Part shown: in pieces, positions 1-64,000 of the stretch
Numbering within the stretch: the first letter of the stretch is position 1
Layout: every line of letters starts with the position of its first letter
NCBI GenBank assembly: GCA_030149525.1
Contig: JASBRJ010000363.1
Span: 1 to 64,000, forward strand
Direction: 5' to 3'
Length of the DNA stretch: 64,000 bases
Source of the DNA: a bacterium
Lineage (GTDB): Bacteria; Vulcanimicrobiota; Xenobia; Xenobiales; JADMJV01
The notes under the pieces: generated by a model
Told to the model about the DNA's origin: nothing
Databases searched by the model: none
Seen by the model: only the letters and a program-made list of their open reading frames with translations
Translations under genes and position numbers: made by a program

Positions 1-289
1 GCTGATGAAGCATATGCTGGAAGCGGCTCACGGCAGGAAGAAGACCCTATCCTCCATCGATTCTTGGACGCGTTTCACGGTGGGAACGAAAGGCCGCTTG
101 ATCGGCTTTGGACACCAGAAAGTCGACGCGATTTACTCCTTGGTCAAGGGTGTGCTCCTCCTGCTGGGCTCGGAGTTTCGACCGGCCGCCGTGGAGGTGG
201 GCAGATTGAGGGATTATCATTCTATTATGACGGCCGTACCCGACGGATTCATGTTTACAGGTGAGATCGTGCAAGGAGACGGACGATGA
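1..289 (+). CDS. 3' end of an unrecognised protein (partial, 5' end outside window)
   Basis: The reading frame is open from base 2 to the TGA at 287-289 and has strong GC bias in third positions, so this is the end of a real gene and not a shadow. The last ~95 residues contain a hydrophobic stretch (YSLVKGVLLLLG) and end in FTGEIVQGDGR. I do not recognise the family. The stop overlaps the ATG of the next gene by four bases (ATGA), so the two are probably translated together and may work in one pathway with the downstream HAD phosphatase. The ATG near base 5 is unlikely to be the true start because the frame stays open to the window edge. Confidence 0.6.
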   Translation, partial: LMKHMLEAAHGRKKTLSSIDSWTRFTVGTKGRLIGFGHQKVDAIYSLVKGVLLLLGSEFRPAAVEVGRLRDYHSIMTAVPDGFMFTGEIVQGDGR

Positions 290-969
290 GCGAGTCTAAA
301 CGACCCGCTGTCATTTTCGACCTGGACGGAGTTCTCATCGACTCGGCAGAGGCCAATGTTCAGGCTTTTCGCTTCGGATTGGAGCAAGTCGGCATCGGGG
401 TGAGCGATCCACAAGAGGTTCTAAAGCTTGTTGGTTACCCCGCGGTCGACATGCTGGTGAAGCTCGGCTGCCCGCAAGCCGAGGCTAAGAAGGTCTTCCA
501 GGACTTTGTTCGGCCCTTCTACATGGAGAATCTACCGTCGCTTGCTAGTGCCTACCCGGCTGCCCTCACCGTTCTTAGTGAGTTGAGAGAAGCGGGCTTT
601 AGAATCGGCGCTTGCACTTCGGGTGACCGCCAGACCCAAACAGCGGCTCTTGAGGCCATTGGACTCCTCGATTATATCGAAGAGATGCAGACCCCTGACG
701 ACTCCGAATACGGCAAACCCCAAAGCGAGTATCTGCTGGAACTGACCGCGCGTTTAGGCGATGTGGGGGACCTTCATCATGTGGAGGATTCCGAGGTCGG
801 TCTCAAGATGGGACTCGCCTGCGGTGCCACAACCTACTTCGCCAGTTATGGCAACGGGTCACTGTCCGGAGAGGTAGAGCCTCATGTGATTCTGAAGAAT
901 CTCAAGGAGCTTCCTCGTGCCATTATCAAACAGGCCGCGACGCGCAGGACTATCGCCATCGATCTTTGA
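286..969 (+). CDS. HAD-superfamily hydrolase (phosphatase or phosphomutase type)
   Basis: The protein has 227 residues. Motif I, FDLDGVLIDS, lies at about residues 10-19 with both catalytic aspartates. A motif II threonine or serine lies in ACTSGD, the motif III lysine in YGKPQSEYL near residue 143, and the motif IV acid in HVEDSEVGLKMGLACGA near residue 166. This is the layout of small soluble HAD phosphatases of the phosphoglycolate phosphatase/beta-phosphoglucomutase branch (helical cap after motif I). The substrate cannot be told from the sequence. It overlaps the upstream gene by four bases. The C-terminus (AATRRTIAIDL) lies just before the start of a TetR gene. The class is certain; the specificity is unknown. 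Confidence 0.85.
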   Translation: MSESKRPAVIFDLDGVLIDSAEANVQAFRFGLEQVGIGVSDPQEVLKLVGYPAVDMLVKLGCPQAEAKKVFQDFVRPFYMENLPSLASAYPAALTVLSELREAGFRIGACTSGDRQTQTAALEAIGLLDYIEEMQTPDDSEYGKPQSEYLLELTARLGDVGDLHHVEDSEVGLKMGLACGATTYFASYGNGSLSGEVEPHVILKNLKELPRAIIKQAATRRTIAIDL

Positions 970-981
970 CCTATGGTGAGA

Positions 982-987
982 TATAAT
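982..987 (+). promoter_or_regulatory. -10-like hexamer before the TetR gene
   Basis: A perfect TATAAT lies 11 bases before the GTG of the TetR gene. I see no good -35 at 16-18 bases. The short distance leaves little room for a leader or ribosome binding site, so a leaderless mRNA is possible. This is weak evidence because it is a single hexamer. Confidence 0.3.
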
Positions 988-998
988 GAACCTACCTC

Positions 999-1649
999 GT
1001 GTTCAAAAACTCACTCAGACAAAGACCGACTCTCACGGAACTCCTGACCTCAGACGAGGTTTTGCAGGGCGCAGCCACTCGAGACCTGCTTCTCGGTTAC
1101 GGTATTCGGCTCTTTCATCGGTACGGCGTTGAGGGAACGAGTATCGGTCGCCTTCTTCAAGTCTCCGGTAAGAGTAAGAGCCAGTTTTACAGCCACTTTT
1201 CCTCTCGAGAAGAGTTCGTCTGCCAGATATTGGCGCGACAGATGGACACGATGATCAGGGTCGGCAGTCGTCACCCTCTAGACTCTTTGGAAGATTTTCC
1301 CCAATGGTTTCAACCGTACCAGGAGTTAGCCGATCTGCCTGGTCATCTGGGCTGCCCAACCGGTCCGCTGGCGAGCGATATGAGCCCATCGTCGGAGATC
1401 ATTCAGGCGCAAGCGAGCCGTCAATTCCACTTGTGGGAAGATCATGTGACCCGGTGTTTTCAGCACCTGGGGGAGAGGCTCAACTTTTCCGAATCTTTCT
1501 CCGCGCGAGAGACCGCCAGGCAGTTCTGCTGCTCCGTTCAGGGAGGCTTCTTGCTGGGGAGGGTCCACCAGACGGGAGACTACATACGTCTTGTGGGGCA
1601 ACAGTTTGAGAAACTTCTCTCCTCTTGTATAGTCTCGCCCGCTAGTTGA
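999..1649 (+). CDS. TetR/AcrR-family transcriptional regulator
   Basis: The 216-residue protein starts at GTG 999. A TetR-type N-terminal DNA-binding domain is clear: helices around residues 25-45, then the helix-turn-helix TSIGRLLQVSGKSKSQFYSHF at about 47-67, followed by SREEFVCQIL. The C-terminal ligand/dimer domain carries GCPTGPLASDM near residue 118, which resembles the G-C-hydrophobic-G-N-L-A motif of several AcrR-like regulators. No Shine-Dalgarno site precedes the GTG, but a TATAAT hexamer lies at 982-987, so a leaderless or near-leaderless transcript is possible. The gene ends a few bases past the end of the convergent pilin operon (overlap at 1642-1649). The palindrome at 5050-5065 is a candidate target, by inference only. 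Confidence 0.85.
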   Translation: MFKNSLRQRPTLTELLTSDEVLQGAATRDLLLGYGIRLFHRYGVEGTSIGRLLQVSGKSKSQFYSHFSSREEFVCQILARQMDTMIRVGSRHPLDSLEDFPQWFQPYQELADLPGHLGCPTGPLASDMSPSSEIIQAQASRQFHLWEDHVTRCFQHLGERLNFSESFSARETARQFCCSVQGGFLLGRVHQTGDYIRLVGQQFEKLLSSCIVSPAS

Positions 1650-3927
1650 TCTTAAAGTACACCTGGTCCAACTCTATGTGGTCGCTTCTGAATTCTCGTA
1701 AAACATCGTCGAGGTAGAGGCGGTTGTAGACAAAGTCCACGGCCGGAGCGTTCTCAATTTTGATCCCGCCCTGCGAGACCACTGAGCCCTCGATCAAAAG
1801 AGAGGAGTCGTTGGTGTCGGCCTGGAGACCACCCTCTCCGGCGTGAACCAGTCCCACGAAGTAGACATCCGCGATTTCCGGACGATCAGCGGCCATAAAA
1901 TCGGCCAAGGGAAGTCCCATGATAGCCGACCATCGCACATAGGTTCCGATCTGGGAGTCCATAAGGCCCAGGGTAGAGTTGAAACGCGAGTCGGAGTCTC
2001 CCAGCCAACGACTTTCTCCGCTACGAGCAAACTCTCTCAACTGCACATACTGCTCCAGGGTCAGTTTGCCGCTCCACTCACTCCCGAAGGGTGGGGAACC
2101 GAAATTGGGTCGAGGACCCAGGGCAAGCTCGTTGGAAAGGGCATCCCAGGCCTCGGCTGCAGTTTTGTCGGTGGAACGCGTTCGAACTCCGGTATCTCTA
2201 TCCGGATCGTCTCCCAGAAGAGAGCGCTTGGCTCGAGAGTCGAGCTCCTGCCAATCCTCGAAGCTCCCGTAGCCGCCTCCTTGGCTCAGAGCGGCTTTGA
2301 ACATGTCCCAGTCGGCATCCAGCAGGCGATTCTGAGTCTGGCCATCGGGGGGGTCCTCGGCTTGAAAGGATATTCGCCGACCATGAATAGCCACCGCCAT
2401 ATCCGGTTCGGCTCTCAGTCCGGACTTGGCACGCAATGACACTTCTCGATCGGCGAAAATCGAGCCGAAACCGGTAGCGATTCCATCGATGTAAAAAGAC
2501 TCCGAGGTCACCAGCGCGGCGGAGTTCTGTTCCGGATTCTCAATGGCGCTGTTGCCGGAGTTGCCGCCCAGAAACTCGGCTTGTCCTTCATCGTCTATGG
2601 TGTATCCGAAGAGAAGATTAGGCTGCGGGGCGCCCTCGGTCTTGAGAATTTGCAACTGGCCGTCCACCTTGAATTTGGCTCCCGGACTGAGGGCGATCTC
2701 GCCGGTGGTAAGATTCGCCCGAATTTTAGCACCGTCACCGTTGTCATAAAGGACGGGATAGTCGTTAAACTCGGTGGGCTGGGTGAGAACATCTTGAAAA
2801 CCGGGGCTGCTGGTGGGGCTGGGAAACCCATCGTTTGGTCCATTGAGTGGACCGCTGTCCTCCACCGGTACCCCTTGCGTGCCCACCCACACTCGACTGT
2901 TGTGCTGAAGAGATGGATACTGAGTTTTGACTCGCCTCCAACGGACGACGTTGGTGTCGGGAATTCCGTCAGGTGGCGAACTCGTGTCCACGCCGAAGGA
3001 GCGAGATGTCCATTCGTGTTTCTCAAGCTTTGCCATGGTGAGCGTCCCCCCGGGGATTCTCATCTCTTTTTCCGGAAACCGGAGATCTTCTTGTTTCAGA
3101 CCCGGCACGTCGATCACCGAGGTCCCTGTCTCGAATTGACCTTTGGCTGTCCGTTCCGATTGCATCAAAAAATCGCGATCCGATTTGACACTGGTGCCGT
3201 CGAGCACGATGTCGTTGGTGGCTTTGGCAACCCCTCCACGCGGGGGGTCACTGAAAAGGACGTCGTTATCGATGGCGCTGGGAGCTAGAATCTGAGTATT
3301 GCTTCGAATCTGGTTGACGTAGGGGTCCTTACTACGTATTTTCCAGTTTCTTTCGTCTCCCACAACACCGCTCAGCTGTATGGAGAGATCTTGATTGGAG
3401 AGGGCTGAATAGTCGACAAACGGCTTTTTTCGGAGCACTGAGGTGAGAGTCAATTCTGCTCCCCCTGAACGGCCTACGATCTTCAGTTTTACGGAACGCC
3501 CCGGAACCGAACCGATATCGGTGTCCTCCACCACCGTTCGCTGCTGGAGGTTGTTCACCATTTTCATAGAGAACGTTTCGCCCGTGGCCGGGAGTTCGGC
3601 CTCTAGATAGTTTTTTGTCAAATCTTCCGGATTGTCTCGATCTCCATGGATGGTGACGATAAGCTTTGGCTCTACGGGAGGGAGTTTGACCACCCGTCGA
3701 CCGTTGCCGAATCCACCGGCTCCCCACCCCTGATTGAGTTCTAGTTCTCCCCAGGCGTAATGGAGAGCGGTCACGCAAACATTGTAGGCTCGCTGGCGTT
3801 TCAGGGAATTTTGGGTGAGGGAACTGTTACCACGATGAACAATCAGAAAAGCCCCCAGGAGAACAACCAGAAAAAAAGACACCATAAGGGTTAACATCAG
3901 AGCCACGCCCCGCCTCTTTGTTATCAT
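1642..3927 (-). CDS. Oversized GspK/PilX-like pilus-assembly protein
   Basis: The protein has 761 residues. The N-terminus is MITKRRGVALMLTLMVSFFLVVLL: a short basic leader, then a hydrophobic helix that starts after a Gly-Val. This is the arrangement of PilX/GspK-type minor (pseudo)pilins rather than the FTLxE form. About 700 residues follow on the outer side, rich in beta-strand, Gly, Asp and Ser, with no repeated motif I recognise. GspK proteins are usually 300-350 residues, so this one is about twice normal size. It is the last gene of a three-gene minus-strand operon and overlaps the upstream pilin by four bases (ATGA at 3924-3927). It probably sits at the tip of a type IV pilus or type II secretion pseudopilus. 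The family is certain at the N-terminus only. Confidence 0.65.
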   Translation of the reverse strand: MITKRRGVALMLTLMVSFFLVVLLGAFLIVHRGNSSLTQNSLKRQRAYNVCVTALHYAWGELELNQGWGAGGFGNGRRVVKLPPVEPKLIVTIHGDRDNPEDLTKNYLEAELPATGETFSMKMVNNLQQRTVVEDTDIGSVPGRSVKLKIVGRSGGAELTLTSVLRKKPFVDYSALSNQDLSIQLSGVVGDERNWKIRSKDPYVNQIRSNTQILAPSAIDNDVLFSDPPRGGVAKATNDIVLDGTSVKSDRDFLMQSERTAKGQFETGTSVIDVPGLKQEDLRFPEKEMRIPGGTLTMAKLEKHEWTSRSFGVDTSSPPDGIPDTNVVRWRRVKTQYPSLQHNSRVWVGTQGVPVEDSGPLNGPNDGFPSPTSSPGFQDVLTQPTEFNDYPVLYDNGDGAKIRANLTTGEIALSPGAKFKVDGQLQILKTEGAPQPNLLFGYTIDDEGQAEFLGGNSGNSAIENPEQNSAALVTSESFYIDGIATGFGSIFADREVSLRAKSGLRAEPDMAVAIHGRRISFQAEDPPDGQTQNRLLDADWDMFKAALSQGGGYGSFEDWQELDSRAKRSLLGDDPDRDTGVRTRSTDKTAAEAWDALSNELALGPRPNFGSPPFGSEWSGKLTLEQYVQLREFARSGESRWLGDSDSRFNSTLGLMDSQIGTYVRWSAIMGLPLADFMAADRPEIADVYFVGLVHAGEGGLQADTNDSSLLIEGSVVSQGGIKIENAPAVDFVYNRLYLDDVLREFRSDHIELDQVYFKIN

Positions 3928-4586
3928 CGCTTCTCTCCTTTGGGCCAGGTGTTCTGGGGATAAACGGTGAGGGAAATTTCGTTCTGTTTCCCGCTCCTAT
4001 GCCGGAGCATGCAACGGATCTCTACGGTGTCGCGACTCGGGTGAAGTTCGCCTTGAAACTCCAGCAGGTCGCGACTCAGGATTCGATAGCCGGTCTGATA
4101 ACCTGTGTTCGATTGCGGATCCTCTTTAAGGTATCGACCTTCGTCGAGGTCTGGAAAAGGAGCGGGAGAGTAGTCGGGCCGATCATGATCGAGGGTGGTA
4201 CGAATCAGCAAACCTTCAAACGTTCCGTAGTAGAGCAGATATCGGTCCCACTTGGGGAGGCCGTTGATGTCGTCAAAACTCTCTTCGGCATTCCAGTCTC
4301 TCAAAGAGGCCAGACACAGCCCGTCGCGACGGTAGGCCTGGCCCTCCACCATAGTAGAGCGCTCTATGGTGCTTATGGTGCGAAAGTGGGACTTCCTCAG
4401 GTCGTCGCGGAGAAGTCCATAAACGGAACGAAGCGCAGCCTGAGAGTCCTGTCGTGAGGTTGCCTTTTTGAAAGCCCTGGCTCCGTAATCGAAGGACCGA
4501 AAAATGGCCAGGGTGAGAAGGCCCAGCATGGCACAGGCCAGGATAATCTCAAGAAGAGTGAATCCTCGAACGCTTGTTCTTACCAT
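3924..4586 (-). CDS. Type IV pilin-like / GspJ-like pseudopilin
   Basis: The 220-residue protein begins MVRTSVRGFTLLEIILACAM. The prepilin peptidase site G^FTLLE, with Glu at +5, is intact and leads into a ~20-residue hydrophobic helix. After it comes the helical spine (RAFKKATSRQDSQAALRSVYGLLRDDLRKS) and a beta-rich globular domain, as in GspJ/PulJ and PilW minor pilins. The start overlaps the end of the upstream pilin gene by seven bases and the stop overlaps the downstream GspK-like gene by four, so all three are tightly coupled. A prepilin peptidase and assembly ATPase must be encoded elsewhere. Confidence 0.8.
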   Translation of the reverse strand: MVRTSVRGFTLLEIILACAMLGLLTLAIFRSFDYGARAFKKATSRQDSQAALRSVYGLLRDDLRKSHFRTISTIERSTMVEGQAYRRDGLCLASLRDWNAEESFDDINGLPKWDRYLLYYGTFEGLLIRTTLDHDRPDYSPAPFPDLDEGRYLKEDPQSNTGYQTGYRILSRDLLEFQGELHPSRDTVEIRCMLRHRSGKQNEISLTVYPQNTWPKGEKR

Positions 4587-5044
4587 TTGACATACACCAA
4601 TCGGCTCTGACGGGTGCTCAAGTTTCCGTATCCCGCGCGTGAGGCCGCTTTCACATCATTGGACCACCAACTCACCTGGACTTCAAGAAACCACCGCTCG
4701 CCGCCACTGGAAACGTCTCCCACTTGAGTGGCTTCTAGTTGATAAAGAAAGCGTGTGGGTTTTTCTTCCCCCTCCACCATAATCTCATCCTCACCCTGAA
4801 AGACGGTGGGGTAAGCGGGACTTGAGCTGGCTGGATTCAAGGAGGCTTGCTCAAGGACTCGGTCGGCCAGGACGGAAGCGGTTTCCAGATGCCCGTTCTT
4901 GGTGGTGGAAGCTAAAAGTTGAGTGAAGAGGAGTAGGGTTGTCACGAGCATGAGGGATAGAAGCGCGATTGAAATGAGAATCTCGCTTATGGTAAGCCCG
5001 AATGTGTTCTGCCGGTACGACCCCACTAAAGATGAGTGTAGCAC
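4580..5044 (-). CDS. Type IV pilin-like / GspI-like pseudopilin
   Basis: This is the first gene of the minus-strand pilin operon. The open frame begins at GTG 5044 (154 residues), but a GTG at 5026 (148 residues) is also possible because an extended -10-like TGCTACACT occupies 5043-5035. The peptidase site is TFG^LTISE with the conserved Glu at +5, followed by ILISIALLSLMLVTTLLLF. The remainder (LADRVLEQASL..., then a small beta domain ending in QSRLVYVKW) fits GspI/PilV minor pilins. It overlaps the next gene at 4580-4586. Its promoter region is shared with the divergent GyrI-like gene and contains the palindrome at 5050-5065. Confidence 0.75.
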   Translation of the reverse strand: MLHSSLVGSYRQNTFGLTISEILISIALLSLMLVTTLLLFTQLLASTTKNGHLETASVLADRVLEQASLNPASSSPAYPTVFQGEDEIMVEGEEKPTRFLYQLEATQVGDVSSGGERWFLEVQVSWWSNDVKAASRAGYGNLSTRQSRLVYVKW

Positions 5045-5049
5045 AAATT

Positions 5050-5065
5050 TGGACCGTTCGGTCCA
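5050..5065. promoter_or_regulatory. Palindromic operator-like site between the pilin operon and the gyrI-like gene
   Basis: The 16-base site TGGACCGTTCGGTCCA has two perfect 7-base arms around a 2-base centre. It lies where the -35 of the pilin promoter would be and 13-16 bases from the GyrI-like start, so a bound dimer could control both. The form is typical of a TetR-family operator, which is an inference. A TetR gene lies at the other end of the pilin operon. Confidence 0.45.
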
Positions 5066-5078
5066 TGATGGGGGAGAG

Positions 5079-5546
5079 TTGTTGGAAATTCGGATAGAAC
5101 CGTTAACGGAATTGAGGGTCGCCTACATCAGAAATGTCGGTCCTTACGGTTTGTCGCCTACCCTGAAGACGCTTCAGCGAGTCACCCGCTGGGCTCATTC
5201 AAGAAGGCTTCTGGAGGCGGCCCAGGTGCTGGGGATTCCCTGGCACAATCCGAGAGTCACCCCTGCTGAGGAGCTATGGTACGATGCTTGTGTGTCGGTC
5301 CCCGAACGGTTTGAGTCGGATCATCCCAGTATTTCTGTTCAGGTGATTCCGGCCGGGTCGTACCTGGTAAGAGAGTGTCGAGCCGAGGATGGAGACCTGG
5401 AGACACCGTGGCAAGAGTTTCTCGCCTGGTACGAAAAGAGTGAGTGGGAGATGAGCGATGGACCCTGCTTTGAGGTGTATCGAAACGGCTGCTACTCCGA
5501 CCCCACCGGCAATTGGGAATTGGCTCTCCACATTCCCGTAGTGTAG
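5079..5546 (+). CDS. GyrI-like small-molecule-binding domain protein
   Basis: The protein has about 155 residues from TTG 5079 or TTG 5082. I chose this start because GGGGGAGAG lies just upstream. The open frame reaches back to 4923, but that part is antisense to the pilin gene and not protein-like. The sequence LEIRIEPLTELRVAYIRNVGPYG is the hallmark start of GyrI/SbmC-like (SOUL/AraC effector) domains. The C-terminus also fits: IPAGSYLVRECRA, then FEVYRNGCYSDPTGNWELALHIPV. It is a stand-alone single domain of the usual ~155-residue length with no DNA-binding part. Members bind drugs or other small amphipathic molecules, or protect gyrase. It diverges from the pilin operon over a palindrome and could be the effector-side partner of that control. 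Confidence 0.8.
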   Translation: MLEIRIEPLTELRVAYIRNVGPYGLSPTLKTLQRVTRWAHSRRLLEAAQVLGIPWHNPRVTPAEELWYDACVSVPERFESDHPSISVQVIPAGSYLVRECRAEDGDLETPWQEFLAWYEKSEWEMSDGPCFEVYRNGCYSDPTGNWELALHIPVV

Positions 5547-5550
5547 CTCG

Positions 5551-6588
5551 CTACCTTGAGGCCTGGTGTCGCAGTTCGTCTGCGTTCATATCGTTGGAAC
5601 AAACGGTGCAAACCCAGTTGCCGTCCAACCAGCCGAGAACCGGAAAGTCGTCGCTGTCGGAGATTTCCGTGGCCTGTTTCACTTTCAGATCAAGCTTCTC
5701 TTGAGCCTCTTGATCAGTGGGGATGAAGTGGAACGACATGGTCTCCACCTTGTCGGCCTCTCGGTTCCGCGAATAGAGAAAGTGGACCATCGGTTTGCCT
5801 TCGTCATTGAGGCAGACCCTAGACACTCTCAAGACCCAGGAAGAATCCACATCAGGTACCGGAACTTTGCCGAACTTGCTTTCGACCATAGCTTCAAGGC
5901 TGCCCTTGGGAGCCTTGTCCCGCACATGAGCTGCTCGACAGCAGTGCTGGTGATCGGCGCGCACGGAGCTCGCAAGAGCTGCGTCGGCACTTCCGAACAC
6001 GGTGATGAAAACCACCGCGAATCCGGCTGCCAACGAGGTGAGGGCGCTCAAGCCCCGACGCCAGGTTCTTTTGCTGACAAAGGAGGCGATGCCGGGGGCA
6101 CGTTCGCTACCCATTTCCTTTTCCAGAGCCTTTACCACGCGACGCCGCGCAAGTTGCGGTGCTTTCTTTTCCAGGGTGGTTCGACGAACTTCGCCCCGAA
6201 GAGCTTCTACAAATCTCTTCTTCTCTTCCACATCAGGAAAGTCTAGAAGTTCTTCCGGTGTCACCTGCTCTGAGCTCAGAGCCACAATAGCTCTCTCCGA
6301 AAGAACATTTCGGCCCATCTCCCGGCTCAAACCGCTTTCTGTACGGAGAACGACCTCGTCTTCGGCGGCCCACTCTTGAGTGGTTCGATGGACGGCCCTG
6401 GAGAGCTTGCCTTGGAAATCGCTCAAAGATTCCTCGGTTATGCCGGAGGGGATTTCGGCCCGGGGTTCCGCTTCAAGACGCTCCAAAATTCGACTTCTCA
6501 ATTCGGATGAGACTTTGACACTGCGAAGGCCCTCGGAGATAGCAGCCTGAAGCTTTTTCTCGAATTCTTCCTTGTTGTCTTCGCTCAT
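5551..6588 (-). CDS. Putative membrane-anchored anti-sigma-like protein
   Basis: The 345-residue protein has a long charged, helical N-terminal part (about 1-175) on the cytoplasmic side, followed by one hydrophobic segment, GLSALTSLAAGFAVVFITVF, near 178-197. After the membrane comes a motif DHQHCCRAAH, a small beta domain (WVLRVSRVCLNDEGKPMVHFLYSR) and a final GWLDGNWVCTVCSND motif. The outer domain resembles the C-terminal half of transmembrane anti-sigma factors that carry a D-H-x-x-C motif and end in a W-x-D-G-...-L-V segment. No ECF sigma gene is adjacent, so the partner is unknown. The His/Cys cluster and the CxxC could bind metal or sense redox state. It follows a TlpA-like gene by 40 bases, probably in one operon. 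The function is inference. Confidence 0.45.
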   Translation of the reverse strand: MSEDNKEEFEKKLQAAISEGLRSVKVSSELRSRILERLEAEPRAEIPSGITEESLSDFQGKLSRAVHRTTQEWAAEDEVVLRTESGLSREMGRNVLSERAIVALSSEQVTPEELLDFPDVEEKKRFVEALRGEVRRTTLEKKAPQLARRRVVKALEKEMGSERAPGIASFVSKRTWRRGLSALTSLAAGFAVVFITVFGSADAALASSVRADHQHCCRAAHVRDKAPKGSLEAMVESKFGKVPVPDVDSSWVLRVSRVCLNDEGKPMVHFLYSRNREADKVETMSFHFIPTDQEAQEKLDLKVKQATEISDSDDFPVLGWLDGNWVCTVCSNDMNADELRHQASR

Positions 6589-6628
6589 GATGCTGGGGCG
6601 GTCTCCTCTGTACCAACCTCAACAGTGT

Positions 6629-7219
6629 TCATTCTTCAGAGTTCCCGCTTCGGCCGGGAAGTTTGGGGGAAATTTTCTCGGCCAGTTCTTCGGTCGTGAA
6701 ATAGCCGCTCCAGCGCTCCACTATCCGCCCGTTCTCATCCACCAACACCGCCGTAGGAATCGAAGTCAGCGCGAACTTCTCATAGGTGGAGTCGGCGCCC
6801 ACGGCAACGTTGAACGGCACGGGATTGGCTGCAAGAAACTTTCGCAGTCCACTGGGTTCCTCTCCATAGGCCACGCCGATGATGTTGAGACCCCGGGGCG
6901 AGTATCTCTCGTGAAGTTCACCGGCTCGGCTGAGCAGAGTCTTTACGTTGGGGTCGAAGCGGTAAGACCAAAAGAGCAGAAGGAAAACCTCGTTGTCGGG
7001 ATTCTCTTTTGGGTTGAACTCGACGGTGCTCCCGTCGGGAGCTACCAGATTGAAACCGGGACTTGGCTCGCCGCTCTCGGCGCTCGCCGCGCCGGACGAG
7101 GCTGTAGGAGAGGTCGCGGGAAAGGTGGGATTTTCTCCCGGTCCGTTGTTGCATCCGCCCAGCCAGAGAAGCTGGGTCAGCCCTAAAACGATGAGTCTTT
7201 TGCCAAGGTTGAAATTCAT
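6629..7219 (-). CDS. TlpA/redoxin-like lipoprotein lacking the CxxC
   Basis: The 196-residue protein has a signal peptide and lipobox LGGC near residues 20-23, then a Ser/Ala/Pro-rich linker. A thioredoxin-fold domain follows: GFNLVAPDGSTVEF..., a strand VFLLLFWSYRFDP, LNIIGVAYGEE and the cis-Pro loop TSIPTAVLVDENGRIVERWSGY. This is the TlpA/ResA layout, but where those have FWATWCxxC this protein reads FWSYRFDP. The only cysteine is the lipidated one. It is therefore unlikely to be a thiol oxidoreductase and may bind a partner instead. It overlaps rqcH by four bases (ATGA at 7216-7219) and precedes the anti-sigma-like gene. The fold is clear and the role unknown. Confidence 0.75.
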   Translation of the reverse strand: MNFNLGKRLIVLGLTQLLWLGGCNNGPGENPTFPATSPTASSGAASAESGEPSPGFNLVAPDGSTVEFNPKENPDNEVFLLLFWSYRFDPNVKTLLSRAGELHERYSPRGLNIIGVAYGEEPSGLRKFLAANPVPFNVAVGADSTYEKFALTSIPTAVLVDENGRIVERWSGYFTTEELAEKISPKLPGRSGNSEE

Positions 7220-8886
7220 TCCGCCAGTCCGTTCTTTGTTTGCCGCTCTAAGCCCTCCGGTTGGGGCTGGGTGGGATCGATGATAAGTTCGGTTTCCTGG
7301 CGATAGATCACTTTGCCCAAGGGAGCACCTTTGGGCTTTTTCAGGAACCTGGCGCGGGTGGTAACCACTTCCACCGAGGAGGACTCCGAGGATTGACTGA
7401 AGCTTGCAGCAAGCCAGGCGGCAGCCTCCATGGTCTTCTCACCCACCTGTCGGCCGGAAGTCTTGATCAGGACATGGCTTCCGGCCCCTTGACGGACATG
7501 GAACCAGATATCTTCCTTGGCCGCGGTCTTGAGGCTCAGCTTGTCGTTTTGAGCCGGGTTGCGGCCCACCAGGATAAGAAAGTCGTCGTGGACGAATCGC
7601 CTTGGACCGGAAGTCGGGCCTTGGGGAACAGATTTTTTCTTACCTTTTTGCACCGAACTCGGCATACTTCGTCTAACCTGCTCGAGATCGGTTCGGTTCT
7701 CCGAGGATTGAGCGGCGTAGATCAAATCGTCCCATTGTTCGATCTCTTCTTGGGCAAGTTGCAGCTGTGTGCCCAGAACCTCCAGGGCTCGTCGCTTTTT
7801 TTTCGCCTTATTGTAATATCGGTCGGCGTTTTCATGGACGCTCATCCGAGGATCGAGCGCGATTGTGATCGGATTGCCCTCCCAATCATGAGTGACGAAT
7901 TCCTGGCTTCCTCTCTTGAGAGAGTGAGCGTAGGCGAGCAGTAGGTCGCCTTTGAGTTGATCTTTGGGAGCGGTCAGAGCGCCCTGACGATCCTGCTCCC
8001 GTTTTTTGAGCTTTCGAACCGCCTTTTCGCGATTTTTCTTGAGTTTTCGGAGCAGTTCTTCCCGGTCGTCCGACACGCCGGGGGCAAGGCTTGAGTCTCG
8101 CCACCGGGCGTTGGCGGCGGCTTGCATGTTAGGGTAGGCCGGCTCCGCAGCGCAGTAGGTGAGTTCTCCGTCGGGGTCTATACCGGGTTTCAAAGGAACG
8201 TCCGTGTCTTGAAGCGGCCCTAGAATCCTTTGCCAGACCCGGTGAAGGTCCGCCGCTGACGTGTCACCGACAGTGGAACTCTCCATGGCTCTTGTAAAAC
8301 GTCGCTTCCAGAGGGGAGACCAATAGCTTGAGATCTCGTCTAGCGCTTGCGAAAGCTTTTGCTCTCGGGGCACGCTCTGAAAGGCCTTTTTTACCTCCGC
8401 TTCGTTGAGGGCTAGGGGGGAAGCTGGAGAAGGGTCGGGGAAACGGTAAGGCTCGCGCCGCTCGATTCGCCCCCGCGACGGGAAGAGTCCTACCACTTTT
8501 CTCTCTTCGGTCTGAAGGAGAACCAGGGCACTGGGCCGGCCGGCCCAATCGAAGACCAGGCTGAAGCCGCTGTTGAAGATGAACTCTATCCGCCGATCCA
8601 GATGATCCTGGCGGACCTCCTCAAGCCAGGTGCCGCCGATATGTTTTCGACACAGCATCACAAAAGAGTTGGGAACGATCGCGGCGGGGTGCCCCGCTTC
8701 CAGCAGATGGAACCGACTGCGTTCAGGGTGAAGCGACAGCAAAAGTTTGTGAGTCACGCCCGGGGCTCGGAAGTGGGCTACGAAATCGTATTCAGTGATC
8801 TGGGAAAATTTTTGCAGCCTGGCCCTCTCGAACAGAGCTTTCAGTTCTCTGAGCAGGGCTGCCGCGTTGAATCCGTCTAAGCTCAT
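7216..8886 (-). CDS. rqcH: RqcH/NFACT-family ribosome quality control protein
   Basis: The 556-residue protein has the full NFACT layout: an NFACT-N domain opening MSLDGFNAAALLREL with DHLDRRIEF near residue 97, a helix-hairpin-helix and long coiled-coil middle (RKLKKNREKAVRKLKKREQD), and the C-terminal NFACT-R domain with FLILVGRNPAQNDKLSLK, DIWFHVRQGAGSHVLIK and the usual end. In bacteria RqcH binds stalled 50S subunits with peptidyl-tRNA and adds C-terminal alanine tails to mark the nascent chain for proteolysis. Older databases call it fibronectin-binding protein FbpA. It is the first gene of a minus-strand operon with the TlpA-like and anti-sigma-like genes, and is divergent from gmk. 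Confidence 0.93.
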   Translation of the reverse strand: MSLDGFNAAALLRELKALFERARLQKFSQITEYDFVAHFRAPGVTHKLLLSLHPERSRFHLLEAGHPAAIVPNSFVMLCRKHIGGTWLEEVRQDHLDRRIEFIFNSGFSLVFDWAGRPSALVLLQTEERKVVGLFPSRGRIERREPYRFPDPSPASPLALNEAEVKKAFQSVPREQKLSQALDEISSYWSPLWKRRFTRAMESSTVGDTSAADLHRVWQRILGPLQDTDVPLKPGIDPDGELTYCAAEPAYPNMQAAANARWRDSSLAPGVSDDREELLRKLKKNREKAVRKLKKREQDRQGALTAPKDQLKGDLLLAYAHSLKRGSQEFVTHDWEGNPITIALDPRMSVHENADRYYNKAKKKRRALEVLGTQLQLAQEEIEQWDDLIYAAQSSENRTDLEQVRRSMPSSVQKGKKKSVPQGPTSGPRRFVHDDFLILVGRNPAQNDKLSLKTAAKEDIWFHVRQGAGSHVLIKTSGRQVGEKTMEAAAWLAASFSQSSESSSVEVVTTRARFLKKPKGAPLGKVIYRQETELIIDPTQPQPEGLERQTKNGLAE

Positions 8887-8963
8887 GCATGCCGGTACTT
8901 GTCCTGAAACTTCATCTCACCTCTTGCGGAGGATTTTGCTGACAGGCAGGTGAACGGCGAGGC

Positions 8964-9569
8964 GTGCGTGGTCTGTTGCTGGTCGTGTCCGGTCCATCCG
9001 GCGTAGGTAAAGGTACACTGCTCAATCTGCTCCTGTCTCACAGGGACGATTGCGTCTTCTCAGTGAGCGCTACAACACGCCCTCCACGTCCCGGTGAAGA
9101 GGACAAGGTCCACTACTACTTTCTAGACGGCGAGACGTTCAGTCAATGGGTGGAAGAGGAGCGCTTCCTAGAATGGAACAAAGTTTTTGATCGATTCTAC
9201 GGAACACCCCTTGAACCGGTGGAAGAGCACTTGAGAGCCGGCAAGCACGTGGTGCTCGATGTGGATGTTCAGGGCGGGGTTCAGGTTATCGACAACCGAC
9301 CCGACGCCGTCTCCGTGTTCGTCGCGCCCCCTGATCTCGCTACCTTAAGAACCCGTCTCACCAAAAGAGGCACCGAGCCCCCCGATGAGATCGCTCTGAG
9401 GCTTCTCACCGCCAAGAGCGAGTTGAAGTCCATGAGTCGCTATCAATATCTTCTGGTCAACGACGACCTGGAAGAGACGAGAGCCCAACTGAACGCTATT
9501 ATTGAGGCGGAAACCTGTCGAATCTCACGAATGGCCGCAAGCGGTCAACTCCCCACATTCGAAACGTAA
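8964..9569 (+). CDS. gmk: Guanylate kinase
   Basis: The 201-residue protein starts at GTG 8964 and catalyses GMP + ATP to GDP + ADP. The P-loop is VVSGPSGVGKGTL at residues ~7-19. The GMP-binding region SVSATTRPPRPGEEDKVHYYF, HVVLDVDVQGG and the lid (TRLTKRGTEPPDEIALRL) are all present and of normal length. This is a single-copy essential purine-salvage enzyme in most bacteria. It is divergent from rqcH over 77 bases and is followed nine bases later by the NHL-repeat gene, so it may be the first gene of the 8964-14150 plus-strand run. In many bacteria gmk sits near rpoZ and the RqcH/YicC genes, and the rqcH neighbour fits that habit. Confidence 0.96.
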   Translation: MRGLLLVVSGPSGVGKGTLLNLLLSHRDDCVFSVSATTRPPRPGEEDKVHYYFLDGETFSQWVEEERFLEWNKVFDRFYGTPLEPVEEHLRAGKHVVLDVDVQGGVQVIDNRPDAVSVFVAPPDLATLRTRLTKRGTEPPDEIALRLLTAKSELKSMSRYQYLLVNDDLEETRAQLNAIIEAETCRISRMAASGQLPTFET

Positions 9570-9578
9570 GGATCATCA

Positions 9579-10700
9579 TTGTCACGGGCATCAGACCAAA
9601 AACTTGTTATCTGGATTGTGGCTATCGCCATCGTTATCATCATGCTTGGCGTTGCGACCTATCTGTATTCCCAAAAGGAAGGCCCGCCCACATTCGAGAC
9701 CAGCTACGGTCTAGGTAAACCCGGCACTCAGCCCGGAGAATTCGACACTCCCACCGGAGTTGCCGTTTCTCCCTCCGGTTTCCTTTACGTCCTGGAATCG
9801 GCTCCCGCCCGACTGCAGCAACTCAGTTTGGACGGACAAGCCGTGGCCGCCTGGGGAGAGGTCGGTTCCAAGACAAAGCAGTTCAATAAGCCGCTCCGTC
9901 TTGCCACCGACGGCGACGGCAATATCTACGTCGCCGATACAGGCAATCATAGGGTGCAGTGGTTTTCTCCCGCGGGGGAATTCGAGGGAGAATTCGGTTC
10001 GCGCGGTCGCGATCCGGGAAAATTTTCTCATCCCGTCGGTCTGGCGTTCGATTCCAATAACAACCTTTACGTTGCCGACACCTATAACCATCGCATTCAG
10101 AAGATCGGACGCGCTCAGAACGTTCTCCAGATCTATCCTGAGACTCCTGAGAAGAGCAACGCTCCGGGTTATCTCAATGCACCCTGGGGCGTGGCTGTGG
10201 ATTCCCGAGACGTCGTTTACGTGGCCGACACGGAGAATCACCGGGTGGTTCGCTACAACAACGACGGCCGCCACATTTCATCCTTCGGTTCTCACGGAAC
10301 CAACGACGGTCAGTTCGACCGTCCCACGGACGTGGCCATCGACGCCGACGGCAACGTTTTGGTCGTGGACTCCGGCAACAACAGAATTCAAAAGTTTGAT
10401 CCTCAGGGCAAGTTCCTCTACAAGTGGGGCCAAAAAGGTCAAGCGGGCGGAATGTTCGACAACCCTCAGCAGATTGCCGTAACCTCCGAAGGCGTGATCT
10501 TCGTCGCCGATGCCGGAAACCATCGGATTCAAAAGTTCATGCCCAGACAGAAGAATTTGCTCAATACCCAGGCGCCCATCGTCGGGCCCACTCGCCCCGT
10601 CTACCAGCCTGACGACCGTCCTGGGGATCCTGGAAATCTGCCCCCGGCTCAAGGTCTTCCTCCCAGGGGGGGAGTTTCGTCCGAGGGCGGCGAGCTTTAG
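9579..10700 (+). CDS. Membrane-anchored NHL-repeat (six-bladed propeller) protein
   Basis: The 373-residue protein starts at TTG 9579, just after gmk. One N-terminal membrane helix (WIVAIAIVIIMLGVATYLY, ~11-29) is followed by six NHL repeats spanning ~40-325. Each carries a strand set like P-x-G-V-A-V-x-x-x-G-x-x-Y-V-A-D-T-x-N-H-R-V-Q-x-F (for example IYVADTGNHRVQWF and LYVADTYNHRIQKI). The final ~45 residues are Pro/Gly-rich. NHL propellers bind proteins or RNA or act as lyases; with the membrane anchor this one probably faces the periplasm. It precedes the peptide-transporter operon by eight bases, so a link to peptide capture is possible. The fold is certain and the ligand unknown. Confidence 0.88.
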   Translation: MSRASDQKLVIWIVAIAIVIIMLGVATYLYSQKEGPPTFETSYGLGKPGTQPGEFDTPTGVAVSPSGFLYVLESAPARLQQLSLDGQAVAAWGEVGSKTKQFNKPLRLATDGDGNIYVADTGNHRVQWFSPAGEFEGEFGSRGRDPGKFSHPVGLAFDSNNNLYVADTYNHRIQKIGRAQNVLQIYPETPEKSNAPGYLNAPWGVAVDSRDVVYVADTENHRVVRYNNDGRHISSFGSHGTNDGQFDRPTDVAIDADGNVLVVDSGNNRIQKFDPQGKFLYKWGQKGQAGGMFDNPQQIAVTSEGVIFVADAGNHRIQKFMPRQKNLLNTQAPIVGPTRPVYQPDDRPGDPGNLPPAQGLPPRGGVSSEGGEL

Positions 10701-10708
10701 AGAGGCCG

Positions 10709-12298
10709 ATGTATCGGGTCGCCTGGGGAGTATTCATTCTACTTCTCTTCTGCGGGTGCGAAAAAGGGCCGGAGCCGATTCCCCCTCTTCCCAAAGAGTC
10801 CATCGCCGTGGTGGCCAAGCCCGACGATCCGGTCGGCCTCGATCCCGCCAACGTCACCGATCTTGAATCCCTTCAGATCACTCGAAACATCTTTGATACG
10901 CTCGTCCAGTACAAGGAAGGCTCCATCGAGATCGAACCGGGGCTAGCCCATTCTTGGACTTTGGCCGACGACGGGCTCAGCATCACCTTTCATCTTCGCC
11001 CAGGGGTGAAGTTTCACGACGGAACCCCTTTCGATGCCGAGGCTGTCAGGCAAAACTATGAGCGCCAGGCTCAGAAGGATCACCCTCTTCGCTCACCCGG
11101 CGACACCTTCTTTTACTGGAACGACACCTGGGGCGAGCGTCTTTCAGCGATCGAAGTGGTGGACCGACTGACGATTCGGTTCCGCTTTACCGAGCCGATT
11201 GCTCCTCTGATGCAGAGCTTTGCTATGCCGTTCTTTGGTATCTCCAGCCCCACGGCCATGAGGAACTATGGCGCGGACTACTTCCGGCATCCGGTGGGTA
11301 CGGGGCCTTATATCTTCGAGCAATGGCTACCCGGTGAGCGCATCACGGTGAAGGCCAATCCCGAATACTGGGGCGGGGCGCCCGGAGTTGAGCGCGTGAC
11401 TTTCTTGCCCGTGGCCGATAGCACCGCTCGAGAACTTCGCCTGAGGAAAGGGGCGGTCCATTTGGCCACCGCTCTCTCCCCGCAGGGGGTCAAACTGCTG
11501 GCCGAGCGAGGGTCGGTTTCTATCATCGACACCGAGGGTCTAAATGTCGCCTTCCTTGCCATAAATAACCGGGTGAGAGAACTTTCGGATGTGAGGGTAC
11601 GCAAGGCTATCCGCCACGGAGTTGACCGGCAGGCTCTGGTGCGAGGTCTCTACTACGGCCTTGCCGACGTTACCGATACAGCCCTCCCCAAGGGGGTGTG
11701 GAGCCGAGCCGAGGACCAGGAGAGCAGCTTTGATCCGGAAGCCGGACGTGAGTTGATGAAGCAGGCGGGCTACGGTCCCGGCAATCGGCTTCGACTCAGT
11801 TTCTGGTACATGGCCGTTCCAAGGTCTTATCTCCCCGAACCCAAAGCCACCGCTGAGGCGATCTCTCGCATGCTGGAAGAGGTCTACATCCAGTGCGATC
11901 TTCAACCAGTGGACTGGGGAGTCTACCTGGACAGGGTGGGAAAGGGGGAGCACCAGTTGGCGTTGGCGGGCTGGATCGGCGATCATGGTGATCCGGATAA
12001 CTATTTTAGCTTCATCTTCGGAAGTGCCAATATCGACCAGACAGTCGGTGGTACCAATGTCTTGTTCTATTCCAATCCCACCGTCGACAAGCTTATCGGT
12101 GAATCGCGCAAGGAACTCGATCAGATAAAGCGTGAGAAGGCCTACCGGAAACTCCAGTCTGTCATCTTCCAGGACGCTCCTTGGCTCCCCCTGGCCCACG
12201 CTCGCCAGGTTATGGGAGCTCACCCCAAGCTTCGAGGCTACTCTCTCCACCCCACAGGTCTTCTTCTTCTCCACAAGCTCAGGTGGGACCGCTCATGA
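10709..12298 (+). CDS. Peptide/nickel ABC transporter substrate-binding lipoprotein (DppA/OppA family)
   Basis: The 529-residue protein has a signal peptide with lipobox FCGC (Cys17), so it is anchored to a membrane. The family-5 solute-binding fold is plain: GLDPANVTDLESLQITRNIFDTL near the start, WTLADDGLSITFHLRPGVKFHDGTPFDAEAV, VGTGPYIFEQWLPGERITVKANPEYWGG, and LRKAIRHGVDRQALV replaced here by VRVRKAIRHGVDRQALVRG. These proteins bring di- or oligopeptides (or heme or nickel chelates) to the permease. The stop overlaps the ATG of the permease gene (ATGA). No ATPase genes (dppD/dppF type) follow, so ATP must be supplied by subunits coded elsewhere. Confidence 0.92.
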   Translation: MYRVAWGVFILLLFCGCEKGPEPIPPLPKESIAVVAKPDDPVGLDPANVTDLESLQITRNIFDTLVQYKEGSIEIEPGLAHSWTLADDGLSITFHLRPGVKFHDGTPFDAEAVRQNYERQAQKDHPLRSPGDTFFYWNDTWGERLSAIEVVDRLTIRFRFTEPIAPLMQSFAMPFFGISSPTAMRNYGADYFRHPVGTGPYIFEQWLPGERITVKANPEYWGGAPGVERVTFLPVADSTARELRLRKGAVHLATALSPQGVKLLAERGSVSIIDTEGLNVAFLAINNRVRELSDVRVRKAIRHGVDRQALVRGLYYGLADVTDTALPKGVWSRAEDQESSFDPEAGRELMKQAGYGPGNRLRLSFWYMAVPRSYLPEPKATAEAISRMLEEVYIQCDLQPVDWGVYLDRVGKGEHQLALAGWIGDHGDPDNYFSFIFGSANIDQTVGGTNVLFYSNPTVDKLIGESRKELDQIKREKAYRKLQSVIFQDAPWLPLAHARQVMGAHPKLRGYSLHPTGLLLLHKLRWDRS

Positions 12299-13317
12299 AC
12301 GGTGCCCAGCTCCTGAGATACGCCGGGCGCCGGCTCTTGGGTCTGATTCCGGTCTTGCTGGGAATTTTGCTTCTCGTGTTTCTTATGGTTCGGGCTATTC
12401 CCGGAAGCCCGGCGCGAAATATCCTGGGCCAGAGGGCCACTCCTCAAGAAATCGCCCGAGTCGAGGCACAGTTGGGGCTCGACCAGCCTGTCCTGATTCA
12501 GTTTTTTCGCTTCTGTAGCCGCGCCGTTCGAGGCGATTTAGGGAAAAGTCTTCGCCATAATGTCCCGGTGACCGAGGAGTTGAAGCGAGTGGTTCCAGCC
12601 ACTATCGAACTCACAGTGAGCGCTTTTCTTATCGCTTTCCCCGCCGGTGTTTTGTTGGGAGGTTGGGCGGCTCTGCGCAAGGGTAGCGCCGCCGATCTTC
12701 TCACGACTTCGGCAAGTCTCGCGGGAATCTCCGTGCCCATTTTCTGGCTGGGTCTTCTCTTGATCTTGATTTTCTCCGTGGGTCTGGAATGGCTGCCGTT
12801 TGGCGGTAGAACCGATCTTTTGATTCCGCCGGTCACTCGTTTCATGCTCATCGATAGCCTCTTGGGTGGGCCCCCGGGAGCTTTCTGGGAGTCGGTGAAA
12901 CATCTCATCTTGCCTGCTCTGACGCTCTCCACTGTTCCACTGGCCATCATTGCCCGCATGAGTCGCAGTTGTGCTTTGAGTGTCTTGGATATGGATTTTG
13001 TTCGAACCGCTCGGGCCAAGGGGCTACCCGAGTCGACGGTCTTATGGCGGCATGTGCTTCCCAACGCCATCCTCCCAGTCATTACGGTCGCGGGACTGCA
13101 GTTCGGTTATCTTTTGGGGGGGGCGGTTCTCACCGAACACGTCTTCAGTTGGCCCGGACTCGGTTCACTGCTTCTCCGAGCCATCGGGGAGAGGGACTAT
13201 CCCATGATTCAAAGTGCGGTCCTGGTGGCAGCCGTGTCCTTCTCCCTGGTGAATCTTGTGGTCGATCTTCTCTATGCCAAGCTCGACCCACGAGTGAGTC
13301 TGGAGGAGAACCGTTGA
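12295..13317 (+). CDS. Peptide ABC transporter permease, DppB type
   Basis: The 340-residue protein starts at ATG 12295, inside the stop of the binding-protein gene (ATGA). The open frame reaches back further, but that part is out-of-frame shadow of the upstream gene. It begins LLRYAGRRLLGLIPVLLGILLLVFLMVRAIPGSPA, as DppB/OppB proteins do, and has six predicted membrane helices. The EAA loop, which contacts the ATPase, reads FVRTARAKGLPESTVLWRHV. It forms the channel with the DppC-type subunit encoded next. The next gene starts at the overlapping TTG 13314. Confidence 0.92.
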   Translation: MNGAQLLRYAGRRLLGLIPVLLGILLLVFLMVRAIPGSPARNILGQRATPQEIARVEAQLGLDQPVLIQFFRFCSRAVRGDLGKSLRHNVPVTEELKRVVPATIELTVSAFLIAFPAGVLLGGWAALRKGSAADLLTTSASLAGISVPIFWLGLLLILIFSVGLEWLPFGGRTDLLIPPVTRFMLIDSLLGGPPGAFWESVKHLILPALTLSTVPLAIIARMSRSCALSVLDMDFVRTARAKGLPESTVLWRHVLPNAILPVITVAGLQFGYLLGGAVLTEHVFSWPGLGSLLLRAIGERDYPMIQSAVLVAAVSFSLVNLVVDLLYAKLDPRVSLEENR

Positions 13318-14150
13318 GGAAAACGCTTACGACTCCCTCGGGCTTGACCGGCGCCGTACTCCTGGCCCTGCTTTTATTTCTGGCCGTATTCGGGCCTTTG
13401 CTCACACCGTTCGATTTTAACGACCAGAATCTCGATCGACAGTTTTTAGCACCTTTAAGCCGGTTTCAAGACGGTGCTCTCCATCTTCTGGGAACCGATA
13501 ACCTGGGACGAGATGTCTTCACCCGGTTGGTGGTAGGTGCCCGCATCTCATTCCTGGTCGGAGTGGTGGCGGTAGGTTTGGCCTTTGTGGTGGGAGTGCC
13601 GTTGGGGGCGGTAGCGGGCTACTTTGGCAAGCGTGTGGATTCTTTCATTATGAGAGGCATGGATGTGTTGCTCGCCTTCCCCTCCATCCTCCTGGCCATA
13701 GCTGTGGTGGCCATATTCGGGGCCAATCTGCGCAACGCCATGATCGCGGTGGGGGTCGTCACCATCCCAGTTTTTTGTCGCATAACTCGAGCTTCCGTAC
13801 TCACTGTGAGAGAGCGGGAATACGTCACCGCGGCGCGCGCTCAAGGGGCAAGCCACGGCCGCCTCCTTTTCCTCTACATTTTGCCCAATTGCCTTGAGCC
13901 GTTGTTGGTTCAGGCGTCTCTATCCATGGGAACCTCGGTGCTTGATGCAGCGGGATTGTCGTTTCTGGGCTTAGGGGCCAAGCCCCCCACGCCGGAATGG
14001 GGAACGATGCTCGGTGACGCGTTTTTGTACTACCAAAGGGCCCCGTGGTGTGTGGCCGCTCCGGGAGCTATGATTTTCCTTATGGTGCTGGCCTTCAACC
14101 TGTTTGGCGATAGTTTGCAAGACGCTTTTGACCCCAGGTCGGGAAAGTGA
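13314..14150 (+). CDS. Peptide ABC transporter permease, DppC type
   Basis: The 278-residue protein starts at TTG 13314, which overlaps the stop of the dppB-type gene (TTGA). The longer open frame from 12969 is only antiphase reading of dppB. It shows the DppC signature: one N-terminal helix (GAVLLALLLFLAVFGPLLTPFD), the extracytoplasmic LLGTDNLGRDVFTRLVVGARIS, five further helices, the EAA loop YVTAARAQGASHGRLLFLYI and the C-terminal DAAGLSFLGLGAKPPTPEWGTML. It pairs with DppB in the membrane. The operon ends here with no dppD/F ATPase. A strong AGGAGG follows immediately at 14150-14155, in front of a nine-codon ORF. Confidence 0.92.
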   Translation: MRKTLTTPSGLTGAVLLALLLFLAVFGPLLTPFDFNDQNLDRQFLAPLSRFQDGALHLLGTDNLGRDVFTRLVVGARISFLVGVVAVGLAFVVGVPLGAVAGYFGKRVDSFIMRGMDVLLAFPSILLAIAVVAIFGANLRNAMIAVGVVTIPVFCRITRASVLTVREREYVTAARAQGASHGRLLFLYILPNCLEPLLVQASLSMGTSVLDAAGLSFLGLGAKPPTPEWGTMLGDAFLYYQRAPWCVAAPGAMIFLMVLAFNLFGDSLQDAFDPRSGK

Positions 14151-14159
14151 GGAGGCCAA

Positions 14160-14189
14160 ATGCAGGAGTTAGTTGGTTCCTTGAAATAG
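14160..14189 (+). CDS. Possible nine-codon leader ORF (MQELVGSLK)
   Basis: AGGAGG at 14150-14155 lies four bases before ATG 14160, and the frame reads nine codons to TAG 14187-14189. It sits between the transporter operon and the cyclophilin gene (ATG 14218, with its own AGGAG). It may be a chance ORF or a remnant of a gene start. Spacing of four bases is short but usable. Confidence 0.25.
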   Translation: MQELVGSLK

Positions 14190-14217
14190 ATCCGACCACC
14201 CTTCTAGGAGACAAAGA

Positions 14218-15060
14218 ATGAGCATAAAGAATTTTGCCTTAGTGACCCTTATGGGCTCAGCCCTCTTCTTGACCGGTTGTCAGAATCAAGCCGGCCAGAA
14301 CGGCGGAGGAACCACAACCGGCGGCGGCACTACCAGCACCTCCACCCCCGCAGGAGAGGTCCGTCCGATGGAAACTGCCACCCCTGAGATCTCCCCGACT
14401 TCGAGTCCGGAGGCGAGCGGCACGCCGAGTGCAACAGGGACTCCCACAGCGTCCGCCACTCCCGGCGAGGCCTCGGGAGCGGAGATTTCTCACTCTCTCA
14501 AACCGCTTCCCGGCAAAGAGAACGTGGTTCCCAAGATCACCAAAAAGACGACTATCAAAATGGAAACTACGGCCGGCGATGTGATCATAGAGATCTATCC
14601 CGAGGCCGCCCCCAATGCCGCCCAGCGATTCGAAGAATTGGTCAAGAGTGGTTTCTACGACGATACTCCGATCTCTCGAGTCGTCACCGGTTTTGTGGCC
14701 CAGTTCGGAGTCAACTGGCGCGAGCCCCATAAAGCGTTCAAAGAAAAGACCTTCAACGACGACCCCAGCTTATTTGCTCTGGAGCGAGGAACCTTGGCCT
14801 TTGCCAAGGCCGGCCCCAACACCAACTCCACCCAAGTCTTCATCAATTTCGCCGAGAACAACAATCTAGCCGATCCAAGTATGAACTTCACCACCTTCGG
14901 CAAAGTTGTCAAGGGTATGGAAGTTGTGGACAGTTTCGCCAAGGTAGGCGACCCCAGCATGGGTCTCGACCAACAGAAACTCTGGGACGACGGGTCCGCC
15001 TACTTAGAGTCGCTCGACGCCAAGCCGACTATGATCGAGAAAGCTACGGTTGTGGAATAG
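14218..15060 (+). CDS. Cyclophilin-type peptidyl-prolyl isomerase lipoprotein
   Basis: The 280-residue protein has a signal peptide and lipobox LTGC near residue 21, followed by a ~70-residue Gly/Thr/Ser/Pro linker. A cyclophilin domain spans ~115-275: MKTT-like strand KMETTAGDVIIEIYPEAAP, FEELVKSGFYDDTPISRVV, LAFAKAGPNTNSTQVFIN and FTTFGKVVKGMEVVDSFAKV. The catalytic arginine is kept (ISRVV), while the usual FHR histidine is serine. It probably folds secreted proteins at the cell surface or in the periplasm. ATG 14218 has a clear AGGAGAC upstream. Its stop (15058-15060) directly abuts the ATG of the type III PKS at 15061, so the two are co-transcribed. Confidence 0.88.
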   Translation: MSIKNFALVTLMGSALFLTGCQNQAGQNGGGTTTGGGTTSTSTPAGEVRPMETATPEISPTSSPEASGTPSATGTPTASATPGEASGAEISHSLKPLPGKENVVPKITKKTTIKMETTAGDVIIEIYPEAAPNAAQRFEELVKSGFYDDTPISRVVTGFVAQFGVNWREPHKAFKEKTFNDDPSLFALERGTLAFAKAGPNTNSTQVFINFAENNNLADPSMNFTTFGKVVKGMEVVDSFAKVGDPSMGLDQQKLWDDGSAYLESLDAKPTMIEKATVVE

Positions 15061-16137
15061 ATGGCTTACATCCTCGGAACAGAGGTTGTTTTCCCAAAGC
15101 ATCACTATAATCAGGATCAACTGCTGGACGCTCTGGTAGAGTTGTGGGGAGACGAACTCTACAACCCGGAGCGTCTTCGTAGTTTCTTTCATAATGTGCA
15201 GGTAGGTGGTCGCCACCTGGCTTTAGCCAAGGAAAAGTATCGGGAAGTCCGGGATTTTAAATCTCGAAATTTGGCCTTTCGCGAGGTGGCCCTGGAGCTT
15301 CTGGAAGAGCTCGTTCCGGCTCTGCTCACCAAGACCCAGTTCCGCTACGAAGACGTGAGTTTTCTAGTTTCCACCACGGTCACCGGCCTCTCGGTCCCCA
15401 CTCTGGAAGCTCGGCTCATGAATCGGCTTCCGATCCCCAAGCAAGCTCGACGGGTGCCGCTCTTCGGGCTCGGTTGTCTTGCCGGTGCGGCCGGAGTGGC
15501 ACGCACTCACGACCTCCTGGGGGAGACCGACGAGGTGGCCTTGATGCTTGCGGTGGAACTCTGTTCGCTCACTTTGCAGACCAAGGACGTTTCCATCGCC
15601 AACCTCGTTTCTACCGGACTCTTCGGAGACGGCTCGGCAGGCGTCATAATGGCGGGCCCTGGAAATCTCCGCGCTAAGGAGCTTGTTTCCCAGGGCAAAG
15701 GCTGTAAGGTGGTGGCTACGCGTTCCTACCTCTTTCCGGACTCGGAACAGGTCATGGGGTGGGAGTTTGACCAGGATGGGTTTCAAGTTGTTCTGAACAG
15801 CGAAGTACCGGACTACGCTCGTGGTGTTGTTTCTCAAGGTGTTCAAGAGTTTCTCGCCGATCACGAGCTTCAGGTTGCCGACATCGCTCACTGGATCGCC
15901 CACCCCGGTGGTCCCAAGGTGATTTCCGGTCTGGAAGAAGGTTTAGACATACCCGGTGCCCTTGATCGCTCCCGCGCCTCCCTCCGAGACGTGGGGAATC
16001 TCTCTTCCGTTTCGGTACTCACCATCTTGCACGAGGTTTTGGGGTCGGGTGAGCCGCAACCCGGAGACTACGGCCTGCTCATGGCCATGGGTCCCGCTTT
16101 CTGCGCTGAAGTCGTTCTGCTGAAGTGGGAGGCGTAG
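15061..16137 (+). CDS. Type III polyketide synthase (alkylpyrone/alkylresorcinol synthase-like)
   Basis: The 358-residue protein is of typical length for a chalcone-synthase-like enzyme. The catalytic triad is intact: Cys139 in GLGCLAGAAG, His281 in WIAHPGGPKVI and Asn313 in DVGNLSSVSVL. The C-terminal motif GDYGLLMAMGPAFCAEVVLLKW matches the family G-x-G-P-G loop in altered form. Such enzymes extend an acyl starter with malonyl-CoA and cyclise it to pyrones or resorcinols. The next genes are an ICMT-like methyltransferase, an ACP, a fatty acyl-AMP ligase and an FAD monooxygenase. A long fatty acyl starter and a methylated, hydroxylated phenolic or pyrone lipid product are therefore likely (inference). 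The ATG abuts the stop of the cyclophilin gene. Confidence 0.92.
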   Translation: MAYILGTEVVFPKHHYNQDQLLDALVELWGDELYNPERLRSFFHNVQVGGRHLALAKEKYREVRDFKSRNLAFREVALELLEELVPALLTKTQFRYEDVSFLVSTTVTGLSVPTLEARLMNRLPIPKQARRVPLFGLGCLAGAAGVARTHDLLGETDEVALMLAVELCSLTLQTKDVSIANLVSTGLFGDGSAGVIMAGPGNLRAKELVSQGKGCKVVATRSYLFPDSEQVMGWEFDQDGFQVVLNSEVPDYARGVVSQGVQEFLADHELQVADIAHWIAHPGGPKVISGLEEGLDIPGALDRSRASLRDVGNLSSVSVLTILHEVLGSGEPQPGDYGLLMAMGPAFCAEVVLLKWEA

Positions 16138-16140
16138 CTC

Positions 16141-16677
16141 TTGCTGGGGGTTCTGATCATTTTGGTGGGATTACAGCGGCTATGGGAGTTGCAAATAGCA
16201 GCTTCTAACGTCGCCTATCTCAAGAAACGCGGTGCTGTTGAGTACGGGAGGGAGCACTATCCCGTGATGGTGCTTCTTCACTCTCTCTGGTTAGGTTGTA
16301 TGGTGGCAGAATGGTGGAAAGGTGATCTCTTCCTCCACCAAGCGCTTGTGGGCATAGGATGGATTTTCTTTCTCACCGGTCAGGCGCTGAGATGGTGGAC
16401 CATTCGAACTCTCGGTCGCCGTTGGACCACCAGAGTGTTGATTCTGCCGGGTGAGCCTCTAGTGGCGGAAGGCCCGTTTCGTTTCCTCTCTCACCCCAAC
16501 TATTTGGGAGTGACGCTTGAGATATTCGGCTTGCCCCTCATTGGGGGGTGTTGGAAAACATCCGTCGTTTTTGGATGTTTAAATATACTGTTACTAAAAC
16601 ACCGCAAGAAGATCGAGAATGCCGCTCTTCAGGCCGGAATCAGCGGTGGAGATGGGCGGGTTTGTGAAGCAAGCTGA
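16141..16677 (+). CDS. Isoprenylcysteine carboxyl methyltransferase-like membrane methyltransferase (SrsB/BpsB type)
   Basis: The 178-residue membrane protein starts at TTG 16141, with GGGAGG about nine bases upstream. It has several hydrophobic helices and the ICMT-family SAM-binding C-terminal motif EGPFRFLSHPNYLGVTLEIFGLPLIGG. Members next to bacterial type III PKS genes (SrsB in Streptomyces, BpsB in Bacillus) methylate the alkylpyrone or alkylresorcinol product in the membrane. Its position three bases after the PKS stop supports that role. The C-terminal end overlaps the start region of the ACP gene. Confidence 0.85.
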   Translation: MLGVLIILVGLQRLWELQIAASNVAYLKKRGAVEYGREHYPVMVLLHSLWLGCMVAEWWKGDLFLHQALVGIGWIFFLTGQALRWWTIRTLGRRWTTRVLILPGEPLVAEGPFRFLSHPNYLGVTLEIFGLPLIGGCWKTSVVFGCLNILLLKHRKKIENAALQAGISGGDGRVCEAS

Positions 16678-16915
16678 AGTTTTTGAGACGGTCGTCAAAA
16701 CCTTGAAAGGCGCCTGTGGCGTCAAGAAACCTATTTCGGCAGGGAGCCGTTTGGTGGAAGACCTGGGCCTCGATTCTATGGGGATGCTGGCTCTAGCGGT
16801 CGATCTGGAAAATCGTTTCCGATTGAAGCTGGAAGAAGACCAGGCTCATCCGCCTGAAACGGTCTCCGATGTGGTTCAATTGCTACAGTCTCGTCTACAG
16901 GAGGTAGAATCGTGA
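16652..16915 (+). CDS. Acyl carrier protein
   Basis: The protein has 87 residues from ATG 16652. The frame stays open to ATG 16619, but the extra residues overlap the methyltransferase and are not ACP-like; GTG 16664 is also possible. The phosphopantetheine site is LVEDLGLDSMGMLALAVDLENRF, with Ser in the D-S-M motif. It follows the four-helix ACP plan, with helix I VFETVVKTLKGACG. Placed between the PKS methyltransferase and a fatty acyl-AMP ligase, it probably carries the activated fatty acyl starter to the type III PKS. Its stop overlaps the GTG of the ligase gene (GTGA). Confidence 0.85.
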   Translation: MGGFVKQAEVFETVVKTLKGACGVKKPISAGSRLVEDLGLDSMGMLALAVDLENRFRLKLEEDQAHPPETVSDVVQLLQSRLQEVES

Positions 16916-18555
16916 GTTTGTCTTTAAGTGAGTCTCTAAAGGAGGTTTTTCAAGCGGAGCGAGAGCTTTCATTCTACGACTTCTCAGGGCTCCATTCGTC
17001 TTTGAGTTTTTCCGAATTCGGCACTCAGGCCTCAAGCTATCAACAAGCCCTTGAGAACCTAGGTGTGCGCCCCGGCGTAGTGGTCGCCGTCATGGGCCCC
17101 ACCAGTCAAGAGTTGGTGCGAGCCTGTGCGGCTGTTTGGCTTGCCGGGGCCACCTTATGCGTTTTGCCTGTTCCCACTCGTTTGGCAAACCTAGAACAGT
17201 TCTTGATGCAGAGCATGGAGAAGCTGAGTCGCAGTGGAGCGGCTCTTCTGGTCGGCGAGGAAGGAGCGGTGTCCTGTTTCAAGGAGATGGCGGGCCTGCC
17301 GGTGATGTCTTGGGAGGAAGTAGAAACATTCCAAGGCGGAATGTCACTCCAGAACGCTCCCTTTTCCAATCATCAACCGGCGCTGGTGCAGTTTTCCAGT
17401 GGGACGACCCGTGATCCTCAACCGATTCTTCTCTCCGAGCAGGCGCTGCTCTCCAATTCTCACGCTGTTTTGGATCGATTCCCCAGTCCGGCCGGCGAGC
17501 ACAGTTGCGTGTCATGGTTGCCTCTTTATCATGATATGGGTCTTATCGGCTGTTTTCTGATGCCGCTTTTGGCGCCCGGGGATCTCACCCTGATGGGGCC
17601 TGAGGTGTTCGCCGTTCGGCCTCTGACCTGGCTAGAGGCCATTTCTCAACAAAGAGCGACCACCTCGTCGGCCCCCAATTTTGCTCTGGCCCATTGCGCC
17701 GAGCGAATCTCAGATGACGACGTGCAGACCTTGGACCTCAGTTGTTGGGAGATCGCCATGGTGGGCGCCGAAGCAGTGAGGCCCGCCACGCTGAGAAAAT
17801 TTGCCCGAAAATTCGCTCCCGCCGGGTTTTCCGAGAACGCCTTTTCTCCCGTTTACGGACTGGCCGAAGCGACTCTCGCCGTAACTTTTAGCCCTCTAGG
17901 GAAAGGTCTGAAAACCCTTGCCTATTGCGCTGAGACCCTGGCCAAGGAGAAGCGGTTTACGGAGGGAGAGAGTGAGACTCCCAGTCTCGGGCAGCCTCTC
18001 GATGGTGTCTCAGTAGAGATTCGCGAAGGTGGTGAAGTGTTGCCCGAGGGCAGGCTTGGAGAGGTTTGGGTCAAGAGTCGGTCCCTTTTGACCGGCATCT
18101 GGCAAGACGAACTGAAAACGCCTCTTCAAGAAGGCTGGCTTGACACCCAGGATGCGGGTTTTCTCAAGGACGGCGAGCTTTACTTATTTGGTCGTCGGCG
18201 CGACATTTTACTCTTGGATGGTCGAAACCACGATCCCGATACCCTGGAGGAAGCGGCTGAAAGTATTGATGTTTTGCGCCGGTGCTGCGCCTTCTGCCTG
18301 GAGTGTGAAGAACAGGATCGGGACCGACTGGTGCTGGTGTGTGAGGTTTCCAAGAGCTGGGAGGGCGATCTTATCGGGCTTCAAGATCTGGTAAAAACCA
18401 CATGTCGAAAGTCTGTCAACCTGGTTCCTGACGAGATTCTTTTTATTCCGGCTGGAGAGTTGCCTGTGACGTCCAGCGGCAAATTGCGTCGGGGCAAAGC
18501 GTGTGATATGTACGCCGGTTCGGAGTTTCTCGACCTCTCCTTGGCCACTGCCTGA
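16912..18555 (+). CDS. Fatty acyl-AMP ligase (FAAL-type adenylate-forming enzyme)
   Basis: The 547-residue protein starts at GTG 16912, with AGGAGG eight bases upstream. Adenylation core motifs are present: VQFSSGTTRDPQPILLS (A3 P-loop), SWLPLYHDMGLIGCFLMPL (a FAAL-type A4 segment), FSPVYGLAEATLAV (A5), DTQDAGFLKDGELYLFGRRRDILLLDGRN (A7/A8) and TSSGKLRRGKACD (A10 lysine). The W-L-P-x-Y-H-D-M-G-L motif is characteristic of FAALs, which make acyl-AMP and load it on an ACP instead of CoA. The adjacent ACP fits. It probably supplies the long-chain starter for the type III PKS in this operon. Confidence 0.88.
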   Translation: MSLSLSESLKEVFQAERELSFYDFSGLHSSLSFSEFGTQASSYQQALENLGVRPGVVVAVMGPTSQELVRACAAVWLAGATLCVLPVPTRLANLEQFLMQSMEKLSRSGAALLVGEEGAVSCFKEMAGLPVMSWEEVETFQGGMSLQNAPFSNHQPALVQFSSGTTRDPQPILLSEQALLSNSHAVLDRFPSPAGEHSCVSWLPLYHDMGLIGCFLMPLLAPGDLTLMGPEVFAVRPLTWLEAISQQRATTSSAPNFALAHCAERISDDDVQTLDLSCWEIAMVGAEAVRPATLRKFARKFAPAGFSENAFSPVYGLAEATLAVTFSPLGKGLKTLAYCAETLAKEKRFTEGESETPSLGQPLDGVSVEIREGGEVLPEGRLGEVWVKSRSLLTGIWQDELKTPLQEGWLDTQDAGFLKDGELYLFGRRRDILLLDGRNHDPDTLEEAAESIDVLRRCCAFCLECEEQDRDRLVLVCEVSKSWEGDLIGLQDLVKTTCRKSVNLVPDEILFIPAGELPVTSSGKLRRGKACDMYAGSEFLDLSLATA

Positions 18556-18560
18556 GCCTT

Positions 18561-19748
18561 ATGAATCGGCAGCCCGTCATCGTTGTGGGGGGAGGGCCGG
18601 TGGGAAGTGTGCTCACTCTCCTGCTGAGTCGACGCGGCATACCCGTTTACCTCATCGATGCAGGGGCCTCGTTTTCCAAGGTCTGCGGAGAAGGTCTGTT
18701 GCCCGCCGGTTGGGGCATTCTGGAAGACCTCGGTGTGGCCCGGGAGCTTGTGGAACGTTCCCCTATCCAAGGTCTGAAGTATCGACTGCAATCCGGTGGA
18801 GATTGGCAAGAGATGTTTGCCGCCCTTCAGGGTCGTGCTTTCGGAGTGGAGAGAGCGCATCTGTTGGGGGGTCTCAGGAAGGCCGTGGCGCGGGAGTCGC
18901 ATGTCACCGTTTTTGAGAATACCCGTTTTCGAGACTTCTCCTTTACACCCGACGGGGTGGAGGTCACCCTCGGAGAGGGGGGTCGAGAAGTTCTTTCCGG
19001 TTCACTGCTTGTCGGGGCCGACGGCCTTCATTCCACGGTTCGTCGAAAATGCCACCTGCAGTCGGAGCTGAAGACAACCTATCGCCGTTGGGGGACTCGC
19101 TGTTACTTTCGGTCTCAGGAACGTCGAAACGCTGTGGAGGTCACTCTTGGGCGAGGAGTAGAGAGCTACCTCACACCTCTGGGAGGCGATCTCTACGGTC
19201 TGGCCTTTCTCTGGTCTCCCCATCTGTTAGGTCGACCGCTTCCAGGTGAGGGGTCGTTAGTGGAGCGTCTTCTTGGCTTCTTCCCCGAGGGGCTTCAAGA
19301 GCGCTTGCCCGTTGCCGGCACTCCCTTCTTCGGAGGGGAGAAGGCGATAGGGCCTTTGCAGCAGTTGGTCACGCAGCCGCTCCATTCCAGTGAACGCGTC
19401 GCCCTGGTGGGGGATGCCGCAGGGTATTTTGATGCACTGACCGGTGAGGGCTTATGTCTCGGGTTTCGGCAAGCGGCCGCCCTGGCTGATTGCATCGAGA
19501 GAGGCAACTTGAAGAGCTATCCCCGACGGCACCGAGAGATCAAGAGGCGCCACCAAAGAGTCGTTTCCGGTCTCTTGTGGCTGATCCATCAGCCCGCCCT
19601 ACGGGAGCGAGTCTTTCGGGCTTTGGCCACTTCCCCCGACCAATTTCAAAGAGTGATCGGATTCGCCGTGGAGGAGGCACCCTGGTGGAGTCTCTGGTCG
19701 GCTCAAACCGTTTCTTTCTTTCTCAAGGTTCTTACAGCTTATCGTTAA
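18561..19748 (+). CDS. FAD-dependent monooxygenase/hydroxylase (SrsC-like or geranylgeranyl-reductase-like)
   Basis: The 395-residue protein begins PVIVVGGGPVGSVLTLLLSRRG, the dinucleotide-binding motif. It also has GADGLHSTVRRK (the conserved G-A-D-G-x-x-S-x-x-R segment) and VALVGDAAGYFDALTGEGLCLGFRQA (the G-D motif that binds the FAD ribityl chain). This is the group A flavin monooxygenase/reductase fold. In srs-type phenolic-lipid clusters a flavoprotein of this kind hydroxylates the alkylresorcinol to a hydroquinone or quinone, so a ring hydroxylase is the likely role. A geranylgeranyl reductase-like activity is the alternative. It lies five bases after the ligase gene. Confidence 0.82.
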   Translation: MNRQPVIVVGGGPVGSVLTLLLSRRGIPVYLIDAGASFSKVCGEGLLPAGWGILEDLGVARELVERSPIQGLKYRLQSGGDWQEMFAALQGRAFGVERAHLLGGLRKAVARESHVTVFENTRFRDFSFTPDGVEVTLGEGGREVLSGSLLVGADGLHSTVRRKCHLQSELKTTYRRWGTRCYFRSQERRNAVEVTLGRGVESYLTPLGGDLYGLAFLWSPHLLGRPLPGEGSLVERLLGFFPEGLQERLPVAGTPFFGGEKAIGPLQQLVTQPLHSSERVALVGDAAGYFDALTGEGLCLGFRQAAALADCIERGNLKSYPRRHREIKRRHQRVVSGLLWLIHQPALRERVFRALATSPDQFQRVIGFAVEEAPWWSLWSAQTVSFFLKVLTAYR

Positions 19749-19800
19749 CCGATTCCATCGGGGGGAAGAAATCGGCCAAAACCGACGAACCGCAGCCAAC

Positions 19801-20715
19801 ATGAACTGGAACATACTCAAGATCCTGGAAGGATACATCGGCAGAGGCCGGGCTCAGGAAACAACGACCACCGAGACCGAAGTGGTAGACAAACTGGGAA
19901 ACGCTCTGGGTCGTCTCCGTGAACTGACTCACAAACTTGAGCAGGAGCAGGAGACCGCGGCCGAGAGACGAGCGCAAGAGCTCAAGGATGAGCGGCTTAA
20001 AAAGGAAATTGAGAGAGCTCACTCTCAGATGCTACAAGCTATCCTGACCTGTCATAAGGACTTGGGTACCGGACTTGATGAAAGTCGTCTCAAAGAACTC
20101 CATGATCTGTACGAAGAGATTCCTCAGCCGGAAGAGCACGGGCGACCCACCAGTTTACAAAACATGATTAAGTACGCCACGGCAAAACTGTTCCACGAAG
20201 AGTTGGGTCCTCCCAGTTGGCAGAAGCTCCTGACGGCTCTGGCCGACAAGGGTATAGAGTGGCCTGACCCGGAAGGTCTTTCCCCTAACGCCACTGCGGA
20301 AGAGAAAGAGAAAGCCAGAGCCCACTATCAGGCCAGAAACGAATCGGCTTTCCTGGAGAGACCACTGCGACATAGTGGAGACCTCATCATCGGTGTGGTG
20401 AAAATTTGGAGAGCTTCCTATCCCACTCCGTCCTCCGGTCTCTATCGGGAAACGGTCTACGAGGCGGTGGCCTCAGCCTTTCGAGCCGAGTCTCTCGAGC
20501 GCGCCCTGAAGCTTGCTTCTGATGTTCCCGAAGAATTGGTCAAGAAGATAGATTCTTTGCTTACGGAGGAGTTGGGCGTGGTCTACCGGGCCCTCAATAA
20601 AGACGATCTGACTCTAGACGAGGCTCATCAGGCCAACCAAGTCACCTCCAAAGCTTATTGCTGCATCATCCCCCGAATGTTGTGGAATCATGTGAAGAGT
20701 CAAGCCCTTGCCTAG
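19801..20715 (+). CDS. Unrecognised soluble helical protein
   Basis: The 304-residue protein has no signal peptide or membrane helix. Residues ~28-80 form a charged coiled coil (LRELTHKLEQEQETAAERRAQELKDERLKKEI). A mostly helical domain follows with PSWQKLLTALADKGIEWPDPEG, a charged linker and RPLRHSGDLIIGVVKIWRASYPTP. I do not recognise the family. There is no clear Shine-Dalgarno site, and the gap from the FAD monooxygenase is 52 bases. The stop overlaps the TTG of the NmrA-like gene. It could be a late member of the PKS operon or start an independent pair. The reading frame has normal codon bias, so the gene is real. Confidence 0.6.
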   Translation: MNWNILKILEGYIGRGRAQETTTTETEVVDKLGNALGRLRELTHKLEQEQETAAERRAQELKDERLKKEIERAHSQMLQAILTCHKDLGTGLDESRLKELHDLYEEIPQPEEHGRPTSLQNMIKYATAKLFHEELGPPSWQKLLTALADKGIEWPDPEGLSPNATAEEKEKARAHYQARNESAFLERPLRHSGDLIIGVVKIWRASYPTPSSGLYRETVYEAVASAFRAESLERALKLASDVPEELVKKIDSLLTEELGVVYRALNKDDLTLDEAHQANQVTSKAYCCIIPRMLWNHVKSQALA

Positions 20716-21595
20716 CTATTCAGATTCATCGAACATAGTCGTCACCGGGGCGACCGGCATGTTTGGTGGTGCCGTCTTAGGCGCGCTTCTTAGCCAGGGC
20801 CTTCATCCACGTGCCGTGACCCGAAGCGAGTCAAGGGCCCAGGTTTTGGCCCGCCAGGGAGCAGTTCCCGTGGTTGCGGATTTAGCTTGCCCTGAGAGTC
20901 TTGGAGAGTCGTTAAAGGGAGCCGAAAAGGCCTTTTTGGTTTCACCGATGCAACCCGATCTCAATCTGTTGGAAAAGAACTTCATCGATCACTGTAAACG
21001 GGCAGGGGTCCGACACATCGTTAAGCTTTTCGGTTGTGTAGATCACGGCGACGACCCTCTGGTCCGTCTGCATCTCGACGCTATCGACCATCTAAAAAAG
21101 TCTGGAATGGAGTGGACGCTGGTGTCGCCCAACACCGTCATGGACTCCAATTTCTTTCCCCACGCGTCGACCATCAAAGAAGAAAGCTGCTTCTACGCCT
21201 CTGCCGGCCAGGGGCGATGCGGTTTCGTATCCTGTCTTGACTGCGCCGAGGTTGCAGCCCATGTGCTCACCACCGACGGTCATCACGGAAAAGACTATCA
21301 GGTAACCGGTCCGGAGGCGGCCTCATTGGCCGATGCTGCCCAGGCCCTCTCCGAAGTGCTCGGGCACACCATCGAGTATGTAGATCTGCCTGAAAAAGAG
21401 ATGTTGGAGATTCTGTGCTCAGCTGGAATGACTCCTGAAGAGGCGGAAATGCAGGTGCTGTGTCACTATCGTCTTTTCAAAGAGGGGAAAGCAACCCTGG
21501 TCACTGATGTCGTGAGAGAATTACTCGGTCGCCCAGCCACTTCCCTCAAGGAGTTCTTTGAAAGGAATCGAGACGCTTTCGAGTCCGGCTCTTAG
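20708..21595 (+). CDS. NmrA-like NAD(P)-binding protein (atypical SDR)
   Basis: The 295-residue protein starts at TTG 20708, overlapping the upstream stop by eight bases. The Rossmann motif VVTGATGMFGGAVLGALLSQG is followed by PRAVTRSESRAQVLARQG, AFLVSPMQPDL and SGMEWTLVSPNTVMDSNF, which is the plan of NmrA/azoreductase-like atypical SDRs that bind NADP. The classical Tyr-x-x-x-Lys active site is absent, as in that subfamily. It may be a redox sensor or a quinone/flavin-type reductase. A role in modifying the phenolic lipid made upstream is possible but unproven. Its TAG (21593-21595) overlaps the stop of the convergent coiled-coil gene. Confidence 0.8.
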   Translation: MPSYSDSSNIVVTGATGMFGGAVLGALLSQGLHPRAVTRSESRAQVLARQGAVPVVADLACPESLGESLKGAEKAFLVSPMQPDLNLLEKNFIDHCKRAGVRHIVKLFGCVDHGDDPLVRLHLDAIDHLKKSGMEWTLVSPNTVMDSNFFPHASTIKEESCFYASAGQGRCGFVSCLDCAEVAAHVLTTDGHHGKDYQVTGPEAASLADAAQALSEVLGHTIEYVDLPEKEMLEILCSAGMTPEEAEMQVLCHYRLFKEGKATLVTDVVRELLGRPATSLKEFFERNRDAFESGS

Positions 21596-23448
21596 CTCAG
21601 CATTTCAAGCTCTGCCACGCGCTCTTGAAGGCGCTCCATCCGCCGCTTGAGCACTTTATTTTCTTCCGCCACCACCTTGGCCTCGTGATCGGCCTTGGAA
21701 AATTTTTTCTCTGCTTCCTCGGCTCGCGTGAGGTTGAGAAGCGCCCGATTACGAGCCTCGGTGAGCTGGCTTTTGTTGAGTTCCAGGGCCTCTTTAGTGG
21801 TCTCGTATCGACGCCTGATGTTGGCCAGCGACTCATCGGTCTCTTCGAAGGAGCGCTCGACGGTGAGGAGCCGCCCGGACTTTTCACCCAGCTCTTCTTT
21901 CAAACGGCCGTTATCCTCCAGCAGTTCGGTGATTTGCCGTCGCATGGCCGCGAGCTGACGGATGTGTGTCTCCTCTTTCTGCTCGAGAAGGCTGATCAGG
22001 CTCTCTAGCTGCTGTAGCTGAGAGGCTCCGAAGGTGAGCTCTTTCTCCAGTTCGCTATTTCGAACTTCGACCGCTTTCTTCTCGTGTTCCAGTTGCTCCA
22101 TCTGAGTGTGAGAGGAAAGAAGTTTGGCCCGGGTCTCCACGAGTTTTTCTTCAACTTCTTTGAGACGAACTTCGGCCTTAGTGGCGCGCTTTTCCGCCGG
22201 CTCGCGAGTTTCCGGAGCCTCGGAAATCTGCTGAGTTTGCTGGACCTCGCTGAGACGTGTCTTAAGAGTTGCCAGCTCCTCTTGAACAGAAGAGTGTTCG
22301 GACTTAAGTTTCTCGTAAAACTCGGTCTGCTTGGCGATCTGAGTCTTGAGATTTTGACCCGCCGACATGAGAACGGCGATCCGTTCCTTGCTTTCGTCCA
22401 GTTCCTTGGTGAGCGCTTCCCGTTCCTCTTCAAGACGAGTGGCCTCGTCTCGGCTCTCCTTGAGGCGACCCAGAGCTTTTTCTTTTTCCGACTCCTCAAC
22501 GGTAAGCTGCTCACCCAGCTCTTTGACCTTTTTCTTGACCTCTTCGATCTCTGCGTTTTTGGCCTCTAGAGCTCCGCTGACGTCGCTGCCCTGATCCTGA
22601 ATCCGCTCTTCTAGATCCCAAAGTTTAAGGAGAGCTTCTTCGTGTTCTGTCTCTCGGCCGGCGAGCTGTTTCTTGACCTGGTCGAGTTCCGAGCTGAGGT
22701 CGGCCCGCTCCTGTTCTACCGTCTCCAGGGTTTCACGTAGTTCTTCCACCTCGCTCTGGGCCAGGAGAAGAGCTTCTTCGTCGGCACCTCCAGCCGCTTT
22801 CTGGTTGGCCTGAAGGCGGGTGAACGATTCGGCTAGGGCGGTGAGTTTGGCTGTCTGCTCGGCCCGGCCTTGCTCCAGCCGGGCGATCGTGTCCCTGGCT
22901 TTAGCGCTTTCGTTTTCGAACGCTTGGCGGGCGGCGTCCGATTCTTCAAGTTTCTTTTCAAGCGCCCCGGCGCGTTCCCGCTCTTCAGCCAGTTCTCGGC
23001 CCAGGCGCTCGGTCTGGGCTTGAAGCGCCACATTTTCGACTTCAAGCTTTTCCAGGTGTTTTTGCAGTCGCTCTAGCTCTGCGTGGCCCTGGTTCTCCGA
23101 CCGAGCCATAGCGAGAGCTTTGTGAGAATCCTTCAGCTCGGATTTGGATTCCTTGAGGAGTTTCAGGGTCTTGTTGAGACGGTCTTGATACTTGCCCAGA
23201 CTCTCATTGAGTTTCTTGTTCTGAAGAGCCAGTTTCTCGGTGTTTGCGCCGGTTGCTCCGGCCGCTTTGAGCTTGAGATAGGCTTGCTTGTATTTGAGCA
23301 GCTTTTTCTTGGCAGCCTTAAGAAGCTTGAGGGTCTTGAGCTGTTTGAGTTTGTAGGATTGACTCCGCTTTTTCTCGAGCTTCAGACGCTTTGCAAGCTC
23401 AACCGATGTAACCTTGCTTTTGGTCTTATGTGTGACTTCGTCCGACAC
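21592..23448 (-). CDS. Long coiled-coil protein
   Basis: The 618-residue protein is almost entirely heptad-rich coiled coil (Glu, Lys, Leu, Ala, Gln), from about residue 70 to the end. It has a short, very basic N-terminus, KLEKKRSQSYKLKQLKTLKLLKAAKKKLLKYK, that could bind nucleic acid or the membrane surface. There are no SMC ATPase heads, signal peptide or membrane segment. The closing segment MERLQERVAELEMLS is also coiled coil. Such proteins act as filament, spacer or cytoskeletal elements. Proteins with coiled coils score spuriously against many families, so I give no specific function. The stop codon overlaps the NmrA-like stop on the other strand. Confidence 0.7.
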   Translation of the reverse strand: MSDEVTHKTKSKVTSVELAKRLKLEKKRSQSYKLKQLKTLKLLKAAKKKLLKYKQAYLKLKAAGATGANTEKLALQNKKLNESLGKYQDRLNKTLKLLKESKSELKDSHKALAMARSENQGHAELERLQKHLEKLEVENVALQAQTERLGRELAEERERAGALEKKLEESDAARQAFENESAKARDTIARLEQGRAEQTAKLTALAESFTRLQANQKAAGGADEEALLLAQSEVEELRETLETVEQERADLSSELDQVKKQLAGRETEHEEALLKLWDLEERIQDQGSDVSGALEAKNAEIEEVKKKVKELGEQLTVEESEKEKALGRLKESRDEATRLEEEREALTKELDESKERIAVLMSAGQNLKTQIAKQTEFYEKLKSEHSSVQEELATLKTRLSEVQQTQQISEAPETREPAEKRATKAEVRLKEVEEKLVETRAKLLSSHTQMEQLEHEKKAVEVRNSELEKELTFGASQLQQLESLISLLEQKEETHIRQLAAMRRQITELLEDNGRLKEELGEKSGRLLTVERSFEETDESLANIRRRYETTKEALELNKSQLTEARNRALLNLTRAEEAEKKFSKADHEAKVVAEENKVLKRRMERLQERVAELEMLS

Positions 23449-23504
23449 GTCCAGGAAGTGCTTCCACCTCTTCAGGCTCTACCCTACACTTCTGACGTAA
23501 AACA

Positions 23505-24674
23505 TCAGTCTCTGCGGAACGGCTCCAGATCGGTTAGGGCTTCCAGTCGAAACTCTGTCTCCAGTCGCTCCGACAGCAGATACTGTTCAATGGCACCCCT
23601 AAAGGGACCAGGCTCGAAAAAGTGGGCCGAGTGAACGGCTCGGGGACGGTAGCCCCTCTGAATCTTATGTAGGCCTTGGGCTCCCGCTTCCACTTTTTCA
23701 AGGCCATGCTCTATGGCGTATTCCAGGGCACGATAGTAGCAGACTTCGAAATGGAGGCAATCATAGTCTCTAAGACAACCCCAGTTTCGCCCGAATAGAG
23801 TCTTGTCGCCTCGCAGATTCCAAGCGCCGGCGATCCATTTGCCGTCGGTGTCTCGGACCAGAAAAAGGACCAGTCGATCTCCCAGGCGGGCGGCGATCTC
23901 TTGGAAGAAGGCAAGGTTGAGATAGGGTTGTCCCCATTTACGAAGGCATGTCTTTTCGTACATCCGAAAAAACTGGAGGCAGAGAGAATCGGTCAGTTCA
24001 CTGCCGTGGAAGGTATGGATCTCAAGTCCATGACTTTGAGCCTTGCGGCGCTCTTTTTTTATGTTCTTGCGTTTGCGCGAAGTGAGAGCGGCAAGAAAGT
24101 CATCGAAGTTTTCATAGCCCTCGTTGAACCAGTGGTACTGCTCTCCTAACCGAGAGAGAAAGCCCGAACTCTCCTGAGCTGTGGTCCTTTCCACCTCTTC
24201 ACAGAAGGTGATGTGAGCGGAGGAGAAACGAACGCTCTCGGCTTGCTCTCTCAGGGCGTTAAGAAGCTTCTCCCGGTATTTCTGTTGTTGGTTCTTGGGA
24301 AGTTCGCTGGAAACCAGGAGTCGAGGTCCTGGGACCGGCGTGTAGGGGACAGCTACCTGTAGTTTCGGATAGTAGTCCAGTCCGGGTTGGAGGCGATGAT
24401 AAGCCTCGGCCCAGTGATAGTCGAAAATGTACTCGCCTTTGGAATGAAGTTTGATGTAACTCGGTGCCGCCGCCACCAACCTCCCTTCAGAGTCGCGAAT
24501 GGTGAGAGGGTAGGGTATCCAGCCTGTTCGCTCCCCCACACATCCCGATTTTTCCAAGGCCTGAAGAAAAGCATGACTGACAAAGGGGTTGAGGGTTCCC
24601 GCAAGGTGATCCCATTCTTCGCTGCCCACTTGGGAAACTGACGAAACGAACTGAATCTGGTCCGGACAAGACAC
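23505..24674 (-). CDS. FemAB-like acyltransferase (GNAT fold, DUF482/peptidogalycan-type)
   Basis: The 389-residue protein has no signal peptide. It matches the PF04339-type proteins: NPFVSHAFLQALEKSGCVGERTGW near the N-terminus, PSYIKLHSKGEYIFDYHWAEAY, LTSRKRKNIKKERRKA and WIAGAWNLRGDKTLFGRNWGC, and the end GLEKVEAGAQGLHKIQRGYRP. Two tandem GNAT folds are expected, as in FemX/FemA. Members are linked to cell-envelope or amino-acid transfer chemistry, but the substrate is not known. It lies seven bases downstream of a glycosyltransferase gene and in one minus-strand operon with gmhA, which supports an envelope role. Confidence 0.82.
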   Translation of the reverse strand: MSCPDQIQFVSSVSQVGSEEWDHLAGTLNPFVSHAFLQALEKSGCVGERTGWIPYPLTIRDSEGRLVAAAPSYIKLHSKGEYIFDYHWAEAYHRLQPGLDYYPKLQVAVPYTPVPGPRLLVSSELPKNQQQKYREKLLNALREQAESVRFSSAHITFCEEVERTTAQESSGFLSRLGEQYHWFNEGYENFDDFLAALTSRKRKNIKKERRKAQSHGLEIHTFHGSELTDSLCLQFFRMYEKTCLRKWGQPYLNLAFFQEIAARLGDRLVLFLVRDTDGKWIAGAWNLRGDKTLFGRNWGCLRDYDCLHFEVCYYRALEYAIEHGLEKVEAGAQGLHKIQRGYRPRAVHSAHFFEPGPFRGAIEQYLLSERLETEFRLEALTDLEPFRRD

Positions 24675-24681
24675 GGTGCTC

Positions 24682-25860
24682 TCAGCCTGTTTCCTTCTGA
24701 AGGACTCCCCGTTGATAAGAGATCAAGGCTTGCTCGTAGAGGCAACAGAGTCGGTCGACGTAGACTTCGATGGAATAGCCTTGGGCGGTCAGAGCGGCCC
24801 TTCGGGAAAGGTTTTGGCGGAAGTCATCATCTTGCAGCAGTCGATTCCATGAATCGGTGTAGTTTGAGGTGTCCAAATCGCTGAGAAGACCGTCCTTTTC
24901 GTGAGTTACAGTATCCTTGGTACCACAAGCTGAGACGGCTAAAACTGGAAGTCCGCTGGCCAGGGCCTCTATGACAACGAGCGGCTTAACCTCCGTCGTT
25001 GAGCAGATGACGAAAAGGTCGGATTGCTGATACAGATGGGGCATTTGCTGATAAGGGACACTGCCGAGAAAGTGAATACGGTTTTCACATCCCATCTGAC
25101 AGGCCAGACTCATGAGTTCGGCCTTCTGCGGACCGCTTCCCACCACAACCAGATGGTGAGGGGTCGCACTTGAGGTCTTCTTGAAACAGTCAAAGAGAAA
25201 GGGCAGACCCTTTTCGGGGGCCAGGCGACCCACGGAGAGGCTGATACAAGTTTCGGGTGGGAGGTTCAGGTGGGCTCTCAAGGATGGGCCGCCTGAATCC
25301 CGGCGCAGGAATTTCTTGACGTCGATGGCGTTAGGGAGGGTGACCACGCGTGTGTGAGCCCCGTAGGAATCGATGTAGTCTCGGATGGTCGATGAGGGAC
25401 AGATAACCAGTTCGCATTTGGCTAGATATCGCCCGACTTTGGCCCTGGCGGCCTCACGCACGGTCTCGTGACTAAAGAAGGGCACGTAATGCGTGTATTG
25501 TTCGATTTGAGTGTGGAAGGTGTAGATCAGTGGGAGTCTGAGCTTCCTGGCAAAGCCCGCGGCGGTGGCGCCCACCAAAATGGGATGATGGGAGTGGATG
25601 AGATCGAGTCCCATCTTGGGCACAAGCCTTGCCAGTTTGGCAGAGTAGGGGATGGGAACGGGAAACTCCACCGACCGGTCTAGTTCCAGCGAAGGAAAAC
25701 GGAAGACCCCGGCATGACTTTCCCGATAACCGCGGGCCTCCGGGGCGAAAAGAAACGGTGTGTGATTTCGTTTGAGAAGACCTCGTCGGATCTCGTTGAG
25801 GGAGTTCACCACCCCACTAACAACCGGATGGTAGGCGTTAGAGAAGAGCCCTATCCGCAA
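24682..25860 (-). CDS. Glycosyltransferase family 4
   Basis: The 392-residue GT-B protein begins MRIGLFSNAYHPVVSGV, with LIHSHHPILVGATAAGFARKLRLP and FHTQIEQYTHYVP in the acceptor domain. The donor-binding half has SVGRLAPEKGLPFLFDCF and the E-x7-E region VICSTTEVKPLVVIEALASGLPVLAVS. The N-terminal H-H-P-I and the FHT-x-I-x-x-Y motifs are like diacylglycerol glucosyltransferases and related lipid glycosyltransferases. A glycolipid or LPS acceptor is therefore likely (inference). The start overlaps the end of gmhA by ten bases, and the FemAB-like gene follows closely. Confidence 0.85.
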   Translation of the reverse strand: MRIGLFSNAYHPVVSGVVNSLNEIRRGLLKRNHTPFLFAPEARGYRESHAGVFRFPSLELDRSVEFPVPIPYSAKLARLVPKMGLDLIHSHHPILVGATAAGFARKLRLPLIYTFHTQIEQYTHYVPFFSHETVREAARAKVGRYLAKCELVICPSSTIRDYIDSYGAHTRVVTLPNAIDVKKFLRRDSGGPSLRAHLNLPPETCISLSVGRLAPEKGLPFLFDCFKKTSSATPHHLVVVGSGPQKAELMSLACQMGCENRIHFLGSVPYQQMPHLYQQSDLFVICSTTEVKPLVVIEALASGLPVLAVSACGTKDTVTHEKDGLLSDLDTSNYTDSWNRLLQDDDFRQNLSRRAALTAQGYSIEVYVDRLCCLYEQALISYQRGVLQKETG

Positions 25861-26474
25861 ACTTTCTCCTGATGATTGAGGGGGCTTGGCAGAGCTTTCT
25901 CCACCATTTCACACCAGATGTGGCCGAGGGAGATGTGAATTTCCTGAATACGACAGGTTCTTCTGGAGGGGACCCTGATACAGAGATCGGCGGCCTTCAG
26001 GCATTCTCCGCCAGTTTCGCCGGTCAGAGCTAGAGTTTTGACCTTCTTTTGCCGGGCGGCCTTGAAAGCTTCCAGTATGTTGGGAGAGTTGCCCGAGGTC
26101 GTGAGACCCACGAGAAGATCGCCCGGCTGGGCGAGAGCCAGGACCTGCTGGGAAAAGATCTGATCGAAACCGAAGTCGTTGGCCACCGCAGTGAGACATG
26201 AACTGTCCACGGTGAGAGCTAAAGCGGGAAATCCGTTGTTCCGTTCGAATCGCCCCACGAGTTCCGTGGCGAGGTGCTGTGCGTCGGCAGCGCTACCACC
26301 GTTGCCGGCAAAAAGAATCTTCCCGCCACGCTTGAGGGTTTCAATCCAGAGATCGCCTGCGGACTCAATCTCGCAAAGGTGCTCCAGCATGGCTTCCCTG
26401 AGTCGAATACCCTCCACCAGAGAGGCTTTTATTGTGTCGGCTTGAGGCATCGCCACAGGTTCTCTTTGAGCCAT
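25851..26474 (-). CDS. gmhA: Sedoheptulose-7-phosphate isomerase
   Basis: The 207-residue SIS-domain protein converts sedoheptulose 7-phosphate to D-glycero-D-manno-heptose 7-phosphate, the first step to LPS core heptose. Motifs: ILFAGNGGSAADAQHLATELVGRF (phosphate and zinc-site region), DFGFDQIFSQQVLALAQPGDLLVGLTTSGNSPNI and the C-terminal IQEIHISLGHIWCEMVE with zinc ligand residues. Its length is normal. The ATG at 26474 may be replaced by one eight codons later. It is the first gene of the minus-strand operon gmhA, GT4, FemAB-like. Its presence is the best sign in the window of an outer membrane with heptose-containing glycan. Confidence 0.9.
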   Translation of the reverse strand: MAQREPVAMPQADTIKASLVEGIRLREAMLEHLCEIESAGDLWIETLKRGGKILFAGNGGSAADAQHLATELVGRFERNNGFPALALTVDSSCLTAVANDFGFDQIFSQQVLALAQPGDLLVGLTTSGNSPNILEAFKAARQKKVKTLALTGETGGECLKAADLCIRVPSRRTCRIQEIHISLGHIWCEMVEKALPSPLNHQEKVCG

Positions 26475-26566
26475 GGGAATCCTTGCCTTGAGTGGAGCCC
26501 GAGAAAAACTGGTTTATCTACCCGTGTAGTCGGGGGAAGAGATAGCTATCAATTTAGGAGTGTTAG

Positions 26567-27460
26567 ATGAGTCTTCAAGTTTATATCGATGGGGAATATT
26601 ATCCAAAAGAGGAGGCCAAGGTTTCGGTATTCGATCACGGCCTGCTCTACGGAGATGGTATTTTTGAGGGGATTCGCGCATACAACGGCAGAGTCTTCAG
26701 ACTCGATGAACATTTGGAGCGGCTCTATCTGTCCGCCAAGTCGATTCTGATCAACATCGGATTGAGCTTGGAAGAGATGCGCGAGGCCGTCTTGGAGACG
26801 CTTCGGCGGAACAATCTCAAGGACGCCTACATCCGACTGGTGGTTACCCGAGGGAAGGGCGATCTGGGATTAGACCCGCGTAAGTGCCCTAAGTCAGCCG
26901 TTATCATCATCGCCGACGAGATAAAGCTCTACCCGAAAGAGACATACGAGAACGGTCTTAAGCTGATTATCGCGTCCACCAGAAAGAATTCTCCCGACGC
27001 TCTCTCACCCCGCATCAAGTCGCTGAACTATCTGAACAATATTCTGGGCAAACTCGAGGCCATCAATGCCGGTTGCGCCGAGGCCGTGATGCTGGACCGG
27101 CACGGATATCTCACCGAATGTACCTCGGAGAATATCTTCCTGGTGAGAAACGGTATGCTCTACACTCCAACCGCCACAGTGGGCATTCTGGAAGGCATAA
27201 CTCGGAGCGTGGTCATGGAGCTTTGCGAGAAGATGGGTTTGCCTGTCCAGATGTCATTTTTGACCGCGCATGATCTCTACGTCGCCGACGAGTGCTTTGT
27301 CACCGGGACAGGTGCCGAGTTGATTCCCGTGGTGGATCTCTGCGGTCGTCCCATCGGTTCCGGTAGCCCCGGTCCTATCACCAAGAAGCTGCTAGAGGCT
27401 TTCCGCAATCTCACTCAGAGTGAAGGCACCGAGATTTACAAGGTAGCCAGTCACAACTAG
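26567..27460 (+). CDS. ilvE: Branched-chain amino acid aminotransferase
   Basis: The 297-residue fold-type IV PLP enzyme has YIDGEYYPKEEAKVSVFDHGLLYGDGIFEGIRAYNG at the N-terminus, PLP lysine ~150 in SPRIKSLNYLNN, EAVMLDRHGYLTECTSENIFLV and GILEGITRSVVMEL. It interconverts Val, Leu and Ile with their 2-oxo acids. D-amino acid and aminodeoxychorismate lyase enzymes share the fold, but the I-K-S-L-N-Y-L-N-N motif is typical of IlvE. An AGGAG precedes the ATG by seven bases. It is followed by a 35-base gap with a strong hairpin and then aroB, so the gene heads an amino-acid/aromatic run. Confidence 0.92.
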   Translation: MSLQVYIDGEYYPKEEAKVSVFDHGLLYGDGIFEGIRAYNGRVFRLDEHLERLYLSAKSILINIGLSLEEMREAVLETLRRNNLKDAYIRLVVTRGKGDLGLDPRKCPKSAVIIIADEIKLYPKETYENGLKLIIASTRKNSPDALSPRIKSLNYLNNILGKLEAINAGCAEAVMLDRHGYLTECTSENIFLVRNGMLYTPTATVGILEGITRSVVMELCEKMGLPVQMSFLTAHDLYVADECFVTGTGAELIPVVDLCGRPIGSGSPGPITKKLLEAFRNLTQSEGTEIYKVASHN

Positions 27461-27464
27461 TTCT

Positions 27465-27492
27465 AGCAAGGTCTGGAAACCAGGCCTTTGCT
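27465..27492 (+). other. Stem-loop between ilvE and aroB
   Basis: The arms AGCAAGGTCTGG (27465-27476) and CCAGGCCTTTGCT (27480-27492) pair almost fully, with one bulged base, around an AAA loop. There is no T-run, so it is not an intrinsic terminator. It ends three bases before GTG 27496 and could affect aroB translation or RNA processing. Confidence 0.5.
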
Positions 27493-27495
27493 GGA

Positions 27496-28599
27496 GTGAA
27501 ATCGAATTTCGGCTCCATGCAACAGACAGTCAACCTGGGCGCTGCATCCACCGAGTTGTTGCTCGGCGCGGGGTGTCGGCACCGTTTTTTAGAGTTGGTC
27601 CAACAGTCCAGTTCGAATCTTTTGGTGATGAGCGATCAGAGGGTCGAGGAGGCTGTCCGACCCAGGTTTCTGACCGATCACACCTGGTTAACCGTGCCCT
27701 CCGGTGAAGAGTCGAAATCGCTCGAGCAGGTGGGTCGTCTCTGGTCTGAGTTGGTCAAGCGTGGGGTGGATAGAAGCTCCGGCCTTGTGGCCGTGGGAGG
27801 CGGAGTCGTCTGCGATTTGGCAGGCTTTGTCGCTTCGACCTACCTTCGAGGGATCGCTTTTTACGCGCTCCCCACATCGCTTCTTGCCATGGTGGACGCC
27901 TCGGTGGGGGGGAAGGTCGGGATTGATCTTCCCGAAGGCAAGAATCTGGTGGGACAGTTTTACCCGGGGCAGGTTGTGGCGTGTGACCCGGAACTTCTGA
28001 GCACACTCCCCCACATCGAATGGTCCTATGGGATGGCCGAGGTGATAAAGCACGGGATTCTGTCCGGGCCCGACCTTTGGAGCCAAATCCTGAGTTTTCA
28101 GCCCACCTCGCGGCAGGATCCCGCGCATTTGGACTCTGTTCTCTCGGCCGCCGTTCAGGTAAAAGTGGATGTGGTGAAAGATGACCCTTATGAAAAGACG
28201 GGGTTGCGCGCGACCCTGAACCTGGGTCACTCCTACGGACACGCTATCGAGTGGTGTTCCCACTTTACCATGGGTCACGGTGCAGCCGTGGGACTGGGAT
28301 TGCTCGCCGGGCTGAGGTTGAGTCGAGAACTGGGCATCTTAGAAGAGGATTTTGAGAATGAGTTAGTGGCTCTTCTGCAGGCCTGGGATCTTCCCACGAC
28401 TCTACCTCCCCACCAAGAGGGACAGTACAGTTGGGAGAACATTTCAACCGCTTTGGGCCGTGACAAGAAGAACAAGGACGGTCGATGGTGCTTTGTCTTG
28501 CCCAAAAAGCTCGGACGGGTTGAAACTGTTTTCGGTCCCCCGGAGAATCTTGTGGAGCGAGCCTTTCGTAGCCTACAACCTCAGGAAGTGGCCTCATGA
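27496..28599 (+). CDS. aroB: 3-Dehydroquinate synthase
   Basis: The frame encodes 367 residues from GTG 27496; ATG 27517 (360 residues, MQQTVNLGAA) is the more family-like start, but neither has a good Shine-Dalgarno site. The enzyme makes 3-dehydroquinate from DAHP (second step of the shikimate pathway, NAD and zinc). Clear motifs: GLVAVGGGVVCDLAGFVASTYLRGI, PTSLLAMVDASVGGKVGID, GKNLVGQFYPGQVV, GMAEVIKHGI, the zinc-site LNLGHSYGHAIE and HGAAVGLGL, and the RDKKNKDGRWCFVLP lysines. The stop overlaps the aroQ ATG by four bases. Confidence 0.95.
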   Translation: MKSNFGSMQQTVNLGAASTELLLGAGCRHRFLELVQQSSSNLLVMSDQRVEEAVRPRFLTDHTWLTVPSGEESKSLEQVGRLWSELVKRGVDRSSGLVAVGGGVVCDLAGFVASTYLRGIAFYALPTSLLAMVDASVGGKVGIDLPEGKNLVGQFYPGQVVACDPELLSTLPHIEWSYGMAEVIKHGILSGPDLWSQILSFQPTSRQDPAHLDSVLSAAVQVKVDVVKDDPYEKTGLRATLNLGHSYGHAIEWCSHFTMGHGAAVGLGLLAGLRLSRELGILEEDFENELVALLQAWDLPTTLPPHQEGQYSWENISTALGRDKKNKDGRWCFVLPKKLGRVETVFGPPENLVERAFRSLQPQEVAS

Positions 28600-29048
28600 G
28601 GCAAACGATCTTAGTTCTCAACGGGCCCAATCTCAATTCTCTAGGTCGCAGAGAACCCGAAAAATATGGTTCTCAAGGCCTCCGGCAGCTGGAGCAGGAG
28701 TGGCAGCAGTGGTCTTGCGACCGAGGTGTTCCCGTACGTTGCGAGCAGAGCAATTTTGAAGGACGACTCGTCGATCTCTTGCACCAGGCTGAGGAGGAGC
28801 AAGAGGTGGCTGCGGTGGTCTTCAATCCCGGCGCTTTTACGCACACCTCCAGGGCTCTTCGAGACGCCATCGCCTCCTTGTCTATCCCCGTCATAGAAGT
28901 TCACATCACCAATGTCGCCGCTCGAGAAGAGTGGAGAAGGCATTCGCTGGTCGCCGAGGTTTGTGCCGGGAGTATTGTGGGTTTGGGTACCCTGGGATAT
29001 CGCCTCGGCTTAGAGGCGGCCGCCGATCTCACCGGGAGCAAATTATGA
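28596..29048 (+). CDS. aroQ: 3-Dehydroquinate dehydratase, type II
   Basis: The 150-residue protein is the next shikimate-pathway enzyme after aroB. Typical AroQ segments are LVLNGPNLNSLGRREPEKYGS with the catalytic tyrosine, EQSNFEGRLVDLLHQA, VVFNPGAFTHTSRALRDAI and PVIEVHITNVAAREEWRRHSL with the active-site histidine and arginine. It forms a dodecamer in known members. It overlaps aroB by four bases and the truB ATG (29045) by four, so translation is coupled along the three genes. Confidence 0.95.
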   Translation: MRQTILVLNGPNLNSLGRREPEKYGSQGLRQLEQEWQQWSCDRGVPVRCEQSNFEGRLVDLLHQAEEEQEVAAVVFNPGAFTHTSRALRDAIASLSIPVIEVHITNVAAREEWRRHSLVAEVCAGSIVGLGTLGYRLGLEAAADLTGSKL

Positions 29049-29920
29049 CGGCCGGTTTTTTGAATCTCCTTAAGCCGCCGGGAATGACAAGTCATGATGT
29101 GGTCAACCTGGTGCGACGCAAAATCCCCAACAAGATGAAGGTGGGCCATCTGGGCACTCTCGATCCTGCGGCCGCTGGAGTGCTTCCTCTGGCTGTGGGC
29201 GGAGCAACCAAGTTGATCCCTTTGCTGCCCGATCTCGGTGGAGAGATGAAAGGCTATCTCGCTCACATCAAGTTCGGCGTCACAACGACCACCGACGATC
29301 TTGAAGGCGAGATTTTAGAAGAGGCGGAGTGGGAGCGAGTCTCAGCTCTTTCCCAGGTGGCCGTGGAACGGGAGTTGGGCCGCTTCCGAGGCCAAATTTC
29401 TCAGGTTCCGCCCAGCGTATCCGCTATTCGGCAAGACGGCAAGCGGGCCTACGAGCGAGTCCGTTCCGGTGAAGAGGTGGAGTTACCTCCGCGAGAGGTT
29501 CTTATCCAAAAGCTTGAGGTTCTCGATTTTGAGCTTCCCATTTTGCGAGTTCACATGGTATGCGGTTCCGGCACATATGTTCGGTCAGTGGCTCGCGACC
29601 TGGGGGAAGCGCTCGGTGTCGGGGGAGCCCTGGCTTTTCTCCTTCGGACTCATAGCGGACCGTTTCATCTGGAGGAGGCCATCTCGTTGGAAGAGTTCCT
29701 AGCCGAATCCTGGGACAAGCATCTGCTGAGGTGTGCCTATCCCTTCGAGCCTCTTCCCGAGGCCCATCTTCAAACCGTGCCGGAGCGTAAAGGAGACGTG
29801 GTGGAAGGAGAGTTCCCCAGGGCCGGATTGTGGAGAACCTCGGTAGGTCTTTTGCGAGTCGAATCCGATCACGACAAGGTGGCTCGAGTGGAAGCTCTCT
29901 TCGAGGACCTGGTGAACTGA
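29045..29920 (+). CDS. truB: tRNA pseudouridine(55) synthase
   Basis: The 291-residue protein starts at ATG 29045 (ATGA overlap with aroQ). The open frame runs upstream to 28931, but that is aroQ read in another frame. TruB motifs are NLLKPPGMTSHDVVNLVR, VGHLGTLDPAAAGVLPLAVG with catalytic Asp40, KGYLAHIKFGVTTTTDD, the RGQISQVPPSVSAIRQDGKRAYE box and CGSGTYVRSVARDLG. The C-terminal extension is PUA-like. It makes psi55 in the T-loop of tRNAs. Finding truB in an aro gene row instead of with rbfA is unusual but not unique. Its stop shares one base with the ATG of the next gene. Confidence 0.95.
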   Translation: MTAGFLNLLKPPGMTSHDVVNLVRRKIPNKMKVGHLGTLDPAAAGVLPLAVGGATKLIPLLPDLGGEMKGYLAHIKFGVTTTTDDLEGEILEEAEWERVSALSQVAVERELGRFRGQISQVPPSVSAIRQDGKRAYERVRSGEEVELPPREVLIQKLEVLDFELPILRVHMVCGSGTYVRSVARDLGEALGVGGALAFLLRTHSGPFHLEEAISLEEFLAESWDKHLLRCAYPFEPLPEAHLQTVPERKGDVVEGEFPRAGLWRTSVGLLRVESDHDKVARVEALFEDLVN

Positions 29921-31518
29921 TGGGGCTTCGCCTGCGGGGTCAGCTGATGATTCTTTGCTTCGGCTTAATCGGGCTGTCCCTGGGCATTATCGCCTACTTT
30001 AACGTTGGGGTTTTTCGTCTCTCTTTTCTAGCGGATGAAGAGCAGCGTCTCAGAGCCGCGGGCTTGCGGGCCGGTCGCCGCATTATGGAGGAGGTCGTTC
30101 AGGACTATATCTCCTCCAACGGTCAGTTCGTGCCGGTCAAGGAGGGCGACGACTCTCGAAACTTCGACTTTCGAGTCGTGCCCGGCTTGAGATACTTTGA
30201 ACTGCTGGATAAGTCCGGCAGAGTCATAATGCGATCCGGTCAGGGCAGCAATGAGTTGCCCAAGAAGAACCGAATTTTGGAGAGGATTCGCCTGGAGCCG
30301 CTTCCTACTCACCTTTTTTACGACTCTCGAATCAAAGGTGCCGATGCCATGAGCTTTCCGTACCGAGACGGCCTGCCCATGATCGGGGTAGGCGATGTGA
30401 GTCATATCACTTACGAGCACTTTTACCCCATCTTTCTGGTCTCCGAGCCAACGGGCGCAGACCTTTCGAACCTTCCGCCTGCCACTTTTCAAGCTGTTTT
30501 ACATCTCTCATTTACAGTTGAGAACACATCCAAGAGAATGCGACTGGTGACGGCCGGAAACGTCCTTCTCGGGGTCACTTTTTTGCTGACCACTCTTATG
30601 GCCATCCATCTGTGGTCTCAGCATGCCATTCAGCGTCCCCTGGAAGGCCTGGTTCTTTCCATGCGGCAGTTGGAGACCGGGCCGACCGGTCGAGAGTTGA
30701 CCAGTCATAACGAACTTGCCAATATCTCCAAAACTCTCCAAGTGCTGGCCCTCGATCGACTCAAATACCAACGTGAGTTGGAAAGTTTGAATCGCGACCT
30801 GGAAGCGCAGGTGGAGGCCAAGACTCAAGAGATGAAGGAGTTCTTCAGTCTGGTCACTCACGACCTGCGCATACCGTTAGCGGCGGTTCAGGGATACTGC
30901 GATCTTCTGATGCGAAAGCCGGATCAATTGAGCGAGCGCCAACTGACCTTCGTCAACCGTATAGCCACTGCCAACGGACATTCCCTGGAGCTTGTTCGAA
31001 ATCTCCTGGAAGCGATGAAAATTGAGTTCGGCACCATGAATCCGGTGATGGAGAACTTTGACCTTTGCACCCTGGCCGAAGAAGTTCGCGACGAACTCAA
31101 CGTAGACGACACACTCCCTTCCGTGGTCCTGGAGCCTCTGGATGAAGAGTCCAAAGTGGTGACCGTGGAGGCAGACCGAACCAGAATCAAAAGAGTTCTC
31201 ACAAACCTCCTGAGCAACGCTCAAAAACATGCCGAAGGGACTCCACAGGTCACTCTCCGGTGGAAGAAGATACCCCGCAGGGGGGTTCGTGTTCAGGTGG
31301 TGGACGAAGGGCCCGGCATTCCCGCCGAAGAGTGCCGACGGGTTTTCGAGAAGTTCACCAGGGCTCCTCAGAGCATGGGGAACTCCACGGGCCTGGGCCT
31401 GGGATTATACATCGTGGGCAAGATTCTTGAGAGTCACAATCAGTCCATCGAGTTGAAGAGCGAGGTGGGTAAGGGGACCATGTTCGAATTCAATCTCGCC
31501 ACGGTGGACAAAGACTAG
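29920..31518 (+). CDS. Sensor histidine kinase
   Basis: The 532-residue protein starts at ATG 29920, one base into the truB stop; the longer open frame from 29830 is antiphase. It has two membrane helices (about residues 8-30 and 205-230) enclosing a ~170-residue extracytoplasmic sensor domain, then a short linker and coiled coil. The kinase has an H-box FFSLVTHDLRIPLAAVQGYCDLL, N-box VLTNLLSNAQKHAEG, G1 VVDEGPGIP and G2 GLGLGLYIV. It is of the HisKA/HATPase_c class. The next gene, 55 bases later, is a NarL-type regulator and likely partner. The signal is unknown. Confidence 0.88.
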   Translation: MGLRLRGQLMILCFGLIGLSLGIIAYFNVGVFRLSFLADEEQRLRAAGLRAGRRIMEEVVQDYISSNGQFVPVKEGDDSRNFDFRVVPGLRYFELLDKSGRVIMRSGQGSNELPKKNRILERIRLEPLPTHLFYDSRIKGADAMSFPYRDGLPMIGVGDVSHITYEHFYPIFLVSEPTGADLSNLPPATFQAVLHLSFTVENTSKRMRLVTAGNVLLGVTFLLTTLMAIHLWSQHAIQRPLEGLVLSMRQLETGPTGRELTSHNELANISKTLQVLALDRLKYQRELESLNRDLEAQVEAKTQEMKEFFSLVTHDLRIPLAAVQGYCDLLMRKPDQLSERQLTFVNRIATANGHSLELVRNLLEAMKIEFGTMNPVMENFDLCTLAEEVRDELNVDDTLPSVVLEPLDEESKVVTVEADRTRIKRVLTNLLSNAQKHAEGTPQVTLRWKKIPRRGVRVQVVDEGPGIPAEECRRVFEKFTRAPQSMGNSTGLGLGLYIVGKILESHNQSIELKSEVGKGTMFEFNLATVDKD

Positions 31519-31573
31519 GGAAACGAATCCTCGATGAGAGGGAGTTGAACCCCTTATCCTTGAAGAGTCAAAG

Positions 31574-32272
31574 ATGAGCGCCCCTTCGCAGACAGCTGAA
31601 ACTATCCGCCTGGTGATTGCCGACGATATACCCCTGTTTCGAGAGATGTTGGTTCACACACTCGAAGAGGAAGACGATATCGAGATCATCGCTCATGCCT
31701 CTAACGGATTGGAAGCCGTGGAAGCCTGTCGCGTTCATCGACCCCACATCATTCTGCTCGACGTCGAGATGCCTAAAATGAATGGGGTTGAGGCCACCAA
31801 GGTGATCCGAGAGGAGTGTCCCGCGACGAGAGTCGTGATCCTCACGGCGTACGAAGACGATCAGCTTATCTTAGAACTCATTCAAGCGGGAGCGGCCGGC
31901 TATCTGGTCAAGGACACTCATGTGGATGAGGTTGTGAAAGCCATCCGGGTCGCCCACGACGGCGAATCGCTCATACAGCCGCGTGTGGCTCAAAAGATTT
32001 TGAAGATGATGGTCGCTATGCCCGCCAATTCCAGCGAGCCCACCATGAAGCGCGAGGTCAAGGAGAAGCTTGAGCGTCTCACCACCAGAGAACGTGAGGT
32101 TCTCGAAGGTATCGCCAAAGGTCTCAACAACAAAGAGCTCGCCGAAGTCTTTTGTATAGGCCACACCACGGTCAAAACACATGTCAATCGAATGATGCAA
32201 AAATTGGAACTGCGAGATAGGGTGGAAGCGGTGCTTTTCGCTCTTGAAGCGGGGCTTCTACCCGATAAATAG
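31574..32272 (+). CDS. NarL/LuxR-type response regulator
   Basis: The 232-residue protein has a receiver domain with LVIADDIPLFREML, phosphorylation site Asp63 in IILLDVEMPKMNG, the T/S in VVILTAYEDDQ and the lysine in GYLVKDTHVDE. A linker (~125-160) leads to a C-terminal LuxR helix-turn-helix: LTTREREVLEGIAKGLNNKELAEVF and GHTTVKTHVNRMMQKLELRDR. It is likely phosphorylated by the kinase encoded 55 bases upstream. NarL-type regulators usually pair with HisKA_3 kinases, while the neighbour is of the HisKA type. It converges on the GAF kinase gene with a six-base gap. Confidence 0.9.
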   Translation: MSAPSQTAETIRLVIADDIPLFREMLVHTLEEEDDIEIIAHASNGLEAVEACRVHRPHIILLDVEMPKMNGVEATKVIREECPATRVVILTAYEDDQLILELIQAGAAGYLVKDTHVDEVVKAIRVAHDGESLIQPRVAQKILKMMVAMPANSSEPTMKREVKEKLERLTTREREVLEGIAKGLNNKELAEVFCIGHTTVKTHVNRMMQKLELRDRVEAVLFALEAGLLPDK

Positions 32273-32278
32273 AGCCTG

Positions 32279-33562
32279 TTAGCCCCGAGGTAGAACCACT
32301 TCGAAGGTTGTTCCCCGCCCCTCGCTGCTCTCCACATCGATGCGTCCTCCGTGGGACTCCACCAACCGTCTCACGATGAAAAGACCGAGCCCCGTTCCTC
32401 TGATGGCGCGATCCTGTTCCAGTCGCACAAAACGAGCGAAGAGTTTCTTACGTCCCTCTTCCGACATTCCCAGCCCTTGATCTCTGATCCAGATATGGTC
32501 ATGGCCGTTTCGGGCTTGGTGGCGAAGTTGAATACGGCCGCCCTTGGGAGAATACTTCACCGCGTTCTCAATGAGATTGCCGAAAATCTGAGACAATCTG
32601 GAAGGGTCGCCGTTGATCACGGTTTCTTCGCTCACGCCCACATCAAACTCAAAGGCGTCTCTTCTATGAGCCTCCATGGGTGCCAGCACAAGAGAGAGTT
32701 CTTCCTCCAAAATCGGCTTGAGCCGAATCGGCTTCTTTTCCAAGCTTAGAGTGTGGCCGTCCTCGAGTTTTTGAATGTCTAGATAGGTGGAGACGAGCCG
32801 GGAAGCTCGGGCGATGGCCTGTTCTAGATCATGAATGACCTCTTGCTGGCTGTCGCTCGGTTGGGTTCGTTTGAGAAGGGCCAGACCTGTTTTCATGACC
32901 GTAAGAGGGCCTTTGAGATCATGGGAGGCGATGGACATAAAGGACGACACGGTCTCCTTATAAACTTGAAGTTCCAGGGCCCTGGCTTGTTCTGCGTGTT
33001 CGCGCTTGAGAGCCTCTTCCCGTTCTTCGATGAGCCGAATGTTCTCCAGACAGATAGCAGCCTGGGCGGCAAAGCTTGGGAGAATTTCCCTGTGATCGTC
33101 GGAGAATTTTCGATTGATCTTAGAGTCTAAGTAGAGCACTCCAAGAACTTTTTGATGAATCGTGAGCGGTTCGCAAACGATGGATCTGAGGCCGAAAAGC
33201 TCCATGCTTTGGGACCGAATCTCTCCGCTCACTCCTCCTGTCCAGTAGGCGCGCTTCTTTTCCTCCACCGCTTTGATAATGGCCGTGGAGGAGGCCTGGA
33301 AGCTTTCTGATTTTAACTCTTCGGGCAAGATTCTACACGCGGCCACCGGCTTTAGACCGCCCAAGGGCTGGTCTTTTTCAAGGGGGCCTTGCAGGAGCAG
33401 AAGATAGCCTCGTTCGGCTCCTGTCATTTCGACCGCTCCGTCAATGAGTTTCTGAAACAACTCGGAGGGCTCGGTGATAGCCGTAATGTAGCGAGTTATT
33501 TCGATCAGTTTCTGGTATGCCACAGGGAGCGCCGTCATAGAGCGATTTTCTTTCCTATCCAT
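32279..33562 (-). CDS. GAF-domain sensor histidine kinase
   Basis: The 427-residue cytoplasmic protein has a GAF domain at about residues 12-175 (ITEPSELFQKLIDGAVEMTGAERGYLLLL... EPLTIHQKVLGVLYLDSKI), then a coiled-coil linker. The HisKA H-box is FMSIASHDLKGPLTVMKTG, N-box QIFGNLIENAVKYSPKGG, G1 IRDQGLGM and G2 RGTGLGLFIV. It has no membrane helix. ATG 33562 may be replaced by an ATG eight codons later. It lies four bases after the MFS/spermidine-synthase-TPR gene and is likely co-transcribed with it. The response regulator at 31574-32272 is convergent, so pairing is uncertain. Confidence 0.88.
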   Translation of the reverse strand: MDRKENRSMTALPVAYQKLIEITRYITAITEPSELFQKLIDGAVEMTGAERGYLLLLQGPLEKDQPLGGLKPVAACRILPEELKSESFQASSTAIIKAVEEKKRAYWTGGVSGEIRSQSMELFGLRSIVCEPLTIHQKVLGVLYLDSKINRKFSDDHREILPSFAAQAAICLENIRLIEEREEALKREHAEQARALELQVYKETVSSFMSIASHDLKGPLTVMKTGLALLKRTQPSDSQQEVIHDLEQAIARASRLVSTYLDIQKLEDGHTLSLEKKPIRLKPILEEELSLVLAPMEAHRRDAFEFDVGVSEETVINGDPSRLSQIFGNLIENAVKYSPKGGRIQLRHQARNGHDHIWIRDQGLGMSEEGRKKLFARFVRLEQDRAIRGTGLGLFIVRRLVESHGGRIDVESSEGRGTTFEVVLPRG

Positions 33563-33566
33563 CGAG

Positions 33567-36500
33567 CTATGAGTTCCTCAAGATGGTGAGGTACTCCAGG
33601 GCTCGCTGGTTGTTGGGACTACGGCTAAGAACCTTCTTGAAGGTCTCGGCTGATTCGGAGTTCTTACCTAGTTTTGCCAGGACCACTCCTAGATTGATGA
33701 GAGCTCTGGAGTCGTTGGGGGTCAGTTCTAACAGGGAACGGTAAGCCTTCTCCGCTTCCTGAAGCTGATCGGCTGCCACGTAGGCCTCTGCCAGCCCCCA
33801 GTAACCCAGAACCGAGGCGTAGTTGAGTTTAGTGGCCTTCTGGAAATAGGGGATGGACTGCACAGGCTCTTTTCGGGCCAGCATCAGTTGACCCCAGAGT
33901 TCGTTGGCCCGGGCGGTCTCGCCGTGATGCGTCATGTAGGGTGCCAAGACTGTTTCGGCTTCGGCGAGTTGTTGGGATTGAATGAGACAGCGTGCCAAGC
34001 CTCGAGTGAGGCGCTCTCCGGTTCCCGGCGGCGGGTCTTTTAGGGCCCGTCTGTAGAGGTCGGCTGCCACCTGAAAGTTCCGGTATTTCTCTTCAAACTC
34101 CGCCGTCAAGGCTGCGGCCAGACTGTTCTGAGGCTCAAGTTTTAAAGCTAAAGCGAAACGCTTACGGGCGGCCTCTTCGCGTTTTGAAGGCTCCAAACGA
34201 AGAGCCATCTGGGCCATGAGAAGCGCCGAGCTTGCGGTGTCTCCCCGCACAGCTGTTTCAGGCATGTCCTGGATTCGTTGGATGTTCACCCAACCTTGAG
34301 CCAGAGACAACTCCTTTTCCGCGGTGAGCGGGAGCAAGGCCGGATGCGTCTTGGCTTTCTCAAAAAGCGAGTCGATGACCGCACCGAGATCGGTGGGCCG
34401 GTACAGGTTGAAAGGAGCCGAGTATTCCAGAGCCGGTTTGTCGTCGGTATTGAAGAGCTTTGATCGATCGCTCTTCATAAAATCCTCTCGACTGAACAGG
34501 TACTGACCGAAGAGGTTCTCCGGCTCAAAAAGACCGATATTGTAGAAATCCGACTGTATCTCCGGGTTTGACTCCCAGCGGGCTCTCAATCTCTCGGGGT
34601 CCAGAGTGAGCTTCTCGTTGGAACCGATAAGGAGAAGGTCTCCGTAGCTTGACATCCAGACCGAGCCTTCTGGAAAGGCGGTAAAAAAGGTATGGAGCAC
34701 CATGTCGGTCTCCTTGACCGAGGCTGCATAGAGATTGAACCATTGACACATCACTCCGCCGGGATTGAGCCGCTGAGCGCACTTCTGATAGAACTCCAGG
34801 GTAAAAAGGTTTCCGATACCGGCAATCCATGGGTTGGACGGCTCGGAGGCGATGATGTCGAACGTGTCGGGGGAGCCCAGGATAAAGGTCCGGCCGTCGG
34901 TGGCGTGCACCTGAACTCGAGGATCCTTGAGGATGAAGTCGTTGTGAATTCCCCAATACTTTTGAGCTTCCACCACGGCGTGCTCCAGTTCGACGACGTC
35001 GACGTGCTCCACACCCTTGATGGTTGCCAGCGCTTCGGCCGATTGTCCACCGCCCAATCCTATGACCGCGATTCTTTTCGGATCGGAATGAAACATGGCG
35101 GGGAGATATCCGGCCAGATATTGAGTCTGCTGATCTCCTTGAGCCAAGGACGCGTCGGTTTTTCCGTTCACCTTGAGAACCAGTTCATCACTCCCGTCTA
35201 ACATGACGGTGACAGTGCAAGAGAGTCCGTCTCGATAAAAGGCGGGCTCTTCGTAGAGTAACGATTCGGAACCGGCTTGAAAGTATCGAGGGGCCGAAAA
35301 TCCTACCCCTCCGGTCATCAGTCCCGGTTCCCAGGCTGGAAGAGCTGCCACCATCACGATGGTGAGGAGGGGAGCGAGAAGGCTCGGGTGCGGTTTGCTC
35401 TTTCGGCCCACCAGCAAGAGCAAGAGTGCTACCAAGAGGTTGGCAACGGCTGCCAGTTTGAGAGTGGTCTGAGCGCCCAGAACAGGAATACAAACGAAGC
35501 CGGCAAGAATCGAGCCGATGATACAGCCAAGTGTGTTCGCGCTATAAATCTCTCCAACACTCTTGCCCAGGCCGCTGAGGCTTTGGGTGTAGAGTTGATT
35601 CGCCAGAGGAAAGGCTAGACCCATCAGGAGCGTGGGAAGAAATAGGAGAAGCGCCGATAGCCCGACGTCGACGGCCAGAACCGTGTAGAGCCCGGAATAG
35701 AAAAGATCGAACCGTCTCATGACGTAGAGAAATAGCAGAGGAAGAACTCCCAGCAAAGGGATACTCACGGCTCCAGCCAGACCTATACTCGCTTGCAGCC
35801 AGGCCAGACTTGTGAGGGTCGGTCTTCGTTTGCCCAAGAGTTTGGGATAGAGCAGGCTGCCCAGACCGAGCCCGGCCAAGAAGGTTGTGAGGATGGTCGT
35901 AAAGGCGTAAGTAGAGGAGCCCAAAGAGAGGGCCAGACCTCGAGTCCACGCGATCTGGAATCCCATAGAGGAAACTCCCGCCATCCCGAAGCTCAAAGGG
36001 ACCAGCCAGGTGGGCCATCCGGGACTCTCAGGGCTTTTTTCCGCCTCCTCTGAAAGGGTCATTTGAGGAGAGGTTTCCACTCGATGAGAGGCCGGTCGTC
36101 TGCCGATCCCCACCGCCAGAGCGCCGATAGTAAGGTTGGTCAGGGCCGTCAGGGAGACGGAGGCTAGAGAGCCCAGTTGAGGCAGAAGGACAAAACCTGC
36201 CAATCCGGCTCCTGTGAACGCTCCCAAGGTGTTCAGCCCGTACAGGCGGGCCAAAAGATGCCCTACGGTAGCTTTCTCCAGGACCAGCAATCGACTCATA
36301 ACAGGAAGGGTTGCCCCCATGGCGGTGGTGGGTGGAACGAGCACCAACATGGCAAAGGCGAGGCAGGCAAAGTAGAGGGGAGATCCGGTCATTCCCCGAG
36401 TGGAAAGACCAAGGTAGGCGGATTCCACAAAGTTCAAAAGCGGAATGGATAGGAAGGCCCAGAGTCCTATGAAGATCTCGAGCGCCCCGTAAATTGCCAG

Positions 36501-36755
36501 AAAACGGCCTCGCTGTTGATTGGCGCGACGATCCGAGAGCCGACCGGCGATGAGGCTTCCAAGCCCAAGGCCGGTCATAAAGCAGGCGACCACCGTGCTG
36601 ACCGCGAGGACTGTGTGTCCAAAGATAAGGCTGAGACGACGGGTCCAGAGCACCTCATAGATAAGGCCGGTCATGCCCGAAATGAAAAAAAAGACGAGAG
36701 CCCACCGGAGATGGCGCCTGACGTCTTCTTTGATGGTATCTAGATGGCTCGTCAC
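33567..36755 (-). CDS. Membrane (MFS-like) - spermidine synthase-like - TPR fusion protein
   Basis: The 1062-residue protein begins with about 12-14 membrane helices in two MFS-like halves (residues ~15-215 and ~250-470; FFISGMTGLIYEVLWTRRL and MGFQIAWTRGLALSLGSS are repeated-type motifs of the SpeE-fused family). Next is a Rossmann methyltransferase/aminopropyltransferase domain (~520-740) with IAVIGLGGGQSAEALATIKG, VVELEHAVVEAQKYW, VHATDGRTFIL and ASEPSNPWIAGIGNLFTLEF. A TPR tail (~790-1062) has repeats such as AEKAYRSLLELTPNDSRALINLGVVLAKLG. The family is widespread, yet true polyamine synthesis is not proven for it. The sigma-factor gene precedes it by 107 bases and a GAF kinase gene follows. 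Confidence 0.85.
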   Translation of the reverse strand: MTSHLDTIKEDVRRHLRWALVFFFISGMTGLIYEVLWTRRLSLIFGHTVLAVSTVVACFMTGLGLGSLIAGRLSDRRANQQRGRFLAIYGALEIFIGLWAFLSIPLLNFVESAYLGLSTRGMTGSPLYFACLAFAMLVLVPPTTAMGATLPVMSRLLVLEKATVGHLLARLYGLNTLGAFTGAGLAGFVLLPQLGSLASVSLTALTNLTIGALAVGIGRRPASHRVETSPQMTLSEEAEKSPESPGWPTWLVPLSFGMAGVSSMGFQIAWTRGLALSLGSSTYAFTTILTTFLAGLGLGSLLYPKLLGKRRPTLTSLAWLQASIGLAGAVSIPLLGVLPLLFLYVMRRFDLFYSGLYTVLAVDVGLSALLLFLPTLLMGLAFPLANQLYTQSLSGLGKSVGEIYSANTLGCIIGSILAGFVCIPVLGAQTTLKLAAVANLLVALLLLLVGRKSKPHPSLLAPLLTIVMVAALPAWEPGLMTGGVGFSAPRYFQAGSESLLYEEPAFYRDGLSCTVTVMLDGSDELVLKVNGKTDASLAQGDQQTQYLAGYLPAMFHSDPKRIAVIGLGGGQSAEALATIKGVEHVDVVELEHAVVEAQKYWGIHNDFILKDPRVQVHATDGRTFILGSPDTFDIIASEPSNPWIAGIGNLFTLEFYQKCAQRLNPGGVMCQWFNLYAASVKETDMVLHTFFTAFPEGSVWMSSYGDLLLIGSNEKLTLDPERLRARWESNPEIQSDFYNIGLFEPENLFGQYLFSREDFMKSDRSKLFNTDDKPALEYSAPFNLYRPTDLGAVIDSLFEKAKTHPALLPLTAEKELSLAQGWVNIQRIQDMPETAVRGDTASSALLMAQMALRLEPSKREEAARKRFALALKLEPQNSLAAALTAEFEEKYRNFQVAADLYRRALKDPPPGTGERLTRGLARCLIQSQQLAEAETVLAPYMTHHGETARANELWGQLMLARKEPVQSIPYFQKATKLNYASVLGYWGLAEAYVAADQLQEAEKAYRSLLELTPNDSRALINLGVVLAKLGKNSESAETFKKVLSRSPNNQRALEYLTILRNS

Positions 36756-36861
36756 TGGGACGTTACAGTTTGAGAAAAAGGCAAGAAAAACCTCGCTGGA
36801 GTGTACGGAGAGTTTTCCTGCGACCCGCTAAACGGCCGCGTTACGACTTGGGCACGGCAGT

Positions 36862-37806
36862 TTAGTTCCACTGTGCGTTGGTAGCTAACTCTCGAAGTTT
36901 CTTGAGAGCCCGGAGTTCCTGTTGTCGAATCGACTCCCGGGACACGCCGAAAATATCGGCCAGTTCAGAGAATGTTCGACCACTTCCGCCGTCAAATCCG
37001 TAGCGCAAAGCCAGCAAGGTACGCTCCTTATCGGAGAGATGAGAAAGGAGCCAGGCCAACGACTCTCGTTCCAGGCCCGGAGTCTCCAGATCCTCCTGGC
37101 CGGGAATCAAGTCTTTGAGGGTGCTGTCCGACTCTTCCCCCACCGATATCTCAAGGGAGACCGGGGTCGAAGCCATGCTGAGAATGGTCTGCAGCTTACT
37201 CTGAGCACGCTGTTCGAGGCGGTTGACCATCTTTTTCACTCTGGGATCGTCGTGGTCGAGGCTCTTGTCCCGATGTTTGCGAACCGCTTTGCGGCGGGCT
37301 GTCTCATGATCTACGGGAAGGATCTCCTGGGCGGCCTCTTCCAGTGTAGCGTCGCTTCCCCGGGCGGAGCGGACCTGGTTATTCAACTTCCGGTACCTAC
37401 TGAGAAGTTCATTGATGTGAACCGGGAGACGAATGGTACGGCCTTTGTTGGCAATAGCACGAGAGATAGCTTGGCGAATCCACCAGCAAGCGTAGGTGGA
37501 GAAGCGGCATCCTTTGTCCGGGTCGAACTTGTCCACCGCTTCCAACAGGCCCAGATTGCCTTCCTGAACCATATCGGCCAGGGTCAAATCGGGGTGCCGG
37601 AATTTTCGAGCCACCTTCACCACTAACCTGAGATTCGCTTCGGCCAGGGCGATTTTCGCATCCTGGTCGCCTTCCTGAACCCGGCGGGCCAGGGCCTTTT
37701 CCTGCTCGGCGGTGAGCAGTTCCGTTTTGGAAATTTGTCGATAATACCCGGTGAGTTCATTCACCTGAGAAAATTCTTTACTTTTTTTTCGAGCCAACAC
37801 TGCCAT
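36862..37806 (-). CDS. Sigma-70 family RNA polymerase sigma factor (group 2, RpoD/SigA-like)
   Basis: The 314-residue protein has region 1.2 (VNELTGYYRQISKTELLTAEQEKALARRVQEG), region 2 (LRLVVKVARKFRHPDLTLADMVQEGNLGLLEAVDKFDPDKGCRFSTYACWWIRQAISRAI), region 3 with LPVHINELLSRYRK and region 4 (LSDKERTLLALRYGFDGGSGRTFSELADIFGVSRESIRQQELRALKKLR). Its size and the lack of a long region 1.1 suggest an alternative (group 2) sigma factor, though a primary factor cannot be ruled out. A strong AGGAGG (37819-37814 on the minus strand) and a CTACAATTGTAG palindrome precede it. The divergent intergenic region holds inverted repeats that may control it. Confidence 0.92.
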   Translation of the reverse strand: MAVLARKKSKEFSQVNELTGYYRQISKTELLTAEQEKALARRVQEGDQDAKIALAEANLRLVVKVARKFRHPDLTLADMVQEGNLGLLEAVDKFDPDKGCRFSTYACWWIRQAISRAIANKGRTIRLPVHINELLSRYRKLNNQVRSARGSDATLEEAAQEILPVDHETARRKAVRKHRDKSLDHDDPRVKKMVNRLEQRAQSKLQTILSMASTPVSLEISVGEESDSTLKDLIPGQEDLETPGLERESLAWLLSHLSDKERTLLALRYGFDGGSGRTFSELADIFGVSRESIRQQELRALKKLRELATNAQWN

Positions 37807-37821
37807 CAGAGAAACCTCCTG

Positions 37822-37833
37822 CTACAATTGTAG
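37822..37833 (-). promoter_or_regulatory. Palindrome with -10-like TACAAT before the sigma-factor gene
   Basis: CTACAATTGTAG is a perfect 12-base palindrome that reads TACAAT on the minus strand, 20 bases before the sigma-factor ATG. It may be a -10 element, an operator or both. No convincing -35 is visible. Confidence 0.35.
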
Positions 37834-37852
37834 AGGTGACGACAGTCTTATG

Positions 37853-37994
37853 AGTCCACCGAGAGGACAGACTTGCCGCCGAGGTTGTGGACCGGTGGTC
37901 TACCTCCATCGATTGCCCGGTTGACCCCGAGGTGTTTTTTGCGTTGTTTACAGCCCCTAGAGGGTCGTCTGACAGTCCACCGACCGGTCCACAA
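37853..37994. repeat. Inverted and direct repeats in the sigma-factor/amidotransferase intergenic region
   Basis: TTGTGGACCGGT (37885-37896) and ACCGGTCCACAA (37983-37994) are exact 12-base inverted repeats 86 bases apart. AGTCCACCGA occurs at 37853-37862 and 37974-37983 as a direct repeat. The sites lie inside the 223-base divergent gap 37807-38029, which holds no gene. They look like multiple binding sites for one regulator, with looping possible. Confidence 0.45.
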
Positions 37995-38029
37995 AGGAAT
38001 CCCCACACCAACGTTCTATTTGGGCATCT

Positions 38030-38770
38030 ATGGCAAAAGATGAACCCCGTTTTCTGCTGGTGTCCACCAGGCTTGAAAAATTTATGGAAGAACACGAGTT
38101 AGGCTGTCTGGTCAGAGCAGGCGAGCTGAGCAAAGAGGATTTCCGAGTTTTCAACGCAACCAGCGAGCCCATCACTCCCGACCTCAGCGAGAAATACGAA
38201 GCTGTCTTCATTGGCGGAACAGGCGACTTTTCCGTGGCTCAAGACCGGCCGGAATGGTTCGATAAGCTGGCCGAGTGGACCCGTACCTTACTCGAGAAGA
38301 ACGTTCCCACCCTGGGGTTGTGCTATGGCTTTCATCTCATGGCTCACGCCGTGGGAGGTGAAGTTAAAACCCGACCAGACTTGGAAGAAACAGGAACTTT
38401 TGAAGTTCGCCTCACTCGCGCCGGTGAGAGCGACAGGTTGCTCAAGTGTCTGCCGCAAAGGTTTCTCGCTCAGCAAGGTCACCACGACGTAGTTCTCTCC
38501 ATGCCTGGGGATTGGATACGCCTGGCCGACAGTGAACGCTGTCATTGGCAGGCTTTCAAGCATCCCGAGAAACCGTTCTACGGGCTCCAATTCCATCCGG
38601 AGTTGAGACGGGAAGACTTCATGGACCGTATGAGAGCTTACGCAGACAGCTACGCCAGCACGCCTGAGGTCTTTGAGGAGATCAATAAGCAGGTGCAGCA
38701 GACCCACAATGAAGAAGTGATTCGCTCCTTCCTCAGACTGGTGGAAGAATCGCAAAAACAAGGAGCTTAA
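38030..38770 (+). CDS. Class I glutamine amidotransferase-like protein
   Basis: The 246-residue protein has a GATase1 domain with nucleophile Cys near residue 97 in TLGLCYGFHLMAHAVGG and the catalytic His-Pro-Glu in YGLQFHPELRREDF. It is stand-alone and related to the GuaA/YfeJ-like branch that often acts on free glutamine or gamma-glutamyl compounds. The C-terminal tail (PEVFEEINKQVQQTHNEEVIRSFL) is helical. The substrate is not known. No Shine-Dalgarno site is obvious. It precedes hisC by six bases. HisH would normally sit with other his genes and has a different context, so I do not call it hisH. Confidence 0.8.
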   Translation: MAKDEPRFLLVSTRLEKFMEEHELGCLVRAGELSKEDFRVFNATSEPITPDLSEKYEAVFIGGTGDFSVAQDRPEWFDKLAEWTRTLLEKNVPTLGLCYGFHLMAHAVGGEVKTRPDLEETGTFEVRLTRAGESDRLLKCLPQRFLAQQGHHDVVLSMPGDWIRLADSERCHWQAFKHPEKPFYGLQFHPELRREDFMDRMRAYADSYASTPEVFEEINKQVQQTHNEEVIRSFLRLVEESQKQGA

Positions 38771-38776
38771 CTCTCT

Positions 38777-39904
38777 GTGCCCACTCCCAAACTGAGTGAA
38801 CTCATTCCCGAGCACATCAGAAATTTGCAGCCCTACCGGGCCGGACGAACCATTGAGGAGGTCCAAGAAGAGTTCCAACTTGACAGTGTGGTAAAGTTGG
38901 CCTCCAACGAAAACCCTTTGGGCCCTCCCGAGAGCGCTCAAAAGGCCGCTATGGAAGCCCTGGCTTCAGGTCACCGATACCCTGATCCGGCTGCTCGTGC
39001 GCTGCGCCGGAAACTGGCGGAACGATACGATTTGAAGCTTGAGAATATCATCGTGGGTGCCGGCTCCGAGGGGATCTTGGCCAGTATCGTTCGGGTCTTC
39101 TTGGAGGGAGACGACGAGGTCCTGACAGCCGATGCCGCCTTTCTCGGTTTCCCTATCCTGTGTCGAACCCGGGGGATCGAGCCCACCACCGTTCCGCTCA
39201 ACAGCGAGTATCGCTTCGACCTGGAAGCCCTGGCCGAAGCGATCACCGATCGAACCAAGCTTATCTATCTCTGCAATCCGAACAATCCCACCGGAACCAT
39301 TTTCACCAAGTCGGAATTCGACCGGTTCATGAAGAAGATCCCGGCCCGAGTGCTGGTGATTCAGGATGAGGCCTATTGCGAGTTCGCTGCCACCAATCCG
39401 GAGTTTCCCGACTCCATGGATTACAGATACGACAACGTGATTACTCTGAGAACGTTTTCAAAAGCCTACGGGCTGGCCGGATTTCGGGTGGGTTACGGAT
39501 TCGGTCACCATGAGTTGATCGAAGCTCTCTGGAAGGTGAAGTTGCCGTTCGAACCGAGCGGAGTCGCGCAGGCCGCGGCGCTAGCCGCTCTGGGAGACTC
39601 CGAATACCTCATCGAGGCCCTCAAGATCAACCAGCAGGGCAAAGATTATCTCGGCCGAGAGCTCCGGCGGCTGAGAGTTCAGTCGTACGAAAGCTACACC
39701 AATTTTCTCATGATGGTTTTTCAGTCCGAGGAGCAGGTTCAGTATCTCTTTCTCGAGCTGCAGAAAAGAGGGGTCATCACCCGACCACTCGTTCAGGCCG
39801 GTCTGCCGAAGTGTCTTCGAGTTTCCATCGGTCTACCGGAAGAAAATCGGCGTTTTGTCGACGCTTTGGAGGAGATCGTCAAAGGTCTCCCAACCCCCTA
39901 TTAA
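38777..39904 (+). CDS. hisC: Histidinol-phosphate aminotransferase
   Basis: The 375-residue class I/II (fold type I) PLP enzyme starts at GTG 38777, with AAGGAG about 11 bases upstream. Motifs: LASNENPLGPPESAQKA, GAGSEGILASIVRVFLEGDDEV, LCNPNNPTGTIF, DEAYCEFA, FSKAYGLAGFRVGYG with the PLP lysine near residue 229, and PSGVAQAAALAALGDSEYL. It converts imidazole-acetol phosphate and glutamate to histidinol phosphate, and may also act on aromatic amino acids. Related members serve as phenylalanine aminotransferases, so the aro genes upstream make either role reasonable. It ends two bases before the flavin-reductase-like ATG. Confidence 0.9.
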   Translation: MPTPKLSELIPEHIRNLQPYRAGRTIEEVQEEFQLDSVVKLASNENPLGPPESAQKAAMEALASGHRYPDPAARALRRKLAERYDLKLENIIVGAGSEGILASIVRVFLEGDDEVLTADAAFLGFPILCRTRGIEPTTVPLNSEYRFDLEALAEAITDRTKLIYLCNPNNPTGTIFTKSEFDRFMKKIPARVLVIQDEAYCEFAATNPEFPDSMDYRYDNVITLRTFSKAYGLAGFRVGYGFGHHELIEALWKVKLPFEPSGVAQAAALAALGDSEYLIEALKINQQGKDYLGRELRRLRVQSYESYTNFLMMVFQSEEQVQYLFLELQKRGVITRPLVQAGLPKCLRVSIGLPEENRRFVDALEEIVKGLPTPY

Positions 39905-39906
39905 CT

Positions 39907-40551
39907 ATGCTTCTTATTCCTTCACAGTGTTCTGAGTGGAGACCGGTTTACCGTTTGTTGACGGCGCTGGTTCAGCCTCGACCCATCGCATGGGTGTCCT
40001 CGCTTTCCTCCGACGGAGTTGCCAATCTCGCCCCTTTCTCTTTCTTCAATGTGGTGTGCGCCAAGCCCCCCACCGTTGTCTTTTGCCCTATGTGGTCCGG
40101 GCCCCAAGCGCTGAAAAAAGACACTGTTAAGAATATTGAAGAGACCGGAGAATTCGTCATTCAGATTGTCTCCGGTGAGTTGGCTGAGAAAATGAATCTC
40201 ACTTCCTGTGAGGTTTCGGCCCAGGTGAGTGAGTTCGACCTGGCCGGATTGACCCGGGCCGAGTCTCGTTGCGTCAAAGCGCCGCGAGTCGCTGAGGCGA
40301 AAGCCTTTCTCGAGTGTAAGCTGGATCGGATCATCCCTGTTGGGGAGGGCTCGGGGGCCGGCTGCATGATACTGGGAGAAGTTCTCTGTATCGATATCGA
40401 CGAGAGCGTTATGATGGAAGGTGATCGCGTTTGCGGTGAACGACTTGACCCCATCGGGCGACTGGCCGGGAGCGATTATTGCCACACCGGCGAGACTTTC
40501 AGTTTTGAACGGCCCACTCCTGAAGAGGTTGGAAGGCCCGGCCGTAGTTGA
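39907..40551 (+). CDS. Flavin reductase-like (FMN-binding split barrel) protein
   Basis: The protein has about 214 residues from ATG 39907; the frame stays open from 39811, but that part is hisC in another frame. It carries the flavin-reductase-like split-barrel motif PRPIAWVSSLSSDGVANLAPFSFFNVVCAKPPTVVFCP, then DTVKNIEETGEFVIQIVS and the conserved end GRLAGSDYCHTGETFSFERP. Proteins of this type bind FMN and either reduce flavin for a partner monooxygenase or act as orphan oxidoreductases. It overlaps the TPR gene through a shared TTGA (40548-40551). Confidence 0.85.
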   Translation: MLLIPSQCSEWRPVYRLLTALVQPRPIAWVSSLSSDGVANLAPFSFFNVVCAKPPTVVFCPMWSGPQALKKDTVKNIEETGEFVIQIVSGELAEKMNLTSCEVSAQVSEFDLAGLTRAESRCVKAPRVAEAKAFLECKLDRIIPVGEGSGAGCMILGEVLCIDIDESVMMEGDRVCGERLDPIGRLAGSDYCHTGETFSFERPTPEEVGRPGRS

Positions 40552-43500
40552 ACGCAGAGTTGCTAGACCGCTTCCCTTCGACCCCATCCTCCGAAGCTGG
40601 TTATGTCATGGCCGCTCTGGTATTGGCGGAGACGGTGGGCACACGAGATTTCGAAGTTTCCTCCAGCAGCAACGAAGTCATCATCGACTTTTCCTACTAC
40701 GACTTCAACAAGGAATTGGCGACCGGCGTTTTTATGTCGGATCAGAGCAGGTTTTCGGAGGCTGAGCAAGCTCTCATCAGAGCTCTCAGGGCCGCACTTG
40801 TCACCGGGGCGCCGAGGGTTGATTTCGAAACCTGGAATGGCAATTCAGGCATTCGGATGAAGCTCGCAGCCGACAGTGCCAAGGATGAAGATATCTCCAA
40901 AGCACCTTGGAAAGACGGCCATTCAGGGTGTCGAATCAGCGTCCGATTCCGGACCGGCCTGGGAAGAAAGCTCTTCGGTGGTGGTAAAGAAAGCCGGCCG
41001 GAGTTGAAGAAAGCTTTTGCCGAACGATGCCTCTATTCGGGTCATCCCGTCACGTTCGACGGAAGTAAGATAAATCAAGCCTACGAGTTAGGCGAGGGCC
41101 TCTTGTCCATCGAGCTCAAACCCGAGGGCTCTCCGCAGCCGGTGCCTCCGAAGATTCACTATTCCGCAGAGATTGAGAAAGAGCGCCGGAGTTCAGGGAA
41201 CTACTATTGCAAGTTTCTTTTTGGGAGCGAGGCGGAAAGCCATACTCTCGTTTGTCGGGGAGTGACCTTTCCTATCGAGATACCTCTTGCCGAGGAATTG
41301 GGCTTCAGCGGTCTGGTGATCGCCGATCATTTGACCATTGATGGAAAACTGGAAGCTCTTGTGGAGGACACCAAACTCGACGATCTGCTCAACGATGTTG
41401 AGAACGATCTGCTGGCTGTGGCCGGCGAGTTGGTCGAGGTTATCGACGAGTTAGAGGACGAGGACGTAAGCGTTATCCTGGAAGCCCTCGATCTGGTGGT
41501 AGAGACACACCGATCTTCCGGCGACAACGAAGAGGCTCTCGATGTGCTGAAAAGGCTGGTGGAGGTTGAAAACATTCCTGACGATGTTCGGGCCGCCCAC
41601 CTCACTCAAATGGCCCGAACCTTCGAGCGAGACGAACAGGATGAAATAAGCTTCGAATATTATAGCCGAGCTCTCGACTACTGGGGCAAGATTCCTACGG
41701 AGGAACAAGACCTGGAGCTTGTGGCCACGGCACTTCTGGGTGCTGCTCGTCTGATGAGCTACCATGACAGCGAACCCGAGACCTCCATGCACTATACCAG
41801 AAACGCATTGGAACTCAGGCGCTCTGTTGGGGAAGAGGACGATCTCGAGAAAGGCGAGGCCGCCGAGCTTCTAGCCAACCTTTATCTCAAGCACCGCAAG
41901 TATCCCCACCCCGAGTATCTGGAGGTGGAAGCTCTTCTTCAGGAAGCGCTCCACTCTTTCGAGGTGAACTACGGTCAGACTCATGACAAAGTGGCCGGCA
42001 TTCTTACCGATCTGGGTAAGTTTTGTCAGGAACGGGGCGCCCTGGAGGACGCCGAGTCCCACTTTCTGAGAGCGCTTGCCATCAAAGAGAAACTCTTCGG
42101 AAGTAAAGACGAATCGGTTGGCGAGCTGTTTGACCGATTGGGCGCTCTCTTTGAGGCCGGTGGTGACATTCGCAAGTCCGGCCAATACTATCAGCGAGCT
42201 CTGGAAGTTCGGGAGCACGCTCTGGGTAAAGATGACCAGGAGGTGAGTCAGCGCCTCAACGACCTGGTCATCCTCTATAGAGTTTACGGTCACTTCGACA
42301 AAGCCGAGCCGCTTTTTCTCAGGCTTCTCAACCTGGATGAAGACGGCGGAGGCGATGAATCGGAAGTGGAGCCGGCGGATCTATGCTCGTTGGCCCTCTT
42401 TTATCAGGTTCAGAAAAAGTATGACAAGTGCGAGCGTCTCTATTCTAAAGCGTTGGCCTCTTTGGAGGTCAAGCACGGTGAGACGGCTCACTCTGAAACG
42501 GCCTGGGTCCACGGGTTGTTCGGTCAGTTCTATGATCAACAATATCTCTTCAAGAAAGCCGAGAGTCATCTTCTCAAGGCGTTGAGCATGACGGAAGAGC
42601 TTTTAGGGGAAGATCATCCCGACCTTATTATCTATCTTGATGCTCTGGCCAGGCACTACCGCTTGCAGCAACGTTACAAAGAGGCTATGCCGTGGGCAGA
42701 GCGATCTCTTGCTGTGGCCGAACAGTTCTATGGGACTCAACACCCTTATCTCGCCACCGCCCTCAATAGTTTCGGAGAGCTTCTCACCAAGTCAGGCCAG
42801 GCCGACGGTGCCGGTCCTATCTACCTTGCCGCCTACGAGATTCAGCAAGCCAGCGCCGATATGGTCTTGACGAAAGAGGTTCCTGAACCGGAGAAGTCCC
42901 GTCTTTCCGTGGTTCGCGCCGAGGCTGAGAAGCTACATCATCAGGCGATCCGCTTTGCCAAAGAATACGGTTCCTTCGCCGAGGCGGAGTCTCTTTACTT
43001 GCGTGCTCTCTTCATGCGCGAGCAGAATCTCGGGGCGGATCATCCCGACAATGCACGGACTCTCGGCTTATTAGCCGACCTCTATCGAAATCATCGACGT
43101 TATGAAGGCGCAGAGACCCTCTATCGACGGTCCCTGGAATTGCGAAAGAGCAATCTGGGTGAGGGACATCCGGATTGTTGCTTGAGCCTGGCCGAACTGA
43201 CCCAGGTGCTCATGCTGCAACAGGAGTTTGAGAAAGCTAAGCCACTGTTAGAAGAATGGCTGACCATCGTGGAGCGAACCCTTGGGAAAAATCACGCCGA
43301 GCGGGCCGAGGTTCTAGTTCGGGCCGGTCAGGTGTGCGAGGCTTTAGGCAGTGGAGACAAGGCTATGGAGTTGCTCCAGCAGGCGGTCAACATCCGCCAC
43401 TCCGTCTTCGGCACGGAGCACCCTACATTCGCCGTCACTCTCGCCGAGTTGCTCAGACTGGAAGACAAGCCCGAGCAGGCTTCCGAACTCTACGATTTCG

Positions 43501-43676
43501 TGGTGGTGTCGTTGGAGAAAAACTTGGGCGACGACGACCCGTTGCTCATCCCCATCTTCGAGAACTACAGCAAGGTTCTCACCGCCATAAACGAACACGA
43601 GAAAGCCGCTGTTTTTGAGACTCGAGCCATGGTGATGAGGGTTGAGCACGGACTCGATTTCGGTTCCGTGGAATAA
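40548..43676 (+). CDS. Large kinesin-light-chain-type TPR protein
   Basis: The 1042-residue protein starts at TTG 40548, inside the preceding stop (TTGA). From about residue 295 to the end it is a series of TPR_10/12-type repeats of ~42 residues, for example YEGAETLYRRSLELRKSNLGEGHPD and AMELLQQAVNIRHSVFGTEHPTF. The first ~260 residues form an unusual domain: LAETVGTRDFEVSSSSNEVIIDFSYYDF near the start, then GHSGCRISVRFRTGLG and LFGGGKESRPELKKAFAERCLYSGHPVTF. That resembles the region after a GHKL ATPase core but has no clear ATP-binding motifs. There is no signal peptide. It is probably a protein-binding scaffold. Confidence 0.75.
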   Translation: MNAELLDRFPSTPSSEAGYVMAALVLAETVGTRDFEVSSSSNEVIIDFSYYDFNKELATGVFMSDQSRFSEAEQALIRALRAALVTGAPRVDFETWNGNSGIRMKLAADSAKDEDISKAPWKDGHSGCRISVRFRTGLGRKLFGGGKESRPELKKAFAERCLYSGHPVTFDGSKINQAYELGEGLLSIELKPEGSPQPVPPKIHYSAEIEKERRSSGNYYCKFLFGSEAESHTLVCRGVTFPIEIPLAEELGFSGLVIADHLTIDGKLEALVEDTKLDDLLNDVENDLLAVAGELVEVIDELEDEDVSVILEALDLVVETHRSSGDNEEALDVLKRLVEVENIPDDVRAAHLTQMARTFERDEQDEISFEYYSRALDYWGKIPTEEQDLELVATALLGAARLMSYHDSEPETSMHYTRNALELRRSVGEEDDLEKGEAAELLANLYLKHRKYPHPEYLEVEALLQEALHSFEVNYGQTHDKVAGILTDLGKFCQERGALEDAESHFLRALAIKEKLFGSKDESVGELFDRLGALFEAGGDIRKSGQYYQRALEVREHALGKDDQEVSQRLNDLVILYRVYGHFDKAEPLFLRLLNLDEDGGGDESEVEPADLCSLALFYQVQKKYDKCERLYSKALASLEVKHGETAHSETAWVHGLFGQFYDQQYLFKKAESHLLKALSMTEELLGEDHPDLIIYLDALARHYRLQQRYKEAMPWAERSLAVAEQFYGTQHPYLATALNSFGELLTKSGQADGAGPIYLAAYEIQQASADMVLTKEVPEPEKSRLSVVRAEAEKLHHQAIRFAKEYGSFAEAESLYLRALFMREQNLGADHPDNARTLGLLADLYRNHRRYEGAETLYRRSLELRKSNLGEGHPDCCLSLAELTQVLMLQQEFEKAKPLLEEWLTIVERTLGKNHAERAEVLVRAGQVCEALGSGDKAMELLQQAVNIRHSVFGTEHPTFAVTLAELLRLEDKPEQASELYDFVVVSLEKNLGDDDPLLIPIFENYSKVLTAINEHEKAAVFETRAMVMRVEHGLDFGSVE

Positions 43677-43706
43677 AATTTCATCTAATGCTACACTATA
43701 GAACGT

Positions 43707-44849
43707 ATGGATAGTAGTAGCTCCCAATCCGCTGCCCTAACGAGCAAGCTCACCGACGAACCGAGCCCGCAAGCGCAGGCGCCAACCACCCCTCCCATCG
43801 ATGGAGACTGCCTGGAACACCCGGAACGGACAGCCGAAGTCGAGACGATTCCTGAAGGAGGACTGGCCGGCATTCGAGCCGCCCGGGCAGCCGAAGATCG
43901 TCTGGTGGCCCGGGGATTGACCAAGCGCTATCAAGGCACGCTGGCCCTCTCCGATGTCTCTTTAACCCTCAAAAAGGGAGAGATTTTCGGGCTCATGGGC
44001 CCCAATGGAGCGGGGAAAACAACTTTGCTTCGCATTCTGGCCACGCTCACCAAACCCGACTCAGGAGAGTTTCAACTGGAGGGGATACCTCACAGCAACG
44101 CCCGAGAAGTGCGAAGACGTATCGGATTCACCAACGACGTGCTCGGGGTGTACGACGACATGTTGGTCGGGGAGTACCTGGAGTTCTTTGCTCGCGCCAG
44201 CGGTGTGGAGATCGATCTGGTCCCCTACGCCGTGGATGAAACCTTGAAGCTCGTAGATCTTTTGTCTATGAAAGACCAACCCGTAGACGGCCTGTCCCGA
44301 GGGATGAAGCAACGTCTAGCCTTCTCCAGAGCCATCATCGCCAAGCCGACTCTCCTTCTGTTGGATGAGCCGGCCTCGGGTCTCGACCCTCTGGCTCGGC
44401 TGGAGCTCAAAGAGCTGTTGCTTCGGTTGGCCAAAGCCGGCACCACAGTTGTTCTCTCTTCTCATGTGTTGGAAGATCTGGCCGAAGTCAGTCATCGAAT
44501 CGGAGTCTTGAGAAACGGGATTCTCATCCGCACTGCCGAAACGAAAGAGTTAGTGAAAGAAGAGGGAAGTCGCAGACTCCGCCTTCAGGTCGCCGAGAGG
44601 GGGCAGGAACTTTTCGAGTTTCTGCAGGTTAGAAACGATGTTTCAAGCCTCCGCTGGGACGATCAGGACCTGGTCTTTCGTTGGGTCCATCCCGAGACGG
44701 GCGGAGCACATCCGGGGGATCCTTCTGAATTCCTGGTGGAAGTTGTGACAGCCGGATTCAAAATCCGTTCCTTCGTGGAAGAAAAAGCTAGTTTGGAGAA
44801 CGCATATTTGCATATCGCCGAGCACAACAAAGGAAAGGTCGTGGCATGA
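43707..44849 (+). CDS. ABC transporter ATP-binding protein (NatA-like)
   Basis: The 380-residue protein has a ~65-residue Pro/Ser-rich N-terminal extension before the ATPase. Motifs: Walker A GLMGPNGAGKTTLLRILATL, signature DGLSRGMKQRLAFSRA, Walker B TLLLLDEPASGLDPLARLEL and switch His in VVLSSHVLEDLAEVSHR. The C-terminal ~90 residues form a DUF4162-like domain as in NatA/CcmA-type exporters. It pairs with the large permease encoded next (overlap of four bases). An extended -10-like TGCTACACT at 43689-43697 lies ten bases before the ATG. The substrate is unknown. Confidence 0.9.
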   Translation: MDSSSSQSAALTSKLTDEPSPQAQAPTTPPIDGDCLEHPERTAEVETIPEGGLAGIRAARAAEDRLVARGLTKRYQGTLALSDVSLTLKKGEIFGLMGPNGAGKTTLLRILATLTKPDSGEFQLEGIPHSNAREVRRRIGFTNDVLGVYDDMLVGEYLEFFARASGVEIDLVPYAVDETLKLVDLLSMKDQPVDGLSRGMKQRLAFSRAIIAKPTLLLLDEPASGLDPLARLELKELLLRLAKAGTTVVLSSHVLEDLAEVSHRIGVLRNGILIRTAETKELVKEEGSRRLRLQVAERGQELFEFLQVRNDVSSLRWDDQDLVFRWVHPETGGAHPGDPSEFLVEVVTAGFKIRSFVEEKASLENAYLHIAEHNKGKVVA

Positions 44850-46897
44850 CATCGAGTAACACCAGCAACAAACATCGACTGACAGGGCGAAATTTTATCG
44901 CCCTCTCGGCAGTGGGTGTCCTATTTACTTGGACTCTTCTCTGCTTTTGTTCATTCTTACCGTTCGTGCTTCTGCTGAGCTTTCTGTTCAATGCGCTGTA
45001 CCTGGGGTCGAGTCTCTTTTCGGCCCTGGCTCAGGAGCGCGAGAAGAGAACCATCGATGCTCTCCGGCTCACCCAATTGAGTTCGCTAGATATCCTGACT
45101 TACAAGGCTCATTCAGAACTGAAGGCTTGGAAGCTAGGAAATCTGGCCTTTCTCTCGTTGGCAGCCCTGGGCGCCATTTGGTCCACCAGTCCCTTCTTGT
45201 GGGCTGTTGGGGGCGCTGCGGCGCTCGCTGCCGGTGGCCTTCTCTCTATCGCCCTGGCTCTGGCCGTCTCCACTCGATGCGAGACGACCTCATCTGCCGT
45301 TGTGAGCGGATGGGTGAGCAAAGGGGTTTGGCTCGTGGGGCTCCCGGTCCTGGACTACGTGGTGGAGGCCGTTCTTGTTCTCAGCAAAGAGTTGAACTTC
45401 TTCTCCTATCTGGATCCGGCCTGGATCTTCAGATACGTGATTAACGGTCTCTTTTTTGAAACGAGCGGCTGGTCTTTGGGTGGATTGCTGCTGGGTGCCG
45501 TTGCCATGGCTGCGGTGGCCTTCGGTCTGCTCATCCATAGCAGTCGCCTGATAGATTCCAGTTTCGAGTCGGCTGCCACTCTGGAAGACCGCTCGCGCCA
45601 CACGGCCTACAGCAAGAGCTTTCTCTTCGGCTTGCACAAGAACCCTTTCATGGTTCGTGAGATGGCCTGGCAGATGCGCACAGGTGCCGGTGCTTGGCCT
45701 GGGTACGCCGTTTTCCTAACCCTTTTCCTGGCTCCTTTCCTTTACGGACTGGCTCAGCAGCAAAAAGCCGGTCAGAGAACTCAATATCGAGTAGTGCGCC
45801 AGAATGTCTCTCAAACAGCCGTGTCTGAGGCGAGAGGTCAGCGGCCCTCCTCTCACACCCGTGGATACTACAACCAAGAGGAAGTCTATCGAAGCGATGA
45901 GCGACACTGTGGAACCGCTAGTGTCGGTCAAACCGACGTTCGATACCATAATGGGTTGTGTCTCTCAAGAATGATGGGTCTGCCTGTTCCTACCAAACTC
46001 AGCGCTCACTATTCCGGTCGCGGCACTGTCCGACCGGGAGAGCGCATCGTCGTGCAGAGCGACGGAAAGGTGCAACGGGTTTCCGAGACAGCCGCACAGA
46101 ACCTGAAGGCTCGATCCGATCAGACCGACTCGGCCGACTACCACAGCTACAGAAGCCGTAGCCAACTGCAGATGGAACTGGATAGAGGTTTGCTGACCGG
46201 GTTGGTGCTGACTCTACTCTATCTCTTCGTCCGAGGCGGAGCCTTTATGTCCGGCGCCGTCACAGGGGAGAAAGAGAGACGAGCTTGGGATCAGATAGCG
46301 CTGACCGGGGTGAGTCCGGAGGATTACCTTTTCGGCAAGTTGGCCGGAGTTCTCTACTTTCCGCTCAAGCAACTCCTCCTCACATCACCTGTCTTAATCC
46401 TGTTTGGGCTCTACGGTGGTGTCTCGTTGCTAGAGGTCGTTCTCATCGTTCCGATGCTGGTGGCGAGCTTTCTGGCTGCGGCCTGTATAGGACTCCTGAG
46501 TTCTTCCACCCAAGAGACCTCTCACCAGGCTCAAGGTAAAGCGTTGATCGCCGCCGGAGCGATTCTGGCTGCGCCTCTGCTGCCCGGGGGATTTTTGCTG
46601 GCAGGCTTGCTTACCTTCGCTTTCCTGGGCGGGACAGCCCTGGAAGCCGGTGAGAAAACCTTATCAGCGGCTGGAGTGACGCTCTGGATGGTCCTTTGTG
46701 GGACTGCGGCAAGCCCTTTGGCTGCAGCGATGCAAGCCTGTCGTTACGACGGGATCGGTCCGCTGGGTTTGATAGCCGGTAGCGCACCCCCACTAGTCTT
46801 CTTGCTCCTGGGCACTCTGAGCATGAGTGCTGTCGCCTACGGTGCCTTTAAGCTCGCTGTTCGCGGTTTGGAGCAAGGTGGTTCCGTTCGGGTTTAA
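44846..46897 (+). CDS. ABC transporter permease with large extracytoplasmic insert
   Basis: The 683-residue membrane protein starts at ATG 44846 (ATGA overlap with the ATPase gene). The first half has about six helices (FIALSAVGVLFTWTLLCFCSFLPFVLLLS... FGLLIHSSRL). A long polar region (~295-440) rich in Ser, Arg, Tyr and Gln follows, and then about six C-terminal helices (GLVLTLLYLFVRGGAFMSGAVTGEKERRAWDQIALTGVSPEDYLFGK). The segment A-x-E-R-E-K-R-T-I-D-A-L-R-L-T is typical of ABC-2-type exporters. With the ATPase it forms a two-gene exporter of NatAB type. A terminator follows at 46917-46949. Confidence 0.85.
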   Translation: MTSSNTSNKHRLTGRNFIALSAVGVLFTWTLLCFCSFLPFVLLLSFLFNALYLGSSLFSALAQEREKRTIDALRLTQLSSLDILTYKAHSELKAWKLGNLAFLSLAALGAIWSTSPFLWAVGGAAALAAGGLLSIALALAVSTRCETTSSAVVSGWVSKGVWLVGLPVLDYVVEAVLVLSKELNFFSYLDPAWIFRYVINGLFFETSGWSLGGLLLGAVAMAAVAFGLLIHSSRLIDSSFESAATLEDRSRHTAYSKSFLFGLHKNPFMVREMAWQMRTGAGAWPGYAVFLTLFLAPFLYGLAQQQKAGQRTQYRVVRQNVSQTAVSEARGQRPSSHTRGYYNQEEVYRSDERHCGTASVGQTDVRYHNGLCLSRMMGLPVPTKLSAHYSGRGTVRPGERIVVQSDGKVQRVSETAAQNLKARSDQTDSADYHSYRSRSQLQMELDRGLLTGLVLTLLYLFVRGGAFMSGAVTGEKERRAWDQIALTGVSPEDYLFGKLAGVLYFPLKQLLLTSPVLILFGLYGGVSLLEVVLIVPMLVASFLAAACIGLLSSSTQETSHQAQGKALIAAGAILAAPLLPGGFLLAGLLTFAFLGGTALEAGEKTLSAAGVTLWMVLCGTAASPLAAAMQACRYDGIGPLGLIAGSAPPLVFLLLGTLSMSAVAYGAFKLAVRGLEQGGSVRV

Positions 46898-46916
46898 TCC
46901 GCTCCCGCCGAAAGTC

Positions 46917-46949
46917 AAAAAAGGCCCGGTCATTGCCGGGCCTTTTTTT
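46917..46949. terminator. Bidirectional intrinsic terminator
   Basis: The stem AAGGCCCGG (46921-46929) and CCGGGCCTT (46936-46944) pair around TCATTG, with A and T runs on the two sides. It serves the ABC exporter on the plus strand and the convergent amidase gene on the minus strand. Confidence 0.9.
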
Positions 46950-48399
46950 ATCGCTCCGAAGCTTGCGCTTCCAGGTAATTTCTCAGTCCTTCCACCACTC
47001 CCGACGAAGCCTTCTCGGGGTAATCCGGTTGGGAGAGCACAGATTTCTCCAGGACTGGGTTGGAGAGATACTGAAACTCCATCAGTACGGCCGGGGAGTG
47101 AGTTTGTCGAATAACGTAAAAGGAACGCCACCGAAAGCTCCGGCTTTCTTCCCCGATGGCGTCGGCGATGGGATCGGCTAAATGACGGGCCAGGCTTTGG
47201 CTATGGGGCTGATACCAGTAGATGTCGGTGCCGTGATAGATCTTGCCCTGCTCCACCGAGGGTCTCGCGTTGTGGTGGACACTCAGAAAAAGCTGAGAGC
47301 CTCTCTTGATGGAGTGGTCAATACGAGATTGTAACTCGTCTCCCGCACCGGCACTCTCGGGCAAGACCGCCTTATCTGTCAGTCGAGTCATGGTGACCTC
47401 GGCACCCAATTGCCGGAGCTTTTCCGCCAGAGCTTCGGCCACTCTGAGATTCAGAACTTTCTCCTCCAAACCGAGATGCCCCACCGTGCCCCGGTCCTCC
47501 AGGCCGCCGTGTCCCGCATCCACCGTGATTTTCAGCCCTTCCAGCGAGGCGGGGAGTGGTTTTCGTAAGCGGAGGGTCAACTCGCCCGTCTCCAGTTCGG
47601 GTATGATCTGGTAGCCATATTTGATACCCTCATTGATCTCCACAATCACGCCTTGGGGTTGGGCACAGGGTCTCAGCAGAATGGGGCCGAGGAAGGTGGC
47701 GACACCGCTGGGGCGGCGGATATCGAAGTTTGTTTGCAGGGTATCGTAGAGGTGGAACTGGAGGGCTTGTCCTGTCTGGATGGCCTGAATCTCCGGGCTG
47801 CGGGTCATCTCTAGCTTCAGTAAGGCATCGCCGTTGGGAGCTTGCTCCACTCGAATGCGCTTGAGGCGGTTAGGAGGGAGAAAGGCGGCCATGTCTGTCT
47901 CGGACAAGGGAGATTTGCGTCCGTCGACCCAGGTTTGCGAGGCCCGAAGCCGATACCAGCCTCCTCGTATGCCGTCCAGGGCTACATGTTGGCCGGGGTA
48001 AAGGGGGGTGAGCCGATCATAATCGGGATGTGGCCCCTGTCGGGTCACCATTTCGCTGGTGACCCTCAGCTGGCCGCAGTGGGAACTTGCCTGGAGGGTG
48101 CCCAGGCGACGACGCAACCCGGTCCCGGCGTCTACCAGAAAAAGTGAGCGTTTGGTGTCCTGGGGAACGGAAAGAGCCGTCTGATAGTTGCCGGGAGAGA
48201 CTTCGACCAGGCGGTGGGTCACCGTTTCTCCGCTCAGCTTGAGGAACGGTTGATGGGCTTGAGGACCCTTAAGGCGAAAAAGCACGGACTCCCCGCTTCG
48301 GCCCACAACCGGCATTTCGGGCTCCAGAAGCTCCCAGGACTCAGCTAGAGTCGGAAAGGAAAGAGCGAGGAGGAGGAGCAAGGTCTTGAGAGGCTTCAC
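46948..48399 (-). CDS. N-acetylmuramoyl-L-alanine amidase (AmiC/Amidase_3 type)
   Basis: The 483-residue protein has a signal peptide (LKTLLLLLALSFPTLA). An N-terminal AMIN-like and SH3-like region (~20-300) is followed by the zinc amidase domain. Ligand motifs: ITVDAGHGGLEDRGTVG (His), LEEKVLNLRVAEALAEKL (Glu), FLSVHHNARP (His) and AVLMEFQYLSNP (catalytic Glu). It cuts the bond between MurNAc and the stem peptide in the periplasm, for cell separation or remodelling. The ATG overlaps the diguanylate-cyclase stop by four bases (ATGA), so the two are one minus-strand operon. Confidence 0.92.
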   Translation of the reverse strand: MKPLKTLLLLLALSFPTLAESWELLEPEMPVVGRSGESVLFRLKGPQAHQPFLKLSGETVTHRLVEVSPGNYQTALSVPQDTKRSLFLVDAGTGLRRRLGTLQASSHCGQLRVTSEMVTRQGPHPDYDRLTPLYPGQHVALDGIRGGWYRLRASQTWVDGRKSPLSETDMAAFLPPNRLKRIRVEQAPNGDALLKLEMTRSPEIQAIQTGQALQFHLYDTLQTNFDIRRPSGVATFLGPILLRPCAQPQGVIVEINEGIKYGYQIIPELETGELTLRLRKPLPASLEGLKITVDAGHGGLEDRGTVGHLGLEEKVLNLRVAEALAEKLRQLGAEVTMTRLTDKAVLPESAGAGDELQSRIDHSIKRGSQLFLSVHHNARPSVEQGKIYHGTDIYWYQPHSQSLARHLADPIADAIGEESRSFRWRSFYVIRQTHSPAVLMEFQYLSNPVLEKSVLSQPDYPEKASSGVVEGLRNYLEAQASER

Positions 48400-49499
48400 G
48401 AGTCGGCCACCGTCCTGTTCCGCCCTTCATTCTTGGCCCGGTAGAGAGCTTTGTCGGCTCTCTCGATGAGGGCCTTGATGTCTTCCTCGCCGTCGAAGGT
48501 GGCCACGCCGATACTCACCGTTATGGTCTTTTCGGTCCCGTCGCTGAGCTGGAAATCCTGCTTGGATATCGATCGGCGCATCCTCTCGGCCTGGGAGAGC
48601 GCTTTCGATGCGTCTGTTTCAGGGAAGACCACCAGAAATTCCTCACCTCCGTAGCGACCGATACTGTCGTAAGACCTCACATTGTCTCGCAGCCGTCGAC
48701 AAAATTCGGTCAGAACCTTATCCCCGCTCTGATGTCCAAATTCGTCGTTAACGCTCTTGAAGTGATCGAGATCGAGGAGGCAGATGCTGAGGTGGTTGCC
48801 GGTCCTTCTGGCCCGTTCCAACTCGCGACCCAGAAGATCGAAAATCGCTCCTCTGTTCCAGACGTTGGTAAGGGGATCGATGAAAGCCCTCACTCGAAGG
48901 CGTTCCAGTTGAGAAATCAGCTCTCTTTGGGTCCTATTAGTCCGGAAAAGAGTCATTTGGTCTTCCACCAGAGCGGCGAAGTCTGCCAGGCTCTCTAGAT
49001 CTCTTCGGCTGAAGCGACGTGGTTTGTGGTCCATGATGCAGAAAGCACCGACGGCGTGACCGTCCTGACTGAGAAGAGGAACACCCGCGTAGAAGTGCAG
49101 GTCAAGCCGATCCACCAATCCTCGATACAGAGAGCTCCGGGCTTCTTTGGAAAGATCCGCCACCACAAAAGGAGATTTCTCCATGACGACCTTGTTGCAG
49201 GGAGTTTTCTGTCGTTCTCCACCGTCACGGTTCTTGAGGCCCTCTTGGGCCACATAGAAGGCTCTTTCCTTGTCGATCAGGGTGACCGCACAGATTCCGG
49301 CTCGAAAATGTTGCCGAGCGAGACGGGTGATTCTGTGAAATCTTTCTTCCTCCGGTTGATCGAGTAAATTGAGAGACTGCACAGCTTTAAGCCGTTCTAG
49401 CTCGTCGAAGTCAGACTTTTTCATGGCCCTTTCGGTTCCGTCGCAGCGGAAATAGACCTGCCCTCCTATTGACAATTTCGCCTCATGTAGTGTAGACAC
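48396..49499 (-). CDS. GAF-GGDEF diguanylate cyclase
   Basis: The frame encodes 367 residues from GTG 49499; ATG 49424 (342 residues, MKKSDFDEL) is the more likely start because a TACACT -10-like element sits at 49494-49489. The GAF domain (~50-180) has LARQHFRAGICAVTLIDKERAF and HFYAGVPLLSQDGHAVGAFCIMD. A GGDEF domain follows with DPLTNVWNRGAIFDLL, LLDLDHFKSVNDEFGHQSGD, active site RYGGEEFLVVFP and ISIGVA-like SIGVATFDG. It makes cyclic di-GMP. No RxxD I-site is evident before GGEEF. Its stop overlaps the amidase ATG. Confidence 0.88.
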   Translation of the reverse strand: MSTLHEAKLSIGGQVYFRCDGTERAMKKSDFDELERLKAVQSLNLLDQPEEERFHRITRLARQHFRAGICAVTLIDKERAFYVAQEGLKNRDGGERQKTPCNKVVMEKSPFVVADLSKEARSSLYRGLVDRLDLHFYAGVPLLSQDGHAVGAFCIMDHKPRRFSRRDLESLADFAALVEDQMTLFRTNRTQRELISQLERLRVRAFIDPLTNVWNRGAIFDLLGRELERARRTGNHLSICLLDLDHFKSVNDEFGHQSGDKVLTEFCRRLRDNVRSYDSIGRYGGEEFLVVFPETDASKALSQAERMRRSISKQDFQLSDGTEKTITVSIGVATFDGEEDIKALIERADKALYRAKNEGRNRTVADS

Positions 49500-49528
49500 G
49501 GATTACACCATTTGCTACATTCTCTTTG

Positions 49529-49534
49529 GATAAT
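49529..49534 (+). promoter_or_regulatory. -10-like GATAAT before the tRNA cluster
   Basis: GATAAT (49529-49534) ends six bases before the first tRNA base (49541), the right distance for a transcript start at the tRNA. A TTGACA at 49469-49474 is too far away to be its -35. The pairing is weak. Confidence 0.35.
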
Positions 49535-49540
49535 CCAAAC

Positions 49541-49612
49541 GCGGATGTAGCTCAGTGGTAGAGCATCGGCTTCCCAAGCCGGGTGTCGCGAGTTCGACTC
49601 TCGTCTTCCGCT
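49541..49612 (+). tRNA. tRNA-Gly (anticodon CCC)
   Basis: It has a cloverleaf with D arm GCTC/GAGC, anticodon loop TTCCCAA (anticodon CCC, reads GGG) and T arm with loop TTCGACT. The acceptor stem GCGGATG pairs with CTTCCGC except for a U.U mismatch at positions 6:67. The discriminator is T, as usual for glycine. The 3' CCA is not encoded. It is the first of three tRNA genes. Confidence 0.93.
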
Positions 49613-49624
49613 CTTAACGCTTAT

Positions 49625-49698
49625 GGTGACGTGGCCGAGTGGTTAGGCAAAGGTCTGCAAAACCTTGTACAGCAGTTCGATTCTGCTCGTCACCTCCA
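49625..49698 (+). tRNA. tRNA-Cys (anticodon GCA)
   Basis: It has an acceptor stem GGTGACG/CGTCACC, anticodon loop CTGCAAA (anticodon GCA), U73 discriminator and encoded CCA at 49696-49698. It lies 12 bases after the tRNA-Gly gene. Confidence 0.95.
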
Positions 49699-49703
49699 TA
49701 GAT

Positions 49704-49780
49704 GGACGCATAGCTCAGTTGGTTAGAGCGCTACGTTGACATCGTAGAGGTCAGCGGTTCAAATCCGTTTGCGTCCACCA
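49704..49780 (+). tRNA. tRNA-Val (anticodon GAC)
   Basis: It has an acceptor stem GGACGCA/TGCGTCC, anticodon stem-loop CTACG-TTGACAT-CGTAG (anticodon GAC), T arm with GGTTCAAATCC, and encoded CCA at 49778-49780. It ends the Gly-Cys-Val cluster, four bases before the terminator. Confidence 0.95.
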
Positions 49781-49783
49781 GAA

Positions 49784-49809
49784 GAACGCCCCAGGGCGTT
49801 CTTTTTTTT
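49784..49809 (+). terminator. Intrinsic terminator of the tRNA cluster
   Basis: The stem GAACGCC (49784-49790) and GGCGTTC (49795-49801) around CCAG is followed by an eight-base or longer T run. It ends the tRNA operon right after the CCA of tRNA-Val. Confidence 0.93.
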
Positions 49810-49866
49810 ATTCCAATACAGCCGCTTTGAAGGCGCTCGTTTCTCGATCGAGAAGCGACTTCTCAC

Positions 49867-51363
49867 ATGAAAACTGTGGAAATTCTCTACCAAGCCTTCC
49901 GGGTGAGGTATTCGCTTAATCAACTTCAGCAACTTTTGGACCGTGGCTGCCGCATTGCCCTTCTGGGGCCCGGGAACGCCGTGGAGACTCTCAAGGGGTT
50001 CTTGGGAGACCCGGTCACCCCCATGGGGGGCGGCGATCCGACCGAGGATCTTATCGAACTGTCTTGGGAGTTGGGGGAAGAAGACCTCAAAGAGCTTCGC
50101 ACCTGCGATGCCTGTCTCGTGTTCTTTCCCGATGGTCCTCCAGAGGTTGATCTGCTGCAGGAGCTGGCCGGCAAAATTCCCATTCATGTCAAGACTCTGT
50201 GGATGTGTCACACCGACCAGCCCAAGGGCGGAACCTACCACGAGAAAGATCTGACCCTGCCCACCATTCAGGCCCTGCCCAAAGAGAAAGCGAGGCAGCG
50301 CTTTCTCAAGTTGCTGGTGGTAGGTTTGCCTCAGGTTGTGGTGATTTTGGCCCGGAATTGGACCAACGTACGCACCGTTTTTTGTAAAACTCTCACCCGG
50401 CGAACGGCTCTGAGGAACGGAGTGAGAGCCGGTCTCTCTTCCCTGCCTCTGCGTAACGTACCGGTGGTGGGTCCGGTTCTTGCCATGTTAGCCACTTCCG
50501 CCGAGACCATGATGCTGACTTCCAGCCAACTCCGTCTGTCTTTTGTGATCGCCGCGGCTCATAACCGGCCTTTGGATTTCTTCGATCGGATTTCCGAGCT
50601 TTGGCCAATCGTGGGAACGGCCTATGGATTTCGAGGAGTCTCCCGCACGCTGGTCAAGATGTTGCCTAATGTGGGCGCGGGACTCAAGGCAAGCATTGCC
50701 TTCACCGGTACCTACGCGATCGGTGAAGCTTGCCGTCGCTATTACGAATACGGTCAACCTACCTCCGACGAGGTGAGACGGGAACTGATTCGCCGCTCCC
50801 ACGAGGACGGAGCTAAAGAAGCTCAACGTCTCTTGAGAAAGATCTGGGCCGGCCAGAGCCTTGAGGAGATTGAGGAAGAGGAAGAAGGGGCCGAACTTGT
50901 CGACCTGGTCGATGAACTCACCGATCTTCCAGCCGAGATCGACCCTGAAGACGAAGCGAACGCCGCCCTCGAGCCCACCGTGGAAATGGATGCCGTGGTC
51001 GTCAAGGACGAACCCAAGGTCAAGGAAGAGCCCAAGGCCAAGGAAGAGCCCAAGGCCAAAGACGAGCCCAAGGCCAAAGCAGAGGCCAAGGACAGTTCGG
51101 AGAAGCCCGCCGAGGCGAAAAAAGTCGAGCCTTCCGAAAAGAAGGCCAAGCCTGACAAGGGTGATTCGTCCGATAAGAAAGAGAAGTCCGACGCATCGGA
51201 GTCTGCCGATTCCTCAACCGCGAGCAAGAGCAAATCAAAGTCTAAGACGAAAGCTCGCTCGAAGAGCAAAAGAAAGTCCGGGCGCAAGAAGTCTTCCTCC
51301 AAGTCGGAGAACGCCAAAAAGAAATCTTCTTCTAAGAGTAGGTCGAAGAAGAAGTCTGAATAA
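49867..51363 (+). CDS. DUF697-like membrane protein with a histone H1-like charged tail
   Basis: The 498-residue protein has a mixed alpha/beta N-terminal domain (~1-150: RCRIALLGPGNAVETLKGFLG, ACLVFFPDGPP), similar in layout to the P-loop GTPase-like part of some DUF697 proteins but with no intact Walker motif that I can see. DUF697-type hydrophobic segments follow (RAGLSSLPLRNVPVVGPVLAMLAT; LDFFDRISELWPIVGTAYGFRGVSRTL; GAGLKASIAFTGTYAIGEACRRYYEYG). An acidic linker leads to imperfect KEEPKAK repeats (~379-408) and a Ser/Lys/Arg tail (KSKSKSKTKARSKSKRKSG...) to the end. The tail is like histone H1 or eukaryotic SR tails and would bind nucleic acid or phospholipid. It follows the tRNA terminator. 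Confidence 0.7.
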   Translation: MKTVEILYQAFRVRYSLNQLQQLLDRGCRIALLGPGNAVETLKGFLGDPVTPMGGGDPTEDLIELSWELGEEDLKELRTCDACLVFFPDGPPEVDLLQELAGKIPIHVKTLWMCHTDQPKGGTYHEKDLTLPTIQALPKEKARQRFLKLLVVGLPQVVVILARNWTNVRTVFCKTLTRRTALRNGVRAGLSSLPLRNVPVVGPVLAMLATSAETMMLTSSQLRLSFVIAAAHNRPLDFFDRISELWPIVGTAYGFRGVSRTLVKMLPNVGAGLKASIAFTGTYAIGEACRRYYEYGQPTSDEVRRELIRRSHEDGAKEAQRLLRKIWAGQSLEEIEEEEEGAELVDLVDELTDLPAEIDPEDEANAALEPTVEMDAVVVKDEPKVKEEPKAKEEPKAKDEPKAKAEAKDSSEKPAEAKKVEPSEKKAKPDKGDSSDKKEKSDASESADSSTASKSKSKSKTKARSKSKRKSGRKKSSSKSENAKKKSSSKSRSKKKSE

Positions 51364-51372
51364 AACTCAATC

Positions 51373-53394
51373 ATGGGTTCCTCCGAGCTAGAGACAACGT
51401 CTCCAACACAACAGGCCGGCTCTTTTGAGAAGATAGGCTTTATTCTTTACCTTCTAGGTTTTGTTTTTGCCCTTTGGGGGGTGGCGCCGCGCTGGGCGGC
51501 AGAGGCTAAAAACGAGTCTACCGAGATTCTTCTCGACGCTCCTGCTCTGGCTGAATGGGCCACGGCTCTGTCGATACCAAGATCCGAGCTTGAAAAGAGA
51601 TTAAAAACATCAGGAGTCAACTCCCTGGCCTTCTCCGAGCTTCATCTCGATGAGTTAGTGGACCGAGGCATGTTGGTGGCTCAGTCCGGCTCTGAGTTCA
51701 GACTCACCGTGAAAAGTGGAGCTTTGGGGGAGCTCGACCCGTCCGAGCAGACCGAGTTGCTGGAGTCGATAAACCAGACTCCCAACGCCACTTATCTCGT
51801 TTTTCGGGACAGCCAATTGGCCTCGGACCTGAAGACCCAACTCACCATCCTTTACGGAGACGGGGTTCGGGAAGCTCTGGGGGGTCGTGTTATCGTGGTT
51901 CCCATCGCTCGTCGCGATCTCCGAACATCCGGGATGGGTTTCGAGTTTGCCGCCATTCGCAACGCCGCCGAGAGCGGTTTTATGATCTGGCTGCGACCGG
52001 AAAATCGAGCGGGTTTCGATGCCGTAACCTTGGAGAAGCTTTTCTCTTTGTGGGGAACGTTGCCCGCCGTTCAGGGCGTCGTGTTCGGTGGAGGGCCCAA
52101 CGAGGCGGTGGGTTTCCCGGTCAATCTTGAAGTGACCACCGAACAACTCAAGAAGCTCGGGTGGAAAGTCGGATACATCGAACTTTCTCCCAAGGCTCAG
52201 CAAAAAGGGATTGAAACTCTCGTCAGAAGTCTCCCTGAACTCACGGTGAGGGTCATGGCCGTGTCACCTCTCCACCAGGCCAAACTCGCCCCCTTTCGGG
52301 TTTTGGGGATGTACAGTCTGGGGGCGCGAGAGAGAAATTTGAGGGTACTTTATGTTCGGCCCTACGCCGTTCCCGGTCGTCCCGAATTGGATGAGGAGTT
52401 CCTCTTCAGTCTCTCCCAGGAACTGGAAAAGGCCGGTCCGGCTTCCGTTTTCGAAGAGGGGGGCACTCCGGCTCCCGGACTTCTTCTCACCTCTGTTCTG
52501 GGATTTTGCGGTGCGCTCGTAGGTCTTCTGATACTCATTCAACTGGATCTGACCCCTCGCGTCTGGTGGTGGGGCTTTCCTCTCCTGCCGGTCTTTCTAG
52601 GTGTCGGCGCGAGCTTAATCGGTAAGGCCGTCTTGTTTCGCTCCTTGCTCGCGTTGGCTGTGAGCGTTGCCGTTCCCACCTACACATTTTTGAGGTTTGT
52701 TTATCCTCTTCTTCTGGCACCGGGGCAGCATCGGAGCCTGCTGACCGGACTGAAGGTCCTACTCATTTGTAGCCTGCTGTCCGTTACGGCAGGAATCTAT
52801 CTCGCCGCACTCTGCTCCGACACGACGTTCTTGCTCGGATTGGATAGGTTCCGAGGAGTCAAGTTGCTGACTCTTGGAGCACCGCTGCTAATTTTGCTCT
52901 GTTTCGTGGTCAAGCGTTACACACCCAAGCAGTGGTTGAGCGGACTACAAGCCCAAATCGTTGTCTATCACGCTCTCATCGGGGGGGGACTTTTGCTCGT
53001 TCTGGGGCTTCTCTATCTACGCTCCGGCAACCAGGCAGGAGGCACGGCGACGGACACAGAGCGAACCTTGAGAGTGGTTCTGGACCGAGTTCTTGGAGTG
53101 AGACCGCGCTTTAAAGAGTTTATGGTGGCCCATCCGGCTCTCGTCTGCTTGCCTCTCTTTTGCTCCATGACGGGATTTTTGCCCTCGCTTGTCCTAGTAC
53201 TCTTAGCGGGGATCGGTCAGGCTGGTATCATTGATACCTTCGCCCACGTTCACACTCCCCTGGATGTCACTCTCATCCGAGTTTTCTTAGGAGTGGCTTT
53301 TGGAGGAGTGGTCGGCGGACTGCTGATGTCGGTGGCAAAACTGGTCGAGCCCAGGGTTGCAAAAGTATGGAACGATTACAAAAATATTAGCTGA
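51373..53394 (+). CDS. DUF5693-family polytopic membrane protein
   Basis: The 673-residue protein has one N-terminal membrane helix (IGFILYLLGFVFALWGVAPRW) and a ~330-residue outer domain with LDAPALAEWATALSIPRSELEKRLKTSGVNSLAFSE, typical of DUF5693 (a TIM-barrel-like fold). Eight to nine C-terminal helices follow (LLLTSVLGFCGALVGLLILIQL... GFLPSLVLVLLAGIGQAGIIDTFAHVHTPL). The family is known mainly from Firmicutes, where it often neighbours polysaccharide pyruvyl transferase and cell-wall genes. None is beside it here. It lies nine bases after the DUF697-type gene and is probably co-transcribed. The function is unknown. Confidence 0.75.
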   Translation: MGSSELETTSPTQQAGSFEKIGFILYLLGFVFALWGVAPRWAAEAKNESTEILLDAPALAEWATALSIPRSELEKRLKTSGVNSLAFSELHLDELVDRGMLVAQSGSEFRLTVKSGALGELDPSEQTELLESINQTPNATYLVFRDSQLASDLKTQLTILYGDGVREALGGRVIVVPIARRDLRTSGMGFEFAAIRNAAESGFMIWLRPENRAGFDAVTLEKLFSLWGTLPAVQGVVFGGGPNEAVGFPVNLEVTTEQLKKLGWKVGYIELSPKAQQKGIETLVRSLPELTVRVMAVSPLHQAKLAPFRVLGMYSLGARERNLRVLYVRPYAVPGRPELDEEFLFSLSQELEKAGPASVFEEGGTPAPGLLLTSVLGFCGALVGLLILIQLDLTPRVWWWGFPLLPVFLGVGASLIGKAVLFRSLLALAVSVAVPTYTFLRFVYPLLLAPGQHRSLLTGLKVLLICSLLSVTAGIYLAALCSDTTFLLGLDRFRGVKLLTLGAPLLILLCFVVKRYTPKQWLSGLQAQIVVYHALIGGGLLLVLGLLYLRSGNQAGGTATDTERTLRVVLDRVLGVRPRFKEFMVAHPALVCLPLFCSMTGFLPSLVLVLLAGIGQAGIIDTFAHVHTPLDVTLIRVFLGVAFGGVVGGLLMSVAKLVEPRVAKVWNDYKNIS

Positions 53395-53400
53395 TTGTAA

Positions 53401-53429
53401 TTGATGAAAAGACGGATTTTCACTATAGT
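53401..53429 (+). promoter_or_regulatory. Sigma-70-type promoter for the SPFH operon
   Basis: TTGATG (53401-53406) and TATAGT (53424-53429) are 17 bases apart and match the -35/-10 consensus at four to five of six positions each. They lie 37 bases before ATG 53467, which has GGAG. This is the best classical promoter in the window. Confidence 0.6.
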
Positions 53430-53466
53430 GGAAGAGTCGGGTGAAAGCCTGAGGAAGTAGGAGCGT

Positions 53467-54000
53467 ATGGAAGAGGTTAAAGATGTTCGCATGGACCAGC
53501 GCGAAGGTGCTGGTGCTGTGTTGGATGCGCTAATGAGCAAAATTCCCGGTTTCGGAGGTTACCTCGAGCGAGAGCATCGTCGCGAGGCCGACCAGAGACA
53601 CCGTGAATTCCTGGCCAAGCGACTGACGAGTAAAAAAAGCGCTATTCAAGACGTTGGAGAAACCTTGATGGGTAGCGGTGGTCTCTCCCATCTTACGGCG
53701 CTTGATAGTCTCACCAATAAGATTGATCGCCTCGTGGAGCGAACTCGACACGCCAGTTCCGGATTCTCAAGTTTTATGGACAAGAACGTTGTCGATGCCG
53801 CCCGACTGGATCGTATTTACGAACATGATCTCTCGATTCTGGAAGGTGTTGAGGCACTCGACCCCGTCATCGAGAATCTTGACAACGCTGCGGACTCCAA
53901 CGATAACGTTGCCCAAGCTATCAAGAAGGTCAAGAAAGCCCTGGACGAATTGGACGGCCGTCTGGATACTCGTGACAAGATTCTGAAAGGACTTGAATAA
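53467..54000 (+). CDS. Small helical protein partnered with SPFH protein
   Basis: The 177-residue soluble, helical protein has no signal peptide. Recognisable parts are a basic, Gly-containing start (LMSKIPGFGGYLEREHRREADQRHREFLA), a middle helix with SHLTALDSLTNKIDRLVERTRH and a C-terminal coiled coil (AIKKVKKALDELDGRLDTRDKILK). I do not recognise the family, but a gene of this kind directly before an SPFH/SHOCT gene is a recurring arrangement in bacteria. It has a good promoter and GGAG site and is separated from the SPFH ATG by two bases. It is likely a subunit or adaptor of the SPFH complex. Confidence 0.6.
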   Translation: MEEVKDVRMDQREGAGAVLDALMSKIPGFGGYLEREHRREADQRHREFLAKRLTSKKSAIQDVGETLMGSGGLSHLTALDSLTNKIDRLVERTRHASSGFSSFMDKNVVDAARLDRIYEHDLSILEGVEALDPVIENLDNAADSNDNVAQAIKKVKKALDELDGRLDTRDKILKGLE

Positions 54001-54002
54001 AT

Positions 54003-55238
54003 ATGTTTTCACGACTCAAGCAGGCGGTTTCTAGCGCCACCAACAGCGTGAAAGAAGGAGTGGCGAACTCGACTTCGGGTGTTCTCGAAGTCATTGAGTG
54101 GACCGACTATCATCCCAATATGCTGGTCAAGCGGGTTCCTGAGTCGGGCCCCGCCGACATCAAATGGGGCGCTCAACTCATCGTCAGGGAAAGCCAATGC
54201 GCCGTCTTCTTTCGCGACGGTAAGGCTCTCGACGTCTTCGGGCCAGGTCGACACACCCTGGAAACCGGGAATTTGCCGTTGCTTTCGAAGGCGGTCTCCC
54301 ATGTCACCGGTGGTCACAATCTTTTCACTGCCGAAGTCTACTACATCAATCAGACCGTCATCACTGAAATGAAGTGGGGAACCCCGAACCCCATCGATAT
54401 GAAAGATCCGGACCTCGGCTGGGTTCAGTTGAGAGCTTTCGGAACGTTCTCGGTCAAGATCAACGAGCCCCAGCTGTTCGTGAACACTCTGGTGGGTGCG
54501 CAAAAAATGTACACCTCACAGAGCCTCAATAACTTCCTGAAAGGGAGTGTGAGAACACGCCTCAACGACCTGGTAGGAACGACTTTCGAGTCCTACGCCA
54601 AGATCCGCTCCAACCTGGATGAAATGGCTGCGGCCATGAAGATCAAGGTGCGCGACGATTTCGGAAAGTACGGTATTGAGCTTCGAGACTTCTTTATCCA
54701 GGATGTCAGTGTCCCCGAGGAGATTCAAGAGGCTTTCCGTCTGCGGGCTAAGATGGGTGCGCTCGGAATGCAAGGCCCGGCCGCTTATCAGCAATATCAA
54801 GCGGCCAACGCTATGCGCGATATGGCCAACAACGAGGGAGCCGGTGGCGGAATGATGTCGGCCGGGGCCGGTCTCGGAATGGGGATGATGTTCCCGCAGA
54901 TGATGCAGCAGCATATGGGCCAGGGAGGGTATCCACCCCCAGGTTATCCGCCTCCGGGCTACCCGCCGCAGTATCCTCCTCAAGGTTATCCACCCCAGGG
55001 AGGTTACCCGCCTCAAGGCTATCCGCCCCAAGGTGGCTACCCGCCGCAAGGTGGTCATCCGCCTCAGGGGTATCCGCCCCAGGGGGGGCCTCAACAAGGG
55101 GCACCTCAAGGAGCCCCACCCCAGCAGGCGGCGGACCCCAACCAGGCCAAGATCGCCAAGCTGCAGGAGTTGGTTGAGATGGGTGTCCTGTCTCAGGAAG
55201 AATTCCAGGCCAAGGTGGCTCAGATCACCGGAGGCTAG
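54003..55238 (+). CDS. SPFH-domain protein with proline/glutamine repeat tail and SHOCT motif
   Basis: The 411-residue protein has an SPFH (band 7) domain at ~25-270 in the YdjI/virion-core-protein-like form: GVLEVIEWTDYHPNMLVKRVP, GAQLIVRESQCAVFFRDGKALDVFGPGRHTLETGNLP and FGTFSVKINEPQLFVNTLVGAQ. A Gly/Met-rich segment (~280-300) leads to a ~70-residue tail of PPQGGYPPQG-type repeats (54925-55130), and a SHOCT-like C-terminus QAKIAKLQELVEMGVLSQEEF. SPFH proteins form membrane microdomains or ring assemblies. It may act in membrane or phage-shock-type stress. The repeats also occur in eukaryotic annexin/ALG-2-like proteins and give phase-separating tails. Confidence 0.85.
   Translation: MFSRLKQAVSSATNSVKEGVANSTSGVLEVIEWTDYHPNMLVKRVPESGPADIKWGAQLIVRESQCAVFFRDGKALDVFGPGRHTLETGNLPLLSKAVSHVTGGHNLFTAEVYYINQTVITEMKWGTPNPIDMKDPDLGWVQLRAFGTFSVKINEPQLFVNTLVGAQKMYTSQSLNNFLKGSVRTRLNDLVGTTFESYAKIRSNLDEMAAAMKIKVRDDFGKYGIELRDFFIQDVSVPEEIQEAFRLRAKMGALGMQGPAAYQQYQAANAMRDMANNEGAGGGMMSAGAGLGMGMMFPQMMQQHMGQGGYPPPGYPPPGYPPQYPPQGYPPQGGYPPQGYPPQGGYPPQGGHPPQGYPPQGGPQQGAPQGAPPQQAADPNQAKIAKLQELVEMGVLSQEEFQAKVAQITGG
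54925..55130 (+). repeat. Coding tandem repeats (PPQGGYPPQG type)
   Basis: About 200 bases of imperfect short repeats encode alternating Pro-Pro-Gln-Gly and Gly-Gly-Tyr units in the SPFH protein. Repeat number may vary between strains. Confidence 0.85.
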
Positions 55239-55252
55239 GCACCCTCTCTACG

Positions 55253-55287
55253 AAAAAACGCTTCACCCCAGGGTGAGGCGTTTTTTC
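55253..55287. terminator. Bidirectional intrinsic terminator
   Basis: AACGCTTCACCC and GGTGAGGCGTT pair around CAG with one mismatch and are flanked by six A and six T. It ends the SPFH operon and the convergent ybaK gene. Confidence 0.9.
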
Positions 55288-55297
55288 TTTGCTGGTT

Positions 55298-55777
55298 CTA
55301 TCTCCCTACTTTGACGGCTCGGATGTCCATGACGCGTTTCAGTTCGGAGGGCGCCAATCCCACCAGGAAGCCTCTCTTGCCTCCGTTGATGAGAATTCGG
55401 TTGAGCTCAAGGATGGATTCTTCCACTAAAACAGAGATGGGCCGGCGCGTTCCAAAGGGAGATATGCCGCCGACCTGGTAGCCGGTCAAGCGGTGGGCCG
55501 TCTTGGGATCGCAGGGGCGGCAAGATTTGACGTTCAAAATTCGAGCCAATTCTTTGGCTGAGACCTCTTTGTCTCCGTGCATAAGAACCAGATACGGTCT
55601 TTTCTCTTCGTCCTCAAACACCAGAGTCTTAATGACCTGATGTTCTGGAAAACCAAGCTCTCGGGAGCTCACTTTCGTACCCCCTCGCTCCTCATAGGCG
55701 TAGGGATGCTCGGTGAATTCCACACGCTGCTCGCGAAGAAACCTCACAGCAGGTGTAACGGGACTTTTCTTAGCCAT
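55298..55777 (-). CDS. ybaK: Cys-tRNA(Pro)/aminoacyl-tRNA deacylase, YbaK/EbsC family
   Basis: The 159-residue protein has the YbaK domain: TPAVRFLREQRVEFTEHPYAYEER at the N-terminus, GFPEHQVIKTLVFEDEEKRPYLVLMHGDKEVSAKELARIL, and the signature GYQVGGISPFGTRRPISVLVEESIL with a conserved lysine upstream (IKTL). YbaK deacylates Cys-tRNA(Pro) mischarged by ProRS. It is a single gene on the minus strand between the SPFH terminator and the divergent promoter of the next gene. Length is normal. Confidence 0.92.
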   Translation of the reverse strand: MAKKSPVTPAVRFLREQRVEFTEHPYAYEERGGTKVSSRELGFPEHQVIKTLVFEDEEKRPYLVLMHGDKEVSAKELARILNVKSCRPCDPKTAHRLTGYQVGGISPFGTRRPISVLVEESILELNRILINGGKRGFLVGLAPSELKRVMDIRAVKVGR

Positions 55778-55864
55778 AATCTGAGGTTTGGGAGAGATGA
55801 GACAACTCCCTGGCCGACGTCGAGGTTACAATCCTGTTAAATCCTTCGCCTCTCGCTTCCGCTC

Positions 55865-55873
55865 TGGTATAAT
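55865..55873 (+). promoter_or_regulatory. Extended -10 promoter
   Basis: TGGTATAAT (TGnTATAAT) lies 18 bases before ATG 55891, with a GGAGAG between. No strong -35 is seen, which extended -10 promoters do not need. Confidence 0.55.
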
Positions 55874-55890
55874 CGGCACGGAGAGTCTAC

Positions 55891-56850
55891 ATGAAGAGAT
55901 TGTTTAAGATAAGCGTTATAGGATTCGTCCTGGCAACCATAATCGCCGTCTCGGCCTTGCCCACTATGGCAGGTCGCCTGAAGTCATACAACGGGAGCAC
56001 CGGTGTCTTGATTCTGGAACTGGAAGACAAGTCGACCCGCAAGTTTCAGTTGAGCGACAAGACCAAGGTCGAGTGGATGGGTCGCAACACTCATCCCAGT
56101 GCTCTGAGAGCCGGTGCCAAGATCTCTATCCAGATAGCGGGGGCTCTGAATTCGGTGCCTCTGAAGGCGGCCAAAATTGTGGACTGGGGTAGTTCTGAAA
56201 AGATTGTCGCCCAAGGGGCAGTGAGTTCTCCCTACTACACCGCTGTTGCCGAGTATGCATCGACCGCCGGTGGCGGCGGAACTCCCGACGGCGCGCCCAA
56301 GATGGACGGTGGTCACCATCAGACCATGGCCACCATCGCTCACGGCGGTTCTCAGAACCAGCCTCACGGACCTAACGGGCAGGGCAACGGACTTCAAACA
56401 ACTCATTCGTCCCCGAACTCCGGTCCCGCGTACTCCACCACCAATACGGGCGGGCCTTCCAACTACAGCAATTATGGTGATTCCTACACCGCTCCTCTGG
56501 AGATGATGAACATCGACCCCTACTCCAGCAGCGGCCAGATGGGAGCCAACGACGCCGGCACTCTTATGGGCGTCGACAACACAGCCGACACCACCGGGAT
56601 GCAGTCCTACGAGTCCGCCTACGGAGGCGCCTCGGAGAGAATGACCGGGCGGATCCTGGAGGCCTCCCTGGAGCAAGGTTTTGTGGTTTTGCAGTCTTTC
56701 GAGCATCCCGATCTCCAAAGAGTCCTTCTCAATCAGGCCAACGCTCCTATGCAACTGCTGGTCCCCGGTCAAATGATCGAAGTGTCCGGCACCAGAACCC
56801 CCCAAGGCTTCAAGGCGACCGAGATCAAAGCCGCCGGTGGTAACTTCTAG
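55891..56850 (+). CDS. Secreted Gly/Ser/His-rich protein with two OB-like beta modules
   Basis: The 319-residue protein has a signal peptide (ISVIGFVLATIIAVSALPTMA, cut near residue 27). Two related beta segments flank a low-complexity middle. The first (~28-105) is RLKSYNGSTGVLILELEDKSTRKFQLSDKTKVEW, and the second (~250-315) is MTGRILEASLEQGFVVLQSFEHPDLQRVLLNQANAPM. Both resemble DUF5666-type beta domains. The middle (~115-245) is rich in Gly, Ser, Thr, Asn, His and Pro. I do not recognise a specific function; an envelope or extracellular matrix role is possible. It has a clear promoter and is followed by a hairpin terminator that overlaps the next gene's start. Confidence 0.65.
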   Translation: MKRLFKISVIGFVLATIIAVSALPTMAGRLKSYNGSTGVLILELEDKSTRKFQLSDKTKVEWMGRNTHPSALRAGAKISIQIAGALNSVPLKAAKIVDWGSSEKIVAQGAVSSPYYTAVAEYASTAGGGGTPDGAPKMDGGHHQTMATIAHGGSQNQPHGPNGQGNGLQTTHSSPNSGPAYSTTNTGGPSNYSNYGDSYTAPLEMMNIDPYSSSGQMGANDAGTLMGVDNTADTTGMQSYESAYGGASERMTGRILEASLEQGFVVLQSFEHPDLQRVLLNQANAPMQLLVPGQMIEVSGTRTPQGFKATEIKAAGGNF

Positions 56851-56871
56851 AGGATTCCTCATAAGAATTCG

Positions 56872-56901
56872 AAACCTCGACGGATGAAGTCGAGGTTTTT
56901 T
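56872..56901 (+). terminator. Terminator-like hairpin enclosing the next start codon
   Basis: AAACCTCGAC (56872-56881) and GTCGAGGTTT (56889-56898) form a ten-base-pair stem with a seven-base loop GGATGAA and a six-base T run. It is a strong intrinsic terminator for the gene at 55891. The loop contains the ATG (56884) of the 3D-domain gene, so the hairpin also masks or presents that start. Confidence 0.85.
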
Positions 56902-57348
56902 CTTTTCATATGGACTTTTCTCTGTCTCTTAACCGCATCTGCTGTGGCTCAAGATGTTCCCACACTCGGAGGAGAGATAGCCGACATGTTCACTTTCGCC
57001 GCTCCCAATCTTGAAGCGCCCCGAAGAAATCCGGTTGAGAAGAAAGAACTTTCCGTCCCCACCGGTGAGGCTAAGGGTGGCCGCGAACTCGTGGTCTCGG
57101 CTTACGCCTACTGTCTTCGCGGACGTACCGCCAGTGGTCGCTATACCAGACGCGGGATCGTGGCTGTGGACCCCAGAGTGATTCCCTTGGGAAGTCGACT
57201 CTACGTTCCCGGGTACGGTTGGGCAGTTGCCGCCGACACGGGCGGAGCTATCGTCGGTAACAAGATTGATCTGTGGATGCCCACCTCCGGAGACTGTTAT
57301 CGATGGGGAGTTCGACGGGTCAAAATTAAGGTTTACCCGCGTCGCTAA
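56884..57348 (+). CDS. Secreted 3D-domain protein (lytic-transglycosylase-like)
   Basis: The 154-residue protein has a signal peptide (FFLFIWTFLCLLTASAVA). The 3D domain occupies ~70-153: VVSAYAYCLRGRTASGRYTRRGIVAVDPRVIPLGSRLYVPGYGWAVAADTGGAIVGNKIDLWMPT, with the three Asp that name the family in AVDP, AADTGG and KIDLW, then YRWGVRRVKIKVY. This is the double-psi beta-barrel catalytic fold of MltA and YabG/YocH-type peptidoglycan-cutting proteins. No ribosome binding site is visible. The ATG lies in the loop of the hairpin at 56872-56901, and I find no better start. Expression may depend on read-through or RNA folding. Confidence 0.8.
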   Translation: MKSRFFLFIWTFLCLLTASAVAQDVPTLGGEIADMFTFAAPNLEAPRRNPVEKKELSVPTGEAKGGRELVVSAYAYCLRGRTASGRYTRRGIVAVDPRVIPLGSRLYVPGYGWAVAADTGGAIVGNKIDLWMPTSGDCYRWGVRRVKIKVYPRR

Positions 57349-57414
57349 AAGCGGCTAAAAAGCGGCCAATAAATGCCGTTCCCAGGGCCTTCGGTGACAC
57401 AGGAGGCGTCGCTT

Positions 57415-57453
57415 ATGACCCGAAACCCTCGGCCTTGGAGGTTCCATTCATGA
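57415..57453 (+). CDS. 12-codon upstream ORF (MTRNPRPWRFHS)
   Basis: AGGAGG (57401-57406) lies eight bases before ATG 57415, an ideal Shine-Dalgarno setting. The frame reads 12 codons to TGA 57451-57453, which overlaps the ATG (57450) of the fusion gene as ATGA. It is out of frame with the fusion gene. The peptide is rich in Arg, Pro and aromatic residues and has no Lys. It probably couples or controls translation of the fusion gene. A sensing role is only a guess. Confidence 0.55.
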   Translation: MTRNPRPWRFHS

Positions 57454-60400
57454 GTGCCAAAGTGCCGTTAGCCCCTATCGTTGAAGAGATCGCGAATCGG
57501 ATGGGGTTTTTTGACTTCGAACAAGAGGGGCCCAACGCACCTCTGGAAATTACAGCCGCAGCCGTTGCCGGTCTACGTTTCTTCGGAGAAAAATTGAAGC
57601 TCGACGACCTGGCCGAGCACCTTCCCGTGGAGTATGCCGAAGACGTCTCCTCGGTCATTTTTCCGCAAGTCATCAAGCTTTCAGAAGTTCCCAATTGGCG
57701 GCGCACGACACGGGAGTTCTTCAGAATCCTGTCGGAAGAAAATCCGCGAGCCCTGGGGCGGTGGGAACTCTCCAACTGGGACAAGCCTCGCACCCCTGAA
57801 AGCGGACTCGACGACCTACCTCTCTCCAAATCTTTCCTCGACCGTTCCTACAAGGGCGAGTTTATCGTCCGCGAAAAGAAGCCCATGGTCGCCGACTACA
57901 GGCGGAGTCGCCGCAATTATCTGGCCTCCGTGGATCAGGATGGAAGCGTTCCGGCCGTTCTCCTCATGGATGCCTCCTCGCAGATAGCGTCCCATCTCCT
58001 GGGGTTTAACGGCGCAGCCCTGCGCGGCGTGCTGGCTCACCCCGAGAGCTTCCAGAACCTAGACTACCGAATTCATGATGTCCCCGCAGAACAGGCGCTC
58101 AGAGCGAAGCTGCTCCGTTGGTCGCCTCCTGGAATTGAACATGTGGCCTGGTGCAACTCGGGGACCGAGTCGTGGGAGAAAGCGGTCCACCTGGCTCATT
58201 TGAAGTTTCCTGACAAAGGACCCAAGTGTGTCTGTTTCAAGGGAAGCTTCCATGGGCGCACCTTAATATCGCTCTTCTCTTCCTGGAATCCGGTCAAGCG
58301 CGAGCCGTTCCAACTCAAAGGCTACGAGACGCTTTGGGCGGAGTTTCCGGAAGACAAAGAACCTCATATTGAAAAGAGTGCCGATTCTGCATGGCTTGCC
58401 CACTGGGAAGGTGCCGGCAACGACGATTTTGCTCCCCCCGAGGTGGATGCTCAGGAGGACCCACTCCTGGCCGAAGAGGTGGCCTCGCTTATCGAGGTGA
58501 GGAATCATATTCTCACGGGGGAGGTCAGTTCTGTCTCGGTGGAGCCGCTCCAATGTGAGGGAGGAGACCGGTTCGCCACCAATCGATTCTTTCAAACCTT
58601 GAGAGTGATGACTCGGGCTATGGGAGTAGCACTCATTTTTGATGAGGTTCAAACCGGTTTCGGCTTGGGCGGATACGAACTGTGGAGTCAATCCTTCGAC
58701 CTGAAGACCAGCGAAGGAGAGCCTTTGGGGGCTGATTTCATCAACCTGGCCAAGAAATGCCAGGTGGGCGCGGTGCTCAGTTCCGTGGAGGACCCTTATC
58801 CCACGTCGGCCCACGCCGCATCTTTCTATCGCGGCTACGTCAATGCCAGCATGGTGGATGCGCCTCGGCTGAAGGAGTTGGGTGACAAGGTGAGAGAGCG
58901 GCTTTTCGAGCTAGCCGCCGAGTACGCCTACGTCACTCACCCAAGAGCCCAGGGACTGGCCTTCGCTTTTGATATGCCCGATCAAAAGCACGCACTCAAT
59001 TTCGTGGACCAACGGTTCTATCACGGTTTCATGGTCTACATCGCCGGAGAACGAACTCTTCGGTTCAGGATTCAGCACACCACCTCCGACCAGGACCTGG
59101 ATCATATTTTCACCGCGATCCACGAGTCTCTCAGACACATTCGAGCCAACGGGGTGGAGCAGTTGCCGCAAAAGTACGACTACGTTTGGCCCGACGTAGC
59201 CGCTCCTCCGCACCCTGTTCCCATGAGCGTTGGTGAGTTGAGAACGGTCAACTGGGACGTCCTGCTCAGGGCCTTCGGAGAGCTTTCCGGTCGACGTCGT
59301 CAGGAGATGTCGAAACTTCTGGAGCCCAAGCCACTGGAGCAGTATGAGGCTCACTACCGGGAACGGAAGTTCACCTGGCTTGAGTTCTTGCGATATCTGG
59401 CAGGTCGTCAATCGGTTCGCATTCGGCCTCTTCACGCCGGCAACTGGCAGAAGTATAAAGACTCCATCATGGAGCTCGAAGATATGGTCTACGAGCCGGG
59501 CCGCAGAGATTCAGAGGAGTTTTTGCAAGCAGCGGTCGAGGCCGACAAGAGTCTCTCCTTTGTCGCTTTTGAACGCGATAAACTCGTGGGGTTCTCTATC
59601 GCCGCGCCTCTGCGACAATTCCCTGACGTGAAAGGTCCCGATCAAGATCCGGAACTCAAGAGCGGGAACTATCTCTATTCCGCCGATGTCCTGGTTCACC
59701 CCGAGGCCCGGGGTCGTGGTATCGGGCTTCGGCTCAAAAGACGACAGGCTCAACGGGCTCAAGAGCTGGGCTTTTTAGGGATTCGAAGCCGCAATAAAGT
59801 CGGAATGAAAGGTTCCATGAAGAGGGTCAATCTATCTTTGGGCGGTGTGGAGATCGGCTATTTTCCTGGAGATTACTCAGACGGCTCCGATTGTCGGTAT
59901 CTGAACCTTCCCCTCAAGGATGAGGTTCGCCCGCAGTTGAGTTGGTCGTCTGCTATTGAGAATCCCACGGGAGGATTGCTTCCCAGGGATGCCTGGGCCG
60001 ACTGGGATTTGGCAGCCATCAACAAGAACAGTCTCTGCAACTGGTGGACGCCCAATATGACTCGATATGTTGAGTGGCTAAGAGCGCTCTCGCCTCTCGG
60101 CCATGTCTTTCTTGCTTCAGGGAGAGACGAGGCGGTGGACAAGTTGGTGAAGTGTCTCATCCACCATCGAAAAGGCGCCTCCAAGATGGTAAGCTTCGAG
60201 GGCTCTTTCTGGGGAGGCGTCACAGCCTGTGCCCGGTCCTTGTCCGATGAACGGTTCGGCAAGTATTTTGACTGGGCTCATGTGGCCTATCCCTTTCAAG
60301 AGGGCGATCCTTTTAAGGGCCTGGACGAGCCGCTGACCGACCGGGAGATTGATTCTCTGGATCAGTTGAGCGAACTTCTGGTGGAACCGGAGTCCATTCT

Positions 60401-60959
60401 GGGCATCGCCATCGAGCCCATTCAAGAGAAGACCGGGCGACGTGTTTCCATCCGGTTTCTCCAGGCGCTCAGAACCCTTTGCGACGACACCGGCATCCCG
60501 CTGGTTATGAACGAGTCGGCCAGTTGGGCCTACCGGGGAAGTCGAGAACTGTTCTATTGTCAGGCCACCGGCGTGAAGCCTGACCTGCTCACCGCTTTTG
60601 CCGGAGGGCAACTTGGCCATGTCTTTTGCAACGACAAATATTTTATCCCGAAACCCCTCACCCTGATCTCCACCTGGGACGGCGATGAACTCTCCGCTCT
60701 CAGATTTCGTGAGCAGATGCATGTTCTTCGCGCTCATCGAGACGATCCCAGGCTTTATGAACTGGATAAGATGATCGGGCCTCGAGGCGATACCTATCGA
60801 GGGAGTGGTCTTCTCTATTTCGACGGCGAAGATCTTCGCTGCTCCGAAGACCTCATCGGTGATGGACACATTTTCTGGCCTGCACTCAATCGTTTAGACG
60901 AGGCTTGGGACATTCTTGAGCAGCTTTTCAGCCCTCAACCCCAGCCTGCAGGCGTGTAA
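57450..60959 (+). CDS. Fused class III aminotransferase - GNAT acetyltransferase - pseudo-aminotransferase
   Basis: The 1169-residue protein starts at ATG 57450; TTG 57435 is in frame but its bases (TTGGAGG) act as the Shine-Dalgarno site for 57450. Domain 1 (~90-560) is a class III PLP aminotransferase: NSGTESWEKAVHLAH (~233), KGSFHGRTL, FDEVQTGFGLGG (~397), and the PLP lysine in FINLAKKCQVG (~434). The K-K-x-Q-V-G form resembles lysine 6- and GABA-type transaminases. Domain 2 (~655-830) is a GNAT fold with acetyl-CoA loop VHPEARGRGIGLRLKRRQ (~748). Domain 3 (~865-1165) is a second class III fold with LASGRDEAVDKL, SFEGSFWGGVTAC and PLVMNESASWAYRG. Its PLP aspartate is changed to Asn and the lysine loop reads PDLLTAFAGGQLG, so it is probably inactive. 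It resembles a fusion of Bacillus YodT and YodP. Confidence 0.82.
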   Translation: MSAKVPLAPIVEEIANRMGFFDFEQEGPNAPLEITAAAVAGLRFFGEKLKLDDLAEHLPVEYAEDVSSVIFPQVIKLSEVPNWRRTTREFFRILSEENPRALGRWELSNWDKPRTPESGLDDLPLSKSFLDRSYKGEFIVREKKPMVADYRRSRRNYLASVDQDGSVPAVLLMDASSQIASHLLGFNGAALRGVLAHPESFQNLDYRIHDVPAEQALRAKLLRWSPPGIEHVAWCNSGTESWEKAVHLAHLKFPDKGPKCVCFKGSFHGRTLISLFSSWNPVKREPFQLKGYETLWAEFPEDKEPHIEKSADSAWLAHWEGAGNDDFAPPEVDAQEDPLLAEEVASLIEVRNHILTGEVSSVSVEPLQCEGGDRFATNRFFQTLRVMTRAMGVALIFDEVQTGFGLGGYELWSQSFDLKTSEGEPLGADFINLAKKCQVGAVLSSVEDPYPTSAHAASFYRGYVNASMVDAPRLKELGDKVRERLFELAAEYAYVTHPRAQGLAFAFDMPDQKHALNFVDQRFYHGFMVYIAGERTLRFRIQHTTSDQDLDHIFTAIHESLRHIRANGVEQLPQKYDYVWPDVAAPPHPVPMSVGELRTVNWDVLLRAFGELSGRRRQEMSKLLEPKPLEQYEAHYRERKFTWLEFLRYLAGRQSVRIRPLHAGNWQKYKDSIMELEDMVYEPGRRDSEEFLQAAVEADKSLSFVAFERDKLVGFSIAAPLRQFPDVKGPDQDPELKSGNYLYSADVLVHPEARGRGIGLRLKRRQAQRAQELGFLGIRSRNKVGMKGSMKRVNLSLGGVEIGYFPGDYSDGSDCRYLNLPLKDEVRPQLSWSSAIENPTGGLLPRDAWADWDLAAINKNSLCNWWTPNMTRYVEWLRALSPLGHVFLASGRDEAVDKLVKCLIHHRKGASKMVSFEGSFWGGVTACARSLSDERFGKYFDWAHVAYPFQEGDPFKGLDEPLTDREIDSLDQLSELLVEPESILGIAIEPIQEKTGRRVSIRFLQALRTLCDDTGIPLVMNESASWAYRGSRELFYCQATGVKPDLLTAFAGGQLGHVFCNDKYFIPKPLTLISTWDGDELSALRFREQMHVLRAHRDDPRLYELDKMIGPRGDTYRGSGLLYFDGEDLRCSEDLIGDGHIFWPALNRLDEAWDILEQLFSPQPQPAGV

Positions 60960-60970
60960 AGGAGTCAAAG

Positions 60971-62470
60971 ATGATGACAAAGACCTCATTTCGAGGTGTC
61001 TATATAGATGGGAAATGGGAGGCGATAGACGCCCACGACGGCAGCTTCCATACGGAAAACCCCTTCTCCGGCGAGCAAGTCTTGGAGGTTCATCCTGCAG
61101 GTGTCTCTCATGTGGAAAGCGCCGTGGATGCCGCCCACGCCGCCTATCTCAAATGGCGTGCCCTCTCTCACCAGCAACGCGCCGAGTACCTGCTTCGTCT
61201 GAAAGAGGCTCTCAGTGAACGCAAGCAGGATCTCGCCCTGGCGATCACTTGTGAGATGGGTAAACTTTATTCAGAAGCTTTGGTGGAAGCGAGTGCCTGT
61301 GTGGGCAAAATCGACGTCACCCTGGGTGAGGCTGCAGATCGAGTGGCCGATGTGCATCCGGCCGGCCTCGAGGGTGGATTTTACACCTATCGGCCCCATG
61401 GTGTCATGGCGGTCATCGGACCCTACAATTTCCCCATCCATCTGGCCAACGGACACATCATCGCCGCGCTGATGATGGGGAACACGGTCGCCTTTAAACC
61501 GAGTTCCGTGACCCCTCTGGTGGCTCAGATCTACACGGAGTGTGTCGACAAGGCCGGTTTCCCTCCGGGAGTCTTCAACTTGCTCCCCATGACTCGTCAG
61601 GCCGGAGATCGCCTGGTGACCCATCCTCTGGTTCGCGGGATTCTGTTCACGGGCTCCTGGGCCGTAGGTCTACATTTCAAGCGATTGACCCTGGAAGACC
61701 CTCACAAGATATTGGCCCTGGAGATGGGCGGCAAGAACGCGGTTGTCGTGGCCGACGATGCCCACCTTGACCAGGTTGTGGCGGAGGTTGTCACGGGGGC
61801 TTTTCTTACCACCGGTCAACGTTGTACCGGCACTTCCAGAGTCATCTGCACTCCCAAATATATGGACCGACTCACGGAGAGGCTGGCCCTGGCGGCTGAA
61901 GCGCTCAAAAGCGGCGACCCCATGGCAGATGGAGTTTTTATGGGGCCGCTGGCTTCACGAAGCGCTCTTCGCACCTATCGCAGAGATGTGGAGGCAGCCG
62001 ATCAGGACGCCGATCTTGAGACGCTCGTTGGATTTCGGGAAGGAGAAGGCGTCTGCGGCGTGGGTGCCAGCCTCCATCGGGTGGTGAACTATCGACCCGA
62101 TCATCCTTACCTACGGGAAGAAGTCTTCGGCCCGGCGGTCACTATCGAAGGCGTTGCCGATCTTGATGAGGCGTTCCAGCGAGCCACCGAGACGGATTAC
62201 GGACTCTCCTTCTCCATTTTCTCCCAGTCGGAGGAGGTCTTCCGGAGGGCCATGATCGAGGTCCCGTCGGGGATCGTCAACTGGAACCGCGCTACCAACG
62301 GCGCCTCCGGTCGTCTACCGTTCGGCGGAGTCGGTAAATCGGGAAATCATCGACCCGCCGCCCTGTTCGCTCCCGAGTATTGTTCTTATCCTGTGGCTTC
62401 GCTCTCTAAGCCCTTCGGGGAATATAGTGAGAACCCCAGTCCCGGATTTCCCCAGGAGGTATGGAAATGA
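60971..62470 (+). CDS. Aldehyde dehydrogenase, succinylglutamate-semialdehyde dehydrogenase (AstD)-like
   Basis: The 499-residue NAD(P)-dependent aldehyde dehydrogenase has GVMAVIGPYNFPIHLANGHIIAALMMGNTVAFKPSS, FTGSWAVGLHFK, catalytic Glu in LALEMGGKNAVVV (~251) and Cys in GQRCTGTSR (~285), and the C-terminal GIVNWNRATNGASGRLPFGGVGKSGNHRPAALFAPEYC. The N-G-H-I-x-A-A-L and N-H-R-P-A-A segments are typical of AstD. In this operon it more likely oxidises an amino-acid-derived semialdehyde in lysine breakdown, for example succinate semialdehyde. The ATG is 11 bases after the fusion gene, with GGAG; the stop overlaps the CoA-transferase ATG (ATGA). Confidence 0.88.
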   Translation: MMTKTSFRGVYIDGKWEAIDAHDGSFHTENPFSGEQVLEVHPAGVSHVESAVDAAHAAYLKWRALSHQQRAEYLLRLKEALSERKQDLALAITCEMGKLYSEALVEASACVGKIDVTLGEAADRVADVHPAGLEGGFYTYRPHGVMAVIGPYNFPIHLANGHIIAALMMGNTVAFKPSSVTPLVAQIYTECVDKAGFPPGVFNLLPMTRQAGDRLVTHPLVRGILFTGSWAVGLHFKRLTLEDPHKILALEMGGKNAVVVADDAHLDQVVAEVVTGAFLTTGQRCTGTSRVICTPKYMDRLTERLALAAEALKSGDPMADGVFMGPLASRSALRTYRRDVEAADQDADLETLVGFREGEGVCGVGASLHRVVNYRPDHPYLREEVFGPAVTIEGVADLDEAFQRATETDYGLSFSIFSQSEEVFRRAMIEVPSGIVNWNRATNGASGRLPFGGVGKSGNHRPAALFAPEYCSYPVASLSKPFGEYSENPSPGFPQEVWK

Positions 62471-63861
62471 GTAAAGTTTATCAGTCGGCAAAAGACGCCC
62501 TGGCCGATGTCAAGGACGGTTCCCGAATCATGTTCGGTGGATTCGGTTTGTGCGGCATCCCTGAGAATATGATCGAGGAGTTGGCCCGCAAAGGAACCAA
62601 AGACATCACCGTCATTTCCAACAACTGTGGCAATGCCGGTCGAGGCCTGGCCAAGCTCCTCAAGACCCGCCAGGTGAGCAAAGCCTATTGCTCCTATGTG
62701 GGCGGGAATCCGGATCTGGAAGCTCAGATACTTTCCGGAGAGGTGAAGGTCGAACTCAATCCCCAGGGCACTCTCGTGGAGAGAATCCGAGCCAAAGGCA
62801 GTGGTCTGGGCGGTTTCCTCACTCCCACCGGCGTGGGAACCCCCATCGCAGAAGGCAAGCCCACCTTCGAGCAGGATGGACGAACCTTTATCCTAGAAAC
62901 GGCTCTGGGAGCCGATTATGCCATGATTCGTGCTCTCAAAGGTGATACCGAAGGGAACCTTATCTTTAACAAGTCGGCCAGAAACTTCTCTCCTCTCATG
63001 GCCATGGCCGCCGACTGCACTATCGCCGAGGTGGAGGAATTGGTGGAACCGGGTGAGATCGGCCCGGATGAGATCCATCTTCCCGGAATTTTTGTGCAGC
63101 GGATCTTTCAGGGGGCCAAGTTCGACAACCCCATCGAGAAACGAACCACTCGTTCCAACGAAAAACAGGAGTTGGGGGAGATCGGTCCCACCGACGGACC
63201 GCTGACTCGGCGACAGATCGCCTGGCGAGCTTCCAGAGAGTTACCGGACAACGGCTATGTCAACCTGGGTATCGGTGTCCCTACTCTGGTGGCCGATTAC
63301 CTGGAACCCGAGCGTGGAATTCGTCTCCATTCGGAGAACGGCGTTCTCGGTGTGGGGCCTTATCCCACCGATGAGCAGGTGGATTACTATCTGATCAACG
63401 CCGGCAAAGAGACCATAACGCTGAATCCGGGTGGGTCCACCTTTGATTCTTCCACCTCGTTTGCTATGATTCGCGGCGGTCACCTGGATTGGGCCATTCT
63501 TGGCGCGCTCCAAGTGAGCCAGAAGGGAGACCTGGCTAACTGGATGATTCCGGGTAAGAAGGTCAACGGAATGGGTGGAGCCATGGATCTTGCGGCAGGG
63601 GCTCGCAACACTATGATTCTGACCACTCATACCGACAAGAAGGGCAACCCAAAGTTGGTGGACGATTGTGAGTTCCCCCTCACAGCCCAAGGCACCGTCA
63701 ATCGGGTCATCACGGATCTTGCGGTGATTTCGATTGATGACGATGGCTTTAAGGTGGAAGAGATGATCGCCGGGATTACGCGGGACGAACTTCAGGCCAA
63801 GACAGGTGCCAAGCTCAGATTCTCCGAGAATCTCAAAGTGCTGGAAGTCCCGGCGGTTTAG
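62467..63861 (+). CDS. Fused 3-oxoacid (acetoacetate/butyrate-type) CoA-transferase, A and B subunits in one chain
   Basis: The 464-residue protein starts at ATG 62467 (seven bases after AGGAGG; ATG 62461 is too close). The A half (~1-225) has MFGGFGLCGIPENMIEEL and LTPTGVGTPIAEGK. The B half (~235-464) has NLGIGVPTLVADYL and the catalytic Glu289 in LHSENGVLGVGPYP, and MDLAAGARNTMILTTHTDKKG. This is the order of eukaryotic SCOT and of AtoD-AtoA. It moves CoA from succinyl-CoA or acetyl-CoA to an acyl acid. In the lysine route of this operon it would activate a 3-keto acid, as Bacillus YodR/YodS are thought to do. The ATG overlaps the ALDH stop. Confidence 0.9.
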   Translation: MSKVYQSAKDALADVKDGSRIMFGGFGLCGIPENMIEELARKGTKDITVISNNCGNAGRGLAKLLKTRQVSKAYCSYVGGNPDLEAQILSGEVKVELNPQGTLVERIRAKGSGLGGFLTPTGVGTPIAEGKPTFEQDGRTFILETALGADYAMIRALKGDTEGNLIFNKSARNFSPLMAMAADCTIAEVEELVEPGEIGPDEIHLPGIFVQRIFQGAKFDNPIEKRTTRSNEKQELGEIGPTDGPLTRRQIAWRASRELPDNGYVNLGIGVPTLVADYLEPERGIRLHSENGVLGVGPYPTDEQVDYYLINAGKETITLNPGGSTFDSSTSFAMIRGGHLDWAILGALQVSQKGDLANWMIPGKKVNGMGGAMDLAAGARNTMILTTHTDKKGNPKLVDDCEFPLTAQGTVNRVITDLAVISIDDDGFKVEEMIAGITRDELQAKTGAKLRFSENLKVLEVPAV

Positions 63862-63870
63862 GACTCACTC

Positions 63871-64000
63871 TTGAAAGAACTAAGACTAGAGCGAGGTCTC
63901 TCTGCAGCCCAAAGAGGCGAAGTCCACGGGGAAACTTTCGCCCGGGATATCCAAGAACTCTCGAACATTCGAAAGGACTTGATCCAGAAAGCCTGGGGAC
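63871..64000 (+). CDS. 5' end of a possible C45-type acyltransferase/amidohydrolase (partial)
   Basis: A TTG at 63871 opens a frame to the window edge (43 residues seen). The start KELRLERGLSAAQRGEVHGETFARDIQELS resembles the N-terminus of C45-family (penicillin acyltransferase-like) proteins, where a Gly-Ser-Pro...R-G-x-x-H-G-E segment precedes the autocatalytic Cys. That match is short and could mislead. The nine-base gap after the CoA-transferase stop suggests the same operon. If right, it could take the place of YodQ as the deacetylase for acetylated intermediates (inference). Confidence 0.35.
   Translation, partial: MKELRLERGLSAAQRGEVHGETFARDIQELSNIRKDLIQKAWG

What the first reader, a model, noticed from the sequence alone, without database searches (positions are those of the whole stretch)
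15061..19748. Type III PKS cluster with its own FAAL and ACP
The five-gene operon (PKS III, ICMT-like methyltransferase, ACP, fatty acyl-AMP ligase, FAD monooxygenase) is an srs-like phenolic-lipid cluster with an added FAAL/ACP starter-loading pair. Known srs and bps systems take acyl-CoA or acyl-ACP from primary metabolism, while ars systems of Azotobacter use dedicated fatty acid synthases. Here the starter would be a free fatty acid activated inside the cluster. A methylated alkylquinone, resorcinol or pyrone lipid is predicted.
Basis: partly seen in the sequence, partly recalled or inferred. Interest (0 to 1): 0.76.

Follow-up and report, generated by a model that had tools for sequence, protein, structure and literature searches.

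The report
Ordinary phenolic-lipid cluster with starter-loading pair
An uncultured bacterium carries a five-gene set that probably turns a free fatty acid into a methylated phenolic or quinone lipid; the gene set is real, but the same arrangement occurs in myxobacteria and other groups and its key idea was published in 2011, so it is an ordinary new example.

Summary
Window 15061-19748 (+) holds a tight operon: type III PKS, ICMT-like methyltransferase, acyl carrier protein, fatty acyl-AMP ligase (FAAL), FAD monooxygenase. Profiles confirm each identity, and key residues are present: PKS Cys139-His281-Asn313 and Trp234; ACP Ser53; the FAAL residues that reject CoA. The broad interpretation (srs-like phenolic-lipid pathway with cluster-encoded starter loading) is well supported, but the claim that this loading is new is not. 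A FAAL acting with a type III PKS that makes alkylresorcylic acid was reported from Myxococcus xanthus in 2011 (FtpA; Hayashi et al., known here through citing papers), and a FAAL-ACP pair starts the cylindrocyclophane pathway, which ends in type III PKS CylI. I found the same five genes in the same order in Corallococcus, Archangium, Pyxidicoccus, Citreicoccus, other Myxococcota and Acidobacteriota, and the first four in 5 of 5 other genomes of the window's family (the fifth in 3). Of 98 related PKS loci, 42 have the FAAL beside the PKS. Actinobacteria have the srsABC-like form without ACP and FAAL. Verdict: new member of a known kind (ftp-type), low interest. The product (resorcinol/quinone rather than pyrone) is inferred.

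The parts
15061..16137 (+). type III polyketide synthase, 358 aa; catalytic Cys139, His281, Asn313; Trp234 aligns with Trp230 of M. tuberculosis PKS11
   Evidence: Pfam; best PDB match PKS11, E 5e-78; profile alignment; triad invariant in 99 of 99 homologues, Trp in 95 of 99
16141..16677 (+). ICMT-family membrane methyltransferase, 178 aa (SrsB/BpsB-like)
   Evidence: Pfam ICMT E 9e-25; adjacent to the PKS in nearly all homologous loci
16619..16915 (+). free-standing acyl carrier protein, up to 98 aa, phosphopantetheine Ser53 in GLDSM; start codon uncertain
   Evidence: Pfam PP-binding E 8e-6; Ser conserved in 41 of 41 cluster ACPs
16912..18555 (+). fatty acyl-AMP ligase (FAAL), 547 aa; Trp202, Met209, Phe257 and the FAAL-specific helix region (230-236) correspond to the elements that block the CoA pocket; Thr64 and Pro88 of the alternative pantetheine pocket are kept
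   Evidence: NCBIfam fatty acyl-AMP ligase E 9e-112, below that model's own cut-off; PDB hits above 100 bits are FAALs or adenylation domains, best CoA ligase 59 bits; alignment to EcFAAL 3pbk; conservation
18561..19748 (+). FAD-dependent monooxygenase of the UbiH/PHBH superfamily, 395 aa (position of SrsC)
   Evidence: Pfam FAD_binding_3 E 2e-19, NCBIfam UbiH/UbiF family
14218..15060 (+). cyclophilin-type peptidyl-prolyl isomerase lipoprotein; its stop codon touches the PKS start codon, so probably co-transcribed; no obvious biosynthetic role
   Evidence: Pfam Pro_isomerase E 6e-30; sequence at the junction; PPIase genes precede the PKS in all 5 family relatives

Best explanation
An ftp-type (Myxococcus FtpA-like) phenolic-lipid cluster. 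The FAAL adenylates a free medium- or long-chain fatty acid and loads it on the dedicated ACP. The type III PKS takes the acyl chain from the acyl-ACP, extends it with malonyl-CoA (possibly some methylmalonyl-CoA) and closes an aromatic ring, giving an alkylresorcylic acid or alkylresorcinol. The ICMT-like enzyme methylates it (in srs, a decarboxylative O-methylation) and the flavin monooxygenase hydroxylates it, giving a methoxy-alkylquinol or quinone. Shown here: gene identities, catalytic and acceptor-selectivity residues, operon structure, conservation of the five-gene order. Inferred: all reactions, starter chain and end product.
For: Identities and residues. Same order in 5 of 5 family relatives for PKS-ICMT-ACP-FAAL, 3 of them with the FMO, and in Corallococcus, Archangium, Pyxidicoccus, Citreicoccus and Acidobacteriota. 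ACP was detected by tblastn in 39 of the 42 loci with an adjacent FAAL, and one more by eye. Trp234 matches the Trp held to favour resorcinol over pyrone. Known: FAAL involvement in alkylresorcylic acid synthesis by M. xanthus FtpA, and oxidation to alkylquinones; SrsB and SrsC methylate and hydroxylate. One PF01648-family pantetheinyl transferase gene is in the genome.
Against: The Hayashi 2011 paper itself is not held, and the M. xanthus locus was not among those fetched, so FtpA could not be compared letter for letter. The best solved relative, PKS11, is named as an alpha-pyrone synthase, so pyrones remain possible. The window's PKS is only 55% identical to its nearest relatives and has a long branch. 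No expression or chemistry.
Confidence: 0.75

Rival explanations
1. The FAAL/ACP pair loads the PKS, but the product is an alkyl-alpha-pyrone O-methylated by the ICMT-like enzyme (bps-like), the monooxygenase acting on the side chain or another substrate.
For: Closest solved PKS is the PKS11 alpha-pyrone synthase; [quoted passage not shown] 2019; the more distant relatives of the phylum have only PKS-ICMT, as in bps.
Against: Trp234 is at the position where Trp goes with resorcinol formation; the monooxygenase completes the srsABC set.
Confidence: 0.18
2. The PKS uses acyl-CoA starters from primary metabolism and the FAAL/ACP pair serves some other lipid; their adjacency is accidental.
For: srs-type relatives in Actinobacteria work without a FAAL; type III PKSs generally take CoA starters.
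Against: ACP and FAAL are kept between the ICMT and FMO genes across several phyla, and FAAL presence is strongly clustered on the PKS tree (7-8 changes against about 32 in shuffles); FAAL involvement was reported for the M. xanthus system.
Confidence: 0.05

Closest known systems
Myxococcus xanthus FtpA type III PKS with FAAL (Hayashi et al. 2011, doi 10.1002/cbic.201100344)
   Same: Type III PKS plus FAAL (and, from memory, an ACP); alkylresorcylic acid and then alkylquinone; the same five-gene order is present in its family relatives Corallococcus, Pyxidicoccus and Citreicoccus.
   Different: Different phylum and about 47% PKS identity to those relatives; a cyclophilin gene is joined upstream.
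srsABC of Streptomyces griseus
   Same: PKS, ICMT-like methyltransferase and FAD monooxygenase in that order; Streptomyces loci L112, L117, L118 and L132 match all three.
   Different: No ACP and no FAAL; acyl-CoA starters.
Cylindrocyclophane pathway (CylA FAAL, CylB ACP, CylI type III PKS)
   Same: A FAAL loads a fatty acid on a free ACP and a type III PKS finishes a resorcinol.
   Different: Type I PKSs and a halogenase lie between; no ICMT-FMO pair known to me there.
bpsAB of Bacillus subtilis and PKS-ICMT pairs of the window's phylum
   Same: Type III PKS next to an ICMT-like methyltransferase (for the phylum; bps from general knowledge).
   Different: No ACP, FAAL or monooxygenase beside the PKS; in the phylum pairs the PKS is only 30-38% identical.
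ars of Azotobacter vinelandii
   Same: Type III PKSs that accept starters from an acyl-ACP.
   Different: Starter made by a dedicated type I fatty acid synthase, not by a FAAL.

Membership tests
ftp-type (FAAL-loaded type III PKS) cluster | type III PKS with intact Cys-His-Asn triad of the long-chain (SrsA/PKS10/PKS11/FtpA) group | tested here: met
   (FtpA sequence itself not compared)
ftp-type (FAAL-loaded type III PKS) cluster | adjacent true FAAL (not a CoA ligase) | tested here: met
ftp-type (FAAL-loaded type III PKS) cluster | adjacent free-standing ACP with phosphopantetheine Ser | tested here: met
ftp-type (FAAL-loaded type III PKS) cluster | same gene order as in Myxococcaceae | tested here: met
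   L068, L069, L074, L077, L093, L095, L125; M. xanthus itself not fetched
ftp-type (FAAL-loaded type III PKS) cluster | acyl-ACP made by the FAAL is the PKS starter | not testable with these tools
   needs purified proteins
srs operon | contiguous PKS-ICMT-FAD monooxygenase, no loading genes | tested here: not met
   three enzymes present in order, but ACP and FAAL lie between
ars operon | dedicated type I FAS beside the PKS | tested here: not met
   no FAS gene in the translated neighbourhood

The most novel reading that the evidence does not exclude
In this little-known bacterial family the FAAL/ACP-loaded PKS makes a new phenolic or quinone lipid with an unusual starter or a respiratory role, possibly helped by the nitroreductase-like gene that relatives carry in the same operon.
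Probability: 0.08. Interest if true: 0.45.

Novelty: new member of a known kind. Interest (0 to 1): 0.18.

Why it matters
It extends FAAL-loaded type III PKS phenolic-lipid clusters to another, uncultured lineage and indicates that the five-gene form is widespread beyond myxobacteria. It does not introduce a new principle.

Tried and rejected
ICMT-like protein against the PDB: no match. Viral-contig scan with the FAAL: only distant ligases at 26-29% identity; their neighbourhoods were not examined. Hayashi 2011 and the SrsB paper are not held. A search for Eremiobacterota with type III PKS found no relevant paper. Promoter scan found nothing and the terminator count was near chance. The downstream genes 19801-20715 and 20708-21595 were considered as part of the cluster and rejected: not found in family relatives. 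AlphaFold was not used because sequence matches were already decisive.

Full report
Observation. The five genes lie at 15061-19748 on the + strand exactly as described, nearly end to end. Pfam and NCBIfam confirm type III PKS, ICMT-family methyltransferase, carrier protein, fatty acyl-AMP ligase and FAD monooxygenase. It is the only clear type III PKS in the genome.

Function of the parts. The PKS is closest among solved structures to PKS11 of M. tuberculosis (E 5e-78), and Cys139, His281 and Asn313 are invariant in 99 homologues. Trp234 aligns with Trp230 of PKS11. PMC5916927 says that the Trp at position 230 of M. marinum MMAR_2474, essential in Azotobacter ArsB for resorcinols, is conserved in FtpA, SrsA, PKS10 and PKS11; ArsB W281G switches the product to pyrone (PMC6274091). 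The ligase matches FAALs far better than CoA ligases. It keeps the bulky residues that, according to PMC8460268, close the CoA pocket (EcFAAL W224, M231, F279 = W202, M209, F257) and Thr83 and Pro107 of the alternative pocket (T64, P88). The carrier protein has the phosphopantetheine serine, and a PF01648-family transferase gene is in the genome.

Relatives. In the 5 other genomes of the same family, PKS-ICMT-ACP-FAAL are adjacent and preceded by PPIase genes; the monooxygenase follows in 3, one contig ends, one lacks it in the fetched stretch. More distant members of the phylum have only PKS-ICMT or a divergent PKS. In GTDB genomes the five-gene order is found in Corallococcus, Archangium, Pyxidicoccus, Citreicoccus, other Myxococcota, Acidobacteriota and unplaced Proteobacteria; Streptomyces and Mycobacterium have PKS-ICMT-FMO. 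Of 98 PKS loci, 42 have an adjacent FAAL. Most of these loci were picked as the best matches to a profile from this family, so the fraction is not a frequency in nature. On the PKS tree FAAL presence is clustered (7-8 changes against about 32 in shuffles); the window's PKS falls in a starred set of 10 rows, 6 with FAAL and 4 without, from several phyla, with long branches, so its exact place is unsure.

Known work. Hayashi et al. [quoted passage not shown] PMC10896814 states that M. xanthus oxidises the products of FtpA to alkylquinones, and PMC8460268 lists alkylresorcylic acid among products served by FAALs. PMC8460268 also showed a FAAL of M. xanthus charging its ACP; whether that pair is the one beside FtpA is not stated in what I read. 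The cylindrocyclophane pathway is a second FAAL/ACP/type III PKS case (PMC11837247, PMC8086630). SrsB and SrsC methylate and hydroxylate (PMC6669644).

Conclusion. The gene set is real and the loading idea sensible, but it is a known arrangement: a new member, in an uncultured lineage, of the ftp-type clusters.

Noticed in passing
L059:10178-10753, L031:12010-12708, L030:6570-7316, L065:12108-12788: Family relatives carry an extra nitroreductase-like gene between FAAL and monooxygenase (in L065 further downstream); the window lacks it. Judged by eye from the sequence, no profile search run.
   Followed up: partly
window 14218-15060: Cyclophilin lipoprotein gene whose stop codon abuts the PKS start codon; relatives have two PPIase genes in this place.
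   Followed up: partly
window 16619-16677: ACP ORF overlaps the end of the methyltransferase gene by 59 bases if the first ATG is used; an internal ATG at 16652 is likelier.
   Followed up: no
L060:7001-9665: A MAG named Euryarchaeota carries PKS-ICMT-FMO; either transfer into an archaeon or a contaminating contig.
   Followed up: no
window 19801-21595: An unknown protein (no Pfam or NCBIfam match) followed by an NmrA-like reductase; not conserved with the cluster in relatives.
   Followed up: partly
window 49541-49780: Three tRNA genes in a row (Gly-CCC, Cys-GCA, Val-GAC).
   Followed up: no

Follow-up and report, generated by a model that had tools for sequence, protein, structure and literature searches.

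A single-chain family combining a class III aminotransferase, a GNAT acyltransferase and a degenerate class III fold, with a putatively shared active site

Class III aminotransferases form dimers in which a single subunit provides most of each active site. In Mycobacterium tuberculosis lysine epsilon-aminotransferase (LAT), the opposite subunit supplies Ser329 and Thr330, the latter as a ligand of the PLP phosphate (PMC9780415); T297 of E. coli GABA-AT likewise reaches the PLP phosphate from the other subunit (PMC9309667). LAT (Rv3290c; TIGR03251) is the best match, by both sequence and fold, of AT1, the first class III domain of the chain described here, and equivalents of its K300, D271, Q274, E238, E243, F167, R170 and R422 are present in AT1. 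The equivalents of LAT Ser329/Thr330 lie in AT3, a second class III fold of the same chain. LAT differs from this chain in that it forms homodimers, each subunit carrying both the cis and the trans residues, and in having neither a GNAT nor a pseudo-domain.

In the single-chain P-protein (GcvP/GLDC, glycine decarboxylase), a fold-type I PLP enzyme, the active and degenerate homologous halves of one chain pair with each other, and in serine palmitoyltransferase (SPTLC1/SPTLC2) a dead partner lacking the catalytic Lys supports the active one. The principle of a degenerate built-in partner is therefore already known. GcvP/GLDC resembles the present chain in joining an active and a degenerate half, but it belongs to another PLP class with another reaction, its halves are adjacent without a GNAT, and the dead half comes first. 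SPTLC1 and SPTLC2 differ in being separate chains of the alpha-oxoamine synthase family. A literature search conducted mostly outside subscription journals returned no description of such a class III chain. Within the scope of that search the AT1-GNAT-AT3 family is hitherto undescribed, and what is new is the class III version of the principle, with an acyltransferase separating the two halves and, frequently, a dehydrogenase preceding them.

The Bacillus yod/kamA set comprises YodT, YodP, YodQ, YodR/S and KamA as separate proteins. It shares with the present system an aminotransferase, an acetyltransferase, a hydrolase, a CoA transferase and a lysine 2,3-aminomutase, but its hydrolase is of another family, it has neither an aldehyde dehydrogenase (ALDH) nor a pseudo-aminotransferase, and its aminomutase is encoded inside the cluster. 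The AST arginine pathway (AstA, AstC, AstD, AstE) follows a similar logic, in which the substrate is acylated, transaminated at the omega amine, oxidised at the semialdehyde and deacylated; it differs in using separate proteins, in starting from succinylarginine and in having AstE where the present cluster has a C45 hydrolase. Three points go beyond the first-pass annotation: the family is widespread, the chain often includes the ALDH, and the route may differ from that of Bacillus yod.

Domain organisation of the chain and its homologues

The window analysed here is a stretch of 64,000 nucleotides (positions 1 to 64,000 of contig JASBRJ010000363.1, assembly GCA_030149525.1) from a bacterium of the Xenobiales. 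The ATG of the AT1-GNAT-AT3 gene (Table 1) is preceded by GGAGG at 57437-57441, and a TTG at 57435 is a possible alternative start. The product had been described in the first-pass annotation as one 1169-residue chain of a class III aminotransferase, a GNAT and a second class III fold, with which both Pfam and phmmer agree. Aminotran_3 (PF00202) matched in three stretches (2.3e-51; 175.2 bits, cut-off 30.5), and Acetyltransf_1 (PF00583) also scored above its cut-off (1.8e-7; 31.9 bits, cut-off 20.7). Residues 339-561 and 838-1095 aligned separately by phmmer to one M. tuberculosis LAT, and LAT again came first when the predicted chain structure was compared with known folds. The chain scored 128.8 bits with the L-lysine 6-transaminase model TIGR03251, below the cut-off of 520.8 bits, and no beta-lysine N-acetyltransferase AblB/YodP model was found among the NCBIfam matches with E values of up to 5 in the GNAT region.

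Table 1 Features of the AT1-GNAT-AT3 gene and its neighbours. Positions are those of the window unless marked as contig positions; residue n of the chain starts at 57450+3(n-1).
Feature	Position	Strand	Description
AT1-GNAT-AT3 gene	57450..60959	+	One open frame, 1169 aa plus stop
N-terminal helical region	57450..57779	+	Residues 1-110; low confidence, mostly pLDDT <55
AT1	57792..59159	+	Residues 115-570; class III aminotransferase, LAT-like, catalytic by homology
AT1 D398 (IFDEVQTG)	58641..58643	+	PLP pyridine nitrogen partner by homology; 77/77 and 30/30 homologues
AT1 K435 (NLAKKCQVG)	58752..58754	+	Schiff-base lysine by homology; 77/77 and 29/30 homologues
AT1 F459	58824..58826	+	Class III slot of the partner-donated Thr; Thr lost or unconstrained in AT1
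GNAT acyltransferase domain	59412..59924	+	About residues 655-825; PF00583 match
AT3	59973..60929	+	Residues 842-1160; degenerate class III fold without PLP-Asp and Lys
AT3 N1021	60510..60512	+	PLP-Asp position; N, V, S and others in the family, never Asp
AT3 A1051	60600..60602	+	Lys position; never Lys in the family
AT3 S1074-E1080 (STWDGDE)	60669..60689	+	T1075 is the trans PLP-phosphate Thr by homology
AstD-like aldehyde dehydrogenase (ALDH)	60971..62470	+	Separate gene in the window
CoA transferase, 3-oxoacid/3-oxoadipate type	62461..63861	+	Fused subunits A and B; TIGR02429 and TIGR02428 above cut-off
C45 autoproteolytic acyl hydrolase (start)	63862..64000	+	Gene runs on to contig position 64917
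Second class III aminotransferase	contig 64908-66197		Beyond the window, after the C45 hydrolase gene

A plain search of GTDB contigs with the window chain found no homologues because it relied on unconserved query peptides; with a query based on motif 8-mers the family was recovered, at 80 loci in Myxococcota and Bacteriovoracia. Matching open frames of more than 900 residues numbered 77, nearly all of them AT1-GNAT-AT3, at roughly 30-38% identity. A profile search for this domain order, proposed as a check in the first-pass annotation, identified carriers in both phyla, about 30 in a sample of 237 genomes for Myxococcota and 34 in one of 192 for Bdellovibrionota, which places the family in more than 60 of about 430 sampled genomes of the two phyla. 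The motif-steered and profile-retrieved sets partly overlap. A search of plasmids yielded generic aminotransferases only.

Gene cluster and proposed pathway

From the AT1-GNAT-AT3 gene through the second aminotransferase, gaps are short or genes overlap, and the ALDH, CoA transferase, C45 hydrolase and second aminotransferase recur beside homologues as a conserved cluster. In many Myxococcota homologues the ALDH is fused N-terminally, giving ALDH-AT1-GNAT-AT3 chains of 1400-1900 residues, and in one homologue (L183) it is fused to the GNAT alone. The window ALDH scored 393.2 bits with the succinylglutamate semialdehyde dehydrogenase (AstD) model TIGR03240, below the cut-off of 579.3 bits; AstD-type models nevertheless rank first for it. 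The extra 500-600 N-terminal residues of the long homologues were also considered as KamA, an assignment that was rejected since these residues are ALDH. The family also points to a complete catabolic cluster, probably for lysine, in predatory and social bacteria where standard annotation sees unrelated generic genes.

A lysine-type 2,3-aminomutase was present in 28 of 30 carriers compared to 57 of 207 non-carriers (Fisher p 2.8e-12, uncorrected for phylogeny), and in the two carriers without it the family gene is fragmented. The co-occurring aminomutase is a distinctive long form that retains D293, D330 and K337 of the solved structure 2a5h, the first two of which bind the lysine side-chain amine. 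In the window genome the aminomutase gene lies on contig C251 and the AT1-GNAT-AT3 cluster on contig C39. This KamA scored 184.8 bits with TIGR03820, below the equivalog cut-off of 525.4 bits, and no match to it was found within 10 kb of homologues. From the co-occurrence in carriers we infer a beta-lysine route, and the family probably belongs to a route of lysine breakdown.

The architecture, the residue partition, the cluster and the aminomutase co-occurrence are established from sequence; the substrates and the order of steps are proposals. The reading that we favour, and consider reasonably likely, is that the chain acts as a multifunctional enzyme in the acyl-protected breakdown of (beta-)lysine and has one aminotransferase site, shared by two homologous folds. 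The GNAT would acylate one amine of a diamino acid (N3 in the preferred order), and AT1 would take off the other, most likely terminal, amine to give a semialdehyde, which the fused or adjoining AstD-like ALDH would oxidise. The C45 hydrolase would then remove the acyl group, the second aminotransferase would turn the beta-amino acid into a 3-oxoacid (3-oxoadipate if the substrate is beta-lysine), and the CoA transferase would activate the 3-oxoacid. We prefer the terminal-amine order on three grounds: the fusion of the ALDH to AT1-GNAT, the resemblance of AT1 to LAT and that of the ALDH to AstD. A more specific version is put forward tentatively, as a serious possibility that falls somewhat short of an even chance: single-chain machines, in their full form ALDH-AT1-GNAT-AT3, would combine a class III aminotransferase with its own degenerate partner, split one site between paralogous folds, and acylate, deaminate and oxidise beta-lysine in place, as part of an undescribed lysine route via 3-aminoadipate to 3-oxoadipate.

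It is also possible, although less likely, that the built-in pseudo-dimer is kept and the pathway runs as in Bacillus yod. The GNAT would in that case acetylate N6 of beta-lysine, AT1 would remove the C3 amine, the CoA transferase and a thiolase would cut the 3-oxoacid, and the C45 enzyme would free 4-aminobutyrate, with the second aminotransferase acting as GABA transaminase and the ALDH as succinate semialdehyde dehydrogenase. Each gene has a counterpart in yod/kamA plus gabT/gabD, and the aminomutase co-occurrence fits this route as well. The ALDH, however, would stand at its far end, which sits poorly with its fusion to AT1-GNAT in many Myxococcota chains and, in L183, to the GNAT alone. 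A LAT-like AT1 with LAT substrate residues also better suits a terminal amine, and the window ALDH most resembles AstD, whose substrate is the semialdehyde of an N-acyl amino acid.

A route of AST type for ornithine or arginine, with the GNAT acting on the alpha amine, AT1 on the omega amine and the ALDH producing an N-acyl dicarboxylic amino acid, is less probable still. It accords with the AstD-like ALDH and with the relatedness of AT1 to succinylornithine and acetylornithine transaminases as well, but two members of the cluster, the 3-oxoacid CoA transferase and the second aminotransferase, would be superfluous to it, and it leaves the aminomutase co-occurrence unexplained.

Active-site residues of the two class III folds

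The cis set of AT1 is complete in the window chain (E365, E370, D398, Q401, K435, R270 and R538) and is conserved across the family. The second fold had been claimed to carry Asn for the PLP-Asp and to lack the Lys, and N1021 and A1051 are indeed seen at these positions. In the window chain, the Lys and Thr slots lie 24 residues apart in AT1 and likewise in AT3. Across the family, slot 459 of AT1 is occupied by A, V, L, M, I or F, and by Thr in few members. In 102 of 108 aligned rows, AT1 has D398 and K435 without Thr at 459, and AT3 has T1075 without Asp or Lys; the remaining rows have Thr in both folds (n = 3), a truncated AT3 (n = 2) or a decayed sequence (n = 1, homologue L179). K435 is absent from L179, and the AT1 Lys and PLP-Asp are otherwise invariant. 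An intact Asp and Lys in the third domain of homologues had been named as evidence that would speak against a dead domain; neither residue was found at the AT3 catalytic positions in any of the 108 aligned rows or of 30 profile-retrieved Bdellovibrionota members.

Because ISTWDGDE was one search motif for the first homologue set, in which its invariance is biased, T1075 was recounted on the profile-retrieved sets. In the Myxococcota set, T1075 was present in 27 of 30 members (two of the others are truncated and one is decayed) and Thr in the AT1 slot in none of 30; the corresponding counts for Bdellovibrionota were 30/30 and 4/30. The LAT alignment produced by HMMER is poor at the AT1 trans-Thr loop, and the AT1 slot was checked by joint alignment with standalone enzymes. 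The register of this slot varies between alignments, none of which puts a Thr there in the window chain. All standalone active relatives in the comparison keep the trans Thr, as does L182 (NTTWEGD), an AT-GNAT protein that lacks AT3.

Retention of the Thr in AT3 and its loss from AT1, with the cis residues distributed in reverse, suggests that AT1 and AT3 are complementary halves of one active site. The opposite losses are the pattern predicted if AT1 and AT3 pair around one functional site, and this partition lends support to the earlier proposal that the dead domain serves as the built-in partner of AT1. AT1 would supply all residues that a class III enzyme uses within its own subunit, and AT3 would give S1074 and T1075 to the PLP phosphate, a role normally of the opposite subunit. 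We infer physical pairing of AT1 with AT3; since the pair would take the place of the usual homodimer, each chain is expected to bind one PLP. The full-chain structure prediction suggested in the first-pass annotation was made with AlphaFold2 from 74 family rows and gave a pLDDT of 84.4 and a pTM of 0.88, the latter denoting confidently placed domains and not contact. Independent placement of the three domains would be expected to give a much lower pTM.

AT3 might alternatively be a regulatory or ligand-binding pseudoenzyme, with AT1 pairing with the AT1 of another chain. AT3 does have further invariant residues of its own (E894, D897, K898, Q1054, D1077 and E1080), which may point to an additional role beside that of T1075, and Thr occupies the AT1 slot in the 4 of 30 Bdellovibrionota members noted above. 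Such a reading is nonetheless improbable, as it does not account for the retention of the trans Thr in AT3 and its loss from AT1, when standalone relatives and the AT-GNAT protein without AT3 retain it. In the few Bacteriovoracia members with an AT1 Thr, an AT1-AT1 dimer would be possible on account of that residue. For the family at large the shared site remains the preferred reading, in which a homodimer would have turned into an obligate intramolecular pair whose half-sites decay in opposite directions. Class III aminotransferases are among the most used industrial transaminases, and the AT1/AT3 family offers a clean natural test of how a pseudoenzyme partner originates.

Origin of the family

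The AT1-GNAT-AT3 order is common to more than 100 homologues, mainly from Myxococcota and Bacteriovoracia and including Nannocystis and Plesiocystis isolates. A join of three genes by frameshift or assembly error, considered in the first-pass annotation and conceivable for a draft genome of 398 contigs with 4.5% contamination, is refuted by this shared order and has a negligible probability.

The AT1 domains form one clade and the AT3 domains another, with mostly matching branching, which suggests that the fusion probably occurred once and was inherited whole. A search of 148 other genomes of the window's phylum found no AT1-GNAT-AT3 chain, only ordinary aminotransferases. A neighbour gene on the same contig is also found in family and order relatives of the window genome, and the contig therefore fits the lineage. 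Given both observations, the AT1-GNAT-AT3 gene was probably acquired by the window's lineage.

Relatives with partial or degenerate architectures

Four loci from other genomes encode relatives of the long family of AT1-GNAT-AT3 chains (listed below). Two of these proteins retain a recognisable GNAT domain and carry an AT1 devoid of the lysine and the PLP motifs, and possibly represent families with neither aminotransferase fold still active. The AT-GNAT protein of L182 retains the trans threonine (NTTWEGD) and is a possible ancestor-like form. The ALDH-GNAT fusion of L183 is akin to the ALDH and GNAT portions of long family members. A decayed family member (L179, genome G369) has lost both the AT1 lysine and the AT3 threonine.

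Relatives of the long family and the N-terminal region of the window protein
Locus	Positions	Strand	Feature	Remark
L180	1957-4950	-	relative with recognisable GNAT, AT1 without Lys and PLP motifs	adjoins CoA transferase
L181	1512-5006	+	relative with recognisable GNAT, AT1 without Lys and PLP motifs	adjoins class III aminotransferase
L182	780-3302	+	AT-GNAT two-domain protein	without AT3
L183	2233-4290	-	ALDH-GNAT fusion, 685 aa	without aminotransferase domains
Window	57450-57779		residues 1-110	no covering Pfam match

N-terminal region of the window protein

Residues 1-110 were predicted by AlphaFold2, with low confidence, to be helical.

Paired aminotransferases and neighbouring genes

Three Myxococcota loci (L196, L197 and L199) contain two class III aminotransferase genes side by side, with a trans loop of the NTWLGD type in one and of the QTRNGD type in the other; the paired products may form heterodimers. 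In Bacteriovoracia, a gene of ~ 330 aa, read from its sequence as a D-Ala-D-Ala-ligase-like ATP-grasp protein, lies ahead of the cluster (L102, L107, L121-L125, L129-L132, L135, L138, L139 and others), as does, in most, a threonyl-tRNA synthetase gene named in the same way.
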